From NCBI GenBank assembly GCA_030267965.1, contig BRYA01000015.1, forward strand, positions 1-63,269: a stretch of 63,269 nucleotides of DNA. The letters run 5' to 3'. The translations under genes were made by a program, and so were the position numbers. The notes beneath the pieces were generated by a model, which was not told the DNA's origin, searched no databases, and saw nothing but the letters and a program-made list of their open reading frames with translations. Positions 1 through 63,269 of the stretch are shown one piece after another (within the stretch, counting starts at the first letter, position 1; the number at the start of each line of letters is the position of its first letter). The DNA is from Triparma columacea (Eukaryota; Sar; Bolidophyceae; Parmales; Triparmaceae).

Positions 1-210
1 GGGGGGGGTCATAGGGGTTCAACCACCTTTTGTGCTTGAACCCCTGAGGGGGGGGGGTCATAGGGGTTCAACCACCTTTTGTGCTTGAACCCCTCAGGGG
101 GGGGGGGTAACCCAGTTTTATGGGTTACCCCCCTAACAAGGGGGGGGTAACCCAGTTTTATGGGTTACCCCCCTACAATTACACCTCCAGGGGGGGGTAA
201 CCCAGTTCAT
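1..210. repeat. Array of perfect hairpin repeats at the left edge
   Basis: Two families of tandem hairpins separated by G-runs. Unit A (about 49 bp, two copies) carries AGGGGTTCAA at 13-22 and its exact inverse TTGAACCCCT at 36-45; the second copy starts near 58. Unit B (40 bp period, copies near 101 and 141, truncated third copy at 191) carries GGGGGGTAACCCA, a 6-base loop, then TGGGTTACCCCCC, a 13-bp perfect stem. No coding potential is visible. This could be a structural repeat near a contig or chromosome end, or remnants of a small inverted-repeat element. Confidence 0.85.
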
Positions 211-420
211 ATTAAATCCTCTAAAATCTCCAAATCCTCCAAAATCTCCAAAACTACCAAAATCGCCAAAATCCCCCAAATCCTCCAAAACCCCCAAATC
301 CTCCAAACCACCCATATCCACCAAAACCCCCAAATCCACCAAATCCTCCAATTCCCCAAATCCTCCAATTCCCCAAAATCCCCAAACCCCACTAAATCAC
401 CCAAAACCCCCAACCAACAC
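211..420. repeat. CCAAA-rich minisatellite
   Basis: Low-complexity stretch built on a 9-base theme such as TCCTCCAAA / ATCTCCAAA, repeated imperfectly about twenty times. Strand composition is strongly skewed (C and A on the plus strand). Reading frames through it give only repetitive Lys/Ser/Ile or Asp/Gly/Phe strings, so I treat it as non-coding. Bases 421-699 hold nothing I can assign. Confidence 0.8.
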
Positions 421-699
421 CATCTCCACATTAATATACATCCATTACCCAAAATTCGAAATACAGAGCTCGGCAGATTCGTATGCAGTTCGACGCGCAC
501 GTTTGCAAGGGGCTAGGCAAAGGGGACGGTTTGAGAAGGGCACGGGTTCGGCAGATAATCGAAGCGGGGATAGAAAGCCAGAGAAGGGCTGAGGTCTGGG
601 GTGAACTTGGGACCGACAGGCACACCCAGGGCAAGGTTGACTGGCGCTTCGGGAACTTGATCTCGAAGGGCTAGATGCCTAGAGCGTAAACTAGAGACC

Positions 700-729
700 T
701 TTACTTTACTTTACTTTACTTTACTTTAC
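700..729. repeat. (TTTAC)6 microsatellite across a stop codon
   Basis: Six perfect TTTAC units. The minus-strand gene ending at 716 takes its last residues (Ser-Lys-Val-Lys) and its TAA stop from this repeat, so unit gain or loss would alter the C-terminus. Confidence 0.9.
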
Positions 730-2677
730 TATCTCCATCTGCTGGAATGAACTCTACAGGAACTGCAGACTTTGTCACATCAGTAAACCACTCTGGTTTC
801 TCCTCTTCCCATTTTGCCCAGTTTGACTCAACCCATTTCTTAACTTCTCCTTCAATTGAACCCCATTGACGTCTTGAACGCCAAAATATATATTTCTTCT
901 TTGCATCACTTTCTCCTTTTAGGAAATATGCCATGGTCGCATCCTTTGACCTCAGTGTACTCCAGAAGGTATGCCAGTACTTCTTCTCAATGTTTGAAAA
1001 GAATATTAGCAAGCATAGGCCACTACTTGGCAAGAAGATCTTCACCATTGTCCATGCAATATTAATTGCTCGCTCATCAACATAAGGTGAAGCTACATAT
1101 ATTGACACTGGTAGGCTTCCCATTGTCAACAGAAAACCAAACAACCAATAGGCTCCTCCTACTTCATTAGGATGTCTAAAATGCACCATTGAAGTGAAGT
1201 CTACAATGATCTTTATAAGCACTCTGCTGATAATACTACTCACAATCTCTGTGTTACCCCCCAATGGTGCCCAATACCAGAAGTCACCCCTCAATATCTT
1301 AACCAACAAGTACAGACCAAGGTCAGCGCCAATGTAGAGGATGGCCCAACTACCTCCCATCAACCCAAGAAGGACTATTGTTGTACACCTTATTAGAAGC
1401 ATTCCTGCAGTGAACAGCAACATGGACACAAACACTACTGTTCTCTTGCTTGCTTTTGGTGGTATGTACCCATAGAAGTCTGGTGTTTCTTCTCTCCTAT
1501 CAGGGTCTGTGTCCCAGTCATAACTAATTGTTGCTGAGGCAAAGCCTGTGGTAATTGCTGACACTGCAACTGAAAGCCATGCTGAAGTTCCAACATCTTC
1601 CTTGTCACTTGTTGCTATAGCCATAAGTTGGATGATAACTCCAGGAATTGCCTCAGCAAACATCTCAACTATTTTCATGAATGTCATCTCAAGCATTGGG
1701 TCATATACAGCTCCAACCTCTTGCTTCGCTCCAGTTGCTACCCTGTAAGCATCAACAGCAGGCTTGTACCCAACCAAAATAGGAAACCACTCCCTTAACA
1801 CCCTTGTCATCCCCAGCTTCCTGTTCTGTACCCAAACAACAAACATTTGAATGCCAATTGACGCTACCAAACTTGCCAAAGAAGCTTTGAAGTACCCATA
1901 CTTCTTATCACTCCCAAACATGTAAGTCACATACACGTCAGTCAGCAAATCAGACATGCTTGTGAAAGCTCCCACTGTCACCCTCATCTTGACACCCCAA
2001 GGGACTTCCTCCATCAGCTTGAAGCCAATCGTCACGAGCAGAGGTCGGAACCATCCGTACTCTTTGTCGAGCTCCTTCAGAGCAGGGAACTGGTGCATCC
2101 ACTCGTCGACAGCGGAATGCACCTGCGTACTTGCTACCAATGTTGACGCTAGGCTTTCGCCGATCTCCTTCCCGTCCTTCTTCTCCAGGTCCTTGGCTGC
2201 CCCCTCCACCTTCCTCATCCTGTGCAGCTTGTTCTCAATGATGGCAGCCAGCATCGCCTCGACAAATGCGTACTTCTCAACGACACCTTTCAGAAGATCG
2301 TTCGTAGCAGCAAACTCTCCCACAGCCTCTTCCTCCGTCCTCCCATCCTCCCTTTCCTGAACTGCCATCATCAGGTCTTCCCCCAACTGCTTTCCTTCTT
2401 CACCGGAAGTTGTGCGACCATGGTCGACGGGGGCCATCTCCTCCTCGAACCCTTCCTCGACCTCATCTTTCTCTTCGGAGACCTCAATCGCCCCTTCATC
2501 CTGAGCCTCAATGTCGTTCCTCCCCTTCTCTGCCATTTGAGAAACAGATGGTGAGCTTCTTGTTGGGTCGCACACACCGGAACGGGCGCGCTCAGGGCTA
2601 GAGGGAAGCTGCGGACAATCGTCGATCGTAGCGACATCACCCATGAGGCCAACATCTGCTTCAACCTCACCCTCCAT
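716..2677 (-). CDS. Multi-pass membrane protein of unknown function (paralog 1)
   Basis: Single-exon gene, 653 residues, starting at ATG 2677. The first ~130 residues are acidic and Glu/Asp-rich. The rest contains about six to eight hydrophobic segments. It is clearly paralogous to the gene at 42485-44464: both share a run of FRHPNEVGGAY, a D-(F/L)-WYWAP motif, AEAIPG, GYIP and a V-D-A-(Y/W)-R-V-A-(T/S)-GA segment in the same order and spacing. I recognise no named domain and cannot assign substrate or location beyond integral membrane. The stop codon lies inside the TTTAC microsatellite. Confidence 0.85.
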   Translation of the reverse strand: MEGEVEADVGLMGDVATIDDCPQLPSSPERARSGVCDPTRSSPSVSQMAEKGRNDIEAQDEGAIEVSEEKDEVEEGFEEEMAPVDHGRTTSGEEGKQLGEDLMMAVQEREDGRTEEEAVGEFAATNDLLKGVVEKYAFVEAMLAAIIENKLHRMRKVEGAAKDLEKKDGKEIGESLASTLVASTQVHSAVDEWMHQFPALKELDKEYGWFRPLLVTIGFKLMEEVPWGVKMRVTVGAFTSMSDLLTDVYVTYMFGSDKKYGYFKASLASLVASIGIQMFVVWVQNRKLGMTRVLREWFPILVGYKPAVDAYRVATGAKQEVGAVYDPMLEMTFMKIVEMFAEAIPGVIIQLMAIATSDKEDVGTSAWLSVAVSAITTGFASATISYDWDTDPDRREETPDFYGYIPPKASKRTVVFVSMLLFTAGMLLIRCTTIVLLGLMGGSWAILYIGADLGLYLLVKILRGDFWYWAPLGGNTEIVSSIISRVLIKIIVDFTSMVHFRHPNEVGGAYWLFGFLLTMGSLPVSIYVASPYVDERAINIAWTMVKIFLPSSGLCLLIFFSNIEKKYWHTFWSTLRSKDATMAYFLKGESDAKKKYIFWRSRRQWGSIEGEVKKWVESNWAKWEEEKPEWFTDVTKSAVPVEFIPADGDSKVK

Positions 2678-3269
2678 GATGACCTCGACGCGGTGCTGAA
2701 AAAGCTGCGTTATGGTCGACGTGCGGAAAAAAAGCGGTGTGTTGGCGTCAATTGGTGTGAGTAATGGTGCTGTTACGTTAAATTTTCGTACGGTTAAAAT
2801 TAAACATTACTTTGCCCATCACCCAACTCCCAATGCAGTCGACGTCTTCGATCCCCGAAAATTTCACTTTCACGAAACTATGCTCTCCTCCTCCCTCCTT
2901 CCTCCCTCCCCTCTCCCATCCACTCCCCGCCTCCCCTCCCCCGGGCCCCCGATCCCACCGTAATCCCTCACCTTTACTCGTTCCTATCCTTCCCACTCCT
3001 TGACAAGAGTAATTCCCTGCCCTCCTGCCGGTGCCTCGAGAATGAGAAGCTTGGTCTGGAAGCCCCAAGTACCTCCTCAGAATTTTAAAACGGTATAATA
3101 CTAATTGAATATATATATGGAAGAGTCTGATGTATATAAACAAAGCACTACGGTGTTCAGTCAAAAAATAAGAGAATCTCCTCAAAAATTGCCAACCTCA
3201 TTTCCTTTTGACCTCCAATAATAATAATACAAATCCACCGTTTGGTTAAAATATCTGTACAACACTTAT
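2678..3269. other. Intergenic, pyrimidine-rich
   Basis: Upstream region of the membrane protein gene and downstream region of the coiled-coil gene. It contains a long C/T-rich stretch near 2880-2960 and an AT-rich stretch near 3100-3140 (TATATATATGG). No convincing gene seen. Confidence 0.6.
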
Positions 3270-6200
3270 CTACACCGTCTTGCTCCACTTCTTCAGGGAA
3301 GACAGGATGCCCACCCCAATCTGTTTCTCTTTCTTTCTCCTTTCCTTCATGATATTCATGACTTGGATTAAAGACCTTTTCTCCCGGGTCTTCTGGCTCT
3401 CCCCTACTATCCCCTTTACTCTCCCTTTGCCCTTTGTCGCGAGCAGTGCGCTCTTGAACTTGTTTGCGATCGCTACTTTGTTTTGACCTGCTTCGCCCGC
3501 AGCCCTCCCCCCTCCTCCAGTTCCAATCCCCAAACCCTCCTCGCCCCCCTCGCCCCCCTCACCTCTCCCTCCCCCGAAGCCGAACGCGAACTGCAGAAGC
3601 TTGAGCTTTGGTGTGGCCCCTCCTCCACGACCAACTCCTACTGCCCCTCCCACCCCGCCCCTCGCACCCTCTTGCCCAGGCAGCGCTGACAACGTCTTCC
3701 CGAGGCCCATAGCCGCCAAGGCTTTCTTCTGCATAATGGCCGCCCTCAGTTTCTTGGCCCCAGACGTCTCGGGGATCTTGCCCTCCTTCTTCATTTCCTC
3801 CCACTGCTCTCTGCACTTTCGGATGGCCCGCTGGTACATTCTCACGGTCCTCTTCAGTTTATATATGCTTTGTTGCATCTCCTCCTTCTCCGCCTCTGTC
3901 ATTAGGGCCTCTCCTGCGCTCACCTTGCCCCTCCTAACGAGCTTGAGCTTATCCTCCATCTCGTGCTGCTCGTCTTTGAGTATCCTAACCTCGTCCCTGA
4001 GCTTCCTGATCATGTTGTGCTCGTCTTTGAGCTTCTCAAACATTGTCTTGCCACCTTCCTCCTCCTCCTTCTTCACCCCCTCCTCCGCGAGCTTCATCTT
4101 CACCACTTCGTTCATTTCTTCGAGTTTCCTGATTTCGATCTGCTTCCTCGTGAGGAGAACGTTCCTCTCCCTTTCTCTCAGTCTTGTGACCTCGATTTCG
4201 AGCTTCTGCTTCTTTTGAGCAAGCTCCGTGACCAGTTTGCGCAAATTCTCCATGTTTCCCTCACCTCCTGTTTTTGCTTGCGCCGCGTTCTTCCATGCCA
4301 TACCTATCCTCTTAGTGAACATCATTGAGTTCACGAACCCCAAAGTGCTCTTCCTCTTCTTGTGGGCGGGAAGGAGCTTTCTCGTGAGGATCTGTCCCTC
4401 CTTCTGCACTTTGAGGAGGTTCAGGCTCACTTCGTTCCTATTCAGGTTCCCATCGAGCTTCTTCATCCTCGGCGGCAGTTCGACCCTCCCCTCCCAGTAC
4501 TCGACGTCTTTCTCCCCGACCCCCCCTCCCTCGAGGCCGGTTCCGAAGAAATTCTTGAGCTCCTTGTGAAGCTCGTTGATGATCGAGAATTCGAGGTTTA
4601 TCTTTCGGAGCTCCCTGTCGACGTAGTCCTCCTCCATCCTGCTCACCATCACCTCGACGTTTGGCCAAATTTTCTTCAACTTTTCGGACATCAGGCTGTC
4701 GGTCTCCAAGGCGTCCTCGGCCCACCGCTTTAGTCTCTTCTTTGCCTCTAGCGAGGTTGTCGAGTCCCAGAGGATCTGTTCGTCTTCCGGGATCTCTTCG
4801 ACATCTTGTTCTTCAGCCGCATTTTGCTTCTTGACTTGGCCGAGCCTTAAAGTGAAGTTATTCCTCCTGGTGGGGAGCCGTTGATCTGAATCTGAAACTC
4901 CAGGTTGCATTGGCGTTGGTGTTGGCGCCGCCGCCGCAAGTGCGGTCATTGCTCCTAGCTTCTGCATCGCTGCATTCTTTCTGTTCTTCATTGCATCTTC
5001 GGCTTTCCGCTTCTTCCTCTTCAACAAGTTCGAGGTGTCGTTGAGGTTGTGGAACTTGCTCACTTGCTCCCCTCGGATATGAAGGAATTGGAAACCGGCC
5101 GCGCGCCATCGTTTGAGGCGAAAAGCTAGTCTTTTGCGCTCCTCTTTTTCCTCCACGTCGCAGTAGGGGCTGTCCTCTTCCTCGTCCTCCTCCTCATCCT
5201 TATCCTCGTCCTCCCCCCCCTCTCCCCCTCCTCCCTCCACTGTCTCCTGAACTTCGTCTTCCTCGTCCTCCCCGTCTATCCCCCCCCCTCCCCCCTCCGC
5301 CTCTTTGAGTGCCCTCTCAGCATTCAAAATTGCCTTCTCAATGCACTCCGTGTTGACGTACCTCTCTGCAGCATTCAGCGCTCCCAAAATCACCTCCAAT
5401 CCTCCGCCACCCCCCTCGTCTTCCTCCCATCCAGCGTACAAGTCGTCAAGTACCGCCTGTATCAGGTTCGTATCGCTTACCTTGAGCCCTTTTTTGGACT
5501 CTGCCACGCACGACTGAAGCATTTCCTTGGCCATGTTCGTCCCAAACACTTTCTCTCCTCTTATTGGGGCGAGCTCCGTTATCACGAGAAGGCTTAGCAC
5601 CCAACTCATCTTTGCAATCAAGTCAATTCCGGCCCCAGCTTCGTAGCTGCACAGGAGTTTCTTGCAGTCCTTCTCCAAACCTTCCCCAATATCAACGCCA
5701 ACCAGCTTGGCGTACTTGACGGACGCCACCATACAGGCGGCGTGAAGAATCCTGAAGACCTTCATTGTGGGCTTTGCTCCGGTAATTGCTGCACTGATAA
5801 GCTGGACCCCGCACCACTTTGCGTCGTCGATCCTCAAACCTCCAGCCCTTGCCATCTTTAAAGTCTCCAGGCAGCACCTCAAGCGATGAAGCATGTCTGC
5901 GGCCCTGAAAGCGAGGCACGCATTCTCTAGCTGCTTCTTTGCGTGGCTTACCTCGCCCAGTCTGAAAGTTTTGGGGGCGCCCAATACCATAAGTGTGCTG
6001 CTCGCCGCAGAGAAGGCCTCGTCGGTTATGTGTTTGGGGGGGCGCTTTCCCTCACTAATGCAGCCTTCGAGCTCGTTTACCAAGCCAGTGTCGATCTTAT
6101 AGCCGGCGTCCTTGGCGGCATTGACCATGTTGAGAATACAGAGAATCTTAAGGGCGTTGATGTCCTTCGAGGTCGGAACAATGTGTTTCTTGAGCAGGCT

Positions 6201-8467
6201 CGTGACGTAGTCACCCTTGGGGTAGAAGACCCTCCTGGGTGTCCTCTCTATCTGGTTCCTGAGGCTCGCGAGCTCCTCCAAGGGCCTCACGTTAATATCT
6301 CTGCTTTTGGACCAAAGCCCCACAAGTCCGCTGTCCTTTGTTCCTTTTTCTACCTCCTCCCACAGCATCTTGACATCCTCCTCGTAGCTCTCCTTGAGTT
6401 CCTTGAGCTTTGTGTGGACAGTCTCTTCGCGGTTATTGAGCGGAATGAAAGAGTGGTCTTTCCCCTCCGACAAAGCGCCGAGCTCAACCTTGCCCCCCAC
6501 GGCCTTAGCTGCGTTGAACCGGTACAGCAGAGAGTCCATGTCGTCGATCTCCTTCTGAAGGGTGTTGGTCCTTTCGTCTACTTCGAACGTGTCGTCGCAT
6601 AGCTTCTTCAGGGCGGAAATTTTCTCCCTCAACGTTTCCTGCTCCTTCTCCTTAATCCCCGCCTTACTGACCATCTCGGCGAGCTGCATCGCGAGCCTCT
6701 TGTTTTCCATCTTGAGTTCGTTGTTGGTGGTGTCCATATTTAACATCGTAGACCTCCTCGCCGTGGTCCTCCTTCTCAATCCCATAGCGACTGCATTGGC
6801 GGCGGCGAAGTTACTCATCCTTGACCTTTTCACGCCTCTGAGCCCGGTCTCTTCAACCCCGCTCGTCCGCTGACGTAGGGCTACGTTGCGCTTGCGGGAA
6901 AGTAAGATTTCGTGTATGGTTTTCTCGATTATTTCTGGGTTACCCGTCGACATGTGGACGCAGGCTTCCAGCTCGTCCAGGTAGTTTTGGAGCTCTTCCT
7001 CCTCGTCCTCTAGGTCGGCATTTTTCGAGCCCTGCCTGTTGATTCTCGCCTGCTGCCTGTCAATGATTTCCACCAGGTGCCCCTCCTTCTGCTCGTGTTT
7101 TTTCGTCAAGGCAATGTAAGAGGGCGATTCCATATTGGTGTTCATCCCAGATTGCATAATCTCGGTGTCCAAGGTGGCGACCATTTCCTTATACTTGTCG
7201 CACTCGACCTTGATCTCCATGTATCTGCGCTCCCTCTCGGCCTGCTCTTCTCTCCTGACCTCTTCGACGGCGGCAACCTTCTCCCTCAGAGCTCCTAACC
7301 ACTCCTCTTTTCGAGATTGCAGTTTGCTCTTGAAGTCTCGCTCCATTTCTGCGTAGAGCCGCAAATTCTGGTCAGCCAGCTCTTCCACGTATAACTCGGA
7401 CTCGTCCAAGAGGTTGCTCGTCATGGCGTTTTCTCTGTCGAGCTTGTGAAGGAGCTTGTCCTCGTTTTCGAACCTGAGACGGGGTTGGGGGGGGGAAGGG
7501 GGTAGGGAAGGGGAGAGAGTTAGACATCTTCTTCTTTCTTCTTGTTTTCCCCTACAAACAATCGCCTCACCTCTCCTTCTTCTTGAGAGTCCAATAGTAC
7601 ACCGACTTGACCTGCTCCGTTCTTGCTTCTGCCTCTATGTCGGATTGGAGCCTGTCGAGCTCTACCTCCAAGTGGTTCACCTTTTTCTTTTGCCCTGGCT
7701 CGCTGAACCTAACTGGAATAATGTCAGGATGATCGTCCAACTCTAGCTCGGACTTCCAGGCGTCGATCTCCCTAGTGAGCTCGTTCTCAATTGCTATCGA
7801 GGGCGCGTCGAGCTTATTTAGCACCGTTTCGACCCTGGCTGATGCGATTTCCACCTCGTGGAAAAAGTTTTTCAAAAGGTGTGACTGCTGCGCCTTTCTT
7901 TCCTGGGTACGCATGCCGCTTGCATTGCTCTTTTTCATCATCAAGGAGCGTTTTTCCAAAGTTGTGCTCCGCCGCCGCTTCTTTCTCTCCACCTTCCTCC
8001 TGATCTCCTGCAAGTCTCTCTGTAATGTGGGGTGGAGGGGTGGAGGGGTGGAGGTTGGGAGGATGTTTGGTGATGGCGGAGTTGCGTTGCTGAGCTCACT
8101 GTCGATTCGCCGTCATCGCCCTCCCCCCCTCCTATCCCCCCCTACCCTCCACCACCCTCACCTGAGCCTCAGCCTCCCCCTCCTCCTCGAGCTTCTTCTT
8201 CTCCAAGCTCTGGATCCCTCCAGTGGCGTACTCCTCGTGCAAGTCAACGACCTCTCTGACCTTTCTGACCGTCTGGATCATATTTGTCAATGATCCGGCA
8301 CCCTCTGCTCGTTTTTGGCCAGGACTTGGACACCATGCACCATGCTGCCCCGAGTGGTGTTCTCCTTTCTCCATCATTTTACGCGCATGTACCATACCAT
8401 CGTGGGCCCTCTCCCATGGATCCCGGTCCTCAAGGAAAGTCGACTGATAGAATTTGGTCGTGGGCAT
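3270..8467 (-). CDS. Large coiled-coil protein, 1652 residues
   Basis: Three exons: 8467-8162, 8019-7571 and 7473-3270. Both donors are GTGAGG and the frame is continuous. An upstream TTG at 8482 is not needed; ATG 8467 gives MPTTKFYQST. Long stretches are Glu/Lys/Arg-rich heptad-like coiled coil (roughly residues 85-500 and 1150-1450). A globular, hydrophobic middle part (about 600-880) is followed by a Gly/Glu/Asp low-complexity segment (about 930-1010). The C-terminus is basic. I do not recognise a family; a cytoskeletal or basal-body scaffold would fit the architecture but is inference only. It lies tail-to-head upstream of the myosin gene on the same strand. Confidence 0.8.
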
Positions 8468-8785
8468 CTCTGCCCCTCTCAAATATCTCGAATCTCACCA
8501 GTTAGGGTTGGGATTTGGAAGGTCTTTCTGGATCTAAATTAATTTATGCTGGAAACTTTTCTCTGTTACGGTGACAAGGTTAAAACTGAAACGCGATAGG
8601 GTTACCCTACACCCTTAACCCTCCCCAACGCCCCCACGCCGACATCCCCCAAAAATGCGCAAAAAAAGTTTTTGCAGTTTGAGGCTAAATGATATTTTCA
8701 CTTTTTTATTGTTCCCTCCCTAACCTCACACTAAATATGTTCCCTCTCCTCTCCCCATCTTTCACCCGCCCTCATCCCCTCACCC
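8468..8785. other. Intergenic spacer
   Basis: Separates the end of the myosin gene from the start of the coiled-coil gene, both on the minus strand. Contains short A/T tracts and no assignable site. Confidence 0.5.
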
Positions 8786-11700
8786 CTACTCTTCCTGCGC
8801 CGCCATGATGGCGTTGATGTGGTCAAGTATGATGGCTGCCATATCAGTCGCCTGGGCCGTGTGGAGCATGAGCTCCACCGTGGTCTCAGTGTCTGCGCTC
8901 CAGAGGACGAGGGAGAACTGCCTACTGCTCCCTCCCCACCTTATAATATCGGCAAAGCCAAAGTGGTAAAGCTCTCCAATCTCGTTCGAGTCGAAGATGT
9001 GTAAGCCGTCCTCCCCGTAACAGAGTGTGATGTCGTCCGGCAGCTCGAAATTTTCGTCGTCGGACGTCAAATTGATGTAGGCCCTCTTGCAGCAGAACAT
9101 GTGGCCTCCATAGTATTTGTTGCTCTTGATTGCGTTGACGAACATCGCCTCGATCTTGTATTTCCTCATCTCATCGTCATCGGAAATGGCCATTACCCCG
9201 TCCCTGGCCTCAATGAGGTCAGTGGCCCACTTCTCCTCAGTCTGGGCGTCGTGCCAGGCCTCGGGGATAAAACTCATGCAGTCGTTCTCGAAGAAGCTGT
9301 CCGAGTCGGTCGGGTACTCCTCAGAGAAGTTGTAGCACATACTGAGGGAGCTTATCTTGATGACTTCCTCTAAACTATCGACTGTCAAGTTGCCAGAGGT
9401 AATGGCTTCGTCCTCGCCCTGCAGGTACAGCAGCCTGTTGTACTGCTCGTCAGGGGGGTCGGAGAGGCTGATGTACCCGCCCTCACCCTCGGGTAGGTTG
9501 TCCTGCCTGTAATACTCGCTCTTCAAGAAGATCTTCTTCTTGAAGACGAATTTGAACTCGCGCCCCTGCCTGGCCTTGTGGACGATGACGTCTCCCAAGT
9601 ACTCCTCTTTCCTGAGAGGGCGGGGGGTCCGAACGAGGTCCTTGATCATAGGGTTGAGAGGCTTCCTCTCCATGCCATCGTTCAAGTCCTCACTAGGGCC
9701 AAGGTCGTAAACGAAAATTCCCATGGTGTCAATATTTTCGTCGAAGAGCTCCAGGAAGTGGGCACAGATCTCTGTGACCTTTCCGACAGCAAGGTCGGGG
9801 GTCACAGGAAGGTCCTCGCTGAGGATCTGACCGTCAACCAACTCGATGCTAGCGAGGATGGGGGGCCTCTCCTTGTACGCCTGGATCTCTTCTACGCTGG
9901 GCACGAACCCACTGGCACCACTGGTGAGCATTCCCTCTAGGGTCCTGAGGCAGTACTTGGCGTAGTTCTTCACTGCGCCCACGCCCTCGACCTTGCTGAG
10001 GATAAAGTTCATGACAAACTTGTCAAAGTCTTCCGAAGGGGGGAAGGTGCTCACGCACATGCACATGAGCTGCCACCCCTTGGCGATGCTGTCAGCCTTG
10101 GGGTTGTGGCTGAGCTGTTTCATGAGCTGCATGTAGATTTCGTCCCTAAGCAAGGGGCTCTCGAGGCCCTTGGTCAAAATGTCGTGAGCGAGAGTCGCAG
10201 GGAAGCTCATCTGCTTATCTCCCATGTACCCGAGCAGGCACCTGTTGATGTTGATGGCGAGCTTGTTGTTATCCTTGCTCAAATCGAGGAGACTCTTGGG
10301 GATAAGGGTTTCCTGCCACTTGAGCATGCCCTCCTTGACCTTTTTCTTACTGAGGAGGATGCCCTTGGCGTAGTCGTCGGGGGAGCGCAGACTCGAGAAG
10401 TTCCAGAACCTGTACTTTGTGTTCATCGCCTCGTTCCTCCTCTCCTCCCTCTCCAGCTCTAGCTCCTCCGGGTCGAGCTCGCCCATGTCTGGGGCCTCCG
10501 TGACTCCTCCAGCCTCCTCAAGCAACATGTTCTCGTGGTCCCTGATCTCCTTAAGGGAGACCTTGATGTCGTCCTTGGACTGAAGCTGGAGCTCAAGATC
10601 GTCCGCAGCCTTGAGAGCTGCCTTGAGAGCGGTCTTCTCGCCGCTCTCTAGGGCGTCAAGGCACTGCTTCTGAACCACAAGCTGCTTCTCCATTTTGTCC
10701 ACAAGCTCCTTGGCGCCAACCAGGGTCCTGTGGGTGGTGGGAAGGCCATTGCTCTCGGCTTCGGCGATGGCAGTGACTAGAGGCTTGTTGTCCCCCTCGA
10801 CAATACCTCCCTTGCTGTAGATCTTGACACTCAGAGTCTTGATGGCGGCGGCAAGAGTCTTGCTACAGGCGTCGACCTTGGTGAGCGCGTCCTTCTTCGC
10901 CTTGGCTTCTTCGATCTCGGGACCCTCCAGTCCCAACTGGATCACCATGTCAAAGGCCTCGTTCATGAGCTCCATATTGGACTCCTCGTCGGCCTTCTTG
11001 ATCTTTGCCATGGTCTCGCTGACTATCTTATCCCTATCAGCGAGCACCTTGCCCTGTGACACCTTATCGCCGACAATTCCCTTCTTATCGGCCTCCTCGA
11101 TGAGCTTCTTGAGGGCCTCGATGTCGTTCGAGTCGATGGAGGCAGTAATTTTAGCGATTAATTCAATCTCCTTCTCAAGTCTGATCTTGTTCTTCGTTCC
11201 CTGCGTGACCTTATCGGAAGTGATGTTGTTATCGTTCGCGTACTTGAGCCAAGTGTTCATGGCGTCGAGGTCCTTACTGGCGTTGGCAGCGTCCAGGTTG
11301 GTCTCGACCTTGTCCTGCATGGCGAGCCACTGGAGAGCCTCGGCGGCCTGCGCCATCTCGGAGGGGTACCGCGTGGCAAGACCCAAGAGTTCGGCCTCGG
11401 CCATGAGCTTCGTCATGACGGCAAAGGTCTGGCCTTCCTGAAGGAGCTTGCCGACTAAGGCGGCCGCTTCCTTGGCCTTGGCAAGGGAAGCCTGAGCGGC
11501 GGAGTACTCGGAGGAACCGGAGAGCCCCATGGTGTCCGCCTCCTTGAGTAGCGCCTCAATCTCAGCCTCGGTGGAGGTGTTGCATGAAAGCAATTTGCCT
11601 GACATGGCGCTGGCAGCACCAGCCTTGGAGAGGGCCTCAGTGGCGGCCGTAACCTCGGCTCCTGACAGCCCGATCGATGAGGCTGTCGAGAGCGCAGCGG

Positions 11701-14700
11701 AGAGGGCGTCTGCGTTTCCGGAAGAACATGCGGCTACGAGGGCGGCCTTGCAGTCGTCCTCCTTTTTGAGAGCGTCCTTCATGGCAATAGCGTTAGAATA
11801 CTCGCTGTTCTTGAGAGAGAGGGAGTCAGCTTTTGCAAGAGCCGCGTTAATACGAGAAGCATCGCGGGCGGAGGTCGCGGCGGCAAGCTCCTCGGTGGCA
11901 GCCTTCTCGTCAAGCAAGACCTTGAGAAGGGCCGAGGCGTCGGAAAACTCCGAAGAGTCAGTGACACCGACATCGGTCGCCTTCTTGATGGCGGACTCAA
12001 TTGACTGGATCTTCCTCTCTGCGACGGCGGCCGCGAGAGCCTTTCTGGCGGAAGCCTCGGCGAGAAGGGTCTCCTCCAACTTCCTTCCCTCGGTGATGTC
12101 GGGACTAGAGAGTCCCATCTCAGCGCAGGTGGCAAGAAAGGCAGAGAGGGCCTTGATGTCGCGGGAGTCTATGGCACTCTTGAGGTTCTCCATGGCCTCC
12201 TTCTCCTCCTCCAAGCGCTGCTTGAGGACGTTGGCCTGGTTGACCTCCTCGCACTCAAGGTTCATGGTCTCAGCCTTAAGAAGAAGCTCGTCGATGAGAG
12301 CGAGGTCGCGCTTGTTCACCGCAACCGTAATTTCGGCGCGCAGCGCGAGCTCGGCCTCCAACTCCTTGATGATGGCGGCAGCACTGTTGAGGGCCTCGTG
12401 GACCAGAGGAGGGTCCATTGCGTTTGCAGCCGAGACGGCTGAGCGGAGGACGTCAAGGTCGCGCTGCTCTATGGCGTTGGTCAGAAGGGCTGCGACCTCC
12501 TTCTCCTCGACCAAGCGCTGCTGGAGCACCTTGGCATCCTTGACGACCTGGAGATGAACTCCATGGAAGGGGAGCTCGGCACACTCATCGAGAGCGGAGG
12601 ACACGAGGGCCTCATCCCTAGCGGCGACAGCCGACTCGACCGCAGCAATGATTTTGTGCCACGACTTGAATCTGACGCGCATGACGAAGCCCCTGATGTA
12701 GGTCTGGACCTTCAGGGCGTGCGCGAGGAACGCCTCATCGCGAGCAATCTCCAAGTCTTGCGCGATAGCATTCCTCATGAAGACCTTAGTCTTGCCCTTC
12801 TGGAACTGGTCTTTGGGGAGTTTTCCGTCACCCTCGAGAATACCCAGGAGGCTGTCGAGGTCAGTGGCGGAAGGCGCGATGGCCTTGTAGCGCTTAAAGA
12901 ATTCGTCAAAGTCGCGACGGACGGGGAAACCAAGTTTGCGGATCCTGCAAACCTCGAGAAGGCCGGAGTAGCGGAGCTGAGCCAACATCAGGTCTTCCTG
13001 GAAGACGGACCCCTTAAGGAGAGTGTTCGGCTTCATGCAGCGCACAAAGTGGGGGTAAGTGGCGTTGAGGGTGTCCATGAGGTCCTGCTGCTGCTGCTTG
13101 AACTGACTTCCGAGAGTCTTCTTGGAGCTTTTCCCGCCACGGCGCCCGGGGGTGGTGGGGGGGGGCTTCGGCAGGACCTCGGTGAGGAATTCCATGCTAG
13201 AGGCGCGGAGAGTGGACATAACATCTGGGTGCAGAGAGTCCTTGTTCTTCTCGAGGAAGTTGGCAACATTGTAGTAGACGGTGCCGGCGTAGTGAACTAC
13301 TCCGAAGCAGTTAGCTGCGTCCTCGCAAGCCTTGGGCTTGGGCTTCTCGAAGTTTGGATGCTTGGCATGCTTTGTTGTAGCCTTGTTGAGGAATCCGGTG
13401 TCCGAGCCCTTGGGAACGTTGATCTCCTCGTCGATCATGGCGAAGATTCCCTGTCCCTTGGGAGCCTCGAGGAGGTCAAGGGTGGGTTGGTTGTCCTTGA
13501 AGTCGGTCGAGGGGACGACGACACCCTCGGCGGCGTACATCTCCTGCTCAAGGCGGAAGATGTGCTCGTTGAAGTGGAACTGGAGCTTCTCGTTACAGTA
13601 ATTGATGCACATTTGCTCGAAGGAGTTGCGAACGAAGCACTCGAAGCCGAAGATATCGAGGACCCCGATGATGGTAGGAGAATCGACAGGGGTGTCAATG
13701 GTGGTGTTGATCCTGTTGATGAGCCACTGGAACACCTCTCCATAGATTGTCTTGACAAGGGCGTCACGCATGGTCTCCGCCTCTTTTACCGAGTAAGAGA
13801 CAAGAATGACCGAGCGGTTTCCAACGTTGCGGAAGCAAAGAGCCTTCTCGAGAGCCTTGGCATCGCAGCCAATGAGGATTGCCGCGCTCTCGAGGACGTC
13901 AAAGTTGGAGATTTTCGCCCCATCGTCGGCAGTTCCCTTGACGTCCACGTCGAACTTGACGTTACCGAGCTTCAGGACGGCGGCTACTATCTTCCACGTC
14001 GATATCTTTTCATCCTCGGTGAAGTGTAACGCATCCATGGCGCTCACCAAGTCGTCGAACTCCTTCTCATCAGAGACTCCATCGATGGAAGTTACCCCAG
14101 ACTTATTCACATAGTCGTAGAAGTCGGGGGACTCGAGGTTGAGCTCGGTCTTGAGAGTGGCGTTGCAGTCGACGGCGGCGAGGAGCTGGTAAAAGATGTG
14201 GTAGTTACGCTCGCCCTTGGATTGCATTACGACGCGGGACTTCTCCAGCAAATAGTTGATAATGGAAGCGCCGTTGATGCAACCTCCCTTAAACTTGACG
14301 GTGATGAGCTTACCGAAGCGAGATGAGTTGTTGTTCCTGACAGTCTTGGCGTTACCGAAGGCCTCCATAATGGGGTTAGCCTGCAGGATCTGCTGTTCGA
14401 TGTTCGAGACTGCCTTGGAAGTAGAGGATGCGCGTCCCGAGAGGTCGGAGAGGAACTGGAGGATGAGCTTGGTGGCCTCCGATTTTCCGGCGCCGGACTG
14501 TGGAAAGCGAAGCACGATAGTGAAGTGGAGTAGAGTGGAGTGGAGCGTTAGTGGATAGGACAACGCACATGATGATAACTTGCTGAATGCCTCACCTCTC
14601 CAGAAATGATCACTGACTGGTTTGAGTTCTCGGACATCATATTGTTGTAAGCCTGGTACCCGATTGCAAAGACGTGGGGATCCTTTCCCCTAATACCGTT

Positions 14701-15186
14701 AACATATGACTCCATAATCTCAGGAGTGTAGAGGGGAAGCATCTTGAAGGGGTTGACTGAAATGAGAATCGACGAGACAGAGGTGTATATCTTGTCAAGC
14801 TTGAATCGAATCCTGAGGTTGTGGAGGATTGAGTTCTCATTCAAGTCATTGAGCTTGATCAGGTTGTCAACCTTGGACGAGAGACACTGTTCCTCACAAG
14901 GTGTAAGGGCGGAGGACTTTTCACCGTCAACCGCGTAGTCTGTGGTGTGGTTATAGTGTCCAGGGGTTGAGGGGCAATTGGGGGGGGGGGGGAGGGGGGA
15001 GGGAGGGTTAGAGCTTGGGCAAAAATGAGAAGATCCTCCGAACGGCCCGGTTTCTTTACCTTCACCCTGCTCATCCCTCAGTTTGCCTGCTGCGCCAGCT
15101 TTGAAGGTGCCAAGAACCTTGCATGGAATAGTATGGTGCTCGTCGTCCGGTTTCCAGACCCACGTTCCCTCTTCAAACGTTGTCAT
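8786..15186 (-). CDS. Unconventional myosin heavy chain, MyTH4-FERM class
   Basis: Three exons: 15186-15060, 14939-14596, 14497-8786; 2060 residues. Start chosen at MTTFEEGTWVW, which matches the N-terminal SH3-like start of myosins. The exon 1 donor could be GTAAAG (used) or GTGAAG six bases earlier, both in phase. The motor spans about 50-745 with the P-loop GESGAGKS at 156-163 split across an intron. An IQ-like basic segment (RGFVMRVRFKSW) follows near 760. Residues about 780-1480 are degenerate helical repeats of 55-65 residues rather than a classic coiled coil. A MyTH4 domain starts at FWNFSSLRSP (~1523), then a FERM-like region from ~1700 to the end. Expected role: actin-based motor linking membrane or microtubules through MyTH4-FERM. 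Head-to-head with the EF-hand gene. Confidence 0.93.
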
Positions 15187-15277
15187 ATCCTCACGAAGGA
15201 TTTGGCCGGAATATCCCTTTGGCAACTGCTCAGAAGAAGTTTTTCACAATCTCTGCCTTTGTGATGGGTGAGGAAGC
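15187..15277. promoter_or_regulatory. Shared 91-bp promoter, myosin and EF-hand genes
   Basis: Only 91 bp lie between the start codons of the divergent myosin and calcyphosin-like genes, so both 5' leaders and any promoter elements must sit here or inside the first exons. No TATA-like element is evident. Confidence 0.6.
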
Positions 15278-17976
15278 ATGTTCGCGAAGATATTATCTGA
15301 GATCGGGGAGTTTATCAGGTGTTGGGAGGTATATCAGGCGGCTTTTCCTTTCCGCACAACCCCCTAGGCCCCTGGTTCGCCACAGTTATAAACGGAAGTT
15401 ACCAGCCTTGTTGGCAAATCTTGAGTGCCAGCTAGTGGCATATTCCTCGTGTTGTTGTCTTCCTTTCTTGCCGTTTTCTTCTCGTCCCCTTCCAGACGCT
15501 CACTCCTTCCCGTCTCCTCCCCAGGTCCTCCTTTGATTGCTAGCTCGACTTTGGTCCTCAGGGAAACTCTTCTTGGTGCCTTAAAGGCCCGACTAGAAAA
15601 TGACAAGTTGCTGAAGATTCACGCTAGCGACTTCCACACTGCTGTAGAACAGCTCGGCCTCAACTTTGGAAGCAGGGTAAGTAACTGGTGCTTGGGGGTT
15701 GGGGGGTGCTTGTTGTGCTTGAGTTAAGGGTTAAGGGTTAAGGTAGAGGAGGGAGTTGAGGGGAGTGCTGCGTGCTGGGGCTTTGGCTTCCGGGGTGGAA
15801 GGGGGCAGAGCGCAGAGACAACACAATTTTCTAACCACCACAATTTTCTCACCACCACAATTTTCTCACCACCACACATCAGGACGTTGACGACATCATG
15901 GTCCTGTGCAAGATTGGTGAAGACGGATATATTGATTTCACTGGATTTGACCAGCACTGCAAGGATGCTAGGTCACTCGCTAGGACCGCCGTCACCAAGA
16001 AGCCCAAGAGGGGTCAGTCAAGCAGTTCCTCGACCCCCATCCAGCCCCTCCGCCCCTCTGACGCCCACAACATGATGGCTGAGGCCGAAAATCAGACGAA
16101 GATCGTTAGAGTCCAGGAGAAGCGGATCAAGTCGTTCTTCGAGGACTTTGACGACGGAACCGACTCCACGGCCACTTTCAGGGCCAACTTAGAGAGCCTT
16201 GGGTTGAAGATCACGACGGACTTGGATGCGCTCCTGAGGAGGTCTGAGTGCTGTGATACCCCCTTTGGAGAGGTTCTGAGGACACTTTGCGTGCCGGACC
16301 ACGGAGTTGCGCCTTTCGATGAATTCGGCATACCGCTTTCCTCAGGAAAGGCAAGGCCGAGGGCTCAGGTCAACAATGAGTTTGGCATCGCCCGGAAGAG
16401 GACGGCGCCCCACAGGGCAACGAGCCTCCTGGCGGAGAGCACAGCCGACAGCGAGAGGAGACAAATCGGGGCGAGGGGTAGCGGGAGCAGGAAGGGCAAG
16501 TTCTTTTCCGACTCTTCCCAGATTGCGGGCACCCTAGACCAGGGGGCGAACAAGACTCTCCACAGCACGAGCAAGATGCAGATGCTTGAGGGCCTTGGAG
16601 AGGCCCACACCGCTGCCACCGGAGTGAACTGCGAGCAGAAGATGCTCAAGCAGCAAATCTTCAGCCTCGTAAGGAAGATGGATGCTGGGGAAATTTCCGC
16701 CACCATCTTTCAGGACAAGCTCTTCACCATGGGCTTTGAGATTCCTACTACTGTGCTCCAGCTGCTCAAGAATTACGACAGCTGCGGAAAGGTTAACTTC
16801 AAGGAGTTCATCAGGGCCTTCGAAAGGTACTTTGACAGCAGGGCGGGGGAGAGCACCGCTACCCCCCAGAAGCTTGAGGCGATCAAGGCCGACTTAAAGA
16901 GGGCCTTGCTTGCCCAAGGTGCCAGCTCCGTTGCCAATCTCGCCAAGACCTTCAGGGAGATGGACGAGGACGGGAGCAAGAACCTCAGTCTGAGCGAGTT
17001 CAAGAAGGGAATCCTCGGATTTGGCCTGGACCTGGATCCGAACGACGTCAGACTGCTCTTCAACAGCTTCGACAAGAACGGGGACGGTCAGCTGAGCTAC
17101 ACGGAGTTCATGAGCGTCGTTCGGGGGGAGCTCCCGCCGCAGCGGCTCAGGCTCATTAGGCAGGCGTTCCAGGTCCTTGACAAGACCGGGACTCAGACCA
17201 TCGACCTCGAGGACGTCAAGATGATATACGACCCCTCGCACCACCCGGACGTCCAGAGCGGGAGCATGAGCCCTGACGAGTGCCTGATGCAGTTCCTCGA
17301 CACCTTTGACTCCCACGACCACGACGGCCACGTGACCTTCGACGAGTTCCTCGACTATTACAGCAACGTCTCCGCCAGCGTAGACGACGACGACACCTTC
17401 GATAGGATGCTCCGGACCGAGTGGAACCTCGACGAGATGCCCCCTCCGCCCCCCTCCTACAGCAGGGGTCGGAGCGGCAACCTCGTCGCCAAGCCTATGG
17501 CCGGTCAGACCCACGGCGACATCCTCAACTGGAAGCAGCAGCCTAGCAACCTGGAGCAGAGGGCGAGCAAGGCCGTCCGAAGCGGCCACAGGCACTACGT
17601 CGCTCCAGACGCCCACGGGGCCAGCAAGATGAACGTAACGAACTGGAGCGGGTGCGAGGAGGAGGGTGCCAGGGCGCTGGACGAGGAGTTCGGTAGCCTC
17701 GTTGGGCACAAGAGCAGGAGCAACAGGGCTCAGGAGAAGAACATATCCGTCACGTCGTGGGAGAGGCACCAGAAGAGCGTGGCCCCACCCAAGAAGAAGA
17801 AGTTCCTAGAGGATGATGTGTGGTCGCCGAGCGGGAAGAGCAAGGCGGGGGCTAACAACAAGGCACTTTACGGGAGACCGAGCCCGTTCGGGACTGACGA
17901 CACGGGGCAGAAGACGGAAACGGTACCAAGAGGAAGCAAGAAGAACATCAAGTCACTGGCGGAGCTGATGGGGTGA
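15278..17976 (+). CDS. Calcyphosin-like multi-EF-hand protein
   Basis: Three exons: 15278-15318, 15562-15676, 15883-17976; 749 residues. The 41-base first exon (MFAKILSEIGEFI) is inferred because exon 2 has no in-frame ATG; the AG/G junction restores the frame. Clear Ca-binding loops lie near residue 413 (DEDGSKNLSLSEF) and 449 (DKNGDGQLSYTEF), with degenerate EF-hands near 350 and 485. The region 485-550 ends in DHDGHVTFDEF followed by YYSNVSASVD, the typical calcyphosin C-terminal pattern. The tail (~560-749) repeats short segments containing ILNWK, VTNWS and VTSWE, spaced 30-40 residues, in basic surroundings. Intron 2 holds TTAAGGG repeats. Likely a Ca-responsive cytoskeletal or ciliary protein (inference). 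Confidence 0.85.
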
Positions 17977-18478
17977 TGGGAAGGGGAGGGGGAGAAGGAG
18001 AGAGAGGGCTGCGAGGTGGTAAGAGGGGGTACAATAAAGTCGGTTTGTATTTGATTCCAATTTAATCAAATTTTCCCTTTTTTTTTCTTCTGGTCGTCCT
18101 TTAAAGATTAAATATGCAAAAGAGAAAGGTAAGTTCCTTCCAGGTACAAGGCTATATCGAAACTCCTTTCGCGCGAATGACCGCGTTCAAGTTCAAACGA
18201 TGATAATCTCAGCCACACAATCACAGTGGTGGCACTCGTGTCTCAGCCTTGTACGCTGCGGGTGGGGTGTGGGGGGGTGGGGGGTGGGGGGGTGGGGTGG
18301 GGGGGGAGGGTTAGGTGGGAGGATAATGGGGGAGTGAAGATTTAGGGGGGTTTGGAAGAACACTTGGACATACTCTGTTTTGCTGCATCAATAACAAGTG
18401 ACGTCATCCCCCCTCCCCCCCCTCTCTCGCTCTCCCCCTCGAGGATTGATTTTCCCCGAGGTCGAATTAGGTCTTTCC
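17977..18478. other. Convergent intergenic region with G/T-rich run
   Basis: 3' flanks of the EF-hand gene and the symporter. Near 18250-18315 a GGGGTGGGG-type run dominates. No gene seen; AATAAA-like AT-rich sequence near 18035-18080 may serve 3' end formation of the EF-hand gene. Confidence 0.5.
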
Positions 18479-20601
18479 TTAGACCTTATCGTCAATGGCG
18501 ACGTTGAAGTTGACCTTGACCATATCAGCCTTGGTCTCATCCCCCTCGTCATCCTCCCCACCCTCCGCTCCCTTGTTAGGGTTAACGGCAAGTGTGTACT
18601 TGGGAACCTCGACCTCAGCGATGCCCGCCCTGGCCTCCATTTTCTTGAAGAACTCCCCAAAGAGTGGTGCGCGTGCTGCCTCCTCTCCACGAATCAGAAT
18701 GTCCAGGTGCGTGAACATGACGGCTGAGAAGCCCCCAGCTAGAGGTGTTATGATGAAGGTGATCATGGTCTTGGTCCCGCATAGCGCGCAGATGCTCCCG
18801 TTGGTGAGCCAGAAGTAGCTGAAGGGTCCGGTGGCTAGGACCTCACCGAACATGTTCACGGCCTGCGTGAAGTTTAGGATGGCGCCGTTTATTAGGACGG
18901 CGGAGACGCCCCCGCAGATACCTAGGAGGGCCCCGAGCTCGGTGATGGGCGTGAATATACCGTTGAGTTTCTTCTCTTGAATTAAACCGAGGAAGAGGGG
19001 GAGGACTGCGGTCGCGCAGACCAGGTCTGCGACTAGGAAGAGCGTGATTACGTCGAACCTCTGCGCCGCCATGAAGACCGCCGGGACGTTGATGGCGATG
19101 ACGAGGACGCGGGTGCTGAGGGCGCCTAGGGTGGGGGAGTAGGGGCCGGGGACCTTGACCTGGCACTTTGGGATGGAGAGGATGTCGCGGGAGAACACGC
19201 TGATTATGGCGTTCTGGAGGGTGTCGATCGAGGAGGCCGCGAGGGCTGTGACGAGGATGAGGACGATGTAGTTGACGGCCGTGGGGAGGGGGATGAGGAG
19301 GTAGAAGAAGGAGAGGTAGGCGTACTTCTCAAAGGTGTTGAAAGCATTGGGGTCGACGGCGTAGGAGATCATGCCCATTATGCCGAAGAACATCATGAGG
19401 AAGAAGACCATGAGGGAACCGATGGCGAAACCCTTGCGCATGGAGGGGATGTCCTTGGCTGCCCAGACCCTGTGTGGGGGGGGTGGGGGGGGGGTGGAGA
19501 GAAAGAGAGAGAGGGGCGGCGGGGGGGGGGGAGGAATGCGTTAGCGTCGTTTCATGCGAATGCGTCGTGTGTTCGTGCGTCGTGTGCTCGTGCGTCGTGT
19601 GCTCGTGCGTCGTGTGCTCGTGTTTTCCTCTTGTCCACTCTTCCTCTTGTCTACTCACCTCTGCCAGTTCCCCTGGTTGAACATTTCCGCGCTCGTTACC
19701 GCCAGGAAAAGCGTGACCGCCGCCACGAACCCGTCGACCGTCCAGTTGCTAGCCTTGGAGAACTCGGCCGAGGTAGGCTGGTTTGAAGGCTCGGCTGATA
19801 TGGCGACGATTAGGACGAGGACGAGGAGGATCATCATTATTCCCTGGAACTTGTCAGTGACGATGGAGGCGGGGACGCCGGCTAGGGCGGTGTAGAAAAC
19901 GGTTACCCCGGCGGTGGTCCAGGCTATGGCTGAGGTGTAGCCCTTGTTAAGGTCTCCGAAGGTGGACTTGTCGACGAGGAGTCCGTAGATGTTGGAGATG
20001 GAGGTCAGCTCAGAGACGATGAAGATGAACATGTAGAAGACTGAGATCCCCGCGGTCGCCAGCTGCATCAACCGGCCGTACCTCTGGCGGGCAAAGTCAG
20101 TCGTCCCGAAGGAGTTCTCACCCGTCATCTCCCTGATCTTAGGTCCCAGCACGCAGATGACGACGGCCGGGAACGCTGAGGCCATGGAGTAACCGATTAC
20201 ACCCAGCCAGGAGAGCTGAGGGGTCGCACCCATCTCGGTTGTGCCGTAGACAACCCAGGCCCCCATGCCCGAGGCGAAGAAGGACAGGGCTATGGAGGTA
20301 GCCGAGGCCGAGGATCTGGCGGAGAGGAAGAAGTCGTCAGAGCTTGAACCCTTGGACACGGCGGGGACGAGGTAGGGCTTGAGGAAGGAGGGGCAGGGGA
20401 GGAAGGAACGGGAGATGAAGGCGAGGATGGTGAAGAGACCAAGCACGCTGATTAGGACACCCCAGGCTGTGGGGGGAGAGTGGGTGGGGGGAGTGGGGGG
20501 GGAGTTGATAGATGCGTGTAAGATGCGTGTAATATGCGTGTAGTTTAAAGGGGTGTGCACTAACCTCCACCTTCAGTAGGACCATAGTATGTTTTAGTCA
20601 T
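18479..20601 (-). CDS. Solute:sodium symporter family (SSS) membrane transporter
   Basis: Three exons: 20601-20565 (37 bases, MTKTYYGPTEGG), 20466-19659, 19469-18479; 611 residues. About 13-14 hydrophobic helices arranged as in the SSS (SLC5) fold. The N-terminal part has the DDFFLSARS motif after the first helix and GMGAWVVYG, both typical of the family. The C-terminus is a cytosolic acidic tail ending in DETKADMVKVNFNVAIDDKV-like sequence. The substrate cannot be read from sequence; DUR3-type urea or other small-solute transport are possibilities. Introns are short, with C-runs before the acceptor. The 5' leader (20602-20720) carries several tandem repeats. Confidence 0.88.
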
Positions 20602-21187
20602 TTGAGACTGATTTCTACATGAGTGAGTGTATGAGTGAGTGTATGAGTAAGTATATGAGTGAGATGAATTAAAAGGGGGGGCAAAAAGGTGCAAAAAGGG
20701 GCAAAAAGGGGCTACAAATGAATGATGTGGGCAGTGATGCGAGTCGACATCAAAACTACTTCTCATTTTTGGATTCTTCTTTACGTTATATTAGATGAAT
20801 ATGTCATGGGCAATCGTAGAATATTATCCTTAACACATGAAGGGAATATAAGGATATATAAGTACAGATAAGGCATAGAATTATTACATACATCATTGTC
20901 ACACGCTGCAAAATTTAGGCCTTATTAAAACAGCCTTCAAGACGGTATTAAAACGTATTTGAGGGTGCCACTACATATTACTACACACTACTGCGTTATT
21001 GGGCTTAAAATGGGTTTCAAGACGCGTGTTTAATAGATTTTTACCTTCGGGGAAAATTTTAGCTAAAAATAAATGTGATTTCCGGAGTGTGTCAATCAAA
21101 AAATCAAGGAAGTGGAAGATATAGGATAAATCCCTCACAGCAGGACACACACACACACACCCTTCCCCCCCCCCACACACACACACC
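20602..21187. other. Divergent intergenic region with tandem repeats
   Basis: Between the symporter (minus) and sulfatase (plus) starts. Contains about four copies of a 12-base GAGTGAGTGTAT-type repeat (20621-20665), three GCAAAAAGGG-type copies (20676-20712), an AT-rich middle, and CA repeats at 21147-21187 reaching the sulfatase ATG. No gene recognised. Confidence 0.65.
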
Positions 21188-23416
21188 ATGCCCCCGAACG
21201 TTATATTCTTCCAACCTGATGACCTTCCATTCTACGATGACTACATTGGTCAGCCTACAGGAACGCCCAACAGCCCCAATCGAAAAGTCCCTCGGCCCAC
21301 TTCTGGATTCCCCTCCTACGAGAGTATATTCGAGACCGGCGTGGCCTTCAGCAACGCGAACGTGGTAAGCCCGGCGTGTGGCACGAGCAGATATGCAACT
21401 CTTACTGGCAGATACCCCTCGAGATCAGAATCTGGCCGGACCAAGACTTTGAACAACGACTACGAGACAAGAACACAGACGACCATCCCCTTTACCAAGC
21501 TTATGGATAGCGACTCGGAGCAGAATGTTGTGCAACTTTTCAAAAGTGCTGGCTACAGAACTGGCGTTGCTGGAAAGTGGCATCTCACCAAGTCGGGAGG
21601 CGGAAGCGCCGCCCTCCCATCCTACGCTGAGCAACAGGACGAGATCAAGGAGACTGGGTTCGACTACGCCGACGGAATATACTGGGAGAACATGGGAGGT
21701 GTATTTACAGGTGACTTCACTCACAATCACGAGTGGGTGACTTCAAAGGCGATTGAGTTCATAACCGATGCCGCCGACGCCGACCAGCCCTTCTTCCTAT
21801 ACTTCAATCCTTCCGTCCCTCACTCCCCTCTCGTTTCCGACGCTTTGGAGAACGGGAATTGTTTAGAGACTCCAGCTGGACTTCTCTCCACAGAACCGCA
21901 AGTGAAGCATATGACGGTTGACGCGGCAACCAACGAAGCCATGAGCTGTAACGCGTATAGGCAGACAGTCATTGATAGACAGGACGCGACACAAACCTCG
22001 GTTCTAGAACAGGTGAGAGCGTCAGAAGTAGGAAGCGGCGATCATTTCACTGCTAAATTCAATACCACCGCTACAATAAATTAACTGTCGCTTCGCTTAA
22101 CTCGTCGCTTCGCTTCTCGGCTCGTCGTCGTAGAACCTAGGAGGGATATGGATAGATGATTCTCTCTCCGCCATGCTGAGTGTGCTCTCGGATAAAAATA
22201 TAAAGGACGACACGATAATAATAACCATGATGGACCACGGTATAATCACGAAAATGGCGCTCTTCGAAAACGGGAATCGCGTCCACTTGAGCATGCGATA
22301 CCCGAAGCTTGGGGAGTACGCGGAGAACCTTATTTACGACGGGTACGTCACACACCTGGACGTCGTCGCAACGCTTTTGGACATCTGCGAGATATCTACC
22401 ACCTCATACAGCATGGACGGTGAATCTTTCCTCCCCGATCTACAGAGAGTTATCAGCAGCAGGACTTCCAACGTAGACCTCACGCTTTACCCCTCCTCTG
22501 ATGATTGGTCAGGTTCGAACCGTTGCGTCTTCGCAGAGTACGAGTTCGATCGATCAGTAAGGTGTGGGTGTTACAAACTTTTAGACATATCCCTATTGCC
22601 GAGGGGATCACTCACAACCTCAACGACCATGTCAAGAGGGAGCCAGAACGGGTACTCTACGTACAACAGGCAGATGTACAATGTATGCACGGACGATGGA
22701 GAGAGGTGAGAAGGCGCGCGTTTAACATTCGTCACCCACTATTTTCTTACACCCATTTCATGCACAGTTCGAACTTATTAGATGCGAACGGCGCCTCCCT
22801 CGATTCAACCGACGAGGAAGTGCTGAATGGTTTGCTTCGAGCTCTGCAATGTCACGATGACAGGACAGCGCCAGGGGCGGAGATGTCATTCGTTTCTTGC
22901 GGTTTAAACGGCCAAGAAGACCCGACGCCTTGCCTGGGGACCAATTCCGGCAACTGCTTATCAGCATCCAACGCTGGGGTGGCCTGCTGTGACGCCGACG
23001 CTAGCTGCGAGAGGCGTGACGCTTCGTACGGGCAGTGTAAGCCTGCCTGTCCCTTAGGCAACGACCCAAAGTGGGAGTGCGAGAATGTGGCGCCGACGCC
23101 AGCGCCAACGCTGAGTCCAACGAGAAGCCCAACGCAGAGTCCCACACCGGGATACCCAACAACGACTCCAAGTATGAACCCCACAATGAGCCCCACGAAC
23201 TCAAGCGCAATACCGGCGGACAAGGAAATGTTTTGGGATGATATTGATTTTGACAGTCCGGTCGTTCTTGGAGGTGCCGGCGCAGCAATTTTGATATTCG
23301 TGATATGCTGCGTTTGTTGCCTTCGTCGTTGTTGCTCTTCAGAGACGAAGGGCACTAAGAGCAATAAGAAAGCTGCTGGGGTGGAGATGAAGCGCGTTGG
23401 AAGTAACTTGCTGTAA
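21188..23416 (+). CDS. Membrane-anchored sulfatase
   Basis: Three exons: 21188-22012, 22134-22705, 22768-23416; 681 residues. The N-terminus (NVIFFQPDD) gives the metal-binding Asp pair. The active-site motif reads SPACGTSRYATLTGR: Cys64 is the predicted formylglycine, with Thr replacing the usual Pro of C-x-P-S-R. AGKWHL is the second family signature. The C-terminal third has a Cys-rich segment, a Pro/Thr/Ser stalk with TPAPT/SPTRSPT repeats, one transmembrane helix (GGAGAAILIFVICCVCC) and a short basic tail, so it should sit on a membrane with the enzyme outside. No signal peptide is visible at this ATG, so an upstream coding exon may be missing. Substrate unknown; sulfated polysaccharides are plausible. 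Confidence 0.87.
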
Positions 23417-23675
23417 GTAACGACAAAACATTTTTGATGATAATCTCGAGGTTTCTTCATTTCCGAATCCAACCTCCAGTTGTTCTCAGTGGAATTTTTT
23501 TTTAACGAAATTTTCACCAGGTGAATGACTTACGGCTCGTAGTATACATTGATATTCATTCTCAATTAATAACATCAGCCAAAATATCGCACAATTATTC
23601 TCTAACGTCCCCCTTCCCATTCTTCCACATAACAGTCGTTTCACCAACACCCAAAAAAGTCCTTCAAAACAAGAA

Positions 23676-24340
23676 ATGGCGTCCCTCGCAGCCACCGCAT
23701 CGCCAATTAAAGAGTCCACATCAGCGGCAACGAAGGGAGGAGGGGAAAGCGTTACCAAGAGACTTCAGCAGGAACTGATGGGATTAAGTAAGTTCTTAGC
23801 CCGGGGGGTGGGGGATGGGTGGGGGGTGGGGGGAGGGGGGGGAGTATCCTTCCTACCTTAACTTATCCTATCCTCCACGCACACACGCCTAACCCCTTCC
23901 TTTGTTCTCCCCCTTCCCCCCCCCTAGTGATGCAGCCCTCCGATGGTGTCTCAGCCTTCCCATCCGAGGACAACATGTTTCTCTGGTCCGCTTCCCTCTC
24001 CGGTCCTCTCTCAACCGCCTACACCGGTCACACCTACAAGCTAACCATATCCTTCCCCCCCGACTACCCTTACTCCCCGCCAACTTTAAAGTTCACGACG
24101 GGGATATGGCATCCTAATATTGACCTACACGGTAACATATGTCTCGATATTCTCAAAGAGAAGTGGTCACCCGCTTACAACGTTCGCACCGTCCTGGTAT
24201 CCTTAAGGAGTTTATTAGGGGAACCTAACAACGATAGCCCACTAAATGTACAGGCTGCGGGGATGTGGGAGGATCAAGTTAGGTTTAAGGAAATCGCAAA
24301 GAATAAATGGGAGGAGGAAATGAGGAAGGAGGGGGCTTAG
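23676..24340 (+). CDS. UBE2C: Ubiquitin-conjugating enzyme E2, UBE2C type
   Basis: Two exons: 23676-23787 and 23928-24340; 174 residues. After a ~25-residue low-complexity extension it reads KRLQQELMGLMM, SAFPSEDN, then HPN, GNICLDILKEKW (catalytic Cys) and SLLGEPNNDSPLN. These diagnostic strings follow the UBE2C/UbcH10 family closely, so it probably supplies ubiquitin to the anaphase-promoting complex in mitosis. The intron is G-rich at its 5' half and C-rich at its 3' half. A diverged second copy of the C-terminal coding segment follows directly after the stop codon. Confidence 0.94.
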
Positions 24341-24341
24341 A

Positions 24342-24419
24342 CGGGAGGAACAGGTTAAGTTCAAGGAGGTCGCGAAGAACAAGTGGGAGGATGAGATGAA
24401 GAAGGATGGTGGGGTTTGA
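24342..24419 (+). repeat. Duplicated C-terminal segment of the E2 gene
   Basis: Starting one base after the UBE2C stop codon, the last 24 codons are repeated in a shifted frame: GAGGAACAGG... encodes EEQVKFKEVAKNKW and EDEMKKDGGV then TGA, against EDQVRFKEIAKNKW, EEEMRKEGA in the gene. Most differences are third-codon-position or conservative (Arg/Lys, Ile/Val, Glu/Asp). It is out of frame with the gene and lies in its 3' UTR unless used as an alternative terminal exon. Confidence 0.85.
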
Positions 24420-24618
24420 GAACGAGAGAAGAGAGAGAGAAGGGGGGAAAGGGGGGTTAAGGAGGGTTTGGGGTGGTAGAGAGAGAAAAAAAGCACCAAA
24501 GTTCGCTTCAGTAAGTGTGTTGTAAAAGCGTGCTGTGCTTAATTTGCCCACCTTTCAAGGTTTTTCACCCCAGAAACTACATTTATATTACATGTATTCA
24601 AACAACCGTCCACCTCGT

Positions 24619-25503
24619 TCATGTATCGTGTTTCTTACTACCGGTTTTAAAAACGTCAGGTAGACCTACGTAACTAACAACAACGATGTCAATAATCACA
24701 CAAACAGCAGCTCCCATGCTAAGGTTATGTTAGGTATTTTGCGTAGAGGTTCGGGAAGGAAAGGGGTTGGGAAGGTGGGGGGGTTAATAAACTTGCCGTT
24801 CACCCCCCCACACCCACACCCCTCCCCACCATCACCGCTAAAAGTCACCACCACACAGCTTCTCTCACCTGAACATTCCGTCTCCACCCTGCATGAAAAT
24901 AAGTACCCTACTAACATCCCCCCCAAGCCACGCTGCCGGTACTATTGGTGATATCCCATTAGTAGTATTATTCTTCTTAATAGTATGCAGCTGTACTAAC
25001 GGTGGTAAAGCCTCGAGTGCTAACGATGTTATTACAGGTATGTTCGGGAGGAGGGATAAATGTGGAGGGTGGAGGATTAATACATCGAGGATGAAGGTTA
25101 GGAGGAAAAGGAGGAACAACAAACGCTGAAGGTGTGAGGACGTTGAGGATAACTGCGTGGTGAAGGTAGATACGGGGGTGGAAAAACTAGAGTGATGTAG
25201 ATTGTAGGTGCGGAGCATTAAGGACATTAATATGAGCATTGATATACTCTGGAAGGCTACCTCGAGCGGCACGTCACCACCGAGAGCCCAACCGAGGAGA
25301 CGGAGGGTGTGACAAAGGAGGAGGATTAGGGGGATTAAAGGATTGAAGGCTGAGGGGGGGGTTATGTTGTTGGCATCAGGAGTGGTGTGAGGTAAGTTAT
25401 TTGATGGGGGGGGAGACGATGATAATGATTTTATCTGTGGTATGTATGTACATGTTGATAGAGGGAATAGGAGTAATTTAACTTGGGTAGAGGAGGGCAG
25501 CAT
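24619..25503 (-). CDS. PQ-loop transporter, SLC66A2-like
   Basis: Two exons: 25503-24869 and 24718-24619; 244 residues. Multi-helix protein with a first PQ motif (YIPQIKS), a helix pair around LRLLGWALGGDVPLEVAFQS, and a second repeat LEALPPLVQLHTIKK...SPIVPAAWLGGDV. The short last exon encodes MGAAVCVIIDIVVVSY, matching the final helix of SLC66A2/PQLC1. Human family members have about 270 residues, so the first helix may be shortened or an upstream exon missed. Members act at endolysosomal or Golgi membranes as small-solute transporters or scramblase partners. Convergent with UBE2C, divergent with the dehydrogenase gene. Confidence 0.78.
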
Positions 25504-25897
25504 GTCGAGAGGTGTGGTGGTGAGCTGTTTGTGCCTTTATTTCATCCCCTATGATTCTATTTCCACCTTTTGGTTATGAATTGGTGGTATAGACTTGCGA
25601 TTTGATTCTAAGATTTGTTTTGAGCTTTGAAATTGTGTGGTCAGAAAAGGGGCAAAATTGGTGGAATAAATTGTCCAGAAATTTGAGGAATATCACACTA
25701 ATTACGCACCCAAATATCATCGAACGATCATCAAAATCGCATATCACACATATTCAAATTGAAATTGCCTCGTGCCCGTCCGTTTTGGAAATCATTTTCC
25801 CTTTTGATACAGCACGAGGCTACGACAAAGCCTGTCAAACCCTTCTCTTCACTGCTGCAACTCAGTCCCCATCCCCCCGCCATCTAATCACATACAC
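25504..25897. promoter_or_regulatory. Divergent intergenic region, 394 bp
   Basis: Between the PQ-loop gene (minus) and the dehydrogenase gene (plus); AT-rich for this window. No specific element recognised. Confidence 0.4.
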
Positions 25898-26863
25898 ATG
25901 TTCTCCCCCCGACCCCCTCATCCTCTACTCCTAATCCTCTTCCTCCCACTCCTACTACAACTCCCACTCGTTCATCCTACCTCCCCTCCTCCCCTCAAGA
26001 TATTAATAACTGGTACAACCTCAGGTCTTGGATTAACCCTTGCACATTCCCTTCTCCGTCTCTCCCCACCACCTGATCTATACCTACTATCACGCTCACC
26101 ACCCTCACCAACACTACCAGAGGATGTTTATAAGAATGTACACCACTATGAGATGGATTTATCATCCCTGAAATCGATATCCACATTAATAAACACCACC
26201 TCCCTACCTAAACACTTCGACATAATCGTACACAACGCCGGAGTAGCTGCAACTCAAGGCGTCACGGATTTTGGAGTCGAGAAAACGTTCGGTATAAACT
26301 ACGTCGGTACATGGTATTTTAACTCCTTTATAAAACATCGTTTACGTCCTGGTGGGAGGTTGGTATTCGTAAACAGTCGAGCTCATTTAAGGAGTAGTGG
26401 TAACTTTGATTTTAAAAACGGCTATAAGGGCGGATGGTGGATAGGTGGTATGAAACGCTATGAAGATAGTAAACTAGCCTCCATGATGAATTTCTTCGAC
26501 GTATCATTAGAGTTCTCAAAAGACGGTTCTTCCAGAATCGCAGTAGCCGTACATCCAGGTGTTGTTGGTACTGGTATATGGAGAGGTTTACCAAATTGGG
26601 TCAACATGTTCACTGAGAGGTTCATGATTAGTAAAGACGAGGGGGCGAAACATATTGAAAACGCCATGTTTAATTCGGGGTATGAGAATGGGAAATACTA
26701 CAGTGAGGGTGTGGAAACTAAATACAATGAGATTGTGGAGGAGGTGGGTAGGAGAAAGGAACTTAGGGAGTGGGCGGAGATTATCGTTAAGGAGGGGAAG
26801 GAAAGAGAGGAAAGGGAGGGAAGGGGCGAGTGTGGAGAGGAAATGGGGCACACAGGGCATTGA
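25898..26863 (+). CDS. Short-chain dehydrogenase/reductase, retinol dehydrogenase-like
   Basis: Single exon, 321 residues. An N-terminal hydrophobic leader (PLLLILFLPLLLQLPLV) suggests a signal peptide or ER membrane anchor. It is followed by the Rossmann motif ILITGTTSGLG (T-G-x-x-x-G-x-G), HNAGV, the active-site Ser in VNSRAH and the catalytic Y-E-D-S-K. HPGVVGTGIW matches the classical SDR C-terminal part seen in retinol dehydrogenase/WWOX-like and protochlorophyllide-reductase-like enzymes. The C-terminus is Glu/Arg-rich. Substrate unknown; a lipid or sterol is possible given the two neighbouring acyltransferases, but this is only context. Confidence 0.88.
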   Translation: MFSPRPPHPLLLILFLPLLLQLPLVHPTSPPPLKILITGTTSGLGLTLAHSLLRLSPPPDLYLLSRSPPSPTLPEDVYKNVHHYEMDLSSLKSISTLINTTSLPKHFDIIVHNAGVAATQGVTDFGVEKTFGINYVGTWYFNSFIKHRLRPGGRLVFVNSRAHLRSSGNFDFKNGYKGGWWIGGMKRYEDSKLASMMNFFDVSLEFSKDGSSRIAVAVHPGVVGTGIWRGLPNWVNMFTERFMISKDEGAKHIENAMFNSGYENGKYYSEGVETKYNEIVEEVGRRKELREWAEIIVKEGKEREEREGRGECGEEMGHTGH

Positions 26864-26970
26864 AGGGGGTGGATAAATAAAATGTGTGCGTTTCTCTAAA
26901 TTGAAAAGTACCTCTATGTCTATCCCCTCTATTCCTCCTTCCCTCTCCCTCCCCCCCCCCCACCCATCTC

Positions 26971-27975
26971 TCACGCGCACTCGAACTTGATCCCCTTCCC
27001 GTATTCGTCTTTATGTTTATTCCAAAGTTCCTCCAGCCCCTTAACATACCTCCCATGAAGTTCATCGATCTCCTCCGTCGTAGGTTCTTCAATCCTCTTA
27101 ACCTCCCCCTCCATAATCATACCAGATTCATCGTATGGACCACCCATAGGTCCCCCAACAACAACCACAATCTTCTCCCTCCTCGGTAGCACATGCGTCA
27201 TAATCGGGAAACTAAAGCTGAGTTTCTTCATCCCCCATACCTGCCACCTATAAATCCACCCCCCAACACCATCCCCCTCGTTATCAATAGTATAATAAAG
27301 TTCGTTCTCCCCAAACCCAAGAACAGGGACAATAGCACATCCCGTCTGGAGCGCGATCCTACAGAACCCCCTTCTCCTCATAATATGCGCTTTAAACGTA
27401 CCAGGGTGACTATAAAGTGCTTCATTCGCCCCCCCAGGTACCAGCACTAGACTGGCGTTTGGTGTGGTTAGAATTTTTCTCATAGTCTCAGAACCGCAGG
27501 ACACGAATCCGTGGAGGAGGATCCACTCACGGAATAACGGGATCTTGAAAGAAGCAACGAGCGTTGCAACGTGGCGGTTTATACCGGGGAAGTTTGATTT
27601 GAAATTACACGCATCCATACCTAATGAGGTCTGTAAACCCATTGATATTATACCGTGTGGGTGGTAACAAAGTAGATGGTTTGCGGAAGGGTTGAGGGGG
27701 GAAGTCTTTATTAAGGATGCGTTGAAGTAGAGACGAGACCACTTCCAGAATGGGAGGGAACGGAAGAAATCGTGTACGGAGGGATTGCGGTAGAACCTTG
27801 AAAGAGGATTGGAACCGGACCAGGAGGGAGCACCGTCGAGGATTAGGTACATGTTGGTTAGGTAAAGAAGGAGGAAGGGACGGAGGAGGGGGTAGGTGTA
27901 GAGGAGGTAGATGAAGAAGAGGGTGAAGTATATCATCTCGAGAAGGGGGAAGAGGACTGGGGGGTTGGGGGGGGG

Positions 27976-28060
<85 letters not shown>

Positions 28061-28431
28061 CGAATGTGAGTGCGAATGTGAGTGAATTGTTGGTTTTTTT
28101 CAGCATCCGTGTGTTGCATCACTGGAGTGTGTTGCATCACTGAGTGTATCGCATCACCGAGTGTGTCGCATCACCAAGTGCCCTCACACATCAACGAGGG
28201 CATCATCAGGGGTGTCAGGGTAATACTTGTTATATCCATTTTTAGCGCATATTTGTAGTCATATGTTGCTATACGTATACATTAATCCTAGTATCTTAAT
28301 TGTAGTGTCTTACCTGCCATAGATATGTACATAAATGCCTTTTTAAATATGGACTCGTTGGCGAGATACTCCCTGTGCTCCTTTTCTGTTGCAGACATAA
28401 TATCCTTCTTAGTCACCTTTTTTGTTCCCAT
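26971..28431 (-). CDS. Diacylglycerol acyltransferase, DGAT2 family (copy 1)
   Basis: Two exons: 28431-28314 (MGTKKVTKKDIMSATEKEHR...) and 27956-26971; 367 residues, normal for the family. A membrane hairpin (MIYFTLFFIYLLYTYPLL) precedes the catalytic YHPHGIISMG. Further signatures are VPGGANEAL and RRRGFCRIALQTGCAIVPVLGFGE. Expected reaction: acyl-CoA plus diacylglycerol (or a related alcohol) to a neutral lipid at the ER or plastid-ER. The 357-base intron contains the GTGAGG hexamer array. Translating that array as coding gives an artificial His-Pro repeat, which I exclude because GTAAGA and CCCCCCAG splice sites restore a normal N-terminus. Confidence 0.92.
27976..28060. repeat. (GTGAGG)14 hexanucleotide array
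   Basis: About fourteen perfect GTGAGG units inside the first intron of the DGAT2 copy 1 gene. On the plus strand each unit equals the commonest 5' splice site of this genome; on the transcribed strand it reads as C/T/A-rich CCTCAC. Confidence 0.92.
28106..28176. repeat. 17-bp minisatellite, four copies
   Basis: Units of the form GAGTGTGTCGCATCACC (variants with TTGCATCACT and TATCGCATCACC) run head to tail inside the same intron of the DGAT2 copy 1 gene. Confidence 0.8.
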
Positions 28432-28704
28432 CTTGAGGACTGCTTGAGATTAATGGAGCTGAGGTGGATATTCCAGCAGAAAGAGGAGAATAAATAGGGG
28501 GGGTCCCCAAAATGGGAAAACCTATCAAAGGAACACTTACTGTCAAAAATAAACCCCCACAGCAAATCGAATTTACGCACGTACACTACTCTATAACGCT
28601 ACATATACAATACACCCATCTAACCATCCCATATACCCTCAAATTCAGCCCTTCTTTCATTCACATACCATCCCTCTCCGCTCGTCCATTTTCCTCTCCC
28701 CATA

Positions 28705-29428
28705 ATGTCCACCTCAACATCCGTCCCTCCAAGCTCTCCTCCCCTTCAACCCCCCTCCAAAGTATCAAGCCTCCCACCTCCCCTTCTCCTCCTCAACGTA
28801 GACCCTCCCCTAAAGCAGTACATCCTCCACCTCCACGCCCTCGCAACCCACCCTCCTCCAAAGTCTTCCAAGCAGTGGACCTCCTTCGTAGAGGTCCGTC
28901 GTGCCCTTCTCTCCGACTACCTCTCCCACAACCCCGAGGTATGGAAGAGGCTTGACGTAGACCTCTGCACCCAGTACGCGTCAACGAACCAGGGTTACGA
29001 CGCCGTTATATCAGGGAGCTACATGCCCAACCTTCTAACTGAGACTGTCTTCGACTTCGTGGTTGACGAGGTTACCATGAGCGATGAACACGTTGGGGTT
29101 GAACCTGGAGTTGAGGAGAGCTTGAGGGCCATGATAAAGGAGTGGGGGGAGGTGAGAGAGTGTGTGTGGGGGAGGGTCACAAGGCAGGACGGGGAACAAA
29201 TTGCGACCGATGTGCTTTTGCTTCACCACCTCGGTACAACCCTCACCACACACACAAAACCCTTCCCCTTCTCCTGTCGCTTCACTACCCGTCACTTCAC
29301 AGAGTAACGTTTGGAACAAGGAGGAGGAGGAGGAGATTAAACTACAAAAGGAGGGCAAGAAAAGAGGGAGGAAACCGGGACGGAAGAAAAAAGACGTCTG
29401 GGACAGCGACGCAGAGAGCGATTATTAG
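28705..29428 (+). CDS. Small protein with basic AT-hook-like tail
   Basis: Two exons: 28705-29151 and 29303-29428; 190 residues. The N-terminus is Ser/Pro-rich; a helical central part (about 40-150) contains WKRLDVDLCTQYASTNQGYD and an acidic stretch. The second exon encodes a Glu run then KKRGRKPGRKKKDVWDSDAESDY. The RGRKPGRK core resembles an AT-hook/nuclear localisation signal, and the acidic S-D-x-E-S-D end resembles a CK2 site, so a chromatin-associated protein is likely. No named family recognised. It sits between two DGAT2-family genes; it converges with copy 2 at a distance of 49 bp. Confidence 0.8.
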
Positions 29429-29477
29429 AATAAATGTTCTGAACATAAAATGTTTCGCTATATTTGCCTCTCCCTCC

Positions 29478-30782
29478 TCACAGTACCTCCAGAACCCTCT
29501 TCCCCCCGTACTCCTTATGAACTCTCTTCAAGTTCTCCACGTACATCCCGTGGTACTTCGCCACAATTTTTTCGTCCGGCCTCTCACCCTCCTTCGGCAC
29601 ATCCTCAGCCGCCACCTTGATTGGCTCCCCGAACACAACCTTTATGGGGACCTTGTAGGGTAAAGGCGTGAGGAACCGGCCGTGAAATACGGGTAGAGCA
29701 ACCCCAAACTTCTTCTGCACCCACATCCTCACCCCCCCAAAAATACCATAAGTCTTATAAAGGTCCGTGATACCCACCCCAAATACAGGGACCAGTGTAG
29801 CTCCGTTCTTGACCGCCAGTCTAACGAAGCCCTTCCTCTTCATTAGCACGACCTTATCAACCCCAACCTCGCTTAGCATACTTTCCTCCTCTCCTCCAGT
29901 GCAGATAAATAGGCTCCTACCTTCCTTCATGGCTCTCTCAGCAACACTCCTACTAGCGTCTACGTAACCCATTTGTATAAACAGCTCCCTAACAACGGGC
30001 ACCAAGAATATAACACTCGCGGCCAACCCGCTCAACGTACCCCCAGACGTTAACCCAACGACTGAATCTAAAGGACCACCCTGGATTGAGAAAAGATTCA
30101 ATACCCAACAATGAATACCGTGGGGGTGGACACCGAACACGTACTGTTTTGAGGGGGTAAGGGTTGTGTGGTTGTGGACGGTTATTGGGAAGTATTTGAA
30201 ATGTGTTGACCAGAAATTTAGGGAGAAACGCTCTATTACATTCGAAGGTTTACGAACGGTACCTAAGGGGGGAGGATGGTGAGGTGATGAGTCGAGGGTT
30301 ATACAGGTTATCATGTAGATTAACATAAGAGTTAGGTAAACGGAGAGGAGGGAGGGGGTTAAGGATGTTGTGGAAGATAGGAAGGGGAGGATTATGGAGG
30401 TTAGGATGGAATTAAGGAAGAGAAGGGGGGGGATCATTAAACCGAATAAACCACCGATCATTAAACTGGGTTTGGGGGGAAGGATGCGGGGGGGGGGGGT
30501 GGGGTAGCACAACGTTTAGTTTCGGTTAGATTGGGGGGGATTGTCACAGAGGGAGGGGGCTCGGGAGTAACATATCTTTTCGTTGCCCATGATTTTCGAC
30601 TCCGTCTACAATCGCTTGTTAATTGAGGAGTGTGTGAGAGAATTTAGGTGAGGGGTAGGGGAGGGTGCTTACGTTGATAGGTACGCGTTAACGCGGGAGG
30701 GTAAAAGAATATAGAGAGCGGCAGTGAGAGTGTTCATGAAGAGCAGGATCGCTGAGGACATCATCGGGAGACCGCGGGACAT
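29478..30782 (-). CDS. DGAT2-family acyltransferase (copy 2)
   Basis: Two exons: 30782-30673 and 30465-29478; 365 residues. The in-frame ATG at 30782 gives MSRGLPMMSSAILLFMN, and the AC/T junction joins it to LMIGGLFGLMIPP. Two N-terminal hydrophobic segments precede FGVHPHGIHCW. Further family motifs are CTGGEEESML (instead of the usual PGG) and MKRKGFVRLAVKNGATLVPVFGVG. It is only distantly similar to copy 1, so this is old paralogy rather than a recent tandem duplication. Substrate may be an alcohol other than diacylglycerol. Confidence 0.88.
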
Positions 30783-30939
30783 CTTTCTAATGGTAGGGGG
30801 GGGGGGGAGAGAGGGAGAGGAATATAGGGCAAGACCAACTGAGGGGGGTTGCGGGAGAAATTATAAGGGGGAAGTTTGGGGTCCTGTTTCTGGTCTTTTG
30901 TTCGGATTTTGGGTCCTGGAAAAAATCTTAAAACCCTAA
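30783..30939. promoter_or_regulatory. Shared 157-bp promoter, DGAT2 copy 2 and ankyrin-like gene
   Basis: Gap between divergent start codons. Contains a poly-G tract at about 30797-30808. No specific element recognised. Confidence 0.5.
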
Positions 30940-31951
30940 ATGAACGTCACACCAACGAATTCGCAACCTGATTCGGAAATGTTGGATGTCTCTTGCGCTG
31001 ATTGTTCTCAGCAAGACATTCTTGACGTCGTTAAGGATTCGGTCATGGCTCAGTACCACCTTGTCAGATGCAGGACCGACAAGTACAAATGGAATGAGCT
31101 GATCAAGCTCATCAATGACATCGATTGGTTTGAAAGGGTGCTCATCCCCTCGCATCTTGTCCATCCTGTTGCCACGACTGTGTCGGTTCATTACCTAATC
31201 AAGAAAAATGCCCCAATGAATGTCTTCAAGGCCCTGCTATCAAAGCACCCCACCCCTCAACACCTCTGCGATGAGCAAGCAACAGGTGGAAACACACCTC
31301 TCCACCAATTCTTGCAAAAAATAAACCTCTGGCCACCTCTTGAGCAGATTGAAATCTTTAAATTGCTCAAAAGAGGTGAGGAGGAACCAGAACTGCCACC
31401 GACAATGAAATTTGTCTCACCCTCCATAAATTCGTTCCTCTTTCTCCGTCTTCACAGCGTACCCGGACGCCCTGTGTGTGTTAAACTCTGACCTCATGCT
31501 TCCTTGCTCCCTGCCTGCCGCCTTGAGCACCTTGCCTCATATTGTCCACTTAACCGATAAGCGCCTTGAGTACAACAGCTGGAGGTCAATCGTCGACGCC
31601 TTGACGATCTGCTGCCGTCGCCTCTCCACGAAGCCGTCGGGGCACCCCCTCCTCCAAGGCATCGACGCTGGCTTGATGCTCTTCGTCCGTGTCTACAACA
31701 ACTTTCGCTTCACCCTCCAGCACGCTCTCTGCAGGCACCTGCTGTCGTACGTGCCGGCGACGCACTCTACGAGGCATGAGGGAGGCCAGCACCCGACGAC
31801 GACGGGGCATATTATGGCCAAGTTGGGGAGGATGGGAGAGAGAAGCAGGGAGTGGGCGTTGGAGGAACAGTTCGAGGCAACCTCTGTCAAAGTGGGCGAG
31901 GTTGGAAGCTTTAGGAAGAGGGTCAAGAATGATGACTGGATGGAGGACTAA
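30940..31951 (+). CDS. Ankyrin-repeat-like protein of the stramenopile type
   Basis: Two exons: 30940-31375 and 31458-31951; 309 residues. The segment GGNTPLHQFL is an ankyrin-repeat core, and LLKRAYPDALCVLNSD matches the A-Y-P-D-A pattern common in diatom ankyrin-like proteins. About one or two repeats are recognisable; the remainder is helical. The C-terminus is charged and may be disordered. No enzymatic signature. A protein-interaction role is likely. Confidence 0.75.
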
Positions 31952-32040
31952 GGCGTTGGAGTCGGTAGGGAGAGAGGGGGGGCAAACGGTGAAGAAGTCG
32001 AAAATTAAACACGCCTTTTGTGGGGGGGGGAAACAAATCG

Positions 32041-32129
32041 TTTAACCCGTTTCGCATTTAAAATGACATTATCTTTATCCATAGGGTCATTTTAAATGCT
32101 CTATAGGGTCATATCTTCAACGGGTTAAA
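32041..32129. repeat. Nested inverted repeat between convergent genes
   Basis: Outer arms TTTAACCCGTT (32041-32051) and AACGGGTTAAA (32119-32129) are exact inverse complements. An inner 14-bp pair, GCATTTAAAATGAC and GTCATTTTAAATGC, lies between them. The direct repeat ATAGGGTCAT occurs twice on the right side. The right outer arm contains the TAA stop codon (32125-32127) of the minus-strand phosphatase. Possible small inverted-repeat element or shared 3'-end hairpin. Confidence 0.85.
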
Positions 32130-33684
32130 GCCACCTCGTAGCATACTCGGTGCAACTCCCCACGCCCTTGGTCTTCACGCATTCGAGGATGGCCTCATAA
32201 TTATCGTCCCCCTGCGTGTTGAACTCTTCGAAGTACCACACCTCGTCCTCCCCGTCTCCCGAGTTTTTAACGTAGGCAAAGCCGTACTGACCAGCCCCGG
32301 ACATACCGTGGCCCCCGATCATGAAACCAACGCTCTCCTTCTCCCCGCCTTCCTGCATATAATTAGAGTGCGTGTGGCCGTCCATGTACTTCAACTTATC
32401 GCCGATGTCGCACCCATCCACAGTGGCCAGCCTCTCACGAAGCTCTGGTACTCCAAGGATGGGGTCAGAGTCGGTGTAGTTAGTGGACTTGCTCCAGTGG
32501 CCGAGGACATAAATCGTTTGCGTCGAAGAGCCCGAGAAATACGCACACGCTTCCTTGAAGTAGGAGGACTCAGAGTCTGGGAGGGCGGCGCCGTTGAATC
32601 CCATGAAGCCCACCCCTCCAACCTTGTTGTACCAGAGAAAATTCAAGCCTGAGTTGCGCTCGTAGAAATCAACGGATGACGTGTTTGCGTTGACGTCGAC
32701 GGAGAAATCGAGAAACCCGTTTTCGGAAATTGTTGAAGCGACAGCATCCTGACCGTACCATTGCATGAAACCCCAACCAAACTGATCGTAATTATCGGAT
32801 TTATCAGGACCGCCGGCGACCCAGAGGTCGTGATTACCAGGCACAGTCATCAAAAGTTTGCTCTTTGCCTCCAGGTTGAATCCGTTCCAGATGCTTTTTG
32901 TGAGTCTACCGTCTTGGTCGTAAAAGTTATCGCCTAGGATTTGGAAGTAGTGCCATGATTCATCCTTCGAAAGGGCATTCATCATCGACACGCTCCTCAC
33001 TAAGGCTAAATCAGACTGCTGACATCCCACCCAGCGGCCCGAGATGCAGGGGTCGGACCAAACAATCCCAGACGTTGCAGTGTTTTCCTTGGGTAGAAAC
33101 ACCTCGACGTCAGTTCCGTCTATCTTCAGGGTAGACTTTTCACCAGGATTCACCTTCACGACGGCACTATGCAAAAAGTTCTGACCAAACTTGGTATAGG
33201 TCACAGACGTTGCGTCTTTGACAGGGGTGAAATCACAGGAATCATAAAGAGAACATGTCTTGGTATCCTCGTTGAAATTATAATATTGACACTCTGTAGA
33301 GTTGGAGCAGAGGAGGATACAATCCCCATCGCAAACATCCGAAGTGGACGATATCGGATCTGAGGAACAGGTCGTGGAGCTGGCACCAAGGTCGAACGCA
33401 GCAACCCACCGACCAACAAAGGGTGACGAGTACTCAAATGGGAAATCGGCAATTGGTGGTTCGGGAGTATGGGTAATAACAGAAACCCTTACGTAGTCGT
33501 ACCCTTTGCTGCCCAAAGCCCTTGTGATTCGCAGGTCGATTGGGGATGCATCTGAAGAAGCCTTCTTTGAGGCAATTTGGACGCTCTCCTCGAAGTGGTG
33601 ACTTGGGGGGTATTTGTAAAGGTTGTGTGCGGCCGTATGGTGGCCAACTACTGATATTATAGCGGCGACTCCACCAAACTTCAT
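32125..33684 (-). CDS. Secreted calcineurin-like metallophosphatase with PAN/apple-like segment
   Basis: Single exon, 519 residues, start ATG 33684. The N-terminal ~20 residues (KFGGVAAIISVVGHHTAA) act as a signal peptide. Residues ~110-150 hold a Cys-rich stretch (CSSDP, CDGDC, CSNSTECQYYNF, CSLYDSC) resembling a PAN/apple domain. The catalytic part has GDNFYD, GNHD, a GHW motif and DGHTHSN, the metal ligands of the purple-acid/tartrate-resistant phosphatase superfamily. It should hydrolyse phosphomonoesters outside the cell or in a vacuole; phosphate scavenging is a plausible role in an alga. Confidence 0.87.
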   Translation of the reverse strand: MKFGGVAAIISVVGHHTAAHNLYKYPPSHHFEESVQIASKKASSDASPIDLRITRALGSKGYDYVRVSVITHTPEPPIADFPFEYSSPFVGRWVAAFDLGASSTTCSSDPISSTSDVCDGDCILLCSNSTECQYYNFNEDTKTCSLYDSCDFTPVKDATSVTYTKFGQNFLHSAVVKVNPGEKSTLKIDGTDVEVFLPKENTATSGIVWSDPCISGRWVGCQQSDLALVRSVSMMNALSKDESWHYFQILGDNFYDQDGRLTKSIWNGFNLEAKSKLLMTVPGNHDLWVAGGPDKSDNYDQFGWGFMQWYGQDAVASTISENGFLDFSVDVNANTSSVDFYERNSGLNFLWYNKVGGVGFMGFNGAALPDSESSYFKEACAYFSGSSTQTIYVLGHWSKSTNYTDSDPILGVPELRERLATVDGCDIGDKLKYMDGHTHSNYMQEGGEKESVGFMIGGHGMSGAGQYGFAYVKNSGDGEDEVWYFEEFNTQGDDNYEAILECVKTKGVGSCTEYATRWL

Positions 33685-33774
33685 GAATGTCTTATTTTTG
33701 CTTCTTTCCGAATTCTTTCTTTGGAATCTTCGATCTTCGATCTCTCCGGTCTCTTGCGCGAGAAACCTTCAAAA
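33685..33774. promoter_or_regulatory. Shared 90-bp promoter, phosphatase and GH5 genes
   Basis: Start codons of the two divergent genes are 90 bp apart. The spacer is T/C-rich and contains the direct repeat TCTTCGATCTTCGATC. Confidence 0.6.
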
Positions 33775-35313
33775 ATGTTATCCTCAGTAACACTTGAATC
33801 TGGCGCCTTTCACGATGCCGTTGGTCGCGAATTACTCTTTCACGGTACCAACGCTATCGTGAAAGGCGCGCCCTGGTATCCTGAATGGAGATCCTTTTCT
33901 CCTGATATATCCATGTCTGAAGATGACTTTGTTCTCATGGAAGAGCTCGGTATGAACGTTCTCAGATTGGGTGTAATGTGGCCGGGTGTAGAGCCTCTTC
34001 AGGGACAGTACAACGAAACGTACTTGGATCAGATTGAGGAAATTGTCAGCCTTGGATCGCAACATGGAGTTTATACCTTGCTTGACATGCACCAAGATGG
34101 CTTGTCGGAGTTCTTTTGCGGTGAGGGCCTGCCTAATTGGGCCGTTAGACATACTGACTACTTCAAGGAAGATAAGCATGGCTACCCGTTCCCCTTTGAC
34201 AGCCCCATGGGTGAGGGTGACTTCTTTGTCGAAGAGGGATTGCCCACGAAGCCCACCTTACCGAGCAGAACCGCGTGCTCGACCAAAAAGCAAGGTCCCG
34301 GGTGGCACGAGCCTACGATGGCCTCAGCAAACGCTTATGAGGCTTTCTATAAGAACGTCGATGGGATGCTTGACGCTTGGGCAGATATGTGGGCTCACGT
34401 CGTCGAGCGCTTCGAGGGCAACGACAGTGTCTTGGGTGTAGAACTTATCAACGAGCCATTCGCCGGAGACCTTTATCGCAACCCCCTATTGATGGTCCCA
34501 AGGCCTAACCCCAAGAATGCTGACAAAGTGAATCTGCAACCTGCGTATCAAGTCGCCTCAGAGAAGATTAGGGAAGTCGACACCGAGCGCCTGATCTTTT
34601 TTGACGCTGTTACTTGGTCGGATCTCGGTTCGGGCTTCACTGAGGCACCTGGAGGGGAGGAGTTCGCGAACAAGACGGTCCTTGGGTTCCACTACTATGC
34701 TCCTCCTCAATTGGATCCTTTTAAGGGCCATTCAACCCTTCAGTTCAAGGCTCAACAGCGAATATCCAAGAAGTTAGGTGCAGGCACGTTCCTCACAGAG
34801 ACCAGTCAACCCGATCTTACGAAGGATTCCGATGGTTTCAGCGTGAAGGGTGGGATCGGAGATGCCGCTGATGCCACTCTTTCCAGTTGGGCTGGTTACG
34901 AGTGGAAGTCTTTCTGCAGAGAGGGTCCAGAAAGCTCGGAGTCTCAGATGGGAGAATGGGGTGCCTGCAAGACGGGATATTCTCGCAACTTTAACGGCGA
35001 TAGACCGGAGGATGAGTTCATGGTCGCAAACGGGAGAACTTACGCGCGGGCGGTGGCCGGAAAGAAGGAGAGCATGTTATTTGACGTCGACACAAAGGAT
35101 TTCATCCTTGTATACAGAGTGAATGGAGTTAGCAAGACGCAGGAAACTGAGATATTCGCATACTACTTAAATTATCCTGACGGCCTTTCCGTCGATGTCC
35201 AGGGGGCGGGGGCGGAGGGCGTCTGGGACGAGGAGACGGGGAAAGTGTCGGTACGGGTCGGTGAGGGCGCAAGGGAGGGGGAGAAGGTCACTGTGAGGTT
35301 GAGCAGAAAATAA
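33775..35313 (+). CDS. Glycoside hydrolase family 5, endoglycoceramidase-like
   Basis: Single exon, 512 residues from ATG 33775. The N-terminal part reads LFHGTNAIVKGAPW, LGMNVLRLGVMWPGVEP and LLDMHQD, the hallmarks of GH5 endoglycosylceramidases. The acid/base Glu is in LINEPFAGD (~226) and the nucleophile Glu in FLTETSQPD (~341), followed by WSSW-like SSWAGYEWKSF. A C-terminal beta-rich module ends the protein. Expected reaction: release of glycan from glycosphingolipids or related glycolipids. There is no signal peptide, so a cytosolic or non-classical location is implied. A 14-bp inverted repeat lies in the first 100 bases of the coding region. Confidence 0.9.
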   Translation: MLSSVTLESGAFHDAVGRELLFHGTNAIVKGAPWYPEWRSFSPDISMSEDDFVLMEELGMNVLRLGVMWPGVEPLQGQYNETYLDQIEEIVSLGSQHGVYTLLDMHQDGLSEFFCGEGLPNWAVRHTDYFKEDKHGYPFPFDSPMGEGDFFVEEGLPTKPTLPSRTACSTKKQGPGWHEPTMASANAYEAFYKNVDGMLDAWADMWAHVVERFEGNDSVLGVELINEPFAGDLYRNPLLMVPRPNPKNADKVNLQPAYQVASEKIREVDTERLIFFDAVTWSDLGSGFTEAPGGEEFANKTVLGFHYYAPPQLDPFKGHSTLQFKAQQRISKKLGAGTFLTETSQPDLTKDSDGFSVKGGIGDAADATLSSWAGYEWKSFCREGPESSESQMGEWGACKTGYSRNFNGDRPEDEFMVANGRTYARAVAGKKESMLFDVDTKDFILVYRVNGVSKTQETEIFAYYLNYPDGLSVDVQGAGAEGVWDEETGKVSVRVGEGAREGEKVTVRLSRK

Positions 35314-35386
35314 ACCACTCGTTTTTGATGAAAAATATCTCTTTTCATTTCGCCCTCGTGCCCTCGCCCGCGCGACTATTTGTTGT

Positions 35387-37242
35387 CTATCTCCCGTAGG
35401 CCTGCCCGGCGCCGTGCTTCTCAACCCACTCGTCGTTGGCAAAGGTGGATCCCGACCAAGCCTTCTGGAAGCAAGCCTCAGGATCGTAAGTGTCCTTCTC
35501 GTCGATCCTCTTTTCAATATCGCCCTTGAAGTGCCTGAGCAGTCCCTGAACGGGCCAAGCTGCGGCGTCCCCTAGAGCGCAAATTGTGTGCCCCTCAATC
35601 TGCCTACTGATCTCCTCGAGCATGGGGATTTCCCTCTTGTCCGCATCTCCAACCTCCATCCTCTTCAGGATGGTCTCAAGCCATCCCGTGCCCTCCCTGC
35701 AAGGCGTGCACTGCCCACACGACTCGTGCTTGTAGAAATGGGCCAGACGGCGGATGCCGGAAATCATATCTACGGAGTTGTCGAACATGGTGACGGCGGC
35801 GGTGCCAAGACCAGAACCCTTGGCCCTGAGGTCGTCGAACTCCATTAGGGCCACGTCGCACTGATCCTTGTTCAGCACAGGCACAGAGGACCCTCCGGGG
35901 ATGCAGGCCTGGACACTGTCCCAGCCATTCCTCATGCCTCCACAGTGCTTCTCAATGAGCTCCTGGAGGGGGATGCTCATGCTCTCCTCCACAACGCAAG
36001 GGTTGTTGACGTGCCCCGAGATTCCAAAGAGCTTGGTGCCCCTGTTGTTCTCGTTTCCAAAGCTGGAGAACCAGCTGGCCCCGCGGCGGAGAATGGTGGG
36101 GGCGACGGCGACGGTCTCAACGTTGGTGACGGTCGAGGGGCATCCGAAAACTCCGACTCCAGCGGGGAAAGGGGGCTTCAAGCGGGGCTTTCCCTGGCGG
36201 CCCTCGAGGGACTCAATGAGTGCGGTCTCCTCTCCGCAAATGTAGGCGCCAGCCCCCCTGTGGAGGAAGACATCAAAGTCATAGCCCGAACCACAGGCGT
36301 TCTTGCCGAGGAAGCCGGCAGCGTAAGCCTCGTGGATGGCCTCGTCCAGAACAACGGCCTCGTTGAAGTACTCGCCACGGATGTAGATGTAGGCGGCGCG
36401 GGCGCGCATAGCATAGCCAGCGACGAGGCAGCCTTCAACAAGCTTGTGGGGGTCCTTCCTCATGATCTCGCGGTCCTTGCAAGTTCCAGGCTCCGACTCG
36501 TCCGCGTTCACGACAAGGAAAGAAGGGCGGCCATCACTAGGAGGGGGAAGGGGAAGGGGAAGGGGGGAGGTGGGGAGGGGGGGTAAGTAGGTCGAATGCT
36601 ATGGCTAGTGAAGATACAGAACCTTCTCACCTGTTCTTGGGCATGAAGGACCACTTCAAGCCGGAAGGAAAGCCAGCTCCACCGCGTCCCCTTAGGCCGC
36701 TATCCTTGATTTCCTGGACGATAGCGTCGGGGCCCATCCAAAGCATGTCCTTGGTGTGGCTCCAGTCTCCCCTCTTCATTGCATCGGGGAGCCTCCAATC
36801 CTGCTCCCCATAAAGGTTGGTGAAGATCCTATCCTGGTCTGAGAAGTGCTGATAGACTCTGTTTATGGGTGAAGGAGGGGGTTGGGGGGGGCGGGGGGGG
36901 GGAGTTAGTGCAGTTAGGGAGGGTGAAAGTAGGAAGAAGCTTTGTCCGGTCGAACCGATGCAGATGTTCCTCCAGATTTATCTTTGTTTATGGGTATATA
37001 GGGGCATTCACCGCTCTGACGTAAACCACTTATATAAGATAAACATTGTAAGCCCTCCCTACCAGCAACATGTCCCCAAGGGGAAGAGAAATCCAGTCTT
37101 CTCTCTTCGTGTACCCTCCTTCTCTCCGTCACCATTTTAGCTCCTACACCACTTACCCTGTCCCCACATTGATCTCAGCTGCCGGAACAGCAGAGAAGCC
37201 GCGCTTGCCGGCCAGCAAGGTGGCAGTTCTACGCAAAGCCAT
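35387..37242 (-). CDS. NDUFV1: NADH:ubiquinone oxidoreductase 51 kDa subunit (complex I)
   Basis: Three exons: 37242-37157, 36858-36631, 36536-35387; 487 residues. Exon 1 encodes a mitochondrial presequence ([20 protein letters not shown]). FMN and NADH sites are seen in [18 protein letters not shown] and [25 protein letters not shown]. Cluster N3 ligands are in [15 protein letters not shown] plus the Cys of [14 protein letters not shown]. Sequence is continuous and family-length, so it should be functional: NADH oxidation in the peripheral arm of complex I. Divergent from a carrier gene 104 bp away. Confidence 0.97.
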
Positions 37243-37346
37243 TGCTCTTATTTGAGGTTGAGCCTGGTCAATTTTGCCAATCTCAATTTGCGAAATTTGG
37301 AAGGACTGAGTGAAGCAACGCCGAATACAGCGCCACCTCGGGGGAA
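37243..37346. promoter_or_regulatory. Shared 104-bp promoter, NDUFV1 and carrier genes
   Basis: Gap between divergent start codons, AT/GC mixed, with the near-palindromic AATTTTGCCAATC...AAATTTGG type sequence around 37272-37303. No known motif assigned. Confidence 0.5.
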
Positions 37347-38550
37347 ATGCTACATATGCGATCGGTGGGCGTTCTTGTAGCCGTTATTCTTGCCTTCTTC
37401 CTTCTTACGGTCACTGCATCGTCGAAGGATTCAAGGGTGGCTCTTGCAGGGGGTCTTGCGGGTGCCACCGGGACGATTGTGCTGCATCCTGTTGATACTG
37501 CTAAGGTAATCGTCGTGGGCATGTGATTTCTATTTTGCCACTAAATGTTAAATTCGCTTTTCAAGAAGTCAAGTCGCCTTTCGCGCCAGTCTGACAAATC
37601 CCCTCATCAACCCCCCCCCCCCGCGCGCGCTGCAGACCATAAGGCAGCGAAATCCAACAACGGTTCCATCCGTTGGTGCCGCGCTATTGCGAATGTTCCG
37701 GCCCCCTCCTTCTTACAAGCTGAACATTGGCTTTAAGACTATCGGGAGAGTATATCGTGGGGTCATCCCAGCCGCCTTGGGCGCAGTTCCCAGCTCGGCC
37801 CTATACTTCGGTTCATACGAGGGGGTGAAGAGGAGGCTGGGTGCCCTGATTCGCGAGGGCGACAACGGACTTAGCATGGACGACAGGCGGGTGAGGGTGG
37901 CCGTGCACGGTTTGTCGGCCGCTTGCGGGAACGCTATGAGCTCGGCTGTGTTCGTGCCGAAGGAGTTCGTCAAACAGAAAATGCAGTCAACAATTAAGGG
38001 GTCCTGGGTGTATGTTGTGAGGAAGACTGTGCAAGAGAATGGTATTGGAGGGCTTTACTGCGGTTATAGAGCAACCCTGGCACGAAACATACCAAGTGCC
38101 ATTTGTAGGTTTGGGGTTTATGAGGAGTTGAGGTTGATAGTGAATAGGGCCGTCCCGTGTGAAAATGAGAGTGATGGCATGACAGCGCTTAGGAACTTAG
38201 GAAACTTTTTTTGTGGAGCATGTGCTGGGGCCGTGGCGAGGTGAGAAATGGGGGGGTCGGGAAGGACTGTGTGCAAATAGGAAGAAATTGACTCCCTCAC
38301 CCGTCGTTTCGCTCCTTTCCCCCGCAGTGCCGCCACCACTCCCCTAGACGTAATCAAGACACAGATGACAACCGGGGTGATTCCTCGGGGAGGTATACTT
38401 AGTGGGGGGAGGAGGATCCTAGCAGAGCACGGCCTGAAGGGCCTGTATGCTGGGGCCGAGGCTCGAATGGTTTGGTCGGCTGCTTTCAGTGCCGTCGGTT
38501 TTGGGACGTTTGAGTTTGTCAAGGGAAAGCTGGGTGTCGGTGACGAGTGA
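37347..38550 (+). CDS. Mitochondrial carrier family protein with N-terminal signal anchor
   Basis: Three exons: 37347-37505, 37636-38240, 38328-38550; 328 residues. Three carrier repeats carry the P-x-D/E-x-x-K/R motif: HPVDTAKTIRQ, VPKEFVKQKM and TPLDVIKTQM. The pattern is closest to the S-adenosylmethionine/SLC25A26 branch by eye, but the substrate is uncertain. Unusually, a hydrophobic stretch (VGVLVAVILAFFLLTVTASS) precedes repeat 1 and looks like an ER signal peptide, which in red-plastid algae can be the first half of plastid targeting. A second in-frame ATG at 37356 shortens this only by three residues. Confidence 0.88.
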
Positions 38551-38653
38551 GCGCGGGGTGGGTGGCCCGCCATCGCTAATAAAAAACAAGTCAAGGTTGT
38601 GAAGTAGTTTGCATTCCTTTGTGTAACTCTTTTCATCCACGCCCTCTCCACAC

Positions 38654-39331
38654 TCAACTGGCATGTTCGGCGGTCCACTTCTTAGCGGTCGCAGCAAACG
38701 CGTCGTAATCATCCCTCAGCTGAGTGGCAATCTGGGCCTCAACTGGACTGTCCGCTGACGGATTGAGCAGCATTGACTGAAGCGTCTCGAGGCAGTGGTA
38801 GACATCTAATGTGGGAGCCCAGTTGGAGTTTATAATGTCTGCGCAAATCTCTCCGGTGTCCGTCTTAATGTTGGGATGGTAGATTTTTGTGAGGAATTTG
38901 ATCTCGGGGCACTTGAAGGGATAGTCCGCGGGGAAGATGAAATCGACGATAAAAGTTCCTCCCTCGTACGGTGAAGAAGCGGGTCCTGTGGGGGAAAATG
39001 AGGGTAAGTTGCGCGATGAAGGGGAGAATTGAGGCATTTGACTCAGTCCCGCATGATTCACCTGATATGTTAGCCCTCCAGTGCTGCAGGTTATCATTGT
39101 GTGGCCCAATTGTGACCCAATCAAGCTCTTTCTTGGCAATTTTGCCAAGTTCCTGTTGAAGATTGATCACTGGGGTGAGGAAGAGGTGATGAAGAGTTCA
39201 AGACCCGCCGCCGATACTTTTTGCATGATTACACTCTTGTTTGACTTGTGAACGACAGGTATTTCGCTGGAGGCACCATTATTGCCAAGAATCGCAGGAG
39301 ATCTCCTCACCTTCGTTAATCTCTTCGACAT
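38654..39331 (-). CDS. Ubiquitin-conjugating enzyme E2, UBC4/UBE2D-like
   Basis: Three exons: 39331-39311 (21 bases, MSKRLTK), 39152-39062, 38985-38654; 147 residues, the length of UBC4. Joining MSKRLTK to ELGKIAKKELDW uses the acceptor TTCAACAG; a nearer CCCCAG breaks the frame. The UBC fold is complete: HWRANISGPASSPYEGG, FPADYPFKCPEIKF, YHPNIKTDTGEICADII with the catalytic Cys, and the C-terminal helices. General E2 for RING ligases. It is head-to-head with a Pellino-like E3, 99 bp away. Confidence 0.93.
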
Positions 39332-39430
39332 TATCTTGGTTGGTATGGTGTCATAAGCTGCAGAGCAGGAATCCGGGAAGGTTTCCTCGATCCCACTTTC
39401 GCTGGATCCACTCTTCTGTTCTGTGCCAAT
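39332..39430. promoter_or_regulatory. Shared 99-bp promoter, E2 and Pellino-like E3 genes
   Basis: The start codons of the divergent E2 and E3 genes are 99 bp apart. No TATA box. The spacer includes GGAATCCGGGAAGGTTTCC, a partial inverted repeat (GGAA...TTCC). Confidence 0.6.
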
Positions 39431-42377
39431 ATGTCAACAGGGATTTACGATGACGATGCCAAGGAGGAGGACGTGGAAAATCCGATGAGAGGTCCTGGAA
39501 TTCAGCGTAGAGGAACCATGCTCCTTAATGCAGATGGTGGATTGGACACAACAGTCCCCACAGGAACGACCCAACATCATGATGATGAGGATGAGGGGGG
39601 GGGGAGCGAGAGTGATGACAGCGGTAGTTATAGTGATGGTGACGATTTTGAACTGAGGAACCGAAGGGATCCGTCGGATTTTGCTGCGGAGGCCAAGGCG
39701 AGCAGAAGGTTGAGCGTTCAGGAGAAGGGCGAGAAGGTGAGAATGGGGGTTATGAGCGGGCAGCGACATATGCCCAAGAGGATACGGAGTTCACTAACAC
39801 TACTTACTACTTCTGTCTCACTCTCCCCCCCTCACCCCCTCGTAGGCCATGGGTTACCTACAAGATATGCTCAGAAATAATGCGCCAGTGAAGTCTAGCA
39901 ATAGGAGGTCTATAGACTGGGACGCGATGCCCAAGTCCGCCCTAGAAGCCGATATTATCGCGGAGGAGAAGCGTATAGCAAGGGAGGAGGTGAGAATTGG
40001 CTGGGGTGGTGTGGGTTGTGGTGGGTTGTGGTGGGTTGTGGTGGGTTGTGGTGGGTTGTGGTGGGATGGGGTGGGTGGGTGGAGTAGGCAAAGAGCAACG
40101 GCGAGCAACAGACGCAAAAATGGTTGCACTACAATAACTAACCTCCTTCGCCCGTCGTCTCGCTCCCCATCGCACTCGTAGAGTGAGGCTGGCAAGCAAT
40201 GGTACGACAAGCTTGATGACATCCGGACGGTGTGCCCTGCCCTCGTCTCATACCTGGAGGACAATGACGTGCCACTGGACTTCGCTGATCGGGCTTGCCG
40301 TGCTGCGGCGAGGTTCCTTTTTCACCAGGTCGCGACCTGGACCGTGGCAAAGACCGTGTTCTTCATGGGGACCCTCGGCTTCGCCGACGACGACGTCGAC
40401 AGGTACAGGAGGAACCTACGCTTCGCCCAGGGCAACGGAAAGTACCTCCTCAGGTGCCACAATGTTGATAAGTTCATAGACTTGGGCTTCCAACTCAATC
40501 ACGCCCACGTTCTCGTTGGCATCAACAAGGCCTGGAAGAGGGAATTTACGATTTTGCACAGGCCTAAAGGCATTACCGACCCGCAAGTATACGTCCCTAA
40601 TTTTGCCGCCTTGGAGAAGGCGGACAAGGAGGCGGAGGAGGTAAGAGTTGTCATTGCCGACAGGACAGTAGAGTGAAGGCACCTTGCCTTACTTTGCACT
40701 AATCCACTCAATATCGCTTTGCTCGCCGCAGACCGGCATCGGTAAGATATACGGCCAGCTTGTAACCCTTGGTCACAAAGAGTACCTTGCCACAAAGGAT
40801 GCCAACACAAAGGAGGACAGTCCGAGCGTGCTTAAAGCAAAGGGGGAGAGGAACGAGAGCTTCGTCCTGCAGCGCCGTGGACAGTCCAACGGCATCAGGA
40901 AAGACACCGTAGTCGTTAGGGATGATGATGGTAACGGCCCCAATAATTGCATGGTGAGAAAAATAGACAAGAACGAGTGAAAGAGCATGAGAATTCATTT
41001 CGTTTCGCTCAGAGCACAAATATAAGAACTAACGCAAACCTTCGGTTATCGCTTCTCTCGAAGGCAACGCACAGGGTCACCATGACTGTGCGGCAGGGGC
41101 GCAAGTCAAAGATCCAATACACCGTCGTCACCGAGTACATCCCTGACGAAGCTCTCGATATGTTCCAACTCGGACGCCTCATGGTGAAGCAGAACGACAT
41201 TGTGATTAGAGGTCCTCTTACCTCAAACGCCAAGGGGCAGTACTGTGGTCCCGTGTCGCGCTACGCTGCGAGGATCATGTGCTCCCGTCTACCACCGTAC
41301 GAATGCTACGTCTGTGCGGCGGGGTTCGATAGCAAGCGCGAAATCTTCTTGAACGAAAGCGCCCCCAAGTGGCGCACCCAAGATGGCGAAGATTGGGACG
41401 CGGTGACAACGTTCGGCCTCAGGATGTGGCAGCCAAGCGTGAAGAAGTGGGTCGAGGTTTCCGTGAATGGCTTTATGCACGAAGTCAGATCCAGCGATGG
41501 CGTCGCTGGGGAGAGAATTGGCACTGGAATGCTTGCAAAGCTCGAGCATGGGTCGATCATCGACCTTAGCGGCGTTCAACTCATCTTCCAGGACTTTGAG
41601 CACATGAAGATGAACAAGCCCAGTGAGAAAACGCTGGGAGAGTTCTTTGGCGACTTCAACAATCTCAGGCTGCAGTGCCCGGTGCAGCTCCAGACCATTA
41701 GGTACTCGCACGGGTCGGGGCGGCTCCCCAAGTCAACGGGAGGGTCGGAGGACTGGAAGGAAGACGACGCGAAGGAGGCAGACTGGGAGGACGACGATGC
41801 TTGGACCGCGGGCGTGTTCCCAGCGTGTGGGCACGTCGTTACTTTCAATGAGGATATGGAGCGGGGTCTCTTGTCCTGCCCTCTCTGCAGGAGCGAGAGC
41901 AGGCTGAAGAAGTTGAGCATTAGCTTCACCCCTGCGGTGACCTACGCCGACACCACCCCGACCCACGTCTTCAATCCCTGCGGGTGCGCTGCAAGTCTAC
42001 GGTGCTGCGAGTTCTGGAGCGACATCAAGGTGAGATCGCAGCAAGAGCGAGAAGCGAAGCGAGAAGCGAAGCGAAGCGAGAAGCGAAGCGAAGCGAAAAG
42101 CGAAGCGAGTCGCAGAGAGGGGTTATGCTCTTAGCGGAATGGGGTACGTGGGTCGGATGAATGGATAGATGATGTGGCTGACTCCCTGGCGACGCATACG
42201 CCTCGCTCATCGCAGATTAAGCACCCTCCGACGCCTGCTTTCACGGACGTCCCAATTTGCCCCTTCTGTGCAACAAACCTGGATCAAAGCAAGAAGTTCA
42301 GTCGCATAATCACAGGTCATGAAGTTAAGATTGGGGAAGATGGGGGGATCATAGGTTTACAGAGCAAGTTAAGTTAG
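39431..42377 (+). CDS. Pellino-like E3 ubiquitin ligase with long N-terminal extension
   Basis: Six exons: 39431-39736, 39846-39989, 40182-40640, 40732-40953, 41064-42029, 42216-42377; 752 residues. From about residue 308 it follows Pellino: KIYGQLVTLGH (YGELIVLGYNG), a split FHA core with YTVVTEYIPDEALDMFQLGR, SRYAARIMCSRLPPY, AAGFDSKREIFLNESAPKWRT, then a Cys-rich RING-like region with CPV (~582), ACGHVV, CPLCRSES, NPCGCAASL, WSDI and PICPFC. One expected His reads Cys (CGC for CGH). The first ~300 residues are acidic/disordered then helical and match nothing I know. Likely a phospho-threonine-directed RING ligase. Confidence 0.85.
42050..42112. repeat. (GAAGC/GAAGCGA)n repeat in Pellino-like intron 5
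   Basis: Tandem GCGAAGCGA-type units, related to the CGCTTCGCTT strings seen in several other introns of the window (for example 22087-22125 and 54441-54455). Confidence 0.75.
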
Positions 42378-42484
42378 GAATCCTAAGCAGGAAGCAGGGT
42401 ATTTTTTTATGGGGAAATGAAATAAAGAACTTCTTTCCCAATCCGTTTCCAGTATTAAAAAGTACACTAGCTAAGTTTTGACAT

Positions 42485-44464
42485 TCATCGATCCTCCTCT
42501 TCTTCACCCCCATCCCCACCTGCCGTCTGCGCCGCAAATATGTCCCCCAAGGAGCTTCGTCGCCTCTGTTCTATTATCTTTTTCACGTTATTCGTCCGGA
42601 GCCTCACCAGGATCTCGGGGTCGGTCACGAAATCATCAGGTATGATAGATCGCCGCTGATCGTTGAACCACTCTGGAGGTTCTTCCAACCACAATGGCAG
42701 CCTCTCGTTGATCCACGCCTTAACCTCTGCGCCAATCTTGTACTCCCACTTGTGTCTACTATAGATGAAAATCCAAAATCTATCTTCGTCTTCCTTGTTC
42801 TTGGTGAATGTCTCTTGAGTGCTTTCATTGCATGTCTTCGTGCTGATGAAGGTATGCAGGTACTCTCTTTTCACCGACACTAGTAGACTCGCGTAAGACA
42901 CCACCATCCCACCACATGCAACCACCATGATAGTGACCACGATGCTCTCCTCCAATCTGCTCTCTTCTCCTCCGAGTTGCTGATTATCCTCGCCCAACTC
43001 AACGTCCTCGAGGAACGTTGAGTTGGACGAGGATATGACATCGTCGACTACCTCCTCATACTGCAGCGCTGCAACAGCACCCATGACAACAGTCAAACCT
43101 AAACTGAAAGTGAAATACGCACCACCAACCTCGTTAGGATGTCGAAAGTGGACAACAGCGGTCCAGTCGACAATGACCTTGGCTACCCAACGAACCATCC
43201 ACGAAAGGGACGCTCCCAAGCCACCGTATACAGGCGCCCAATACCAAAGATCTCGCCTTAGCCCTTTGATCACGTAGTAAATGAGAAGCTCTCCTCCCAG
43301 CAGCGTAGCCACCTCTGAAATCCCGCCCTTGATGTAGAAAAGAACACACGCAAAGCTGCGCGTAAGCAGGTTGAAAGCCGAGAGGAAGTATAGCGAAGCG
43401 AAAACCTTCATCTTACCCTTCACATTGCTCGGAATATACCCGTAAAATGATCGCTTAAGCTTCCGATTCTCCTTATTCAAATCCCAATCCCATGACGTGA
43501 TTGCCGACGTGAAAGCGGCCGTCAAGATGCAGAACGCAAATGAGAAAAGCGCGCTCCTGGTAGGCTTAGACTCTGACATCAATAGCGCAGACAGTTGGAT
43601 CAGCGTCCCAGGAATAGCCTCTGCCACCAATTCAGAACTCTTATTCCACGTCAACTCAGTCTGTGCATCCACCAGATGTCCCTCCTCGTGTGCTGCCCCA
43701 CTTGCAACGCGCCACGCATCAACCCCTGGCTTCACAAGAGACCAGACATAAAACTGCTCCTTTAACTGTCTCTTCCACGGCTTCGCTCTATTCTGAGCGA
43801 ATGAAACAATAGCTTGTAAAGTGAGGTTGGTCAAGAGACTCCCAAGGGACGCCCATGCATACCCCCACAAGCTCCTTTTCTGAAAGTACTGCACGATCAT
43901 CATAATGTCCGTAGCCATATCTGCTATACTCAACAACGCCGCGAAGAAAAGCTTAGCCTTGGCTAACTTCTGCTTATCCCCAAGCTTATCTTTCAAGAAA
44001 TTGACGTGCATATCATCGAAGTTCCCAACGCTTTCGCTCAGCTCCCTCATGCAAGGATAACACTCGCGGCACTTCTCAGCAGCGTCCTCCTCCGTCAGTT
44101 CCTGTCTCAGGAAGTATAGCATCCCTTCAGCAAGTATCTTCAGGTCGCCCGACGTCAGATCGCTCAAGTCAGTGTCACAGACTGGCTGCTTAGCAGGGAT
44201 GGTCTTGGTGATCATGAGCTCATTCAAGTATCCACATACGACTTCTGTGTCATTTTTTAGTTTTACCTTCATGGTTTTGGAGCGTTGTGGGACCTTCATC
44301 GCTCCACTATCATTGTCTGGGACTTTTCTCTCCGACACAACTGCCTCACTCGGTGAGGGGTTATTTTTACCCTCTTCTTCATTACGGGGGGTATTTTGTT
44401 TCACAACTGGTGATGTATCGTCGGAATAGTCACCGGGATGGTCAGATTGGGGAACGATTTTCAT
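42485..44464 (-). CDS. Multi-pass membrane protein of unknown function (paralog 2)
   Basis: Single exon, 659 residues. Paralog of the gene at 716-2677, sharing VVHFRHPNEVGGAYF, RDLWYWAP, VAEAIPGTLIQLSALL, FYGYIPS and VDAWRVASGA in the same order. The N-terminal ~100 residues are charged and differ from paralog 1. At least six hydrophobic helices follow; the C-terminus is charged, with EEEEDR at the end. Both copies lie on the minus strand and are intronless. No function assigned; probably a lineage-expanded membrane family. Confidence 0.85.
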   Translation of the reverse strand: MKIVPQSDHPGDYSDDTSPVVKQNTPRNEEEGKNNPSPSEAVVSERKVPDNDSGAMKVPQRSKTMKVKLKNDTEVVCGYLNELMITKTIPAKQPVCDTDLSDLTSGDLKILAEGMLYFLRQELTEEDAAEKCRECYPCMRELSESVGNFDDMHVNFLKDKLGDKQKLAKAKLFFAALLSIADMATDIMMIVQYFQKRSLWGYAWASLGSLLTNLTLQAIVSFAQNRAKPWKRQLKEQFYVWSLVKPGVDAWRVASGAAHEEGHLVDAQTELTWNKSSELVAEAIPGTLIQLSALLMSESKPTRSALFSFAFCILTAAFTSAITSWDWDLNKENRKLKRSFYGYIPSNVKGKMKVFASLYFLSAFNLLTRSFACVLFYIKGGISEVATLLGGELLIYYVIKGLRRDLWYWAPVYGGLGASLSWMVRWVAKVIVDWTAVVHFRHPNEVGGAYFTFSLGLTVVMGAVAALQYEEVVDDVISSSNSTFLEDVELGEDNQQLGGEESRLEESIVVTIMVVACGGMVVSYASLLVSVKREYLHTFISTKTCNESTQETFTKNKEDEDRFWIFIYSRHKWEYKIGAEVKAWINERLPLWLEEPPEWFNDQRRSIIPDDFVTDPEILVRLRTNNVKKIIEQRRRSSLGDIFAAQTAGGDGGEEEEDR

Positions 44465-44820
44465 CTGCTTTTCGTCAAATAGAATCCCCAGTCAAATCCG
44501 AACAATAATATCTTCCAAATGGCCCAGATGAGATAGAATGAAGCACTTTTCAGGCAAAAAAAATAGGGCTGTTAAACGATGATTAACGCGCTAATTCTTT
44601 GCGTACCCGTGATCTACTACCATTAATGATGGCTGCTCTTCTAGAAAATCTACAGCTACCCCTCTATCTCAAGTCAATTGACCCCACTGTCTCTCGTCGA
44701 TTGTGAATAGGGCTCTTTTTGTGGTGCAATCCCCCATTTTTCGAATTCAACGGATACTAAGATTTAACATACCAATAAAACACGTCATGTACGTCTTCAA
44801 TACTCCAACCAACACAAAAC

Positions 44821-44978
44821 ATGATTCCACACAGCGGCGGGAAGAACCTTTACAACTACGCCTATTTATCCGCCTTCCACGTATCAATACTTGTCTACAA
44901 GGTAAAGAGGGGGGGAGGAAGGGTGGGATTCAGAATTTCGTGTACGACTGCATGGAACAATATGCGGAGGAGATGTAA
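44821..44978 (+). CDS. Possible 41-residue protein
   Basis: Tentative two-exon model, 44821-44901 and 44934-44978, giving MIPHSGGKNLYNYAYLSAF then a hydrophobic stretch and NFVYDCMEQYAEEM. The intron would be only 32 bases (GTAAAG to TTCAG) and G-rich, which is short even for this window. Frame is continuous and both ends are protein-like, but nothing else supports it. Confidence 0.2.
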
Positions 44979-45265
44979 AATCGCCCAATCTAGCATTCCT
45001 CGACAAACACCGCCCTCCCCAACCCAATTTTCACAACCTCCTTCGACGTGACGGAAAAAATGAGGTAGAAGACATTGGGCTCGTGAAAGAGAACGAGCAC
45101 GTAGTGATAAGCGCCCATAATCAATCATCCACCCGGATGGCACAAGAGCAGATAAAGTGGGATCTTGCGTTGGAGGGTGATTCACGAATTCATCCAAAAG
45201 AGGCCGGGATCGTGCGTCCAGTCTAACTTTATTAATCGTCCATCATCATGTATTAAAATAGCCTT

Positions 45266-45520
45266 CTAATGCTTATATTCCCGGCTCGTGGAGTTTTTGT
45301 CTTCGTCGCCAAATGATGATATGCAATGCTCCAGCAACCCAGGGTACTTGGCTTTGAGCCCAGCTGCTTTCCCAAAGAAGGCCATTTCTTGATTTATGAC
45401 TCTCCTCTCTATTCCTTCACAACTTCCCCTCCTATACGCCTACTTATGAGTATAAGCGACACTCTCAGCTAATTTTGTTCGCGATCGGACCTCCATTGCT
45501 CTCATAATGTCCTCCCCCAT
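45266..45520 (-). pseudogene. Possible decayed small gene with in-frame TAG
   Basis: A protein-like minus-strand frame begins MGEDIMRAMEVRSRTKLAES and runs to an in-frame TAG at 45442-45440. It then resumes without frame change as AYRRGSCEGIERRV, NQEMAFFGKAAGLKAKYPGL and LEHC, to a stop at 45266. Upstream, LLRKAAGERPCKSYKTI (about 45700-45655) may be another exon. TAG is used as a normal stop by other genes here (UBE2C, myosin), so recoding is unlikely. Either a pseudogene or a missed 51-base intron (GTCCGA to AAGTAG). Family not recognised. Confidence 0.3.
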
Positions 45521-46050
45521 CTTTGCTGTCCCAACAACTTTTGTTTGAAAATGTAGAATGTGGGAGTACTAGAGATCCCCACTCTATTGGATGTCTGAGT
45601 TATCAATGTAACCCTAACCCTCATCTGCGTCCTCACGCATGTACCTATTGTTTTATAAGATTTGCATGGTCTCTCTCCCGCTGCTTTCCTTAAAAGCTCA
45701 TTTATCCCCCTTCTAAGTATCGAGACTTGACAGGAAGGTAAGGATACGGGGAAGAAGGGGGATAGAGAGGGGGTGATTGAGCTCGGGGTTGAAGAATCGA
45801 CGTATATAAGCTAATCCCATCCCACCTCTCCCCGCACTCCCTCCCTCCCAGCCAAAAACCTGGGTCAGCAGTTTATAAAGTAGTACCGAATAAGGGGTTT
45901 AGTATGGACACGAGCGATTCACACAAGATTGCACATAGATGGTACTCCTTTATTCATAAGGTAGGCCAAAAATCCACCATCAACCCCTCCACGAGGGGGG
46001 GGAGGTAGTTGAAAATCCTGATTATTCTACTCTAGCGCTCTCACAACCAT

Positions 46051-46233
46051 TTAAAACCGCATATACTGGTAAACCCGGTGGGGAGAAGGGGTGTTCGACT
46101 GACTATAATACCCCATTGGACGTTTAATCAATCTTCCTTGGTCAGGCTCATGGTGTGATTTCCTGACAATTTTAGGGTGAGCAAAACGGTTCGTAAGTAG
46201 AATTCTTGCGTACATCAGTCCTATGAACAACAT
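46051..46233 (-). CDS. Possible 60-residue membrane protein
   Basis: Open frame MLFIGLMYARILLTNRF followed by a polar tail ending HRVYQYMRF. The frame upstream of the ATG (FFTAIFTLPTVA) is also hydrophobic, consistent with one membrane helix, but a TGA closes it at about 46283. It could be a small organelle-inner-membrane subunit; no family recognised and coding status is uncertain. Confidence 0.3.
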   Translation of the reverse strand: MLFIGLMYARILLTNRFAHPKIVRKSHHEPDQGRLIKRPMGYYSQSNTPSPHRVYQYMRF

Positions 46234-46523
46234 TGCAACGGTAGGGAGCGTAAAAATCGCCGTAAAAAAAGCCGTTTTGGTGACAAATCAAATTATTGAG
46301 ATCAGGTTTTATATGAAGGTGTACGTAATTTTATATATTTTTTCGATAATTCCGTATCATACGTATAACAATACCGCTGCGCGAATTTTAAAGCTTAAAC
46401 GCCAATATCAACCTCCCCCATAACCTGAAACACAATCTATCTCATCTGGGCCAAATCCTGGTTGTCACCTGCCCTGCTTGCTGAAGTTTGACAATTCAAC
46501 CCAGATATAAGATCAACCAAGTC

Positions 46524-47717
46524 ATGGCCCTTACAATATACGGACATTGGGTATCGCAGCCGGCCCGTGCGTGTCTGTGGCTTTTGAGATTGAACGAATA
46601 TCCTTTCAATTTCAACAAGGTGGAGCCTTTGTTGGGAGGTGAGAGAAGGGGCATTTTGTTTAGGGTTGGGAGTGTAGCGACAACTCAATGGACGACTAAT
46701 AGCTAACCGTTCCCCCCCCAGGCACCAGAACTTCTGAGTACAAGGCTTTGTTTCCTACGGGGAAGGTGAGGGAATGAGCGTGGGGGTGGGGGGGGGCGGG
46801 GCGCCGCCTTGTTCGCTTCCCGCACTTCACTCACGGCCTTCTCGTCCCCACATTATACACCATTAGGCTCCCGGTCTTGTCGATGGCGATTTTAAGCTCG
46901 CGGAGGGCACGGCCATTGCGAGTTATCTGTGCGAAAAGGAGGGATGGACAAAGTGGCTCGGTGGGGAATCCCTCCAATCGAGAGCTCTCGTGAACTCGTA
47001 CCTGAGCAGCCACCACACCACTTCGAGGAACATCACGAAGAAAGTCTTCCACCCCGCCATGATGGGAGTGTTGAATGCGGAGACCCCTTTTACCGAGGAG
47101 CTTCGTGACAAGGCCGGCAAGGTAATAGAGCGTGAGAACAAGAATTTCGCCGACACCTGGCTTACGGGCAGGGGCTCGGGAGGTCGAGGAGGTTTCGTGG
47201 CTGGGTTACACGACCCCACTATCGCGGACCTTTTCGCCTACTGCGAGGTGAGGAGAAACTCTCAACTTTGAAAGCGAAAGATTCATTATAGCTAACCGCC
47301 TTCTAATGCTCCCTCCCATCGCAGTTCGCCCAGGTGAAGCAAATGGGTGTCGTGGGGGGGAAGTGGGACGTTCGGGTGGAGGATTGGATGGCTCGGATGG
47401 AGCGTATCGACCACCATGACGACGTACACCGGAGTCTCTTCAAGCTGAGGGATGTCTACCAGGCGAACGAGGAGAAGCGGAAGCAAAAGTGGGAGGTGCA
47501 GGTGTTTGAAGCATTGGACTTTGACAAAGAGGAGGGGCTGCAAAGGGAGGGGGTTGAGACGTTGCTTAAAGGGAAGAGAATTTTGGATGCCTACGACGGA
47601 ATAGAGACCCCTTTGGTTACAGATGAGAGAATTGACGAAGTTTTCAAAAAGTTTGACACCAATGGGAACGGGCAAATCGAGCACGTCGAGTTTTTGAAGT
47701 GGTACTCAGAGGCTTGA
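46524..47717 (+). CDS. Theta-class-like glutathione S-transferase fused to an EF-hand pair
   Basis: Four exons: 46524-46638, 46722-46765, 46867-47247, 47325-47717; 310 residues. The thioredoxin-like half reads LTIYGHWVSQPARACLWLLR, PTGKAPGLVDGDFKLAEGTAI, with the theta-type S-Q-P-x-R active site and the E-(S/G)-x-A-I glutathione-binding turn. The helical half has SYLSSHHTTSRNITKKV. Exon 4 continues past the normal GST end (~240) into two EF-hand units: a degenerate one (VFEALDFDKEEGLQREG) and a canonical loop, FDTNGNGQIEHVEF. This suggests Ca-linked control of a GST or a GST-derived sensor. Converges on ATG16 across the N gap. Confidence 0.87.
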
Positions 47718-47773
47718 TGAGTGTGGTAGGCGCGTTTGTGATAGGAGGGGGGGGAGGGGGGGGGGGGGGGGGG

Positions 47774-47885
47774 NNNNNNNNNNNNNNNNNNNNNNNNNNN
47801 NNNNNNNNNNNNNNNNNNNNNNNNNNNNNNNNNNNNNNNNNNNNNNNNNNNNNNNNNNNNNNNNNNNNNNNNNNNNNNNNNNNNN
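47774..47885. other. Assembly gap (112 N) between poly-G and poly-C
   Basis: Left flank on the plus strand is a long G-run, right flank a long C-run. The 3' end of the ATG16 gene must lie in or next to it. Confidence 0.98.
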
Positions 47886-47927
47886 TTTCCCCCCCCCCCC
47901 CCCCCCCCCCCCCACCCATATTCTCAC

Positions 47928-50043
47928 CTGATGTTACCTGGTTCTCCCCCGCCCCCCACGCGACTCCCGTAACCGGTCCCCTATGTCCCCCCAGTCTAGT
48001 AACAAGTCTCTCCTTCGCAATATCGAACACGAACAAATCCCCCGTCCCTCCCCCCGCCGCCACGTTCTTCCCGTCCGGGCTGATCGCGAAGCTACCCCAC
48101 GCCTGGGGGGGCCTGAACTCAGGGTGCTGCAAAGTGTGGAGAACCTTACCGACCCTGAGGTCCATAACCTTTATGTCACCACCACGACCCATGGTAACAA
48201 CGACGCTCTCGTCCTTTCCGTATCTGATGAAAGTGGCAGGACCTGAGTGTACCCCGGTGAGGTTAGCGGCTACGCTTCCAGTCTTAACGTCCCAAATTCG
48301 CACGCCACCGTCCTGGTGGCTGGTGGCGAATGTACCCTTCTCAACCTTGGGAGCGTCCATGCAGTTTATCTGACTCTTCTGCCTGTACGTGGGGGGGGGG
48401 GGGGAGAGAATGGGGGGGCAAAGGTAGGTTCGTGCGTTAGCCCTTCCTAATTTTTTTTGCAGTTTCGTTATTTGCAGCTTTCCTTTTTACCCACCGCTCC
48501 CTCCCCCCCACCCCCCCCCCTTCTTCTCACCTAATAGTACCCACAACAGTCCCCCCCCCCCTTCCTAGGTCCCATACCTTGACCGTCCTATCCTGGCTCG
48601 CCGATAGTAGGTTAGTCGCCGATCCCTGCATGCATCTAACGGCTGTAACCTTGGCCCCGTGACCCTGGAGGGTTAGAGTAGGCTTTAGGATGGAAGCTCC
48701 GGCTGAAGAGGAAGAGGAGGAGGAGGCGTAGACGGATATGGTCTTATCGACGGAACCGACTGCTGATATTTGCAAGGAAATATCCCCGCAAAGCAACGGC
48801 TGGAGCCCGCGGCCGCCGCCGGGGGTAAGGGAAGCTTTAACCGTGCCTTTACAAACGATCTTAGCGGTACCGTCTGAGCTCGTTGTTAATACGGTATCCG
48901 GGTCGGAGGACGATAACGTCAGGGAGGTGACCTCCGTTGTGTGCGGTCTGATTAGGGCCTTTAGGGAGGTCGGTATAACTGTGGTGTCAGAGAGGAAGAA
49001 TGCCTCGCCTGCAGATCCCCTTTGCCCTGCGCTCTCCTCCATGAATGCCTTGACAGGGTCCTCAGTACCGAGCTTTCTCTCGAGCTCCTTTATCCTCCTG
49101 TCCTTATCCTCCCCCTGCTCCCTCAGCCACGCGCACTCCTTAACAACCCGGTCGAGCATCTCAGTTATGTTCTGGACCTGCTCGGCGCATTTAACCTTCT
49201 CAGACATCACCCTCTCGAGCATCGCGTTCTCGCCACTGTGGGCTAAATCCCTCTCCGACCTGAACCTTGAGCATTCCAACCTAGAAGTCTCTAGCTCGTC
49301 GTGAAGCGCTTTCATGCTTGCTTTTGAAACCTCCCGGTCTGCGGTTAGTGAGGATATGGTCGCGGAGTGTAGGGATAACTTTCGGGAGGATTTTAGGAGC
49401 TGTGATTCGAGGGTAGACACGCGGAGACGGAGGGTTGTTACCTCCTCGCCTAAACGGAGGGCTGCGGAGGATGAGGTTGGGGGGGGGGGAGAGGGGGGGG
49501 AAGGGGAAGGAGAGGAAAAAGGGGGGAGGGAACTGGTAGAGGTGGTGGAGGTACGGAGCTGGAGATGGAGGGAGGTGTTCTCGTCCTGAGGGGGGGGAGG
49601 GGGGGGGGGGTTAGTATTTAGTAGTGTGTTGCATTTGGCTTTGTCCATTCTCACCTTCATGGCCTTGTTCTGTAAGGGTGTCAGGGGTGGGGGTATAAGG
49701 TGGAGTGGTGTGTGAGTGTGTGTGTTGATGTTTGGTTTGTGTGAGAAGTGTTCCTAGTCCCAAAAACAAAGGTCCAGGTAGGTGTGGATGTAATCCTCGT
49801 TGTCTCAATTTTTGGCCTTCCTCAATTGCTGTTCTTCTTCCTCAATTGGTTGCTGCTCATCGCTCTACTCAATTGCTTGCTGCTCATCGCGCTGCTCATC
49901 GCTGTACTTACCTCTCTCTTGAGTTCCCTTATTGTGGATCTTAATGATGATGATACATTTAATACTTCTATATATGGATATGTTTCAAATGAGTTACGCT
50001 CGTTTATAGAACCAAGGAGAGAGAATACGGGTGAGGACATCAT
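47928..50043 (-). CDS. ATG16: Autophagy protein ATG16 (coiled coil plus WD40), 3' end missing
   Basis: Exons 50043-49912, 49669-49655 (15-base microexon, NKAMK), 49585-48531, 48382-47928; about 552 residues so far, continuing into the N gap. The N-terminal helix (NERNSFETYPYIEVL) matches the ATG5-binding helix. A coiled coil follows (LRSTIRELKRENKAMKDENT, then about 150-300). WD40 repeats start near LIRPHTTEVTSLTLSSSD; ISPDGKNVAAGGGTGDLFVFD and VTGVAWG match the last blades of ATG16L1, so only a few residues are missing. Role: with ATG12-ATG5, directs ATG8 lipidation. The start is uncertain because the leader is (ATGAG)n repeat. Confidence 0.85.
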
Positions 50044-50412
50044 GAGATGAGATGAGATGAGATGAGAGGAGAGGAGACAAGAGTGGAAGGGAAGCAATTC
50101 CTCGAGCAGCAAGGAAGGATTAACTTTCAAAGGCTCAAGTAACACCTTTGACAGAGCGTATGTGCAGATTGCTTGATATGATAGTGTATTTGCTGGTGTA
50201 TTCAATTCGTTATTTGTCAGTATTTGGTGTTTATTTGAAATAAATAAGGAGGACAGAAAAGGAAGGCAAAATTCCTCCAGACCCCTTATATTCCATTTTG
50301 GCTCCATTTTAGCTACATTTTATCTGTATTTAGTCATACTTAGTCATCCTACACCTATCCTACACCTAACATCTTATACATATCTATACATCTATAGTAA
50401 TAAGGGATAAAT
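50044..50412. promoter_or_regulatory. Divergent intergenic region with (ATGAG)n
   Basis: Lies between ATG16 and the unknown membrane protein. Begins with about five ATGAG/AGATG units at 50042-50070, then turns AT-rich with two CCTACACCTA-type repeats near 50350. Confidence 0.5.
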
Positions 50413-52053
50413 ATGAGGAAGCTAATCGACACTATTTCCATCTACCTCATTATATCACAATACATACAATACACAACAGCTATAATACCATCATACGTAC
50501 CATCGCACACACCATCATACACACCATCATACACATCAATCTCTACTACACAATGTACTAAAGCTAAAGGGAGGAGCGATGGAAGCTTGAGGAGCATCAG
50601 CTGTCCCATAAAGTCACAGACCAGCGGGTTTAAAAGGTTGGATAGGACAAGGTTAGGAATGGCTACGGATCCTTCATCCTCTCCTAGAAAACCTCGACGT
50701 AAGCGTGGTCAAGGTGGTGATGATAATAATAGTAATCACAACAATGTGACATTGGTAGGCTCTCTCGTCACCCGTTCCAACCTCAAATGGCACGTCGGTC
50801 AAGTAAGCACACGGGGCCTGTTCAGGATCCTCGACCTAACAGGCGAGCGTTACGACGTTCTGACTGGGAGGGTTGCTTTGGAGGATTTCGTAGTAAAAGT
50901 TGGGTCAGGGAGGGGTGAAGATTGGTACTCTTCAGTTACGATGATCATCACGTCTGACCAGGGTGACGGGGCTAGGGCGGCTGTTAGGGGTGCGGTTGGT
51001 AAGGTTAAGGAGGCGGGGAGGAAAGGACTTAGGAGAGTGGGACTAGAGATTAGCAGGGTAGGGATGGGGGAGGAGGGGGAGGAGGAGGTTATTGTTACAC
51101 CGGTACCAAGGAGGGGGTGGGGGGAGGAAGGGGTTATTGATGTTAAGGCGGAAGAGGGGGGGGGAGAGGGACTTAGGTTGGAGGGGGGGAAGGAGGATAT
51201 GAGGATCAAGGTTGGGGAGGGTTGGGAGGGAGGGGAGACGACTGAGGGGAAGACGACGGGGAAAAATCCTACCCCTTCTCCTCCTACCCCCGCAACACCC
51301 AAGAGGAAACCGAAAACAACGAGGAAAATTACGACGAGGATGAAAAATCAGCCTGTGGCACCTCAGAACAGGCCGAGGAGGGCACCATCGGGAGGTCCAT
51401 CTTTGCCTTTAGGTCGGATTGAACTTCTGGGGGATAGGGAGTTTGAGATGTTCGTCAGGGACGGGCTTTCAGACTCTGAGGGGATACTCAAAGAGGACGA
51501 TGAAATTTGGGGGAAGGAAGTCAGGGAGAAGATAGAGAGACTGGGGGTGGTGGGAAAGGGGGGGGAGGTGGTGGGGGTGGGGAAGAGGGTGAGGAGCAGG
51601 GATGAGGGAAACTGGGGAGGAGACGGGAGCGTGCTGAGCCTATTTTGGCCGACTTTTGAAAGCACCAAGGGGGGGACGAGGAGGAAGGGGGGAGGGGGGA
51701 GGAAGGGGGGCCCGCTGAGCTTCATAACGAAGGACCCCGCTTATTTGAGGATAAGACACAGGAGCAATTCAGTGACCCTCGCGAGCATGTGCTTGCTGTT
51801 GGTCGTCAGGCTGACGGTCAAGGCCATGGTAGCCGTCGTCACGTGGTGCAGTCTCAACCAGGCCGTCCCTCGCTACGCCATCAGCCTAGCGCTAGGGAGC
51901 CTGGGGCTGTGCGTGAGGGGGGATAAGAACTGGAGGATGTGGATGCTCACGGGAGTCGTCGCTTGCAGGCTATTCAGCGAGGGAGTACACGGGCTGAGGG
52001 AGGGGGACTGGGATGACGTGGAGAGGTGGGGCGGAGGAGGAGGAGAGGAGTAG
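50413..52053 (+). CDS. Unknown protein with signal peptide and C-terminal membrane helices
   Basis: Single exon, 546 residues. The N-terminus (TISIYLIISQYIQYTTAIIP) resembles a signal peptide and is followed by tandem S-Y-x-P-S-H-T-P / P-S-Y-T repeats and a basic segment, possibly organelle targeting. A conserved-looking block, LKWHVGQVSTRGLFRILDL to SSVTMIITSDQ, precedes a long Gly/Glu low-complexity region. Two or three hydrophobic helices lie near the C-terminus (ASMCLLLVVRLTV, AISLALGSLGLCV, WMLTGVVACRLF). A downstream in-frame ATG (MATDPSSS) is an alternative start that would remove the leader. Family not recognised. Confidence 0.75.
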   Translation: MRKLIDTISIYLIISQYIQYTTAIIPSYVPSHTPSYTPSYTSISTTQCTKAKGRSDGSLRSISCPIKSQTSGFKRLDRTRLGMATDPSSSPRKPRRKRGQGGDDNNSNHNNVTLVGSLVTRSNLKWHVGQVSTRGLFRILDLTGERYDVLTGRVALEDFVVKVGSGRGEDWYSSVTMIITSDQGDGARAAVRGAVGKVKEAGRKGLRRVGLEISRVGMGEEGEEEVIVTPVPRRGWGEEGVIDVKAEEGGGEGLRLEGGKEDMRIKVGEGWEGGETTEGKTTGKNPTPSPPTPATPKRKPKTTRKITTRMKNQPVAPQNRPRRAPSGGPSLPLGRIELLGDREFEMFVRDGLSDSEGILKEDDEIWGKEVREKIERLGVVGKGGEVVGVGKRVRSRDEGNWGGDGSVLSLFWPTFESTKGGTRRKGGGGRKGGPLSFITKDPAYLRIRHRSNSVTLASMCLLLVVRLTVKAMVAVVTWCSLNQAVPRYAISLALGSLGLCVRGDKNWRMWMLTGVVACRLFSEGVHGLREGDWDDVERWGGGGGEE

Positions 52054-52882
52054 TGGGTTAAGGATGTAGAAAATTTAGCGACCTCTAGCAATAGCATAAG
52101 TGCCTCTGGATCTTACCAGTTGCCCCAAACCAAAACGCCATTGAAATCTTTCTCCATCACTTTGTTGGAAGGACTGGCGAGTAAAGAAAAACAGATTTTA
52201 TACCACAAATGAAAACCAACGTTATTAGAGAGGAGAGTGAAAGCGGGAGGTGTAAGACTGTTATCTGAATATGGTGAGAGTTGCCAGCCATTCTCAATTC
52301 TGAACAAATTTGGACCAATTTCACAATTTTTTTTTGACAATTTCTCTAAAGCTTCTAAAGGACGTAATAGACATACATAGATTTTATTTTTGATTGTTAT
52401 ATATTTTGATATAGTTTTAGTGATTATAAAATCATATTAAAGATTTTAGTACTAAAATTTTTTATATTTCATATGTATTTTTATAATATCAAAATCTTTT
52501 AATAATCTTTTTATACATGCATATATATAATACACAAAATTCAAATAACCTCAACAAAATTTAAATTTTCATATAAAGTATATCTCCAAAACTTAAATTC
52601 ATATTCCTGATTTATTCATGATCATATAATTGAAATTATTTTAATTCATAGTTTACTTTATATATAATATTATCCAAAATTAAATCCCACAGAACGATTT
52701 TGGACGATTTTGGAACAATTTTTGTTTGTTGTTGTCAGACTGTAAATATACATATCTAATCGCCAACACTAGCCTCGAACAATTAACTACAACCCTATTC
52801 ACCAACCACACCACTCATTATCCCCAAAAGCACCAAAAAAGGGAAGGTACAACTACAACCTCGAAGCCAGGTCAGCACGACG
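52054..52882. other. AT-rich island
   Basis: Bases about 52370-52690 are extremely AT-rich (TATATATAATATT, TTTTATAATATC), unlike any other stretch here. A direct repeat ACGATTTTGG occurs twice at 52694-52713. No coding frame. Could be an organelle-DNA insertion, an origin-like or matrix region, or an old element. Confidence 0.7.
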
Positions 52883-53866
52883 ATGAAAATTCTCTCTGTT
52901 CTCCTATTTTTCGTGACCGTGGGTTGTACAACAAGTTTTCAATTGCCCCCCCGTGGTATTTATGGGCAGGCTCGCACGATTGTTTCTCAGCTTCATCTCA
53001 TAAAAGATGAATTTCCTCAAGACCTCAATCCATACCAGACTCTACGCTTGGACAGGGGGGCTAGCGCTGACGAAATCAAGGTGAGACGGCAAAGCAGCAT
53101 CCAAAACGATGCTCACGCGGGCTTAAGCCCTAACCCCTTGACACATCGCTCGTTTGCAGAAAAATTACCGAGAACTCTCAAAAAAATATCACGCTGATTC
53201 AGTTTATCAGCGCTCGGTGCTCCCCGGAGGCTGTACTGATGTTGATGATGTGAGAAATGAGTGGCAAAAGGTGAGAATCAGCAGAGGCAGAACGCAAATA
53301 TCCTCCCGCTAACCCCCCTTCCCCCTCCTCTAACAGATCAAGCTCTCCTACGAGTTGCTGTCCGATCGCAAGCGGAGGCTGAGGTGGGATCGGATGAATC
53401 TCGCCGACGACCCTGGTGCTGCCGCTGGTCGGGCTGTGCTCGGTTTGGTTGGGAGTGGGTTGGGGTTGGTTGGGAAGGGAGTGTTTATGGGAGCGAGCAT
53501 AGCTCTTGAAGCTCTTACCTCGGATGAGGAGGATGACGACGAGCCCAAAGTCGAGGTCGGAAAAGGGTGAGAATGGGAAATTTCCAATTCGTGCAAATCA
53601 AATTCTAACGCAACTCTGACGTAACTGTCCCCCCTATATCTCCCCTGATCGCAGTGAGGGCGGGCCTTCTTCCTCCTCCAGTACCCCTCTTCCACCCTTC
53701 CCACAAAAGATAACCCGAAGGCAGAAGGAGCGAGGTGAGAAAATGTCCTTCTCACCAGAACCCGCCACCTCAATAATACTAATCGCCCCCCCCACCCCCA
53801 ATCCCCAATCCCCCCCCACCTCTTTCAGTGCTGAAAGCGGTGGGGTCGCTAAACAATTTACGATAA
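52883..53866 (+). CDS. Plastid-targeted J-domain-like protein with HAD instead of HPD
   Basis: Five exons: 52883-53080, 53160-53270, 53337-53566, 53655-53734, 53829-53866; 218 residues. A signal peptide (MKILSVLLFFVTVGCTTSF) ends in T-T-S-F-Q-L-P, resembling the ASAFAP cleavage site of red-plastid presequences. The J-like domain has LNPYQTLRLDRGASADEIKK, KKYHADSV and a long loop, then WQKIKLSYELLSDRKRRLRWD. The invariant HPD is HAD, so it probably does not stimulate Hsp70 normally. A Gly-rich helix (AAAGRAVLGLVGSGLGLVGK) follows. Likely a stromal or thylakoid J-like scaffold. Confidence 0.82.
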
Positions 53867-53948
53867 TCATTTTCATCTCAAAATTGCGTCTTTGTTCCCC
53901 CCCCCCCACCCCCCCTACCCCAACCCCTCCGACCCCCACACACCCCAT

Positions 53949-56900
53949 TTACTCGATCTCCCCACGTTTGAGTTTCAAGGTGTGAAACTTTTCCTTCACC
54001 TGGTTGTACATCGGTAGGTGCGTCATGTTCCTCTTCTCGAGGCTTGCAATCTGGGTCTCGCATAGCTTAAGGGCCTTATCTACGGCTCTAATGGCATCCG
54101 TTGCGTTCGTTGCGGCGGCAGCCACAGAGTTTGTGATTGCCGCGCACCTTTCTCCAAACCTCAGGCTCTGGAGGGTTTCGTTCCCGTGCGAGTCGTCCAT
54201 CCTCGCGGCAATAACCGCTGTCGTCCTGCTGTTGCCCCCGAGACTGTTCCTGAGGATGCTCGTCAGTTTGCTCTCGAAGTAGGGCACGTGCCTCTTCTTC
54301 TCGACCAGGGCTGACACGACCTTGCCAAGGACCATCAGAGAGGTGTTGATGTTGATTGCTTCGTTCTTGTGGATTCCCTCAACCTGCGTGCGGGGGGGGG
54401 TAGGTGAGTGAGCCTAGACTTAAGCTCGGATGACTCAAATTTGTCGCTTCGCTCCTCCTCACCTTGCTCTTCTTCAACCTCTCCGAACCTGCCAAATCGA
54501 CCACGTGCAGAACGCTTTTCACTAGGCTGTCGAGTTTCTTGTTCTTTTGGCTAATGTTGAAGACGAGGATCGAGTGCGACCTGGAACTGCGGTCGTTCAT
54601 GGCAGTCGCCGCCCTCTTCTTGTTGGTCTCAGCCAAGACGAGAAGCTCCAGCATCATGCTCAAACTGCGGGAAGTGCGATGGTGAGTTAACAAGTGCTAC
54701 ACCGCAGGTACCGACGAAGTCTTCCGATCGAACCCTTACCTGGTTATTATTACTGTCCTCGCCCCCTGCATGACCTCTCCCCTCATGTGCACCTGATTGG
54801 TGCTTCCCAAGAGACAGGTAATCTGCTCGTTATAAATCTGAACATACTGACAGCTCAAAGTTCCGACGATCTCACTTTCGCTCTCCCTACTCCCTTCGTG
54901 GAGCCCGAGGCAGGAGCAGATCTCCGCGCACGCCCGGACGGCCAACCCCACATCTCCACTCCTAGTGTTCAGCACAGAGTGCACAGCATCGTCGACCGTC
55001 GAACCTCTCCTGCTGCTCGCCTCCTTGGAAGCCTCCCAGCAGTCAACCAGGACATTGTCCGGGCCAAACATGGTGTGGGTCTTTCCACTTCCTGTCTGCC
55101 CATACGCCAGCAGGCACGCGTTGATGCCGTTCAGTGCCGACACCACGGGGGCCCTCCCGCACTTTTCGTATACTTCCTTCTGGGCGGCGCTCTCGTTGAA
55201 GCAGCCCCCAGACATGAGGAAGGGGCGAATGCCGCGCCCGTCGATGTGCATTAGGACACGGCTCTTTTCTATTGCGAGCACCCTCGCGTCCCGCTTTTGC
55301 GGGGCTGCGAGGATCTGCTCAATCTCGCTACGACGGGACGAAGGGGGGACGGAAGACGGTCAGGTTTAGTCAATCAACAGCTAGCACGACCAATGATAAT
55401 TTCACTGCATCTCACTCACCTCTCCTTCGCATTACTTGTTAGCGCGTCTGAGAGGCTTGCATCAGTTGCGGATGGAAGAGGGGTCGCATTTTCTGGGGGA
55501 GAAGCGAAACGACGATTTTAAAGGGTTAGATGTCAAACACACAAAAGTCGATCTTTCCGCTCGTCGCTCATCGCTCGTCGCTCGTCGCTCGTCGTGCCTT
55601 ACCTGCCGCCTGCGCGCTGCCATTGCTAAGCTGCTCCTCCTCCCCATCCCCTCTCCCCCCCTCCCCCCCCTCCTGCTCCTCTTCCCCCCACTTGTTGAAC
55701 CTCTTCTTGGTCAACTTTGCCCTTTTCTCCCTCTCAACCTGCTCCTCTGCTTCCTTCATTGCCGTCTCCAATCGATCAGCTTCGAGAAGGGCCTGAAGTA
55801 TCTCGGGAGTAATGTCGCCACCGGCCTCGGTGAGGGCCTTAACATCATCCGAAGCGACCCTGAAATTTCCGTCAGTACCGTCCTCCTTTTCGTCACCCTC
55901 AGCTGCGAAGAGAGCGATCTTCTGCGGTGGGTAAAGCGATTCGCGAAAGAGGTTGGGATAATGCGTGAGATTTATGGCAGTGGTTGGGGAGGGGGGGGGG
56001 GGATTGTGCGGAAGCTTGCGCGAGGCCAGGCGTATTTGACGAGCGACGATTTGAATGCAATTTTTCCCCTGTTGGCCTCGCTCCTCGTCCATTCTCACCT
56101 TCTTTTCGTTGTATTGCTTGATATCCTCCTTGAGTTCCCCGCAGGGGATGAGGTCCGAAGCGGAAAGGGGGGAAGAGTCAAAAGGGTCGCGAGAGTCGCG
56201 GAGTAAGTGCCCCATAATAACCTTCCTCTCGCAAATCTTCCCGCTGCCCGGAAGCTTAACGGGGCTATTCATGACCCCTCCCATTAGGGGATCGACGAAA
56301 TCCTCGGGCAGCTTGGTGCCAAGCGTCACGGGGCCTCCGCCCTTATGCTGCTTCCTGAGAAGGCGCAGGCGCTGGTGGAGAGGAAGAAGGATAGAGCTCT
56401 TTTTCCTTGGCCCTGGGCGGAACCTCGACGCCACCTGGATCTTGAAGTCAGATGCCAAGGCACTTCCCTCCGCAACCCCCCACTTGTTCCTGGCAGGGAA
56501 GAGCTGCTCGAAGAAGATACTCTTCCACCGCCCCTGCTGCCTCTCCAGCTGCGCGTAGGGAAGGTACAACGATTTCTCATAGGCCAACGTCGAGCACGCA
56601 ATGTGCCACACCTTCTCTGACTCCCCCATTGTCCTGTTGAAGTCCTTGCTCAAGTTGTGAAGCGTCCCGATGGAAGAGATGGGAAGGAATTTGAGCTGCG
56701 TGGGTGGAGAGGAGGAGGATGGAAGGAGGGGAGGGGGGAAGTGAGGGATGAGGTGAGGGGGTAATCGCCTGCACCCCGAAATGCTCACTCCTTCTTCCAA
56801 ACCTCAACTCCTATTCCTAACTCACCGTATTCTCATGAAGTATGAAGAGAGAGAGCGCCTCGAACGATAGAGGAGCCGGAATTTCCTCCTCAATCTCCAA

Positions 56901-57104
56901 AGAACCTACAATTTCGAGCTCTTCTTCGGAGTATCCCCTTCCAGTTAAGATGTCGGGGGTCTTGGGAGTCGGGGGGGGGGCCAAATTAAGGTCATTCAGC
57001 AAGTTGTTCGTCGTTGGAGTAAAGGGTAGCTTGGAAGGTAATTTTGATTGGCCGAAGAGAGAGTTACTCACGTCAGCGAGCGGCGTGGAAGGGAGAGATG
57101 CCAT
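53949..57104 (-). CDS. Kinesin with F-box-like region and U-box inserted in the motor
   Basis: Six exons: 57104-56826, 56695-55603, 55492-55420, 55327-54740, 54664-54463, 54383-53949; 889 residues, frame continuous. A Ser/Thr/Pro-rich N-terminus precedes an F-box-like stretch (~85-130, LSFEALSLFI, SSIGTLHNLSKDF, VWHIACSTLA). The kinesin motor starts at FKIQVASRFRPG (~177-188), is interrupted by a U-box (~221-290: PEDFVDPLMGGVMNSPVKLP, ICERKVIMGHLL, DPFDSSPL, LIPCGELK) and a coiled coil (~400-445), then resumes with P-loop AYGQTGSGKTHTM (~556-568), NDRSSRSHS, VDLAGSER and YFESKLTSILRNSLGGNS. The short tail is helical. The domains suggest a microtubule motor that is also an E3 ligase. Confidence 0.88.
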
Positions 57105-57278
57105 GGAACTGGACAAATTTGCAAATTTGTCGAGCCGAGCAAAGAGACCAACAGCTATTTTGAGAACTTGTTCTTTTCGTCAAAGGATTACTCAATCGCT
57201 CAAATAATATTAGAACCATCGATCCTCTGTGACACCAATTACTAGTAAAAGGCAACTGGGAGCGAATAATCCATAAGC
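57105..57278. promoter_or_regulatory. Shared 174-bp promoter with 20-bp perfect palindrome
   Basis: Divergent promoter of the kinesin and the dynein-stalk-like genes. GACAAATTTGCAAATTTGTC at 57112-57131 is a perfect palindrome 8 bp upstream of the kinesin ATG, and could be a dimer-binding operator or a hairpin in the kinesin leader. Confidence 0.65.
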
Positions 57279-59196
57279 ATGTCAAAAATCAACATGGACG
57301 AATGGGTCCTTGTCGACACATCGGAACAAGCTGCAGGGAAGCCCAGCGTACCAAGGAACCAAGATCCCTCTATGTTCCACGTAATAGCATGGGACGTTGG
57401 TTACGAAAGAGGCAGTTGGGCAACCGCCGTCCAAGAAGAAACGGTGGAGGAGGAAGTTGAAGAAGAGGTTGTCGAGGAGGAGGAAGAAAAGGAGGAGGAA
57501 GATCTATCTGAGAGAGCATGGTTGACTGAGGCAGAGGACGCCTTCGACAACATCTATGGATTTGGCAAGGATATCACGGGAAAGTCGGAGGAGAGCGTCC
57601 CAGAGGGCGACACACTTGCAGAGAGGATTGCAGACGAACTCGTCAACGAGGCGATCAAGAGCGCAATCAGAGAAGAAGAGGAGGCCAATCTAACAGAAAC
57701 AACAACGGCAGAGCCCCCAGCTGAGCCTTCAAAGGAGCCATCTGTGGAACCTTCAAAGGAGCCATCAGCGGAACCTGCCAAGAAGAAGGTCACCGAAGCC
57801 ATCAGCGGACCTGCCAAGAAGAAGGTTACCATCAAGACAGCGCAAAAGACACCTAACAAAAAAACCTCAAAGCCGAGGGCAGGACTCACCTCCCCTTTCC
57901 TGGAAAAGCGCAAAAAATCGATCATGATGAAGGCCAAACTGGCCAACACCATCAAAGCGCAGGCATGCAAAGATCCAACGTTGCTGTTCTCGAGGACGTT
58001 CCCAGACACTAAGTTCTGGAAAAAGTTCCGCAAGCCCGTGTTTCACAGCTACGGTCGCAACAACACCAGGCCGACGTTCGGAGGATCTGTTTGGGGCGGG
58101 TACATGCTATCGTTCAACATCGGTCCCCAAACTTTGGTAAGAGGAGAACGAGGATTGTGTAATTTGTAGAACCATTCCTAACCCCACAACTCACTTTACG
58201 TTACCGCCGCACCAATTCCTATTCCTACCTATTTTGAAGCCGAACTACCCAAACTCCAAGCAAGTTGTTAGGTCGGCTGAGTTCAAGTACAATGCAGTCT
58301 CAGCCGACCCCTCCATCCCTGGAGCGTCAATCCTCAAGAAACGCGACGTCGTCTCTGTCCCCTTCAACCCGCTCTTCAACCCCATGATCATTGATGATGG
58401 GGACATCAAGGTTTCCTTGGGAAAGACTGACACTAGCATCACGGCGTCCCAGGAGAAGGTAAGGACCGCAAGCAAGATCGACGGAACGAAAACCCGCCCC
58501 CCCCCAAGCCCCCAAAGGGCAAACAAAAAGAAGGAGAAAGCCGTCAAGGTTAACAAGGAGAATACGGAAGTTAGAAATAAGAAGCCCCTTGAGGTTAACG
58601 GCCTGCAGGATATGAAGAGGAGGGACATCTCGGAACTCAAAGCATTCAAAGCGCCTCCTGTTGACGTCGAAGATGTGACCAAGGCAATCGTCAAGTTCAT
58701 CATTCCCAACGCAACTACCAAGACCTGGGAGGATACTCGCTCATACCTCGACGCGACCTTCCTCAAGTCCATTAAGTCAATCTTCATTGACGACATCCCG
58801 AACAAGAGGGCGAAAGAGCTGAGGAAGATTTGCACCAAGAGCAACATCACCGTTGAGAGTCTCAAGAAGAAAACTTTAATTGGCAGCGTTTTGTTTGACG
58901 TCCTCAGGAAGGTGTACGAGGAAAAAACTGGGGAGAAGATCTTGGTCAAGTCGGAGGAGGGAACTGAAGGAATCAGCGAGGTCGAGGGGGGGGAGGAGGA
59001 GGGAGGGGAGGGAGGGGAGGGAGGGAGGGGGGGAGAGATCAAGGAGGTCGAGGATCCTCTCGTCAGGGAGGTCATCACCGTGTACAGGTGCAACCCGAGA
59101 CTCATGAAGAAGCTCCCGCCCAAATACTTCCTCAGCATCCCCTCTGCTGGAGTTACAGTTGAACGGGGATTGTCCGCTCAAGATCTCGTCAAGTAG
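57279..59196 (+). CDS. Protein with a dynein-stalk-like segment
   Basis: Two exons: 57279-58136 and 58240-59196; 604 residues. N-terminal region acidic with Glu runs, then E-P-S-K/V repeats and AKKKVT repeats; basic middle. Residues about 445-520 read VTKAIVKFIIPNATTKTWED, ATFLKSIKSIFIDDIPNK, TVESLKKKTLIGSVLFDVLRK. Hydrophobic spacing resembles the dynein heavy-chain stalk/MT region (K-x-W, F-L-x-x-L, F-x-x-D-x-I-P, F-T-P-E-x-V, then a Trp/Leu helix). No AAA modules present. The segment after it is Gly/Glu-rich and the C-terminus ends SAQDLVK. Probably a flagellar or microtubule-associated protein; homology is by eye only. Confidence 0.7.
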
Positions 59197-59356
59197 GTTG
59201 GGAGGGCAGGTTGTGGGGGAAGGGGGAACGTGGGGGGATGTCGGGTATGGGGCGATGTAGGGAGAGGCTGGAGATGTGGGGAGAGGGGGGGGAAGCGAAT
59301 TTCTTAAAAACTTTGAAAGCGCCCGGTGGCCGAGAACAACAACAAAACTTTAATCT

Positions 59357-59719
59357 TCATGGGACAGGGGGCTTCATGAATTCGCTCATTCCCTTCCCCG
59401 CAGCATCCAAGTTATCTCTCCAGTCACCATTCTTTGCGTCTCGCAACATCTTTCGCAACCTCTCCTGCTCAACACTTGTACTCCTTACCACAGGCTTTTC
59501 CTTCCCCTTGTCTAAAATGCTCAGAAGAGCATAACCCGCACCGCAACACATGCTGCAGGACAAAAGAGTCAAACCAACCAGCTGTTTCGGGGTCACATAG
59601 ACCTTCGGCCCCATCTCCCGAGAAAAAACGACCGAGGGACGAAACAACCGTGTGAGGGAGTCGGGAGTTTTCTCCCCTGCAAGGACCCGAAGCAAAGTTC
59701 TGAAAGAAGCAGAACTCAT
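59357..59719 (-). CDS. Small single-pass membrane protein
   Basis: Single exon, 120 residues from ATG 59719 (MSSASFRTLLRVLAG). The basic, hydroxylated N-terminus with few acidic residues looks like a mitochondrial presequence. One membrane helix (QLVGLTLLSCSMCCGAGYALLSIL) is followed by a charged helix (VEQERLRKMLRDAKNGDWRD). It could be a small inner-membrane assembly or respiratory accessory protein; no family recognised. Confidence 0.72.
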   Translation of the reverse strand: MSSASFRTLLRVLAGEKTPDSLTRLFRPSVVFSREMGPKVYVTPKQLVGLTLLSCSMCCGAGYALLSILDKGKEKPVVRSTSVEQERLRKMLRDAKNGDWRDNLDAAGKGMSEFMKPPVP

Positions 59720-59722
59720 CAC

Positions 59723-60505
59723 GTTTCTCTAACCCCTTTTAACAAAGAACAGAGTATCGAATTGTTTCTAAACCGCTTACTGATCCCTACCCACCCAATC
59801 AAAACCAAAACACCTTCTTTGCTGCTGAGCTCGAGTCGGTTCGAGAAGCAAGGGGTAGAAAAAAGCTGAGGAGCAAGAGGTTGTTTAGCCAGCAATCTCG
59901 AGAAACTGGAGAGAGATAGGAGAAACTAGTCTCCGTAAGCAAAAATAGGATATCAAAGTAGATCAGAATGGAGAAAATCTTTCATCTGACTCAGGCAGGA
60001 GGACAAGGAAGGCTGGAAAATTAATAACATTTTAAGGAGTTTGGTTTGGTCCGGTCCAGTCCTGGCGTGTGAATATTTTTTATGGTCCGGTCCGGTCCGG
60101 TCCGGTCCTGGTCCTTACCGGTACTTACTGGTCCTCGCCGGCGTGAATTCAGCAAAAAAGTACCAAAAAAAAGTACCAAAAAAGTACCTTTACTCCTATA
60201 ATAGCCTTATTTACTCCAAATTGAAACGCGTATCCAATTTAGAGACTATATTAACCTATTTAGAGACTATAAACGAACGATACGACGTAGGGTTAAGATA
60301 TATAATACAGTAAACCACAAATTGGAATCCACCCAGACAAGTCTCGTTTTTGCCAAAATTGAGGCTCAACCAAGCTGGTACTTCTTAACAGGAGATCCTA
60401 TATGTGAGCATCCATGATTGCGCCCAAACTCTCACACTCCCTCCCCGTATTATCTCAAATTCCCCGAAAAGTACCATGAACGGTGGTTTTGGGTCCCTGG
60501 GAGGC
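59723..60505. other. Intergenic with GGTCC and GTACC repeats
   Basis: GGTCCGGTCCGGTCCGGTCC-type repeats at about 60045-60110 and three GTACCAAAAAA units at 60159-60188. The rest is AT-rich without recognisable genes. Confidence 0.7.
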
Positions 60506-61157
60506 CTAATTGATCACTTCATGATGGCAACAACCTTCCTCGTCTTCTCCTCTGTTTTTGAATTGAATTGTAGATCGTGACTTCATTATGGTCGTTTGGA
60601 TCTTGTGTTTATTTTCCGATGCGACGTTCGTGTCAACCCTTTTCATGCCTGGGAGCCTTACTTGTTTTCTTCCACCCCACCTCCTCCCAAGATATTCCCA
60701 GACACTAACCTTTTCACTCACTTCCACCTTGGAAACGCAGCTATTATTCACCCACCGAGTACGACACCTTATTACTTTCGAAGCGGTCCGACGAGGAGAG
60801 ACTCTCTGCATCTCATCCCCGACTGCTTCGTCCTCCACAGCACGAAGAGTGAGAAGCAAATTTGGTCGAGCGCTAAAACCATTTGCTACGTCCGTCAGCC
60901 CTCCCCTCCTCGAAAGGATGCCCCCAAACGCCTTGAATCGACTTTGGCAAACGCCCTCGGTAGCGTCACCTACCACCACCCCTTTTCCTGAACCTTCCTT
61001 TGTATCGATGGTTGAGTGTGAAGCAAGTTGCGACGGTCATTGGATCTACTCCAAAAGGTCCTCTCGTAGCAGGAGTTGCAGAAACGATAACAAATTCCAG
61101 GAATCCTGCAACCGCGATAATCGTGAGGACAGCAAACTCAGAGGTTCGAGTAGGCAT
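60506..61157 (-). other. Ambiguous open frames, coding status unclear
   Basis: Minus strand: MPTRTSEFAVLTIIAVAGFL (61157 on) looks like a signal peptide; 150 bases later a frame change near AAAAGGGG is needed to reach VVVGDATEGVCQSRFKAFGG and a long basic frame ending at 60506. Plus-strand frames over the same bases are also open. A homopolymer sequencing error, an intron or a pseudogene could explain it. I cannot choose a strand with confidence. Confidence 0.25.
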
Positions 61158-61179
61158 AACTTCTATCAGTTTTTGGCAG

Positions 61180-61390
61180 AGGAGGAGGAGGAGGAGGAGG
61201 AGGATGAGGAGGAGGAGGATGAGGAGGAGGAGAGTCTGGGAAGCCTCGTCGTGAAGAAGAAGAAAAAGAAGAAGAAGAAGAAGAAGAAGAAGAAGAAGAA
61301 GAAGAAGAAGAGAAAGCTAGATGTGGGCGCCGCTAGCAACTTCTTCATTACTACCAGCAACTTCTTCATTACTACCAGCAACTTCTTCGT
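61180..61390. repeat. (GAG)n, (GAA)n and 21-bp tandem repeats
   Basis: GAGGAG/GATGAG triplets at 61180-61232, then about 18 GAAGAA-type triplets at 61254-61312, then 21-bp units starting AGCAACTTCTTCATTACTAC at about 61335-61388 (2.6 copies). Open frames here are low complexity (poly-Lys/Glu or poly-Phe/Ser) and not convincing proteins. Confidence 0.85.
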
Positions 61391-61433
61391 AGGATCTCTC
61401 AAAGCATGGGGGGTGAAGAGGGAGAGCACGAAC

Positions 61434-63269
61434 ATGTCGCGTTGCGAGACGGGTACAGAGAAAGGTGAGAATGGAGGAGGAATGTAGAATTGTTCGTCGA
61501 TGCTCTATCCGTTACAAGCTCTCCTTACCAACCGCGCCAATACTAACCTTCCAATAAATTATTTTGAAATTCACTTCACTCGTCGCAGCTCGTCGCAACA
61601 TCTACCTTATCTTCACACTCTCCATCTTCCTCCTTACCGCGTTCGGAGGGTGGTGGGGGTACCCTTGGGGCGATTGGGGCACAGAGAGTACATTGCTGTC
61701 TACATCCGTAGCTTCTCTTAGGGATGACGGTGCTTGCGCAAAGGTCGTCAACACAGCAGGTGAGGGGAGAAGGGGGGTTGGGGGTGGGGAGAGGGGATTG
61801 GGAGGAAGGGGGGAGGGGAGGAAGAAGGGGATAACGAGGGTGCATTCACGCGTTCTAATCATCCTCACGCTACCCTTCGCCATCCTCTTACGCAGCCCTT
61901 CAAACTGGGGCAAACAGCTTCACCGTCGTTGACGCTCAACCTTGCCTTGAGCAGGACGAGGATGCTGGAATCGATGCTCGCGTTGGCCCCCATCTCTCTG
62001 AGCATGATAAGGCCAAGAGCTACTACGGCGTGTGCGTCGGGTACACGATTGGAAAGCAGGGCTTCGTCCACGAGGATGTTGCTTTCAACCACGGTCACGC
62101 AGAGGTGGCTGATGTCCTGGACTACTCTGGCGAAGTTGGGAACGTCACAATGTTCACCTCTGCGCTCGCGTCAACTACTACAAACTCTGCAACTAAGGGG
62201 AATAAGACCACCAACGCGACGGTCGATTACGCCAAAGGAGACAACGGGAGCTTGATGACCTGCAATTACCCAAAATCCTTTGAGGACGGAATTGGGTGTG
62301 AATCAGGGAGGGACTTAGGAGACGCATCGATTGCATCAGGTAAGGGCTTGGTAGAAATTCGACATGGGGATGCAAACTAGATTCTAACACCCCTTCGCAG
62401 TCATTCCGCATCCTAATTTCCTCTTCGCGACAGACACTTCCTCCGAGGTCCACTCCCACCTTCCAGTCCAGCGCCAATGGCTTCATGACCATGTTGATAC
62501 CTTGGTCTCCGACTACCTCGGGAGCAGAGGAACGGAGGACTGTGCCGACCCCGGAGATCGTGTCCACGTCCACCAACCGCGCGCACCCGAGATCTCAGAT
62601 AACGCCACTTCCTTCCAGAGGCACCTTGAGGACAATTTCAGTCCGACTCCTTCGTGGTTAGACGACATCGTCGCCGCCCAACGCCTCGTGCTCAAGGCGC
62701 TCGTGCTCGACACGCTCGTCATGACCGTGAATGCTGTTACAGTTGAAGCACAAGCAACCGCCAAGCAACTACCGGATATGGACTACAACGGCATTGAGAT
62801 ATTCCTAGTTGTCGTTGATGACAAAGCCCGCGCATCAGAGGCCTCCAAGAGAATCGCTGCTACTATCGATAAGGGAATGAGAGCGTCTTGTTCTGAGACC
62901 TGGGAAGGTAAGAGTGGGATGATGGAGAGAGAAAGTGGAGTATTTATTTTTATTTATTATTGACACCACGCTGCACAATGTACCTAATACCTAATCGCAA
63001 TTGCCAACTCGGACTACGCAGCTCTCGATGGCAAGGGAGACACTTTGCTAGTGGATATCTCCCCTTCCCCAAGCACGAACTTCTGGCTCCTTAGCAACGA
63101 CAACAACATCAAAGCTACCGATGAGGGGCGGAATCTCGGGCTTCTAGGAGGTGAGGATAGGTTAGGGTGGGGGGGAGGGGGGAGAGGGAATGGTTGCCTT
63201 TGTAAACTGTCCACATCTACAGCTACGTTCATTTCCTCACCCGGCTCCTTTTGGGGGGGGGGGGGGGGG
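61434..63269 (+). CDS. Type II membrane or secreted protein of unknown function, cut by the right edge
   Basis: Exons 61434-61464 (MSRCETGTEK), 61589-61759, 61896-62339, 62401-62907, 63022-63150, 63223 onward; all introns are phase 1. About residues 14-35 form one membrane helix (NIYLIFTLSIFLLTAFGGWW), then a large lumenal or extracellular part with possible N-glycosylation sites (NVT, NKT, NAT, NGS) and several Cys. The part VIPHPNFLFATDTSSEVHSH to LVSDYLG, and VAAQRLVLKALVLDTLVMTV, look like a folded domain with alpha and beta parts, but I recognise no family. The last visible exon ends in the terminal poly-G. Confidence 0.72.

Follow-up and report, generated by a model that had tools for sequence, protein, structure and literature searches.

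The question raised by this locus is whether a microtubule motor and components of the ubiquitin system can be built into one polypeptide and whether such a motor might act as a ubiquitin ligase. As a rule, a kinesin and a ubiquitin ligase are different proteins brought together by adaptors. A single gene with its kinesin motor split around a U-box had been predicted in a window of 63,269 nucleotides (i.e. the whole stretch of Triparma columacea DNA analysed, contig BRYA01000015.1). This prediction was upheld. A single splice-continuous frame on the minus strand runs through motor strand beta-1, the U-box, a helical segment and the motor portion from the P-loop onward (Table 1), and both domains were found by Pfam with scores far beyond chance. 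The kinesin match covered residues 465-768 of 830 (profile positions 48-326; E = 7.6e-72; 242.5 bits against a cut-off of 29.3). The U-box match covered residues 223-293 (E = 2.9e-15), and its score, on which the original prediction had been made to depend, was 56.6 bits against a cut-off of 21.4 (60.9 bits in another search).

The gene model required one correction. An 889-residue product with five introns had been proposed; the frame is indeed open, but a sixth, in-frame intron had been missed. The stretch 56098-55922 (minus strand) opens with GTGAG, closes with CAG and, at 177 nt, keeps the frame. Its 59 columns are empty in all four of the relatives aligned (i.e. P0001, P0002, P0003 and P0004). 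As an in-frame GT-AG stretch encoding 59 residues that are absent from these relatives, it was read as an intron, giving a product of 830 residues. P0001, the orthologue from Triparma laevis f. inornata, is identical to the window protein at 515 of 789 aligned positions (65%). A 268-residue open frame running antisense to the U-box exon (55400-56206, plus strand) was without a Pfam match and is probably a composition effect.

Table 1. Features of the split kinesin gene (positions are those of the window).
Feature	Position	Strand	Remarks
Whole gene	53949..57104	-	ATG at 57104, stop at 53949; splice model open throughout; 830 aa
Seven exons	57104-56826, 56695-56099, 55921-55603, 55492-55420, 55327-54740, 54664-54463, 54383-53949	-	
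Exon 1	56826..57104	-	Low-complexity N terminus and start of F-box-like region
F-box-like helical region and linker (FLPISS...VWHIACSTLA...WKSIFFEQLFPARNKW)	56480..56695	-	hhalign profile match
Motor strand beta-1 (FKIQVASRFRP)	56414..56446	-	Residues 177-187; motif located at residue 179
Family signature motif PLHQRL	56366..56383	-	After beta-1, start of insert; PLHQ invariant in 19/19 aligned members
U-box, E4/UFD2 type	56099..56308	-	Loop between beta-1 and remaining motor
In-frame GT-AG intron	55922..56098	-	177 nt; counted as coding (59 residues) in the original prediction
Remaining insert: conserved helix (ALTEAGGDITPEILQALLEADRLE...) and low-complexity linker	55420..55921	-	Exons 55921-55603 and 55492-55420; helix 306-345 in P0001 model
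Motor, second part, from ARVLAIEKSRVLMHIDG on	54138..55287	-	Three exons
P-loop (AYGQTGSGKT)	55078..55107	-	
Switch I (NDRSSRSH)	54574..54597	-	
Switch II (DLAGSE)	54481..54498	-	
C-terminal tail	53949..54137	-	Short, without long stalk; helices 751-774 and 781-800 in P0001 model

The claim of an intact P-loop and intact switch motifs was borne out, as all three are present in the second part of the motor. The Pfam motor match lacks the start of the profile, i.e. beta-1, which was found ahead of the U-box, indicating that the U-box sits within the motor. Structure prediction, which had been proposed as a check, agreed with this placement for the orthologue. In the predicted model of P0001 the whole motor fold spans the insert, beta-1 forms a strand (residues 153-161) and the alignment to solved kinesins begins at residues 145-154. 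The best PDB sequence matches of P0001 were kinesin-1, and the best fold matches of its model belonged to several kinesin families that lay within 1 Z unit of one another.

Relatives were collected in three protein searches, two of which contributed 120 of 7913 and 120 of 1839 matches. The 184 relatives and the window protein make up a set of 185 sequences, of genomic, transcriptomic and metagenomic origin, and 104 of these combine a kinesin motor with a U-box. A P-loop was recognised before the U-box in none of the 104 and after it in 102, and the P-loop, switch I and switch II were present in 102, 103 and 103, respectively. The beta-1 motif stood just ahead of the U-box in 97, and every signature was found in 94. 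Six of the seven sequences without a beta-1 motif start at the U-box or a little ahead of it, and the seventh has the variant RFCP. Nineteen diverse members, aligned throughout, exhibited a common anatomy: an N-terminal helical region ending in W..LF..LWP.R.KW leads into beta-1, followed by PLHQ (consensus LPLHQRL), a U-box or a gap in its place, a conserved helix with the consensus PELL.ALLEA and the remaining motor. As members without a U-box have the insert too, the U-box is an extra piece within it. The recurrence of the same arrangement in many protist sequences has the appearance of an uncharacterised motor family. The window protein belongs to this widespread protist kinesin family, which the original prediction did not anticipate.

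Most members are metagenome proteins and the taxonomic picture is therefore partial. Named U-box carriers among the matches listed included Triparma, Mallomonas, a chrysophyte and Chromera. The U-box was lacking, among the matches listed, in members that included Cymbomonas, Amorphochlora and an entry under the Cercozoa taxid, and in another that was taken to be Euglena by its naming style. No diatom names occurred among the matches listed, most of which are metagenome proteins. PF11861 was also detected in four long U-box kinesins of 1289-1452 aa (i.e. P0037, P0056, P0064 and P0163) and in no other member among the matches listed.

A motor tree was built by a quick method from 178 of the 185 rows, with the U-box columns excluded and the root placed on a few outgroups. 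The other seven rows were P0009, P0110 and P0112 (left out by name), P0003 and P0006 (without switch II), and P0073 and P0107 (without a recognised P-loop). One branch united 171 of the 178 rows (SH-aLRT 98), with a 13-row non-U-box group diverging first. The quick tree implied four changes of the U-box label against PLHQ members without a U-box, and eight for the U-box group once 22 rows in which no PLHQ motif was recognised, some of them fragments, were counted as well. A constrained tree uniting 101 U-box rows had a likelihood higher by 31.9 and was not rejected (p-AU 0.818), so that a single gain of the U-box would suffice. The choice of a single gain over independent gains is tentative, given the outgroup root, the quick method and long branches for P0118, Chromera and others. 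A single scan for the beta-1/U-box segment in viral contigs gave seven pattern matches. No relative is encoded by any of them, and on this one scan a viral or mobile origin was rejected.

The closest solved relatives of the window U-box were E4B (1.1e-13), UFD2 (1.8e-12) and E4A. Nineteen other U-boxes were fetched from the same genome and 18 were aligned; a UBE4-like U-box was the closest to that of the window (score 133, the next scoring 59). This was also the sole other match to the beta-1/U-box segment in the genome, where no second U-box kinesin was found. Five very similar U-boxes of the CPIT(L/F)ELPIDPV type lie on contigs C311, C429 and C626 of this genome, which suggests a recent expansion. 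Across the 104 family U-boxes, the Pro of the DPF motif was conserved in 102. The position that we equate with CHIP Ile235 was L, F, I, M or V in 100, and the presumed equivalent of CHIP His260 was variable (C in 53, Q in 14 and H in 14). At the position aligned with the Arg of E4B DPFNR, which we take to be the linchpin residue that contacts E2 and ubiquitin, Arg was found in none of the 104 (G in 58, N in 30, S in 6 and K in 2), the window protein having Ser. By comparison, 5 of the 18 other U-boxes aligned have Arg there and 13 do not.

The N-terminal region had been described as F-box-like. The Pfam scan that recovered the kinesin and U-box domains detected no F-box in the window protein, and the N-terminal 194 residues were without any match. 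A profile-profile comparison (hhalign) with 12 F-boxes of the same genome nevertheless gave a score of 34.6 (probability 88), while 50 shuffles scored at most 12.4, so that the similarity is beyond chance. Pfam F-box matches were obtained for 3 of 63 and 4 of 62 relatives in two scans, all with E values of 0.004 or worse; unrelated families did equally well or better (e.g. EzrA at 0.00092; AAA_22 in 13 of 62), and these matches alone therefore mean little. A Foldseek search with the F-box fragment returned 14 matches, none significant (best E 2.1). Six of these were Cdc4 chains, SLY1 and cyclin F, the latter two presumably being F-box proteins, and the remainder were unrelated (MIT domains, bromodomains, leptin etc.). 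Skp1/F-box complexes headed a brief list of weak fold matches. Family members without a U-box have the F-box-like region as well, a further point that the original prediction did not anticipate. As a whole, the reading of the protein as a split kinesin with a U-box and an F-box-like region is backed by HMM, profile-profile and structure-prediction evidence.

Three other accounts of this arrangement were weighed. Fusion of two genes by the assembly or the gene model might be suspected, given seven exons and a species from which no transcript has been seen. Within exon 2, however, F-box-like region, beta-1 and U-box follow one another uninterrupted, and the order is identical in all 104 U-box kinesins of the set, whatever their source. 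At least 11 U-box members among the matches listed carry transcript-style names, which implies that the joined order exists in the RNA of other species. An artefact is thus scarcely credible and was rejected on the shared order. The F-box and U-box might otherwise serve the turnover of the kinesin itself, which would ubiquitinate itself or be modified as an SCF receptor and be eliminated once mitosis or flagellar resorption is complete. Both modules sit on the same polypeptide as the motor, and self-modification is common among F-box receptors and U-box ligases. This account would leave unexplained why the U-box occupies a single, constant motor loop, and we regard it as improbable.

The most serious of these alternatives is a U-box that is a non-catalytic binding module, retaining the fold and perhaps a face that binds E2 or ubiquitin but lacking activation of E2~Ub, such that the motor would carry or sense ubiquitin machinery or ubiquitinated cargo. 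The consistent absence of the linchpin Arg argues for it, as does the U-box-like domain of IFT172, which is described in the available part of PMC13290226 as binding ubiquitin without robust auto-ubiquitination in vitro. The linchpin may, however, not always be needed. In the text available of PMC5095918 this residue is essential, yet FANCL has a Ser there; a 2026 preprint differs in stating that it is not needed in every case (PMC12919000). Given FANCL and the 13 Arg-less U-boxes of the same genome, loss of the linchpin is no proof of inactivity and was rejected as such. A non-catalytic U-box is possible, if somewhat doubtful. The predicted built-in ubiquitin ligase activity of the motor is unproven from sequence, the U-box scaffold being kept and the linchpin Arg being replaced throughout the family.

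Our preferred explanation, held tentatively and at a little under even confidence, is that these proteins are an uncharacterised protist kinesin family (PLHQ kinesins) that would carry ubiquitin machinery to microtubules, combining a motor, an F-box-like region and, in part of the family, a U-box. Established in silico were the reading frame, the set of domains with its order and conservation, and, for P0001, a predicted motor fold across the insert. A PLHQ kinesin would begin with the F-box-like region and continue into a motor whose first inter-strand loop holds the LPLHQRL segment and, in some members, an E4/UFD2-type U-box. The motor presumably hydrolyses ATP and binds microtubules; the F-box region could dock Skp1 and thereby an SCF core; and the U-box may recruit E2 or E2~ubiquitin, or extend chains in the manner of E4 enzymes. 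Ubiquitin machinery brought to microtubules in this way might act on tubulin, on microtubule-bound or flagellar proteins, or on the kinesin itself. A stronger version, in which one polypeptide of an ancient protist motor class is at once microtubule motor, SCF-docking receptor and U-box (E4-like) ligase, with ATP state or microtubule binding gating ubiquitin transfer via the U-box in the first loop, seems rather unlikely.

Parmales genomes contain nearly full flagellar gene sets, whereas diatoms have lost part or all of theirs, according to the sections of PMC10328945 available. Two open frames at 57279-59193 (plus strand), taken as exons of one gene, lie head-to-head with the kinesin, the start codons being ~175 bp apart. 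The second frame resembles an axonemal dynein heavy chain stalk (Pfam MT at E 0.0013, under the cut-off; best PDB match DNAH10 at E 0.00057), and the sharing of a promoter between the kinesin and an axonemal gene would be in keeping with a flagellar role. The Parmales gene sets, this neighbour and the named carriers, which we take to be mostly flagellates at some stage, are weak hints that suggest a flagellar setting; a role in the flagellated stage is a guess. The downstream convergent gene (52841-53570, plus strand) is J-domain-like by eye (NPYQTLRLDRGASADEIK ... ELSKKYHADSV), and no J-domain match was obtained when each frame was scanned with Pfam.

If the preferred explanation is true, conserved kinesins with an F-box-like region and an in-motor U-box would link ubiquitination directly to microtubule position or ATP state, and the marking of flagellar or spindle proteins on the microtubule would become testable. 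Such a family of motors may ubiquitinate proteins while bound to microtubules. The first motor loop can accommodate a whole domain with the motor signatures retained. The kinesin/U-box domain pair is already precomputed in databases. No U-box or F-box kinesin was named in the titles or abstract openings of the literature matches listed. A survey of 1624 kinesins described 105 architectures (PMC2867816), and the available main text has no mention of U-box, F-box or ubiquitin; nor was such a kinesin met in the parts available of PMC4327156 and PMC10328945. The architecture is thus visible in databases yet, as far as found, undescribed.

The window protein was compared with several known systems. 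The C-terminal domain of IFT172 likewise has a U-box-like fold in a flagellar microtubule-transport protein, as described in the text available (PMC13290226); IFT172 is an IFT subunit and not a motor, and the likeness noted is one of fold and setting. F-box proteins, the substrate receptors of SCF (PF00646, PF12937), have a profile that the helical region of the window protein matches, whereas this region is divergent and without a Pfam match, and a kinesin motor stands in place of a substrate-binding domain. The U-box resembles in sequence those of the E4/UFD2-type ligases (i.e. UBE4A, UBE4B and yeast Ufd2; PF04564), but is embedded in a motor and has the linchpin Arg replaced; neither the UFD2 core nor another E4 domain was detected in the Pfam scan of the window protein. 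With the kinesin superfamily (PF00225) the protein has in common the motor fold, P-loop and switches I and II, and it differs from these motors in its N-terminal F-box-like region, the absence of a long stalk and an insert of >200 residues that houses a U-box after beta-1.
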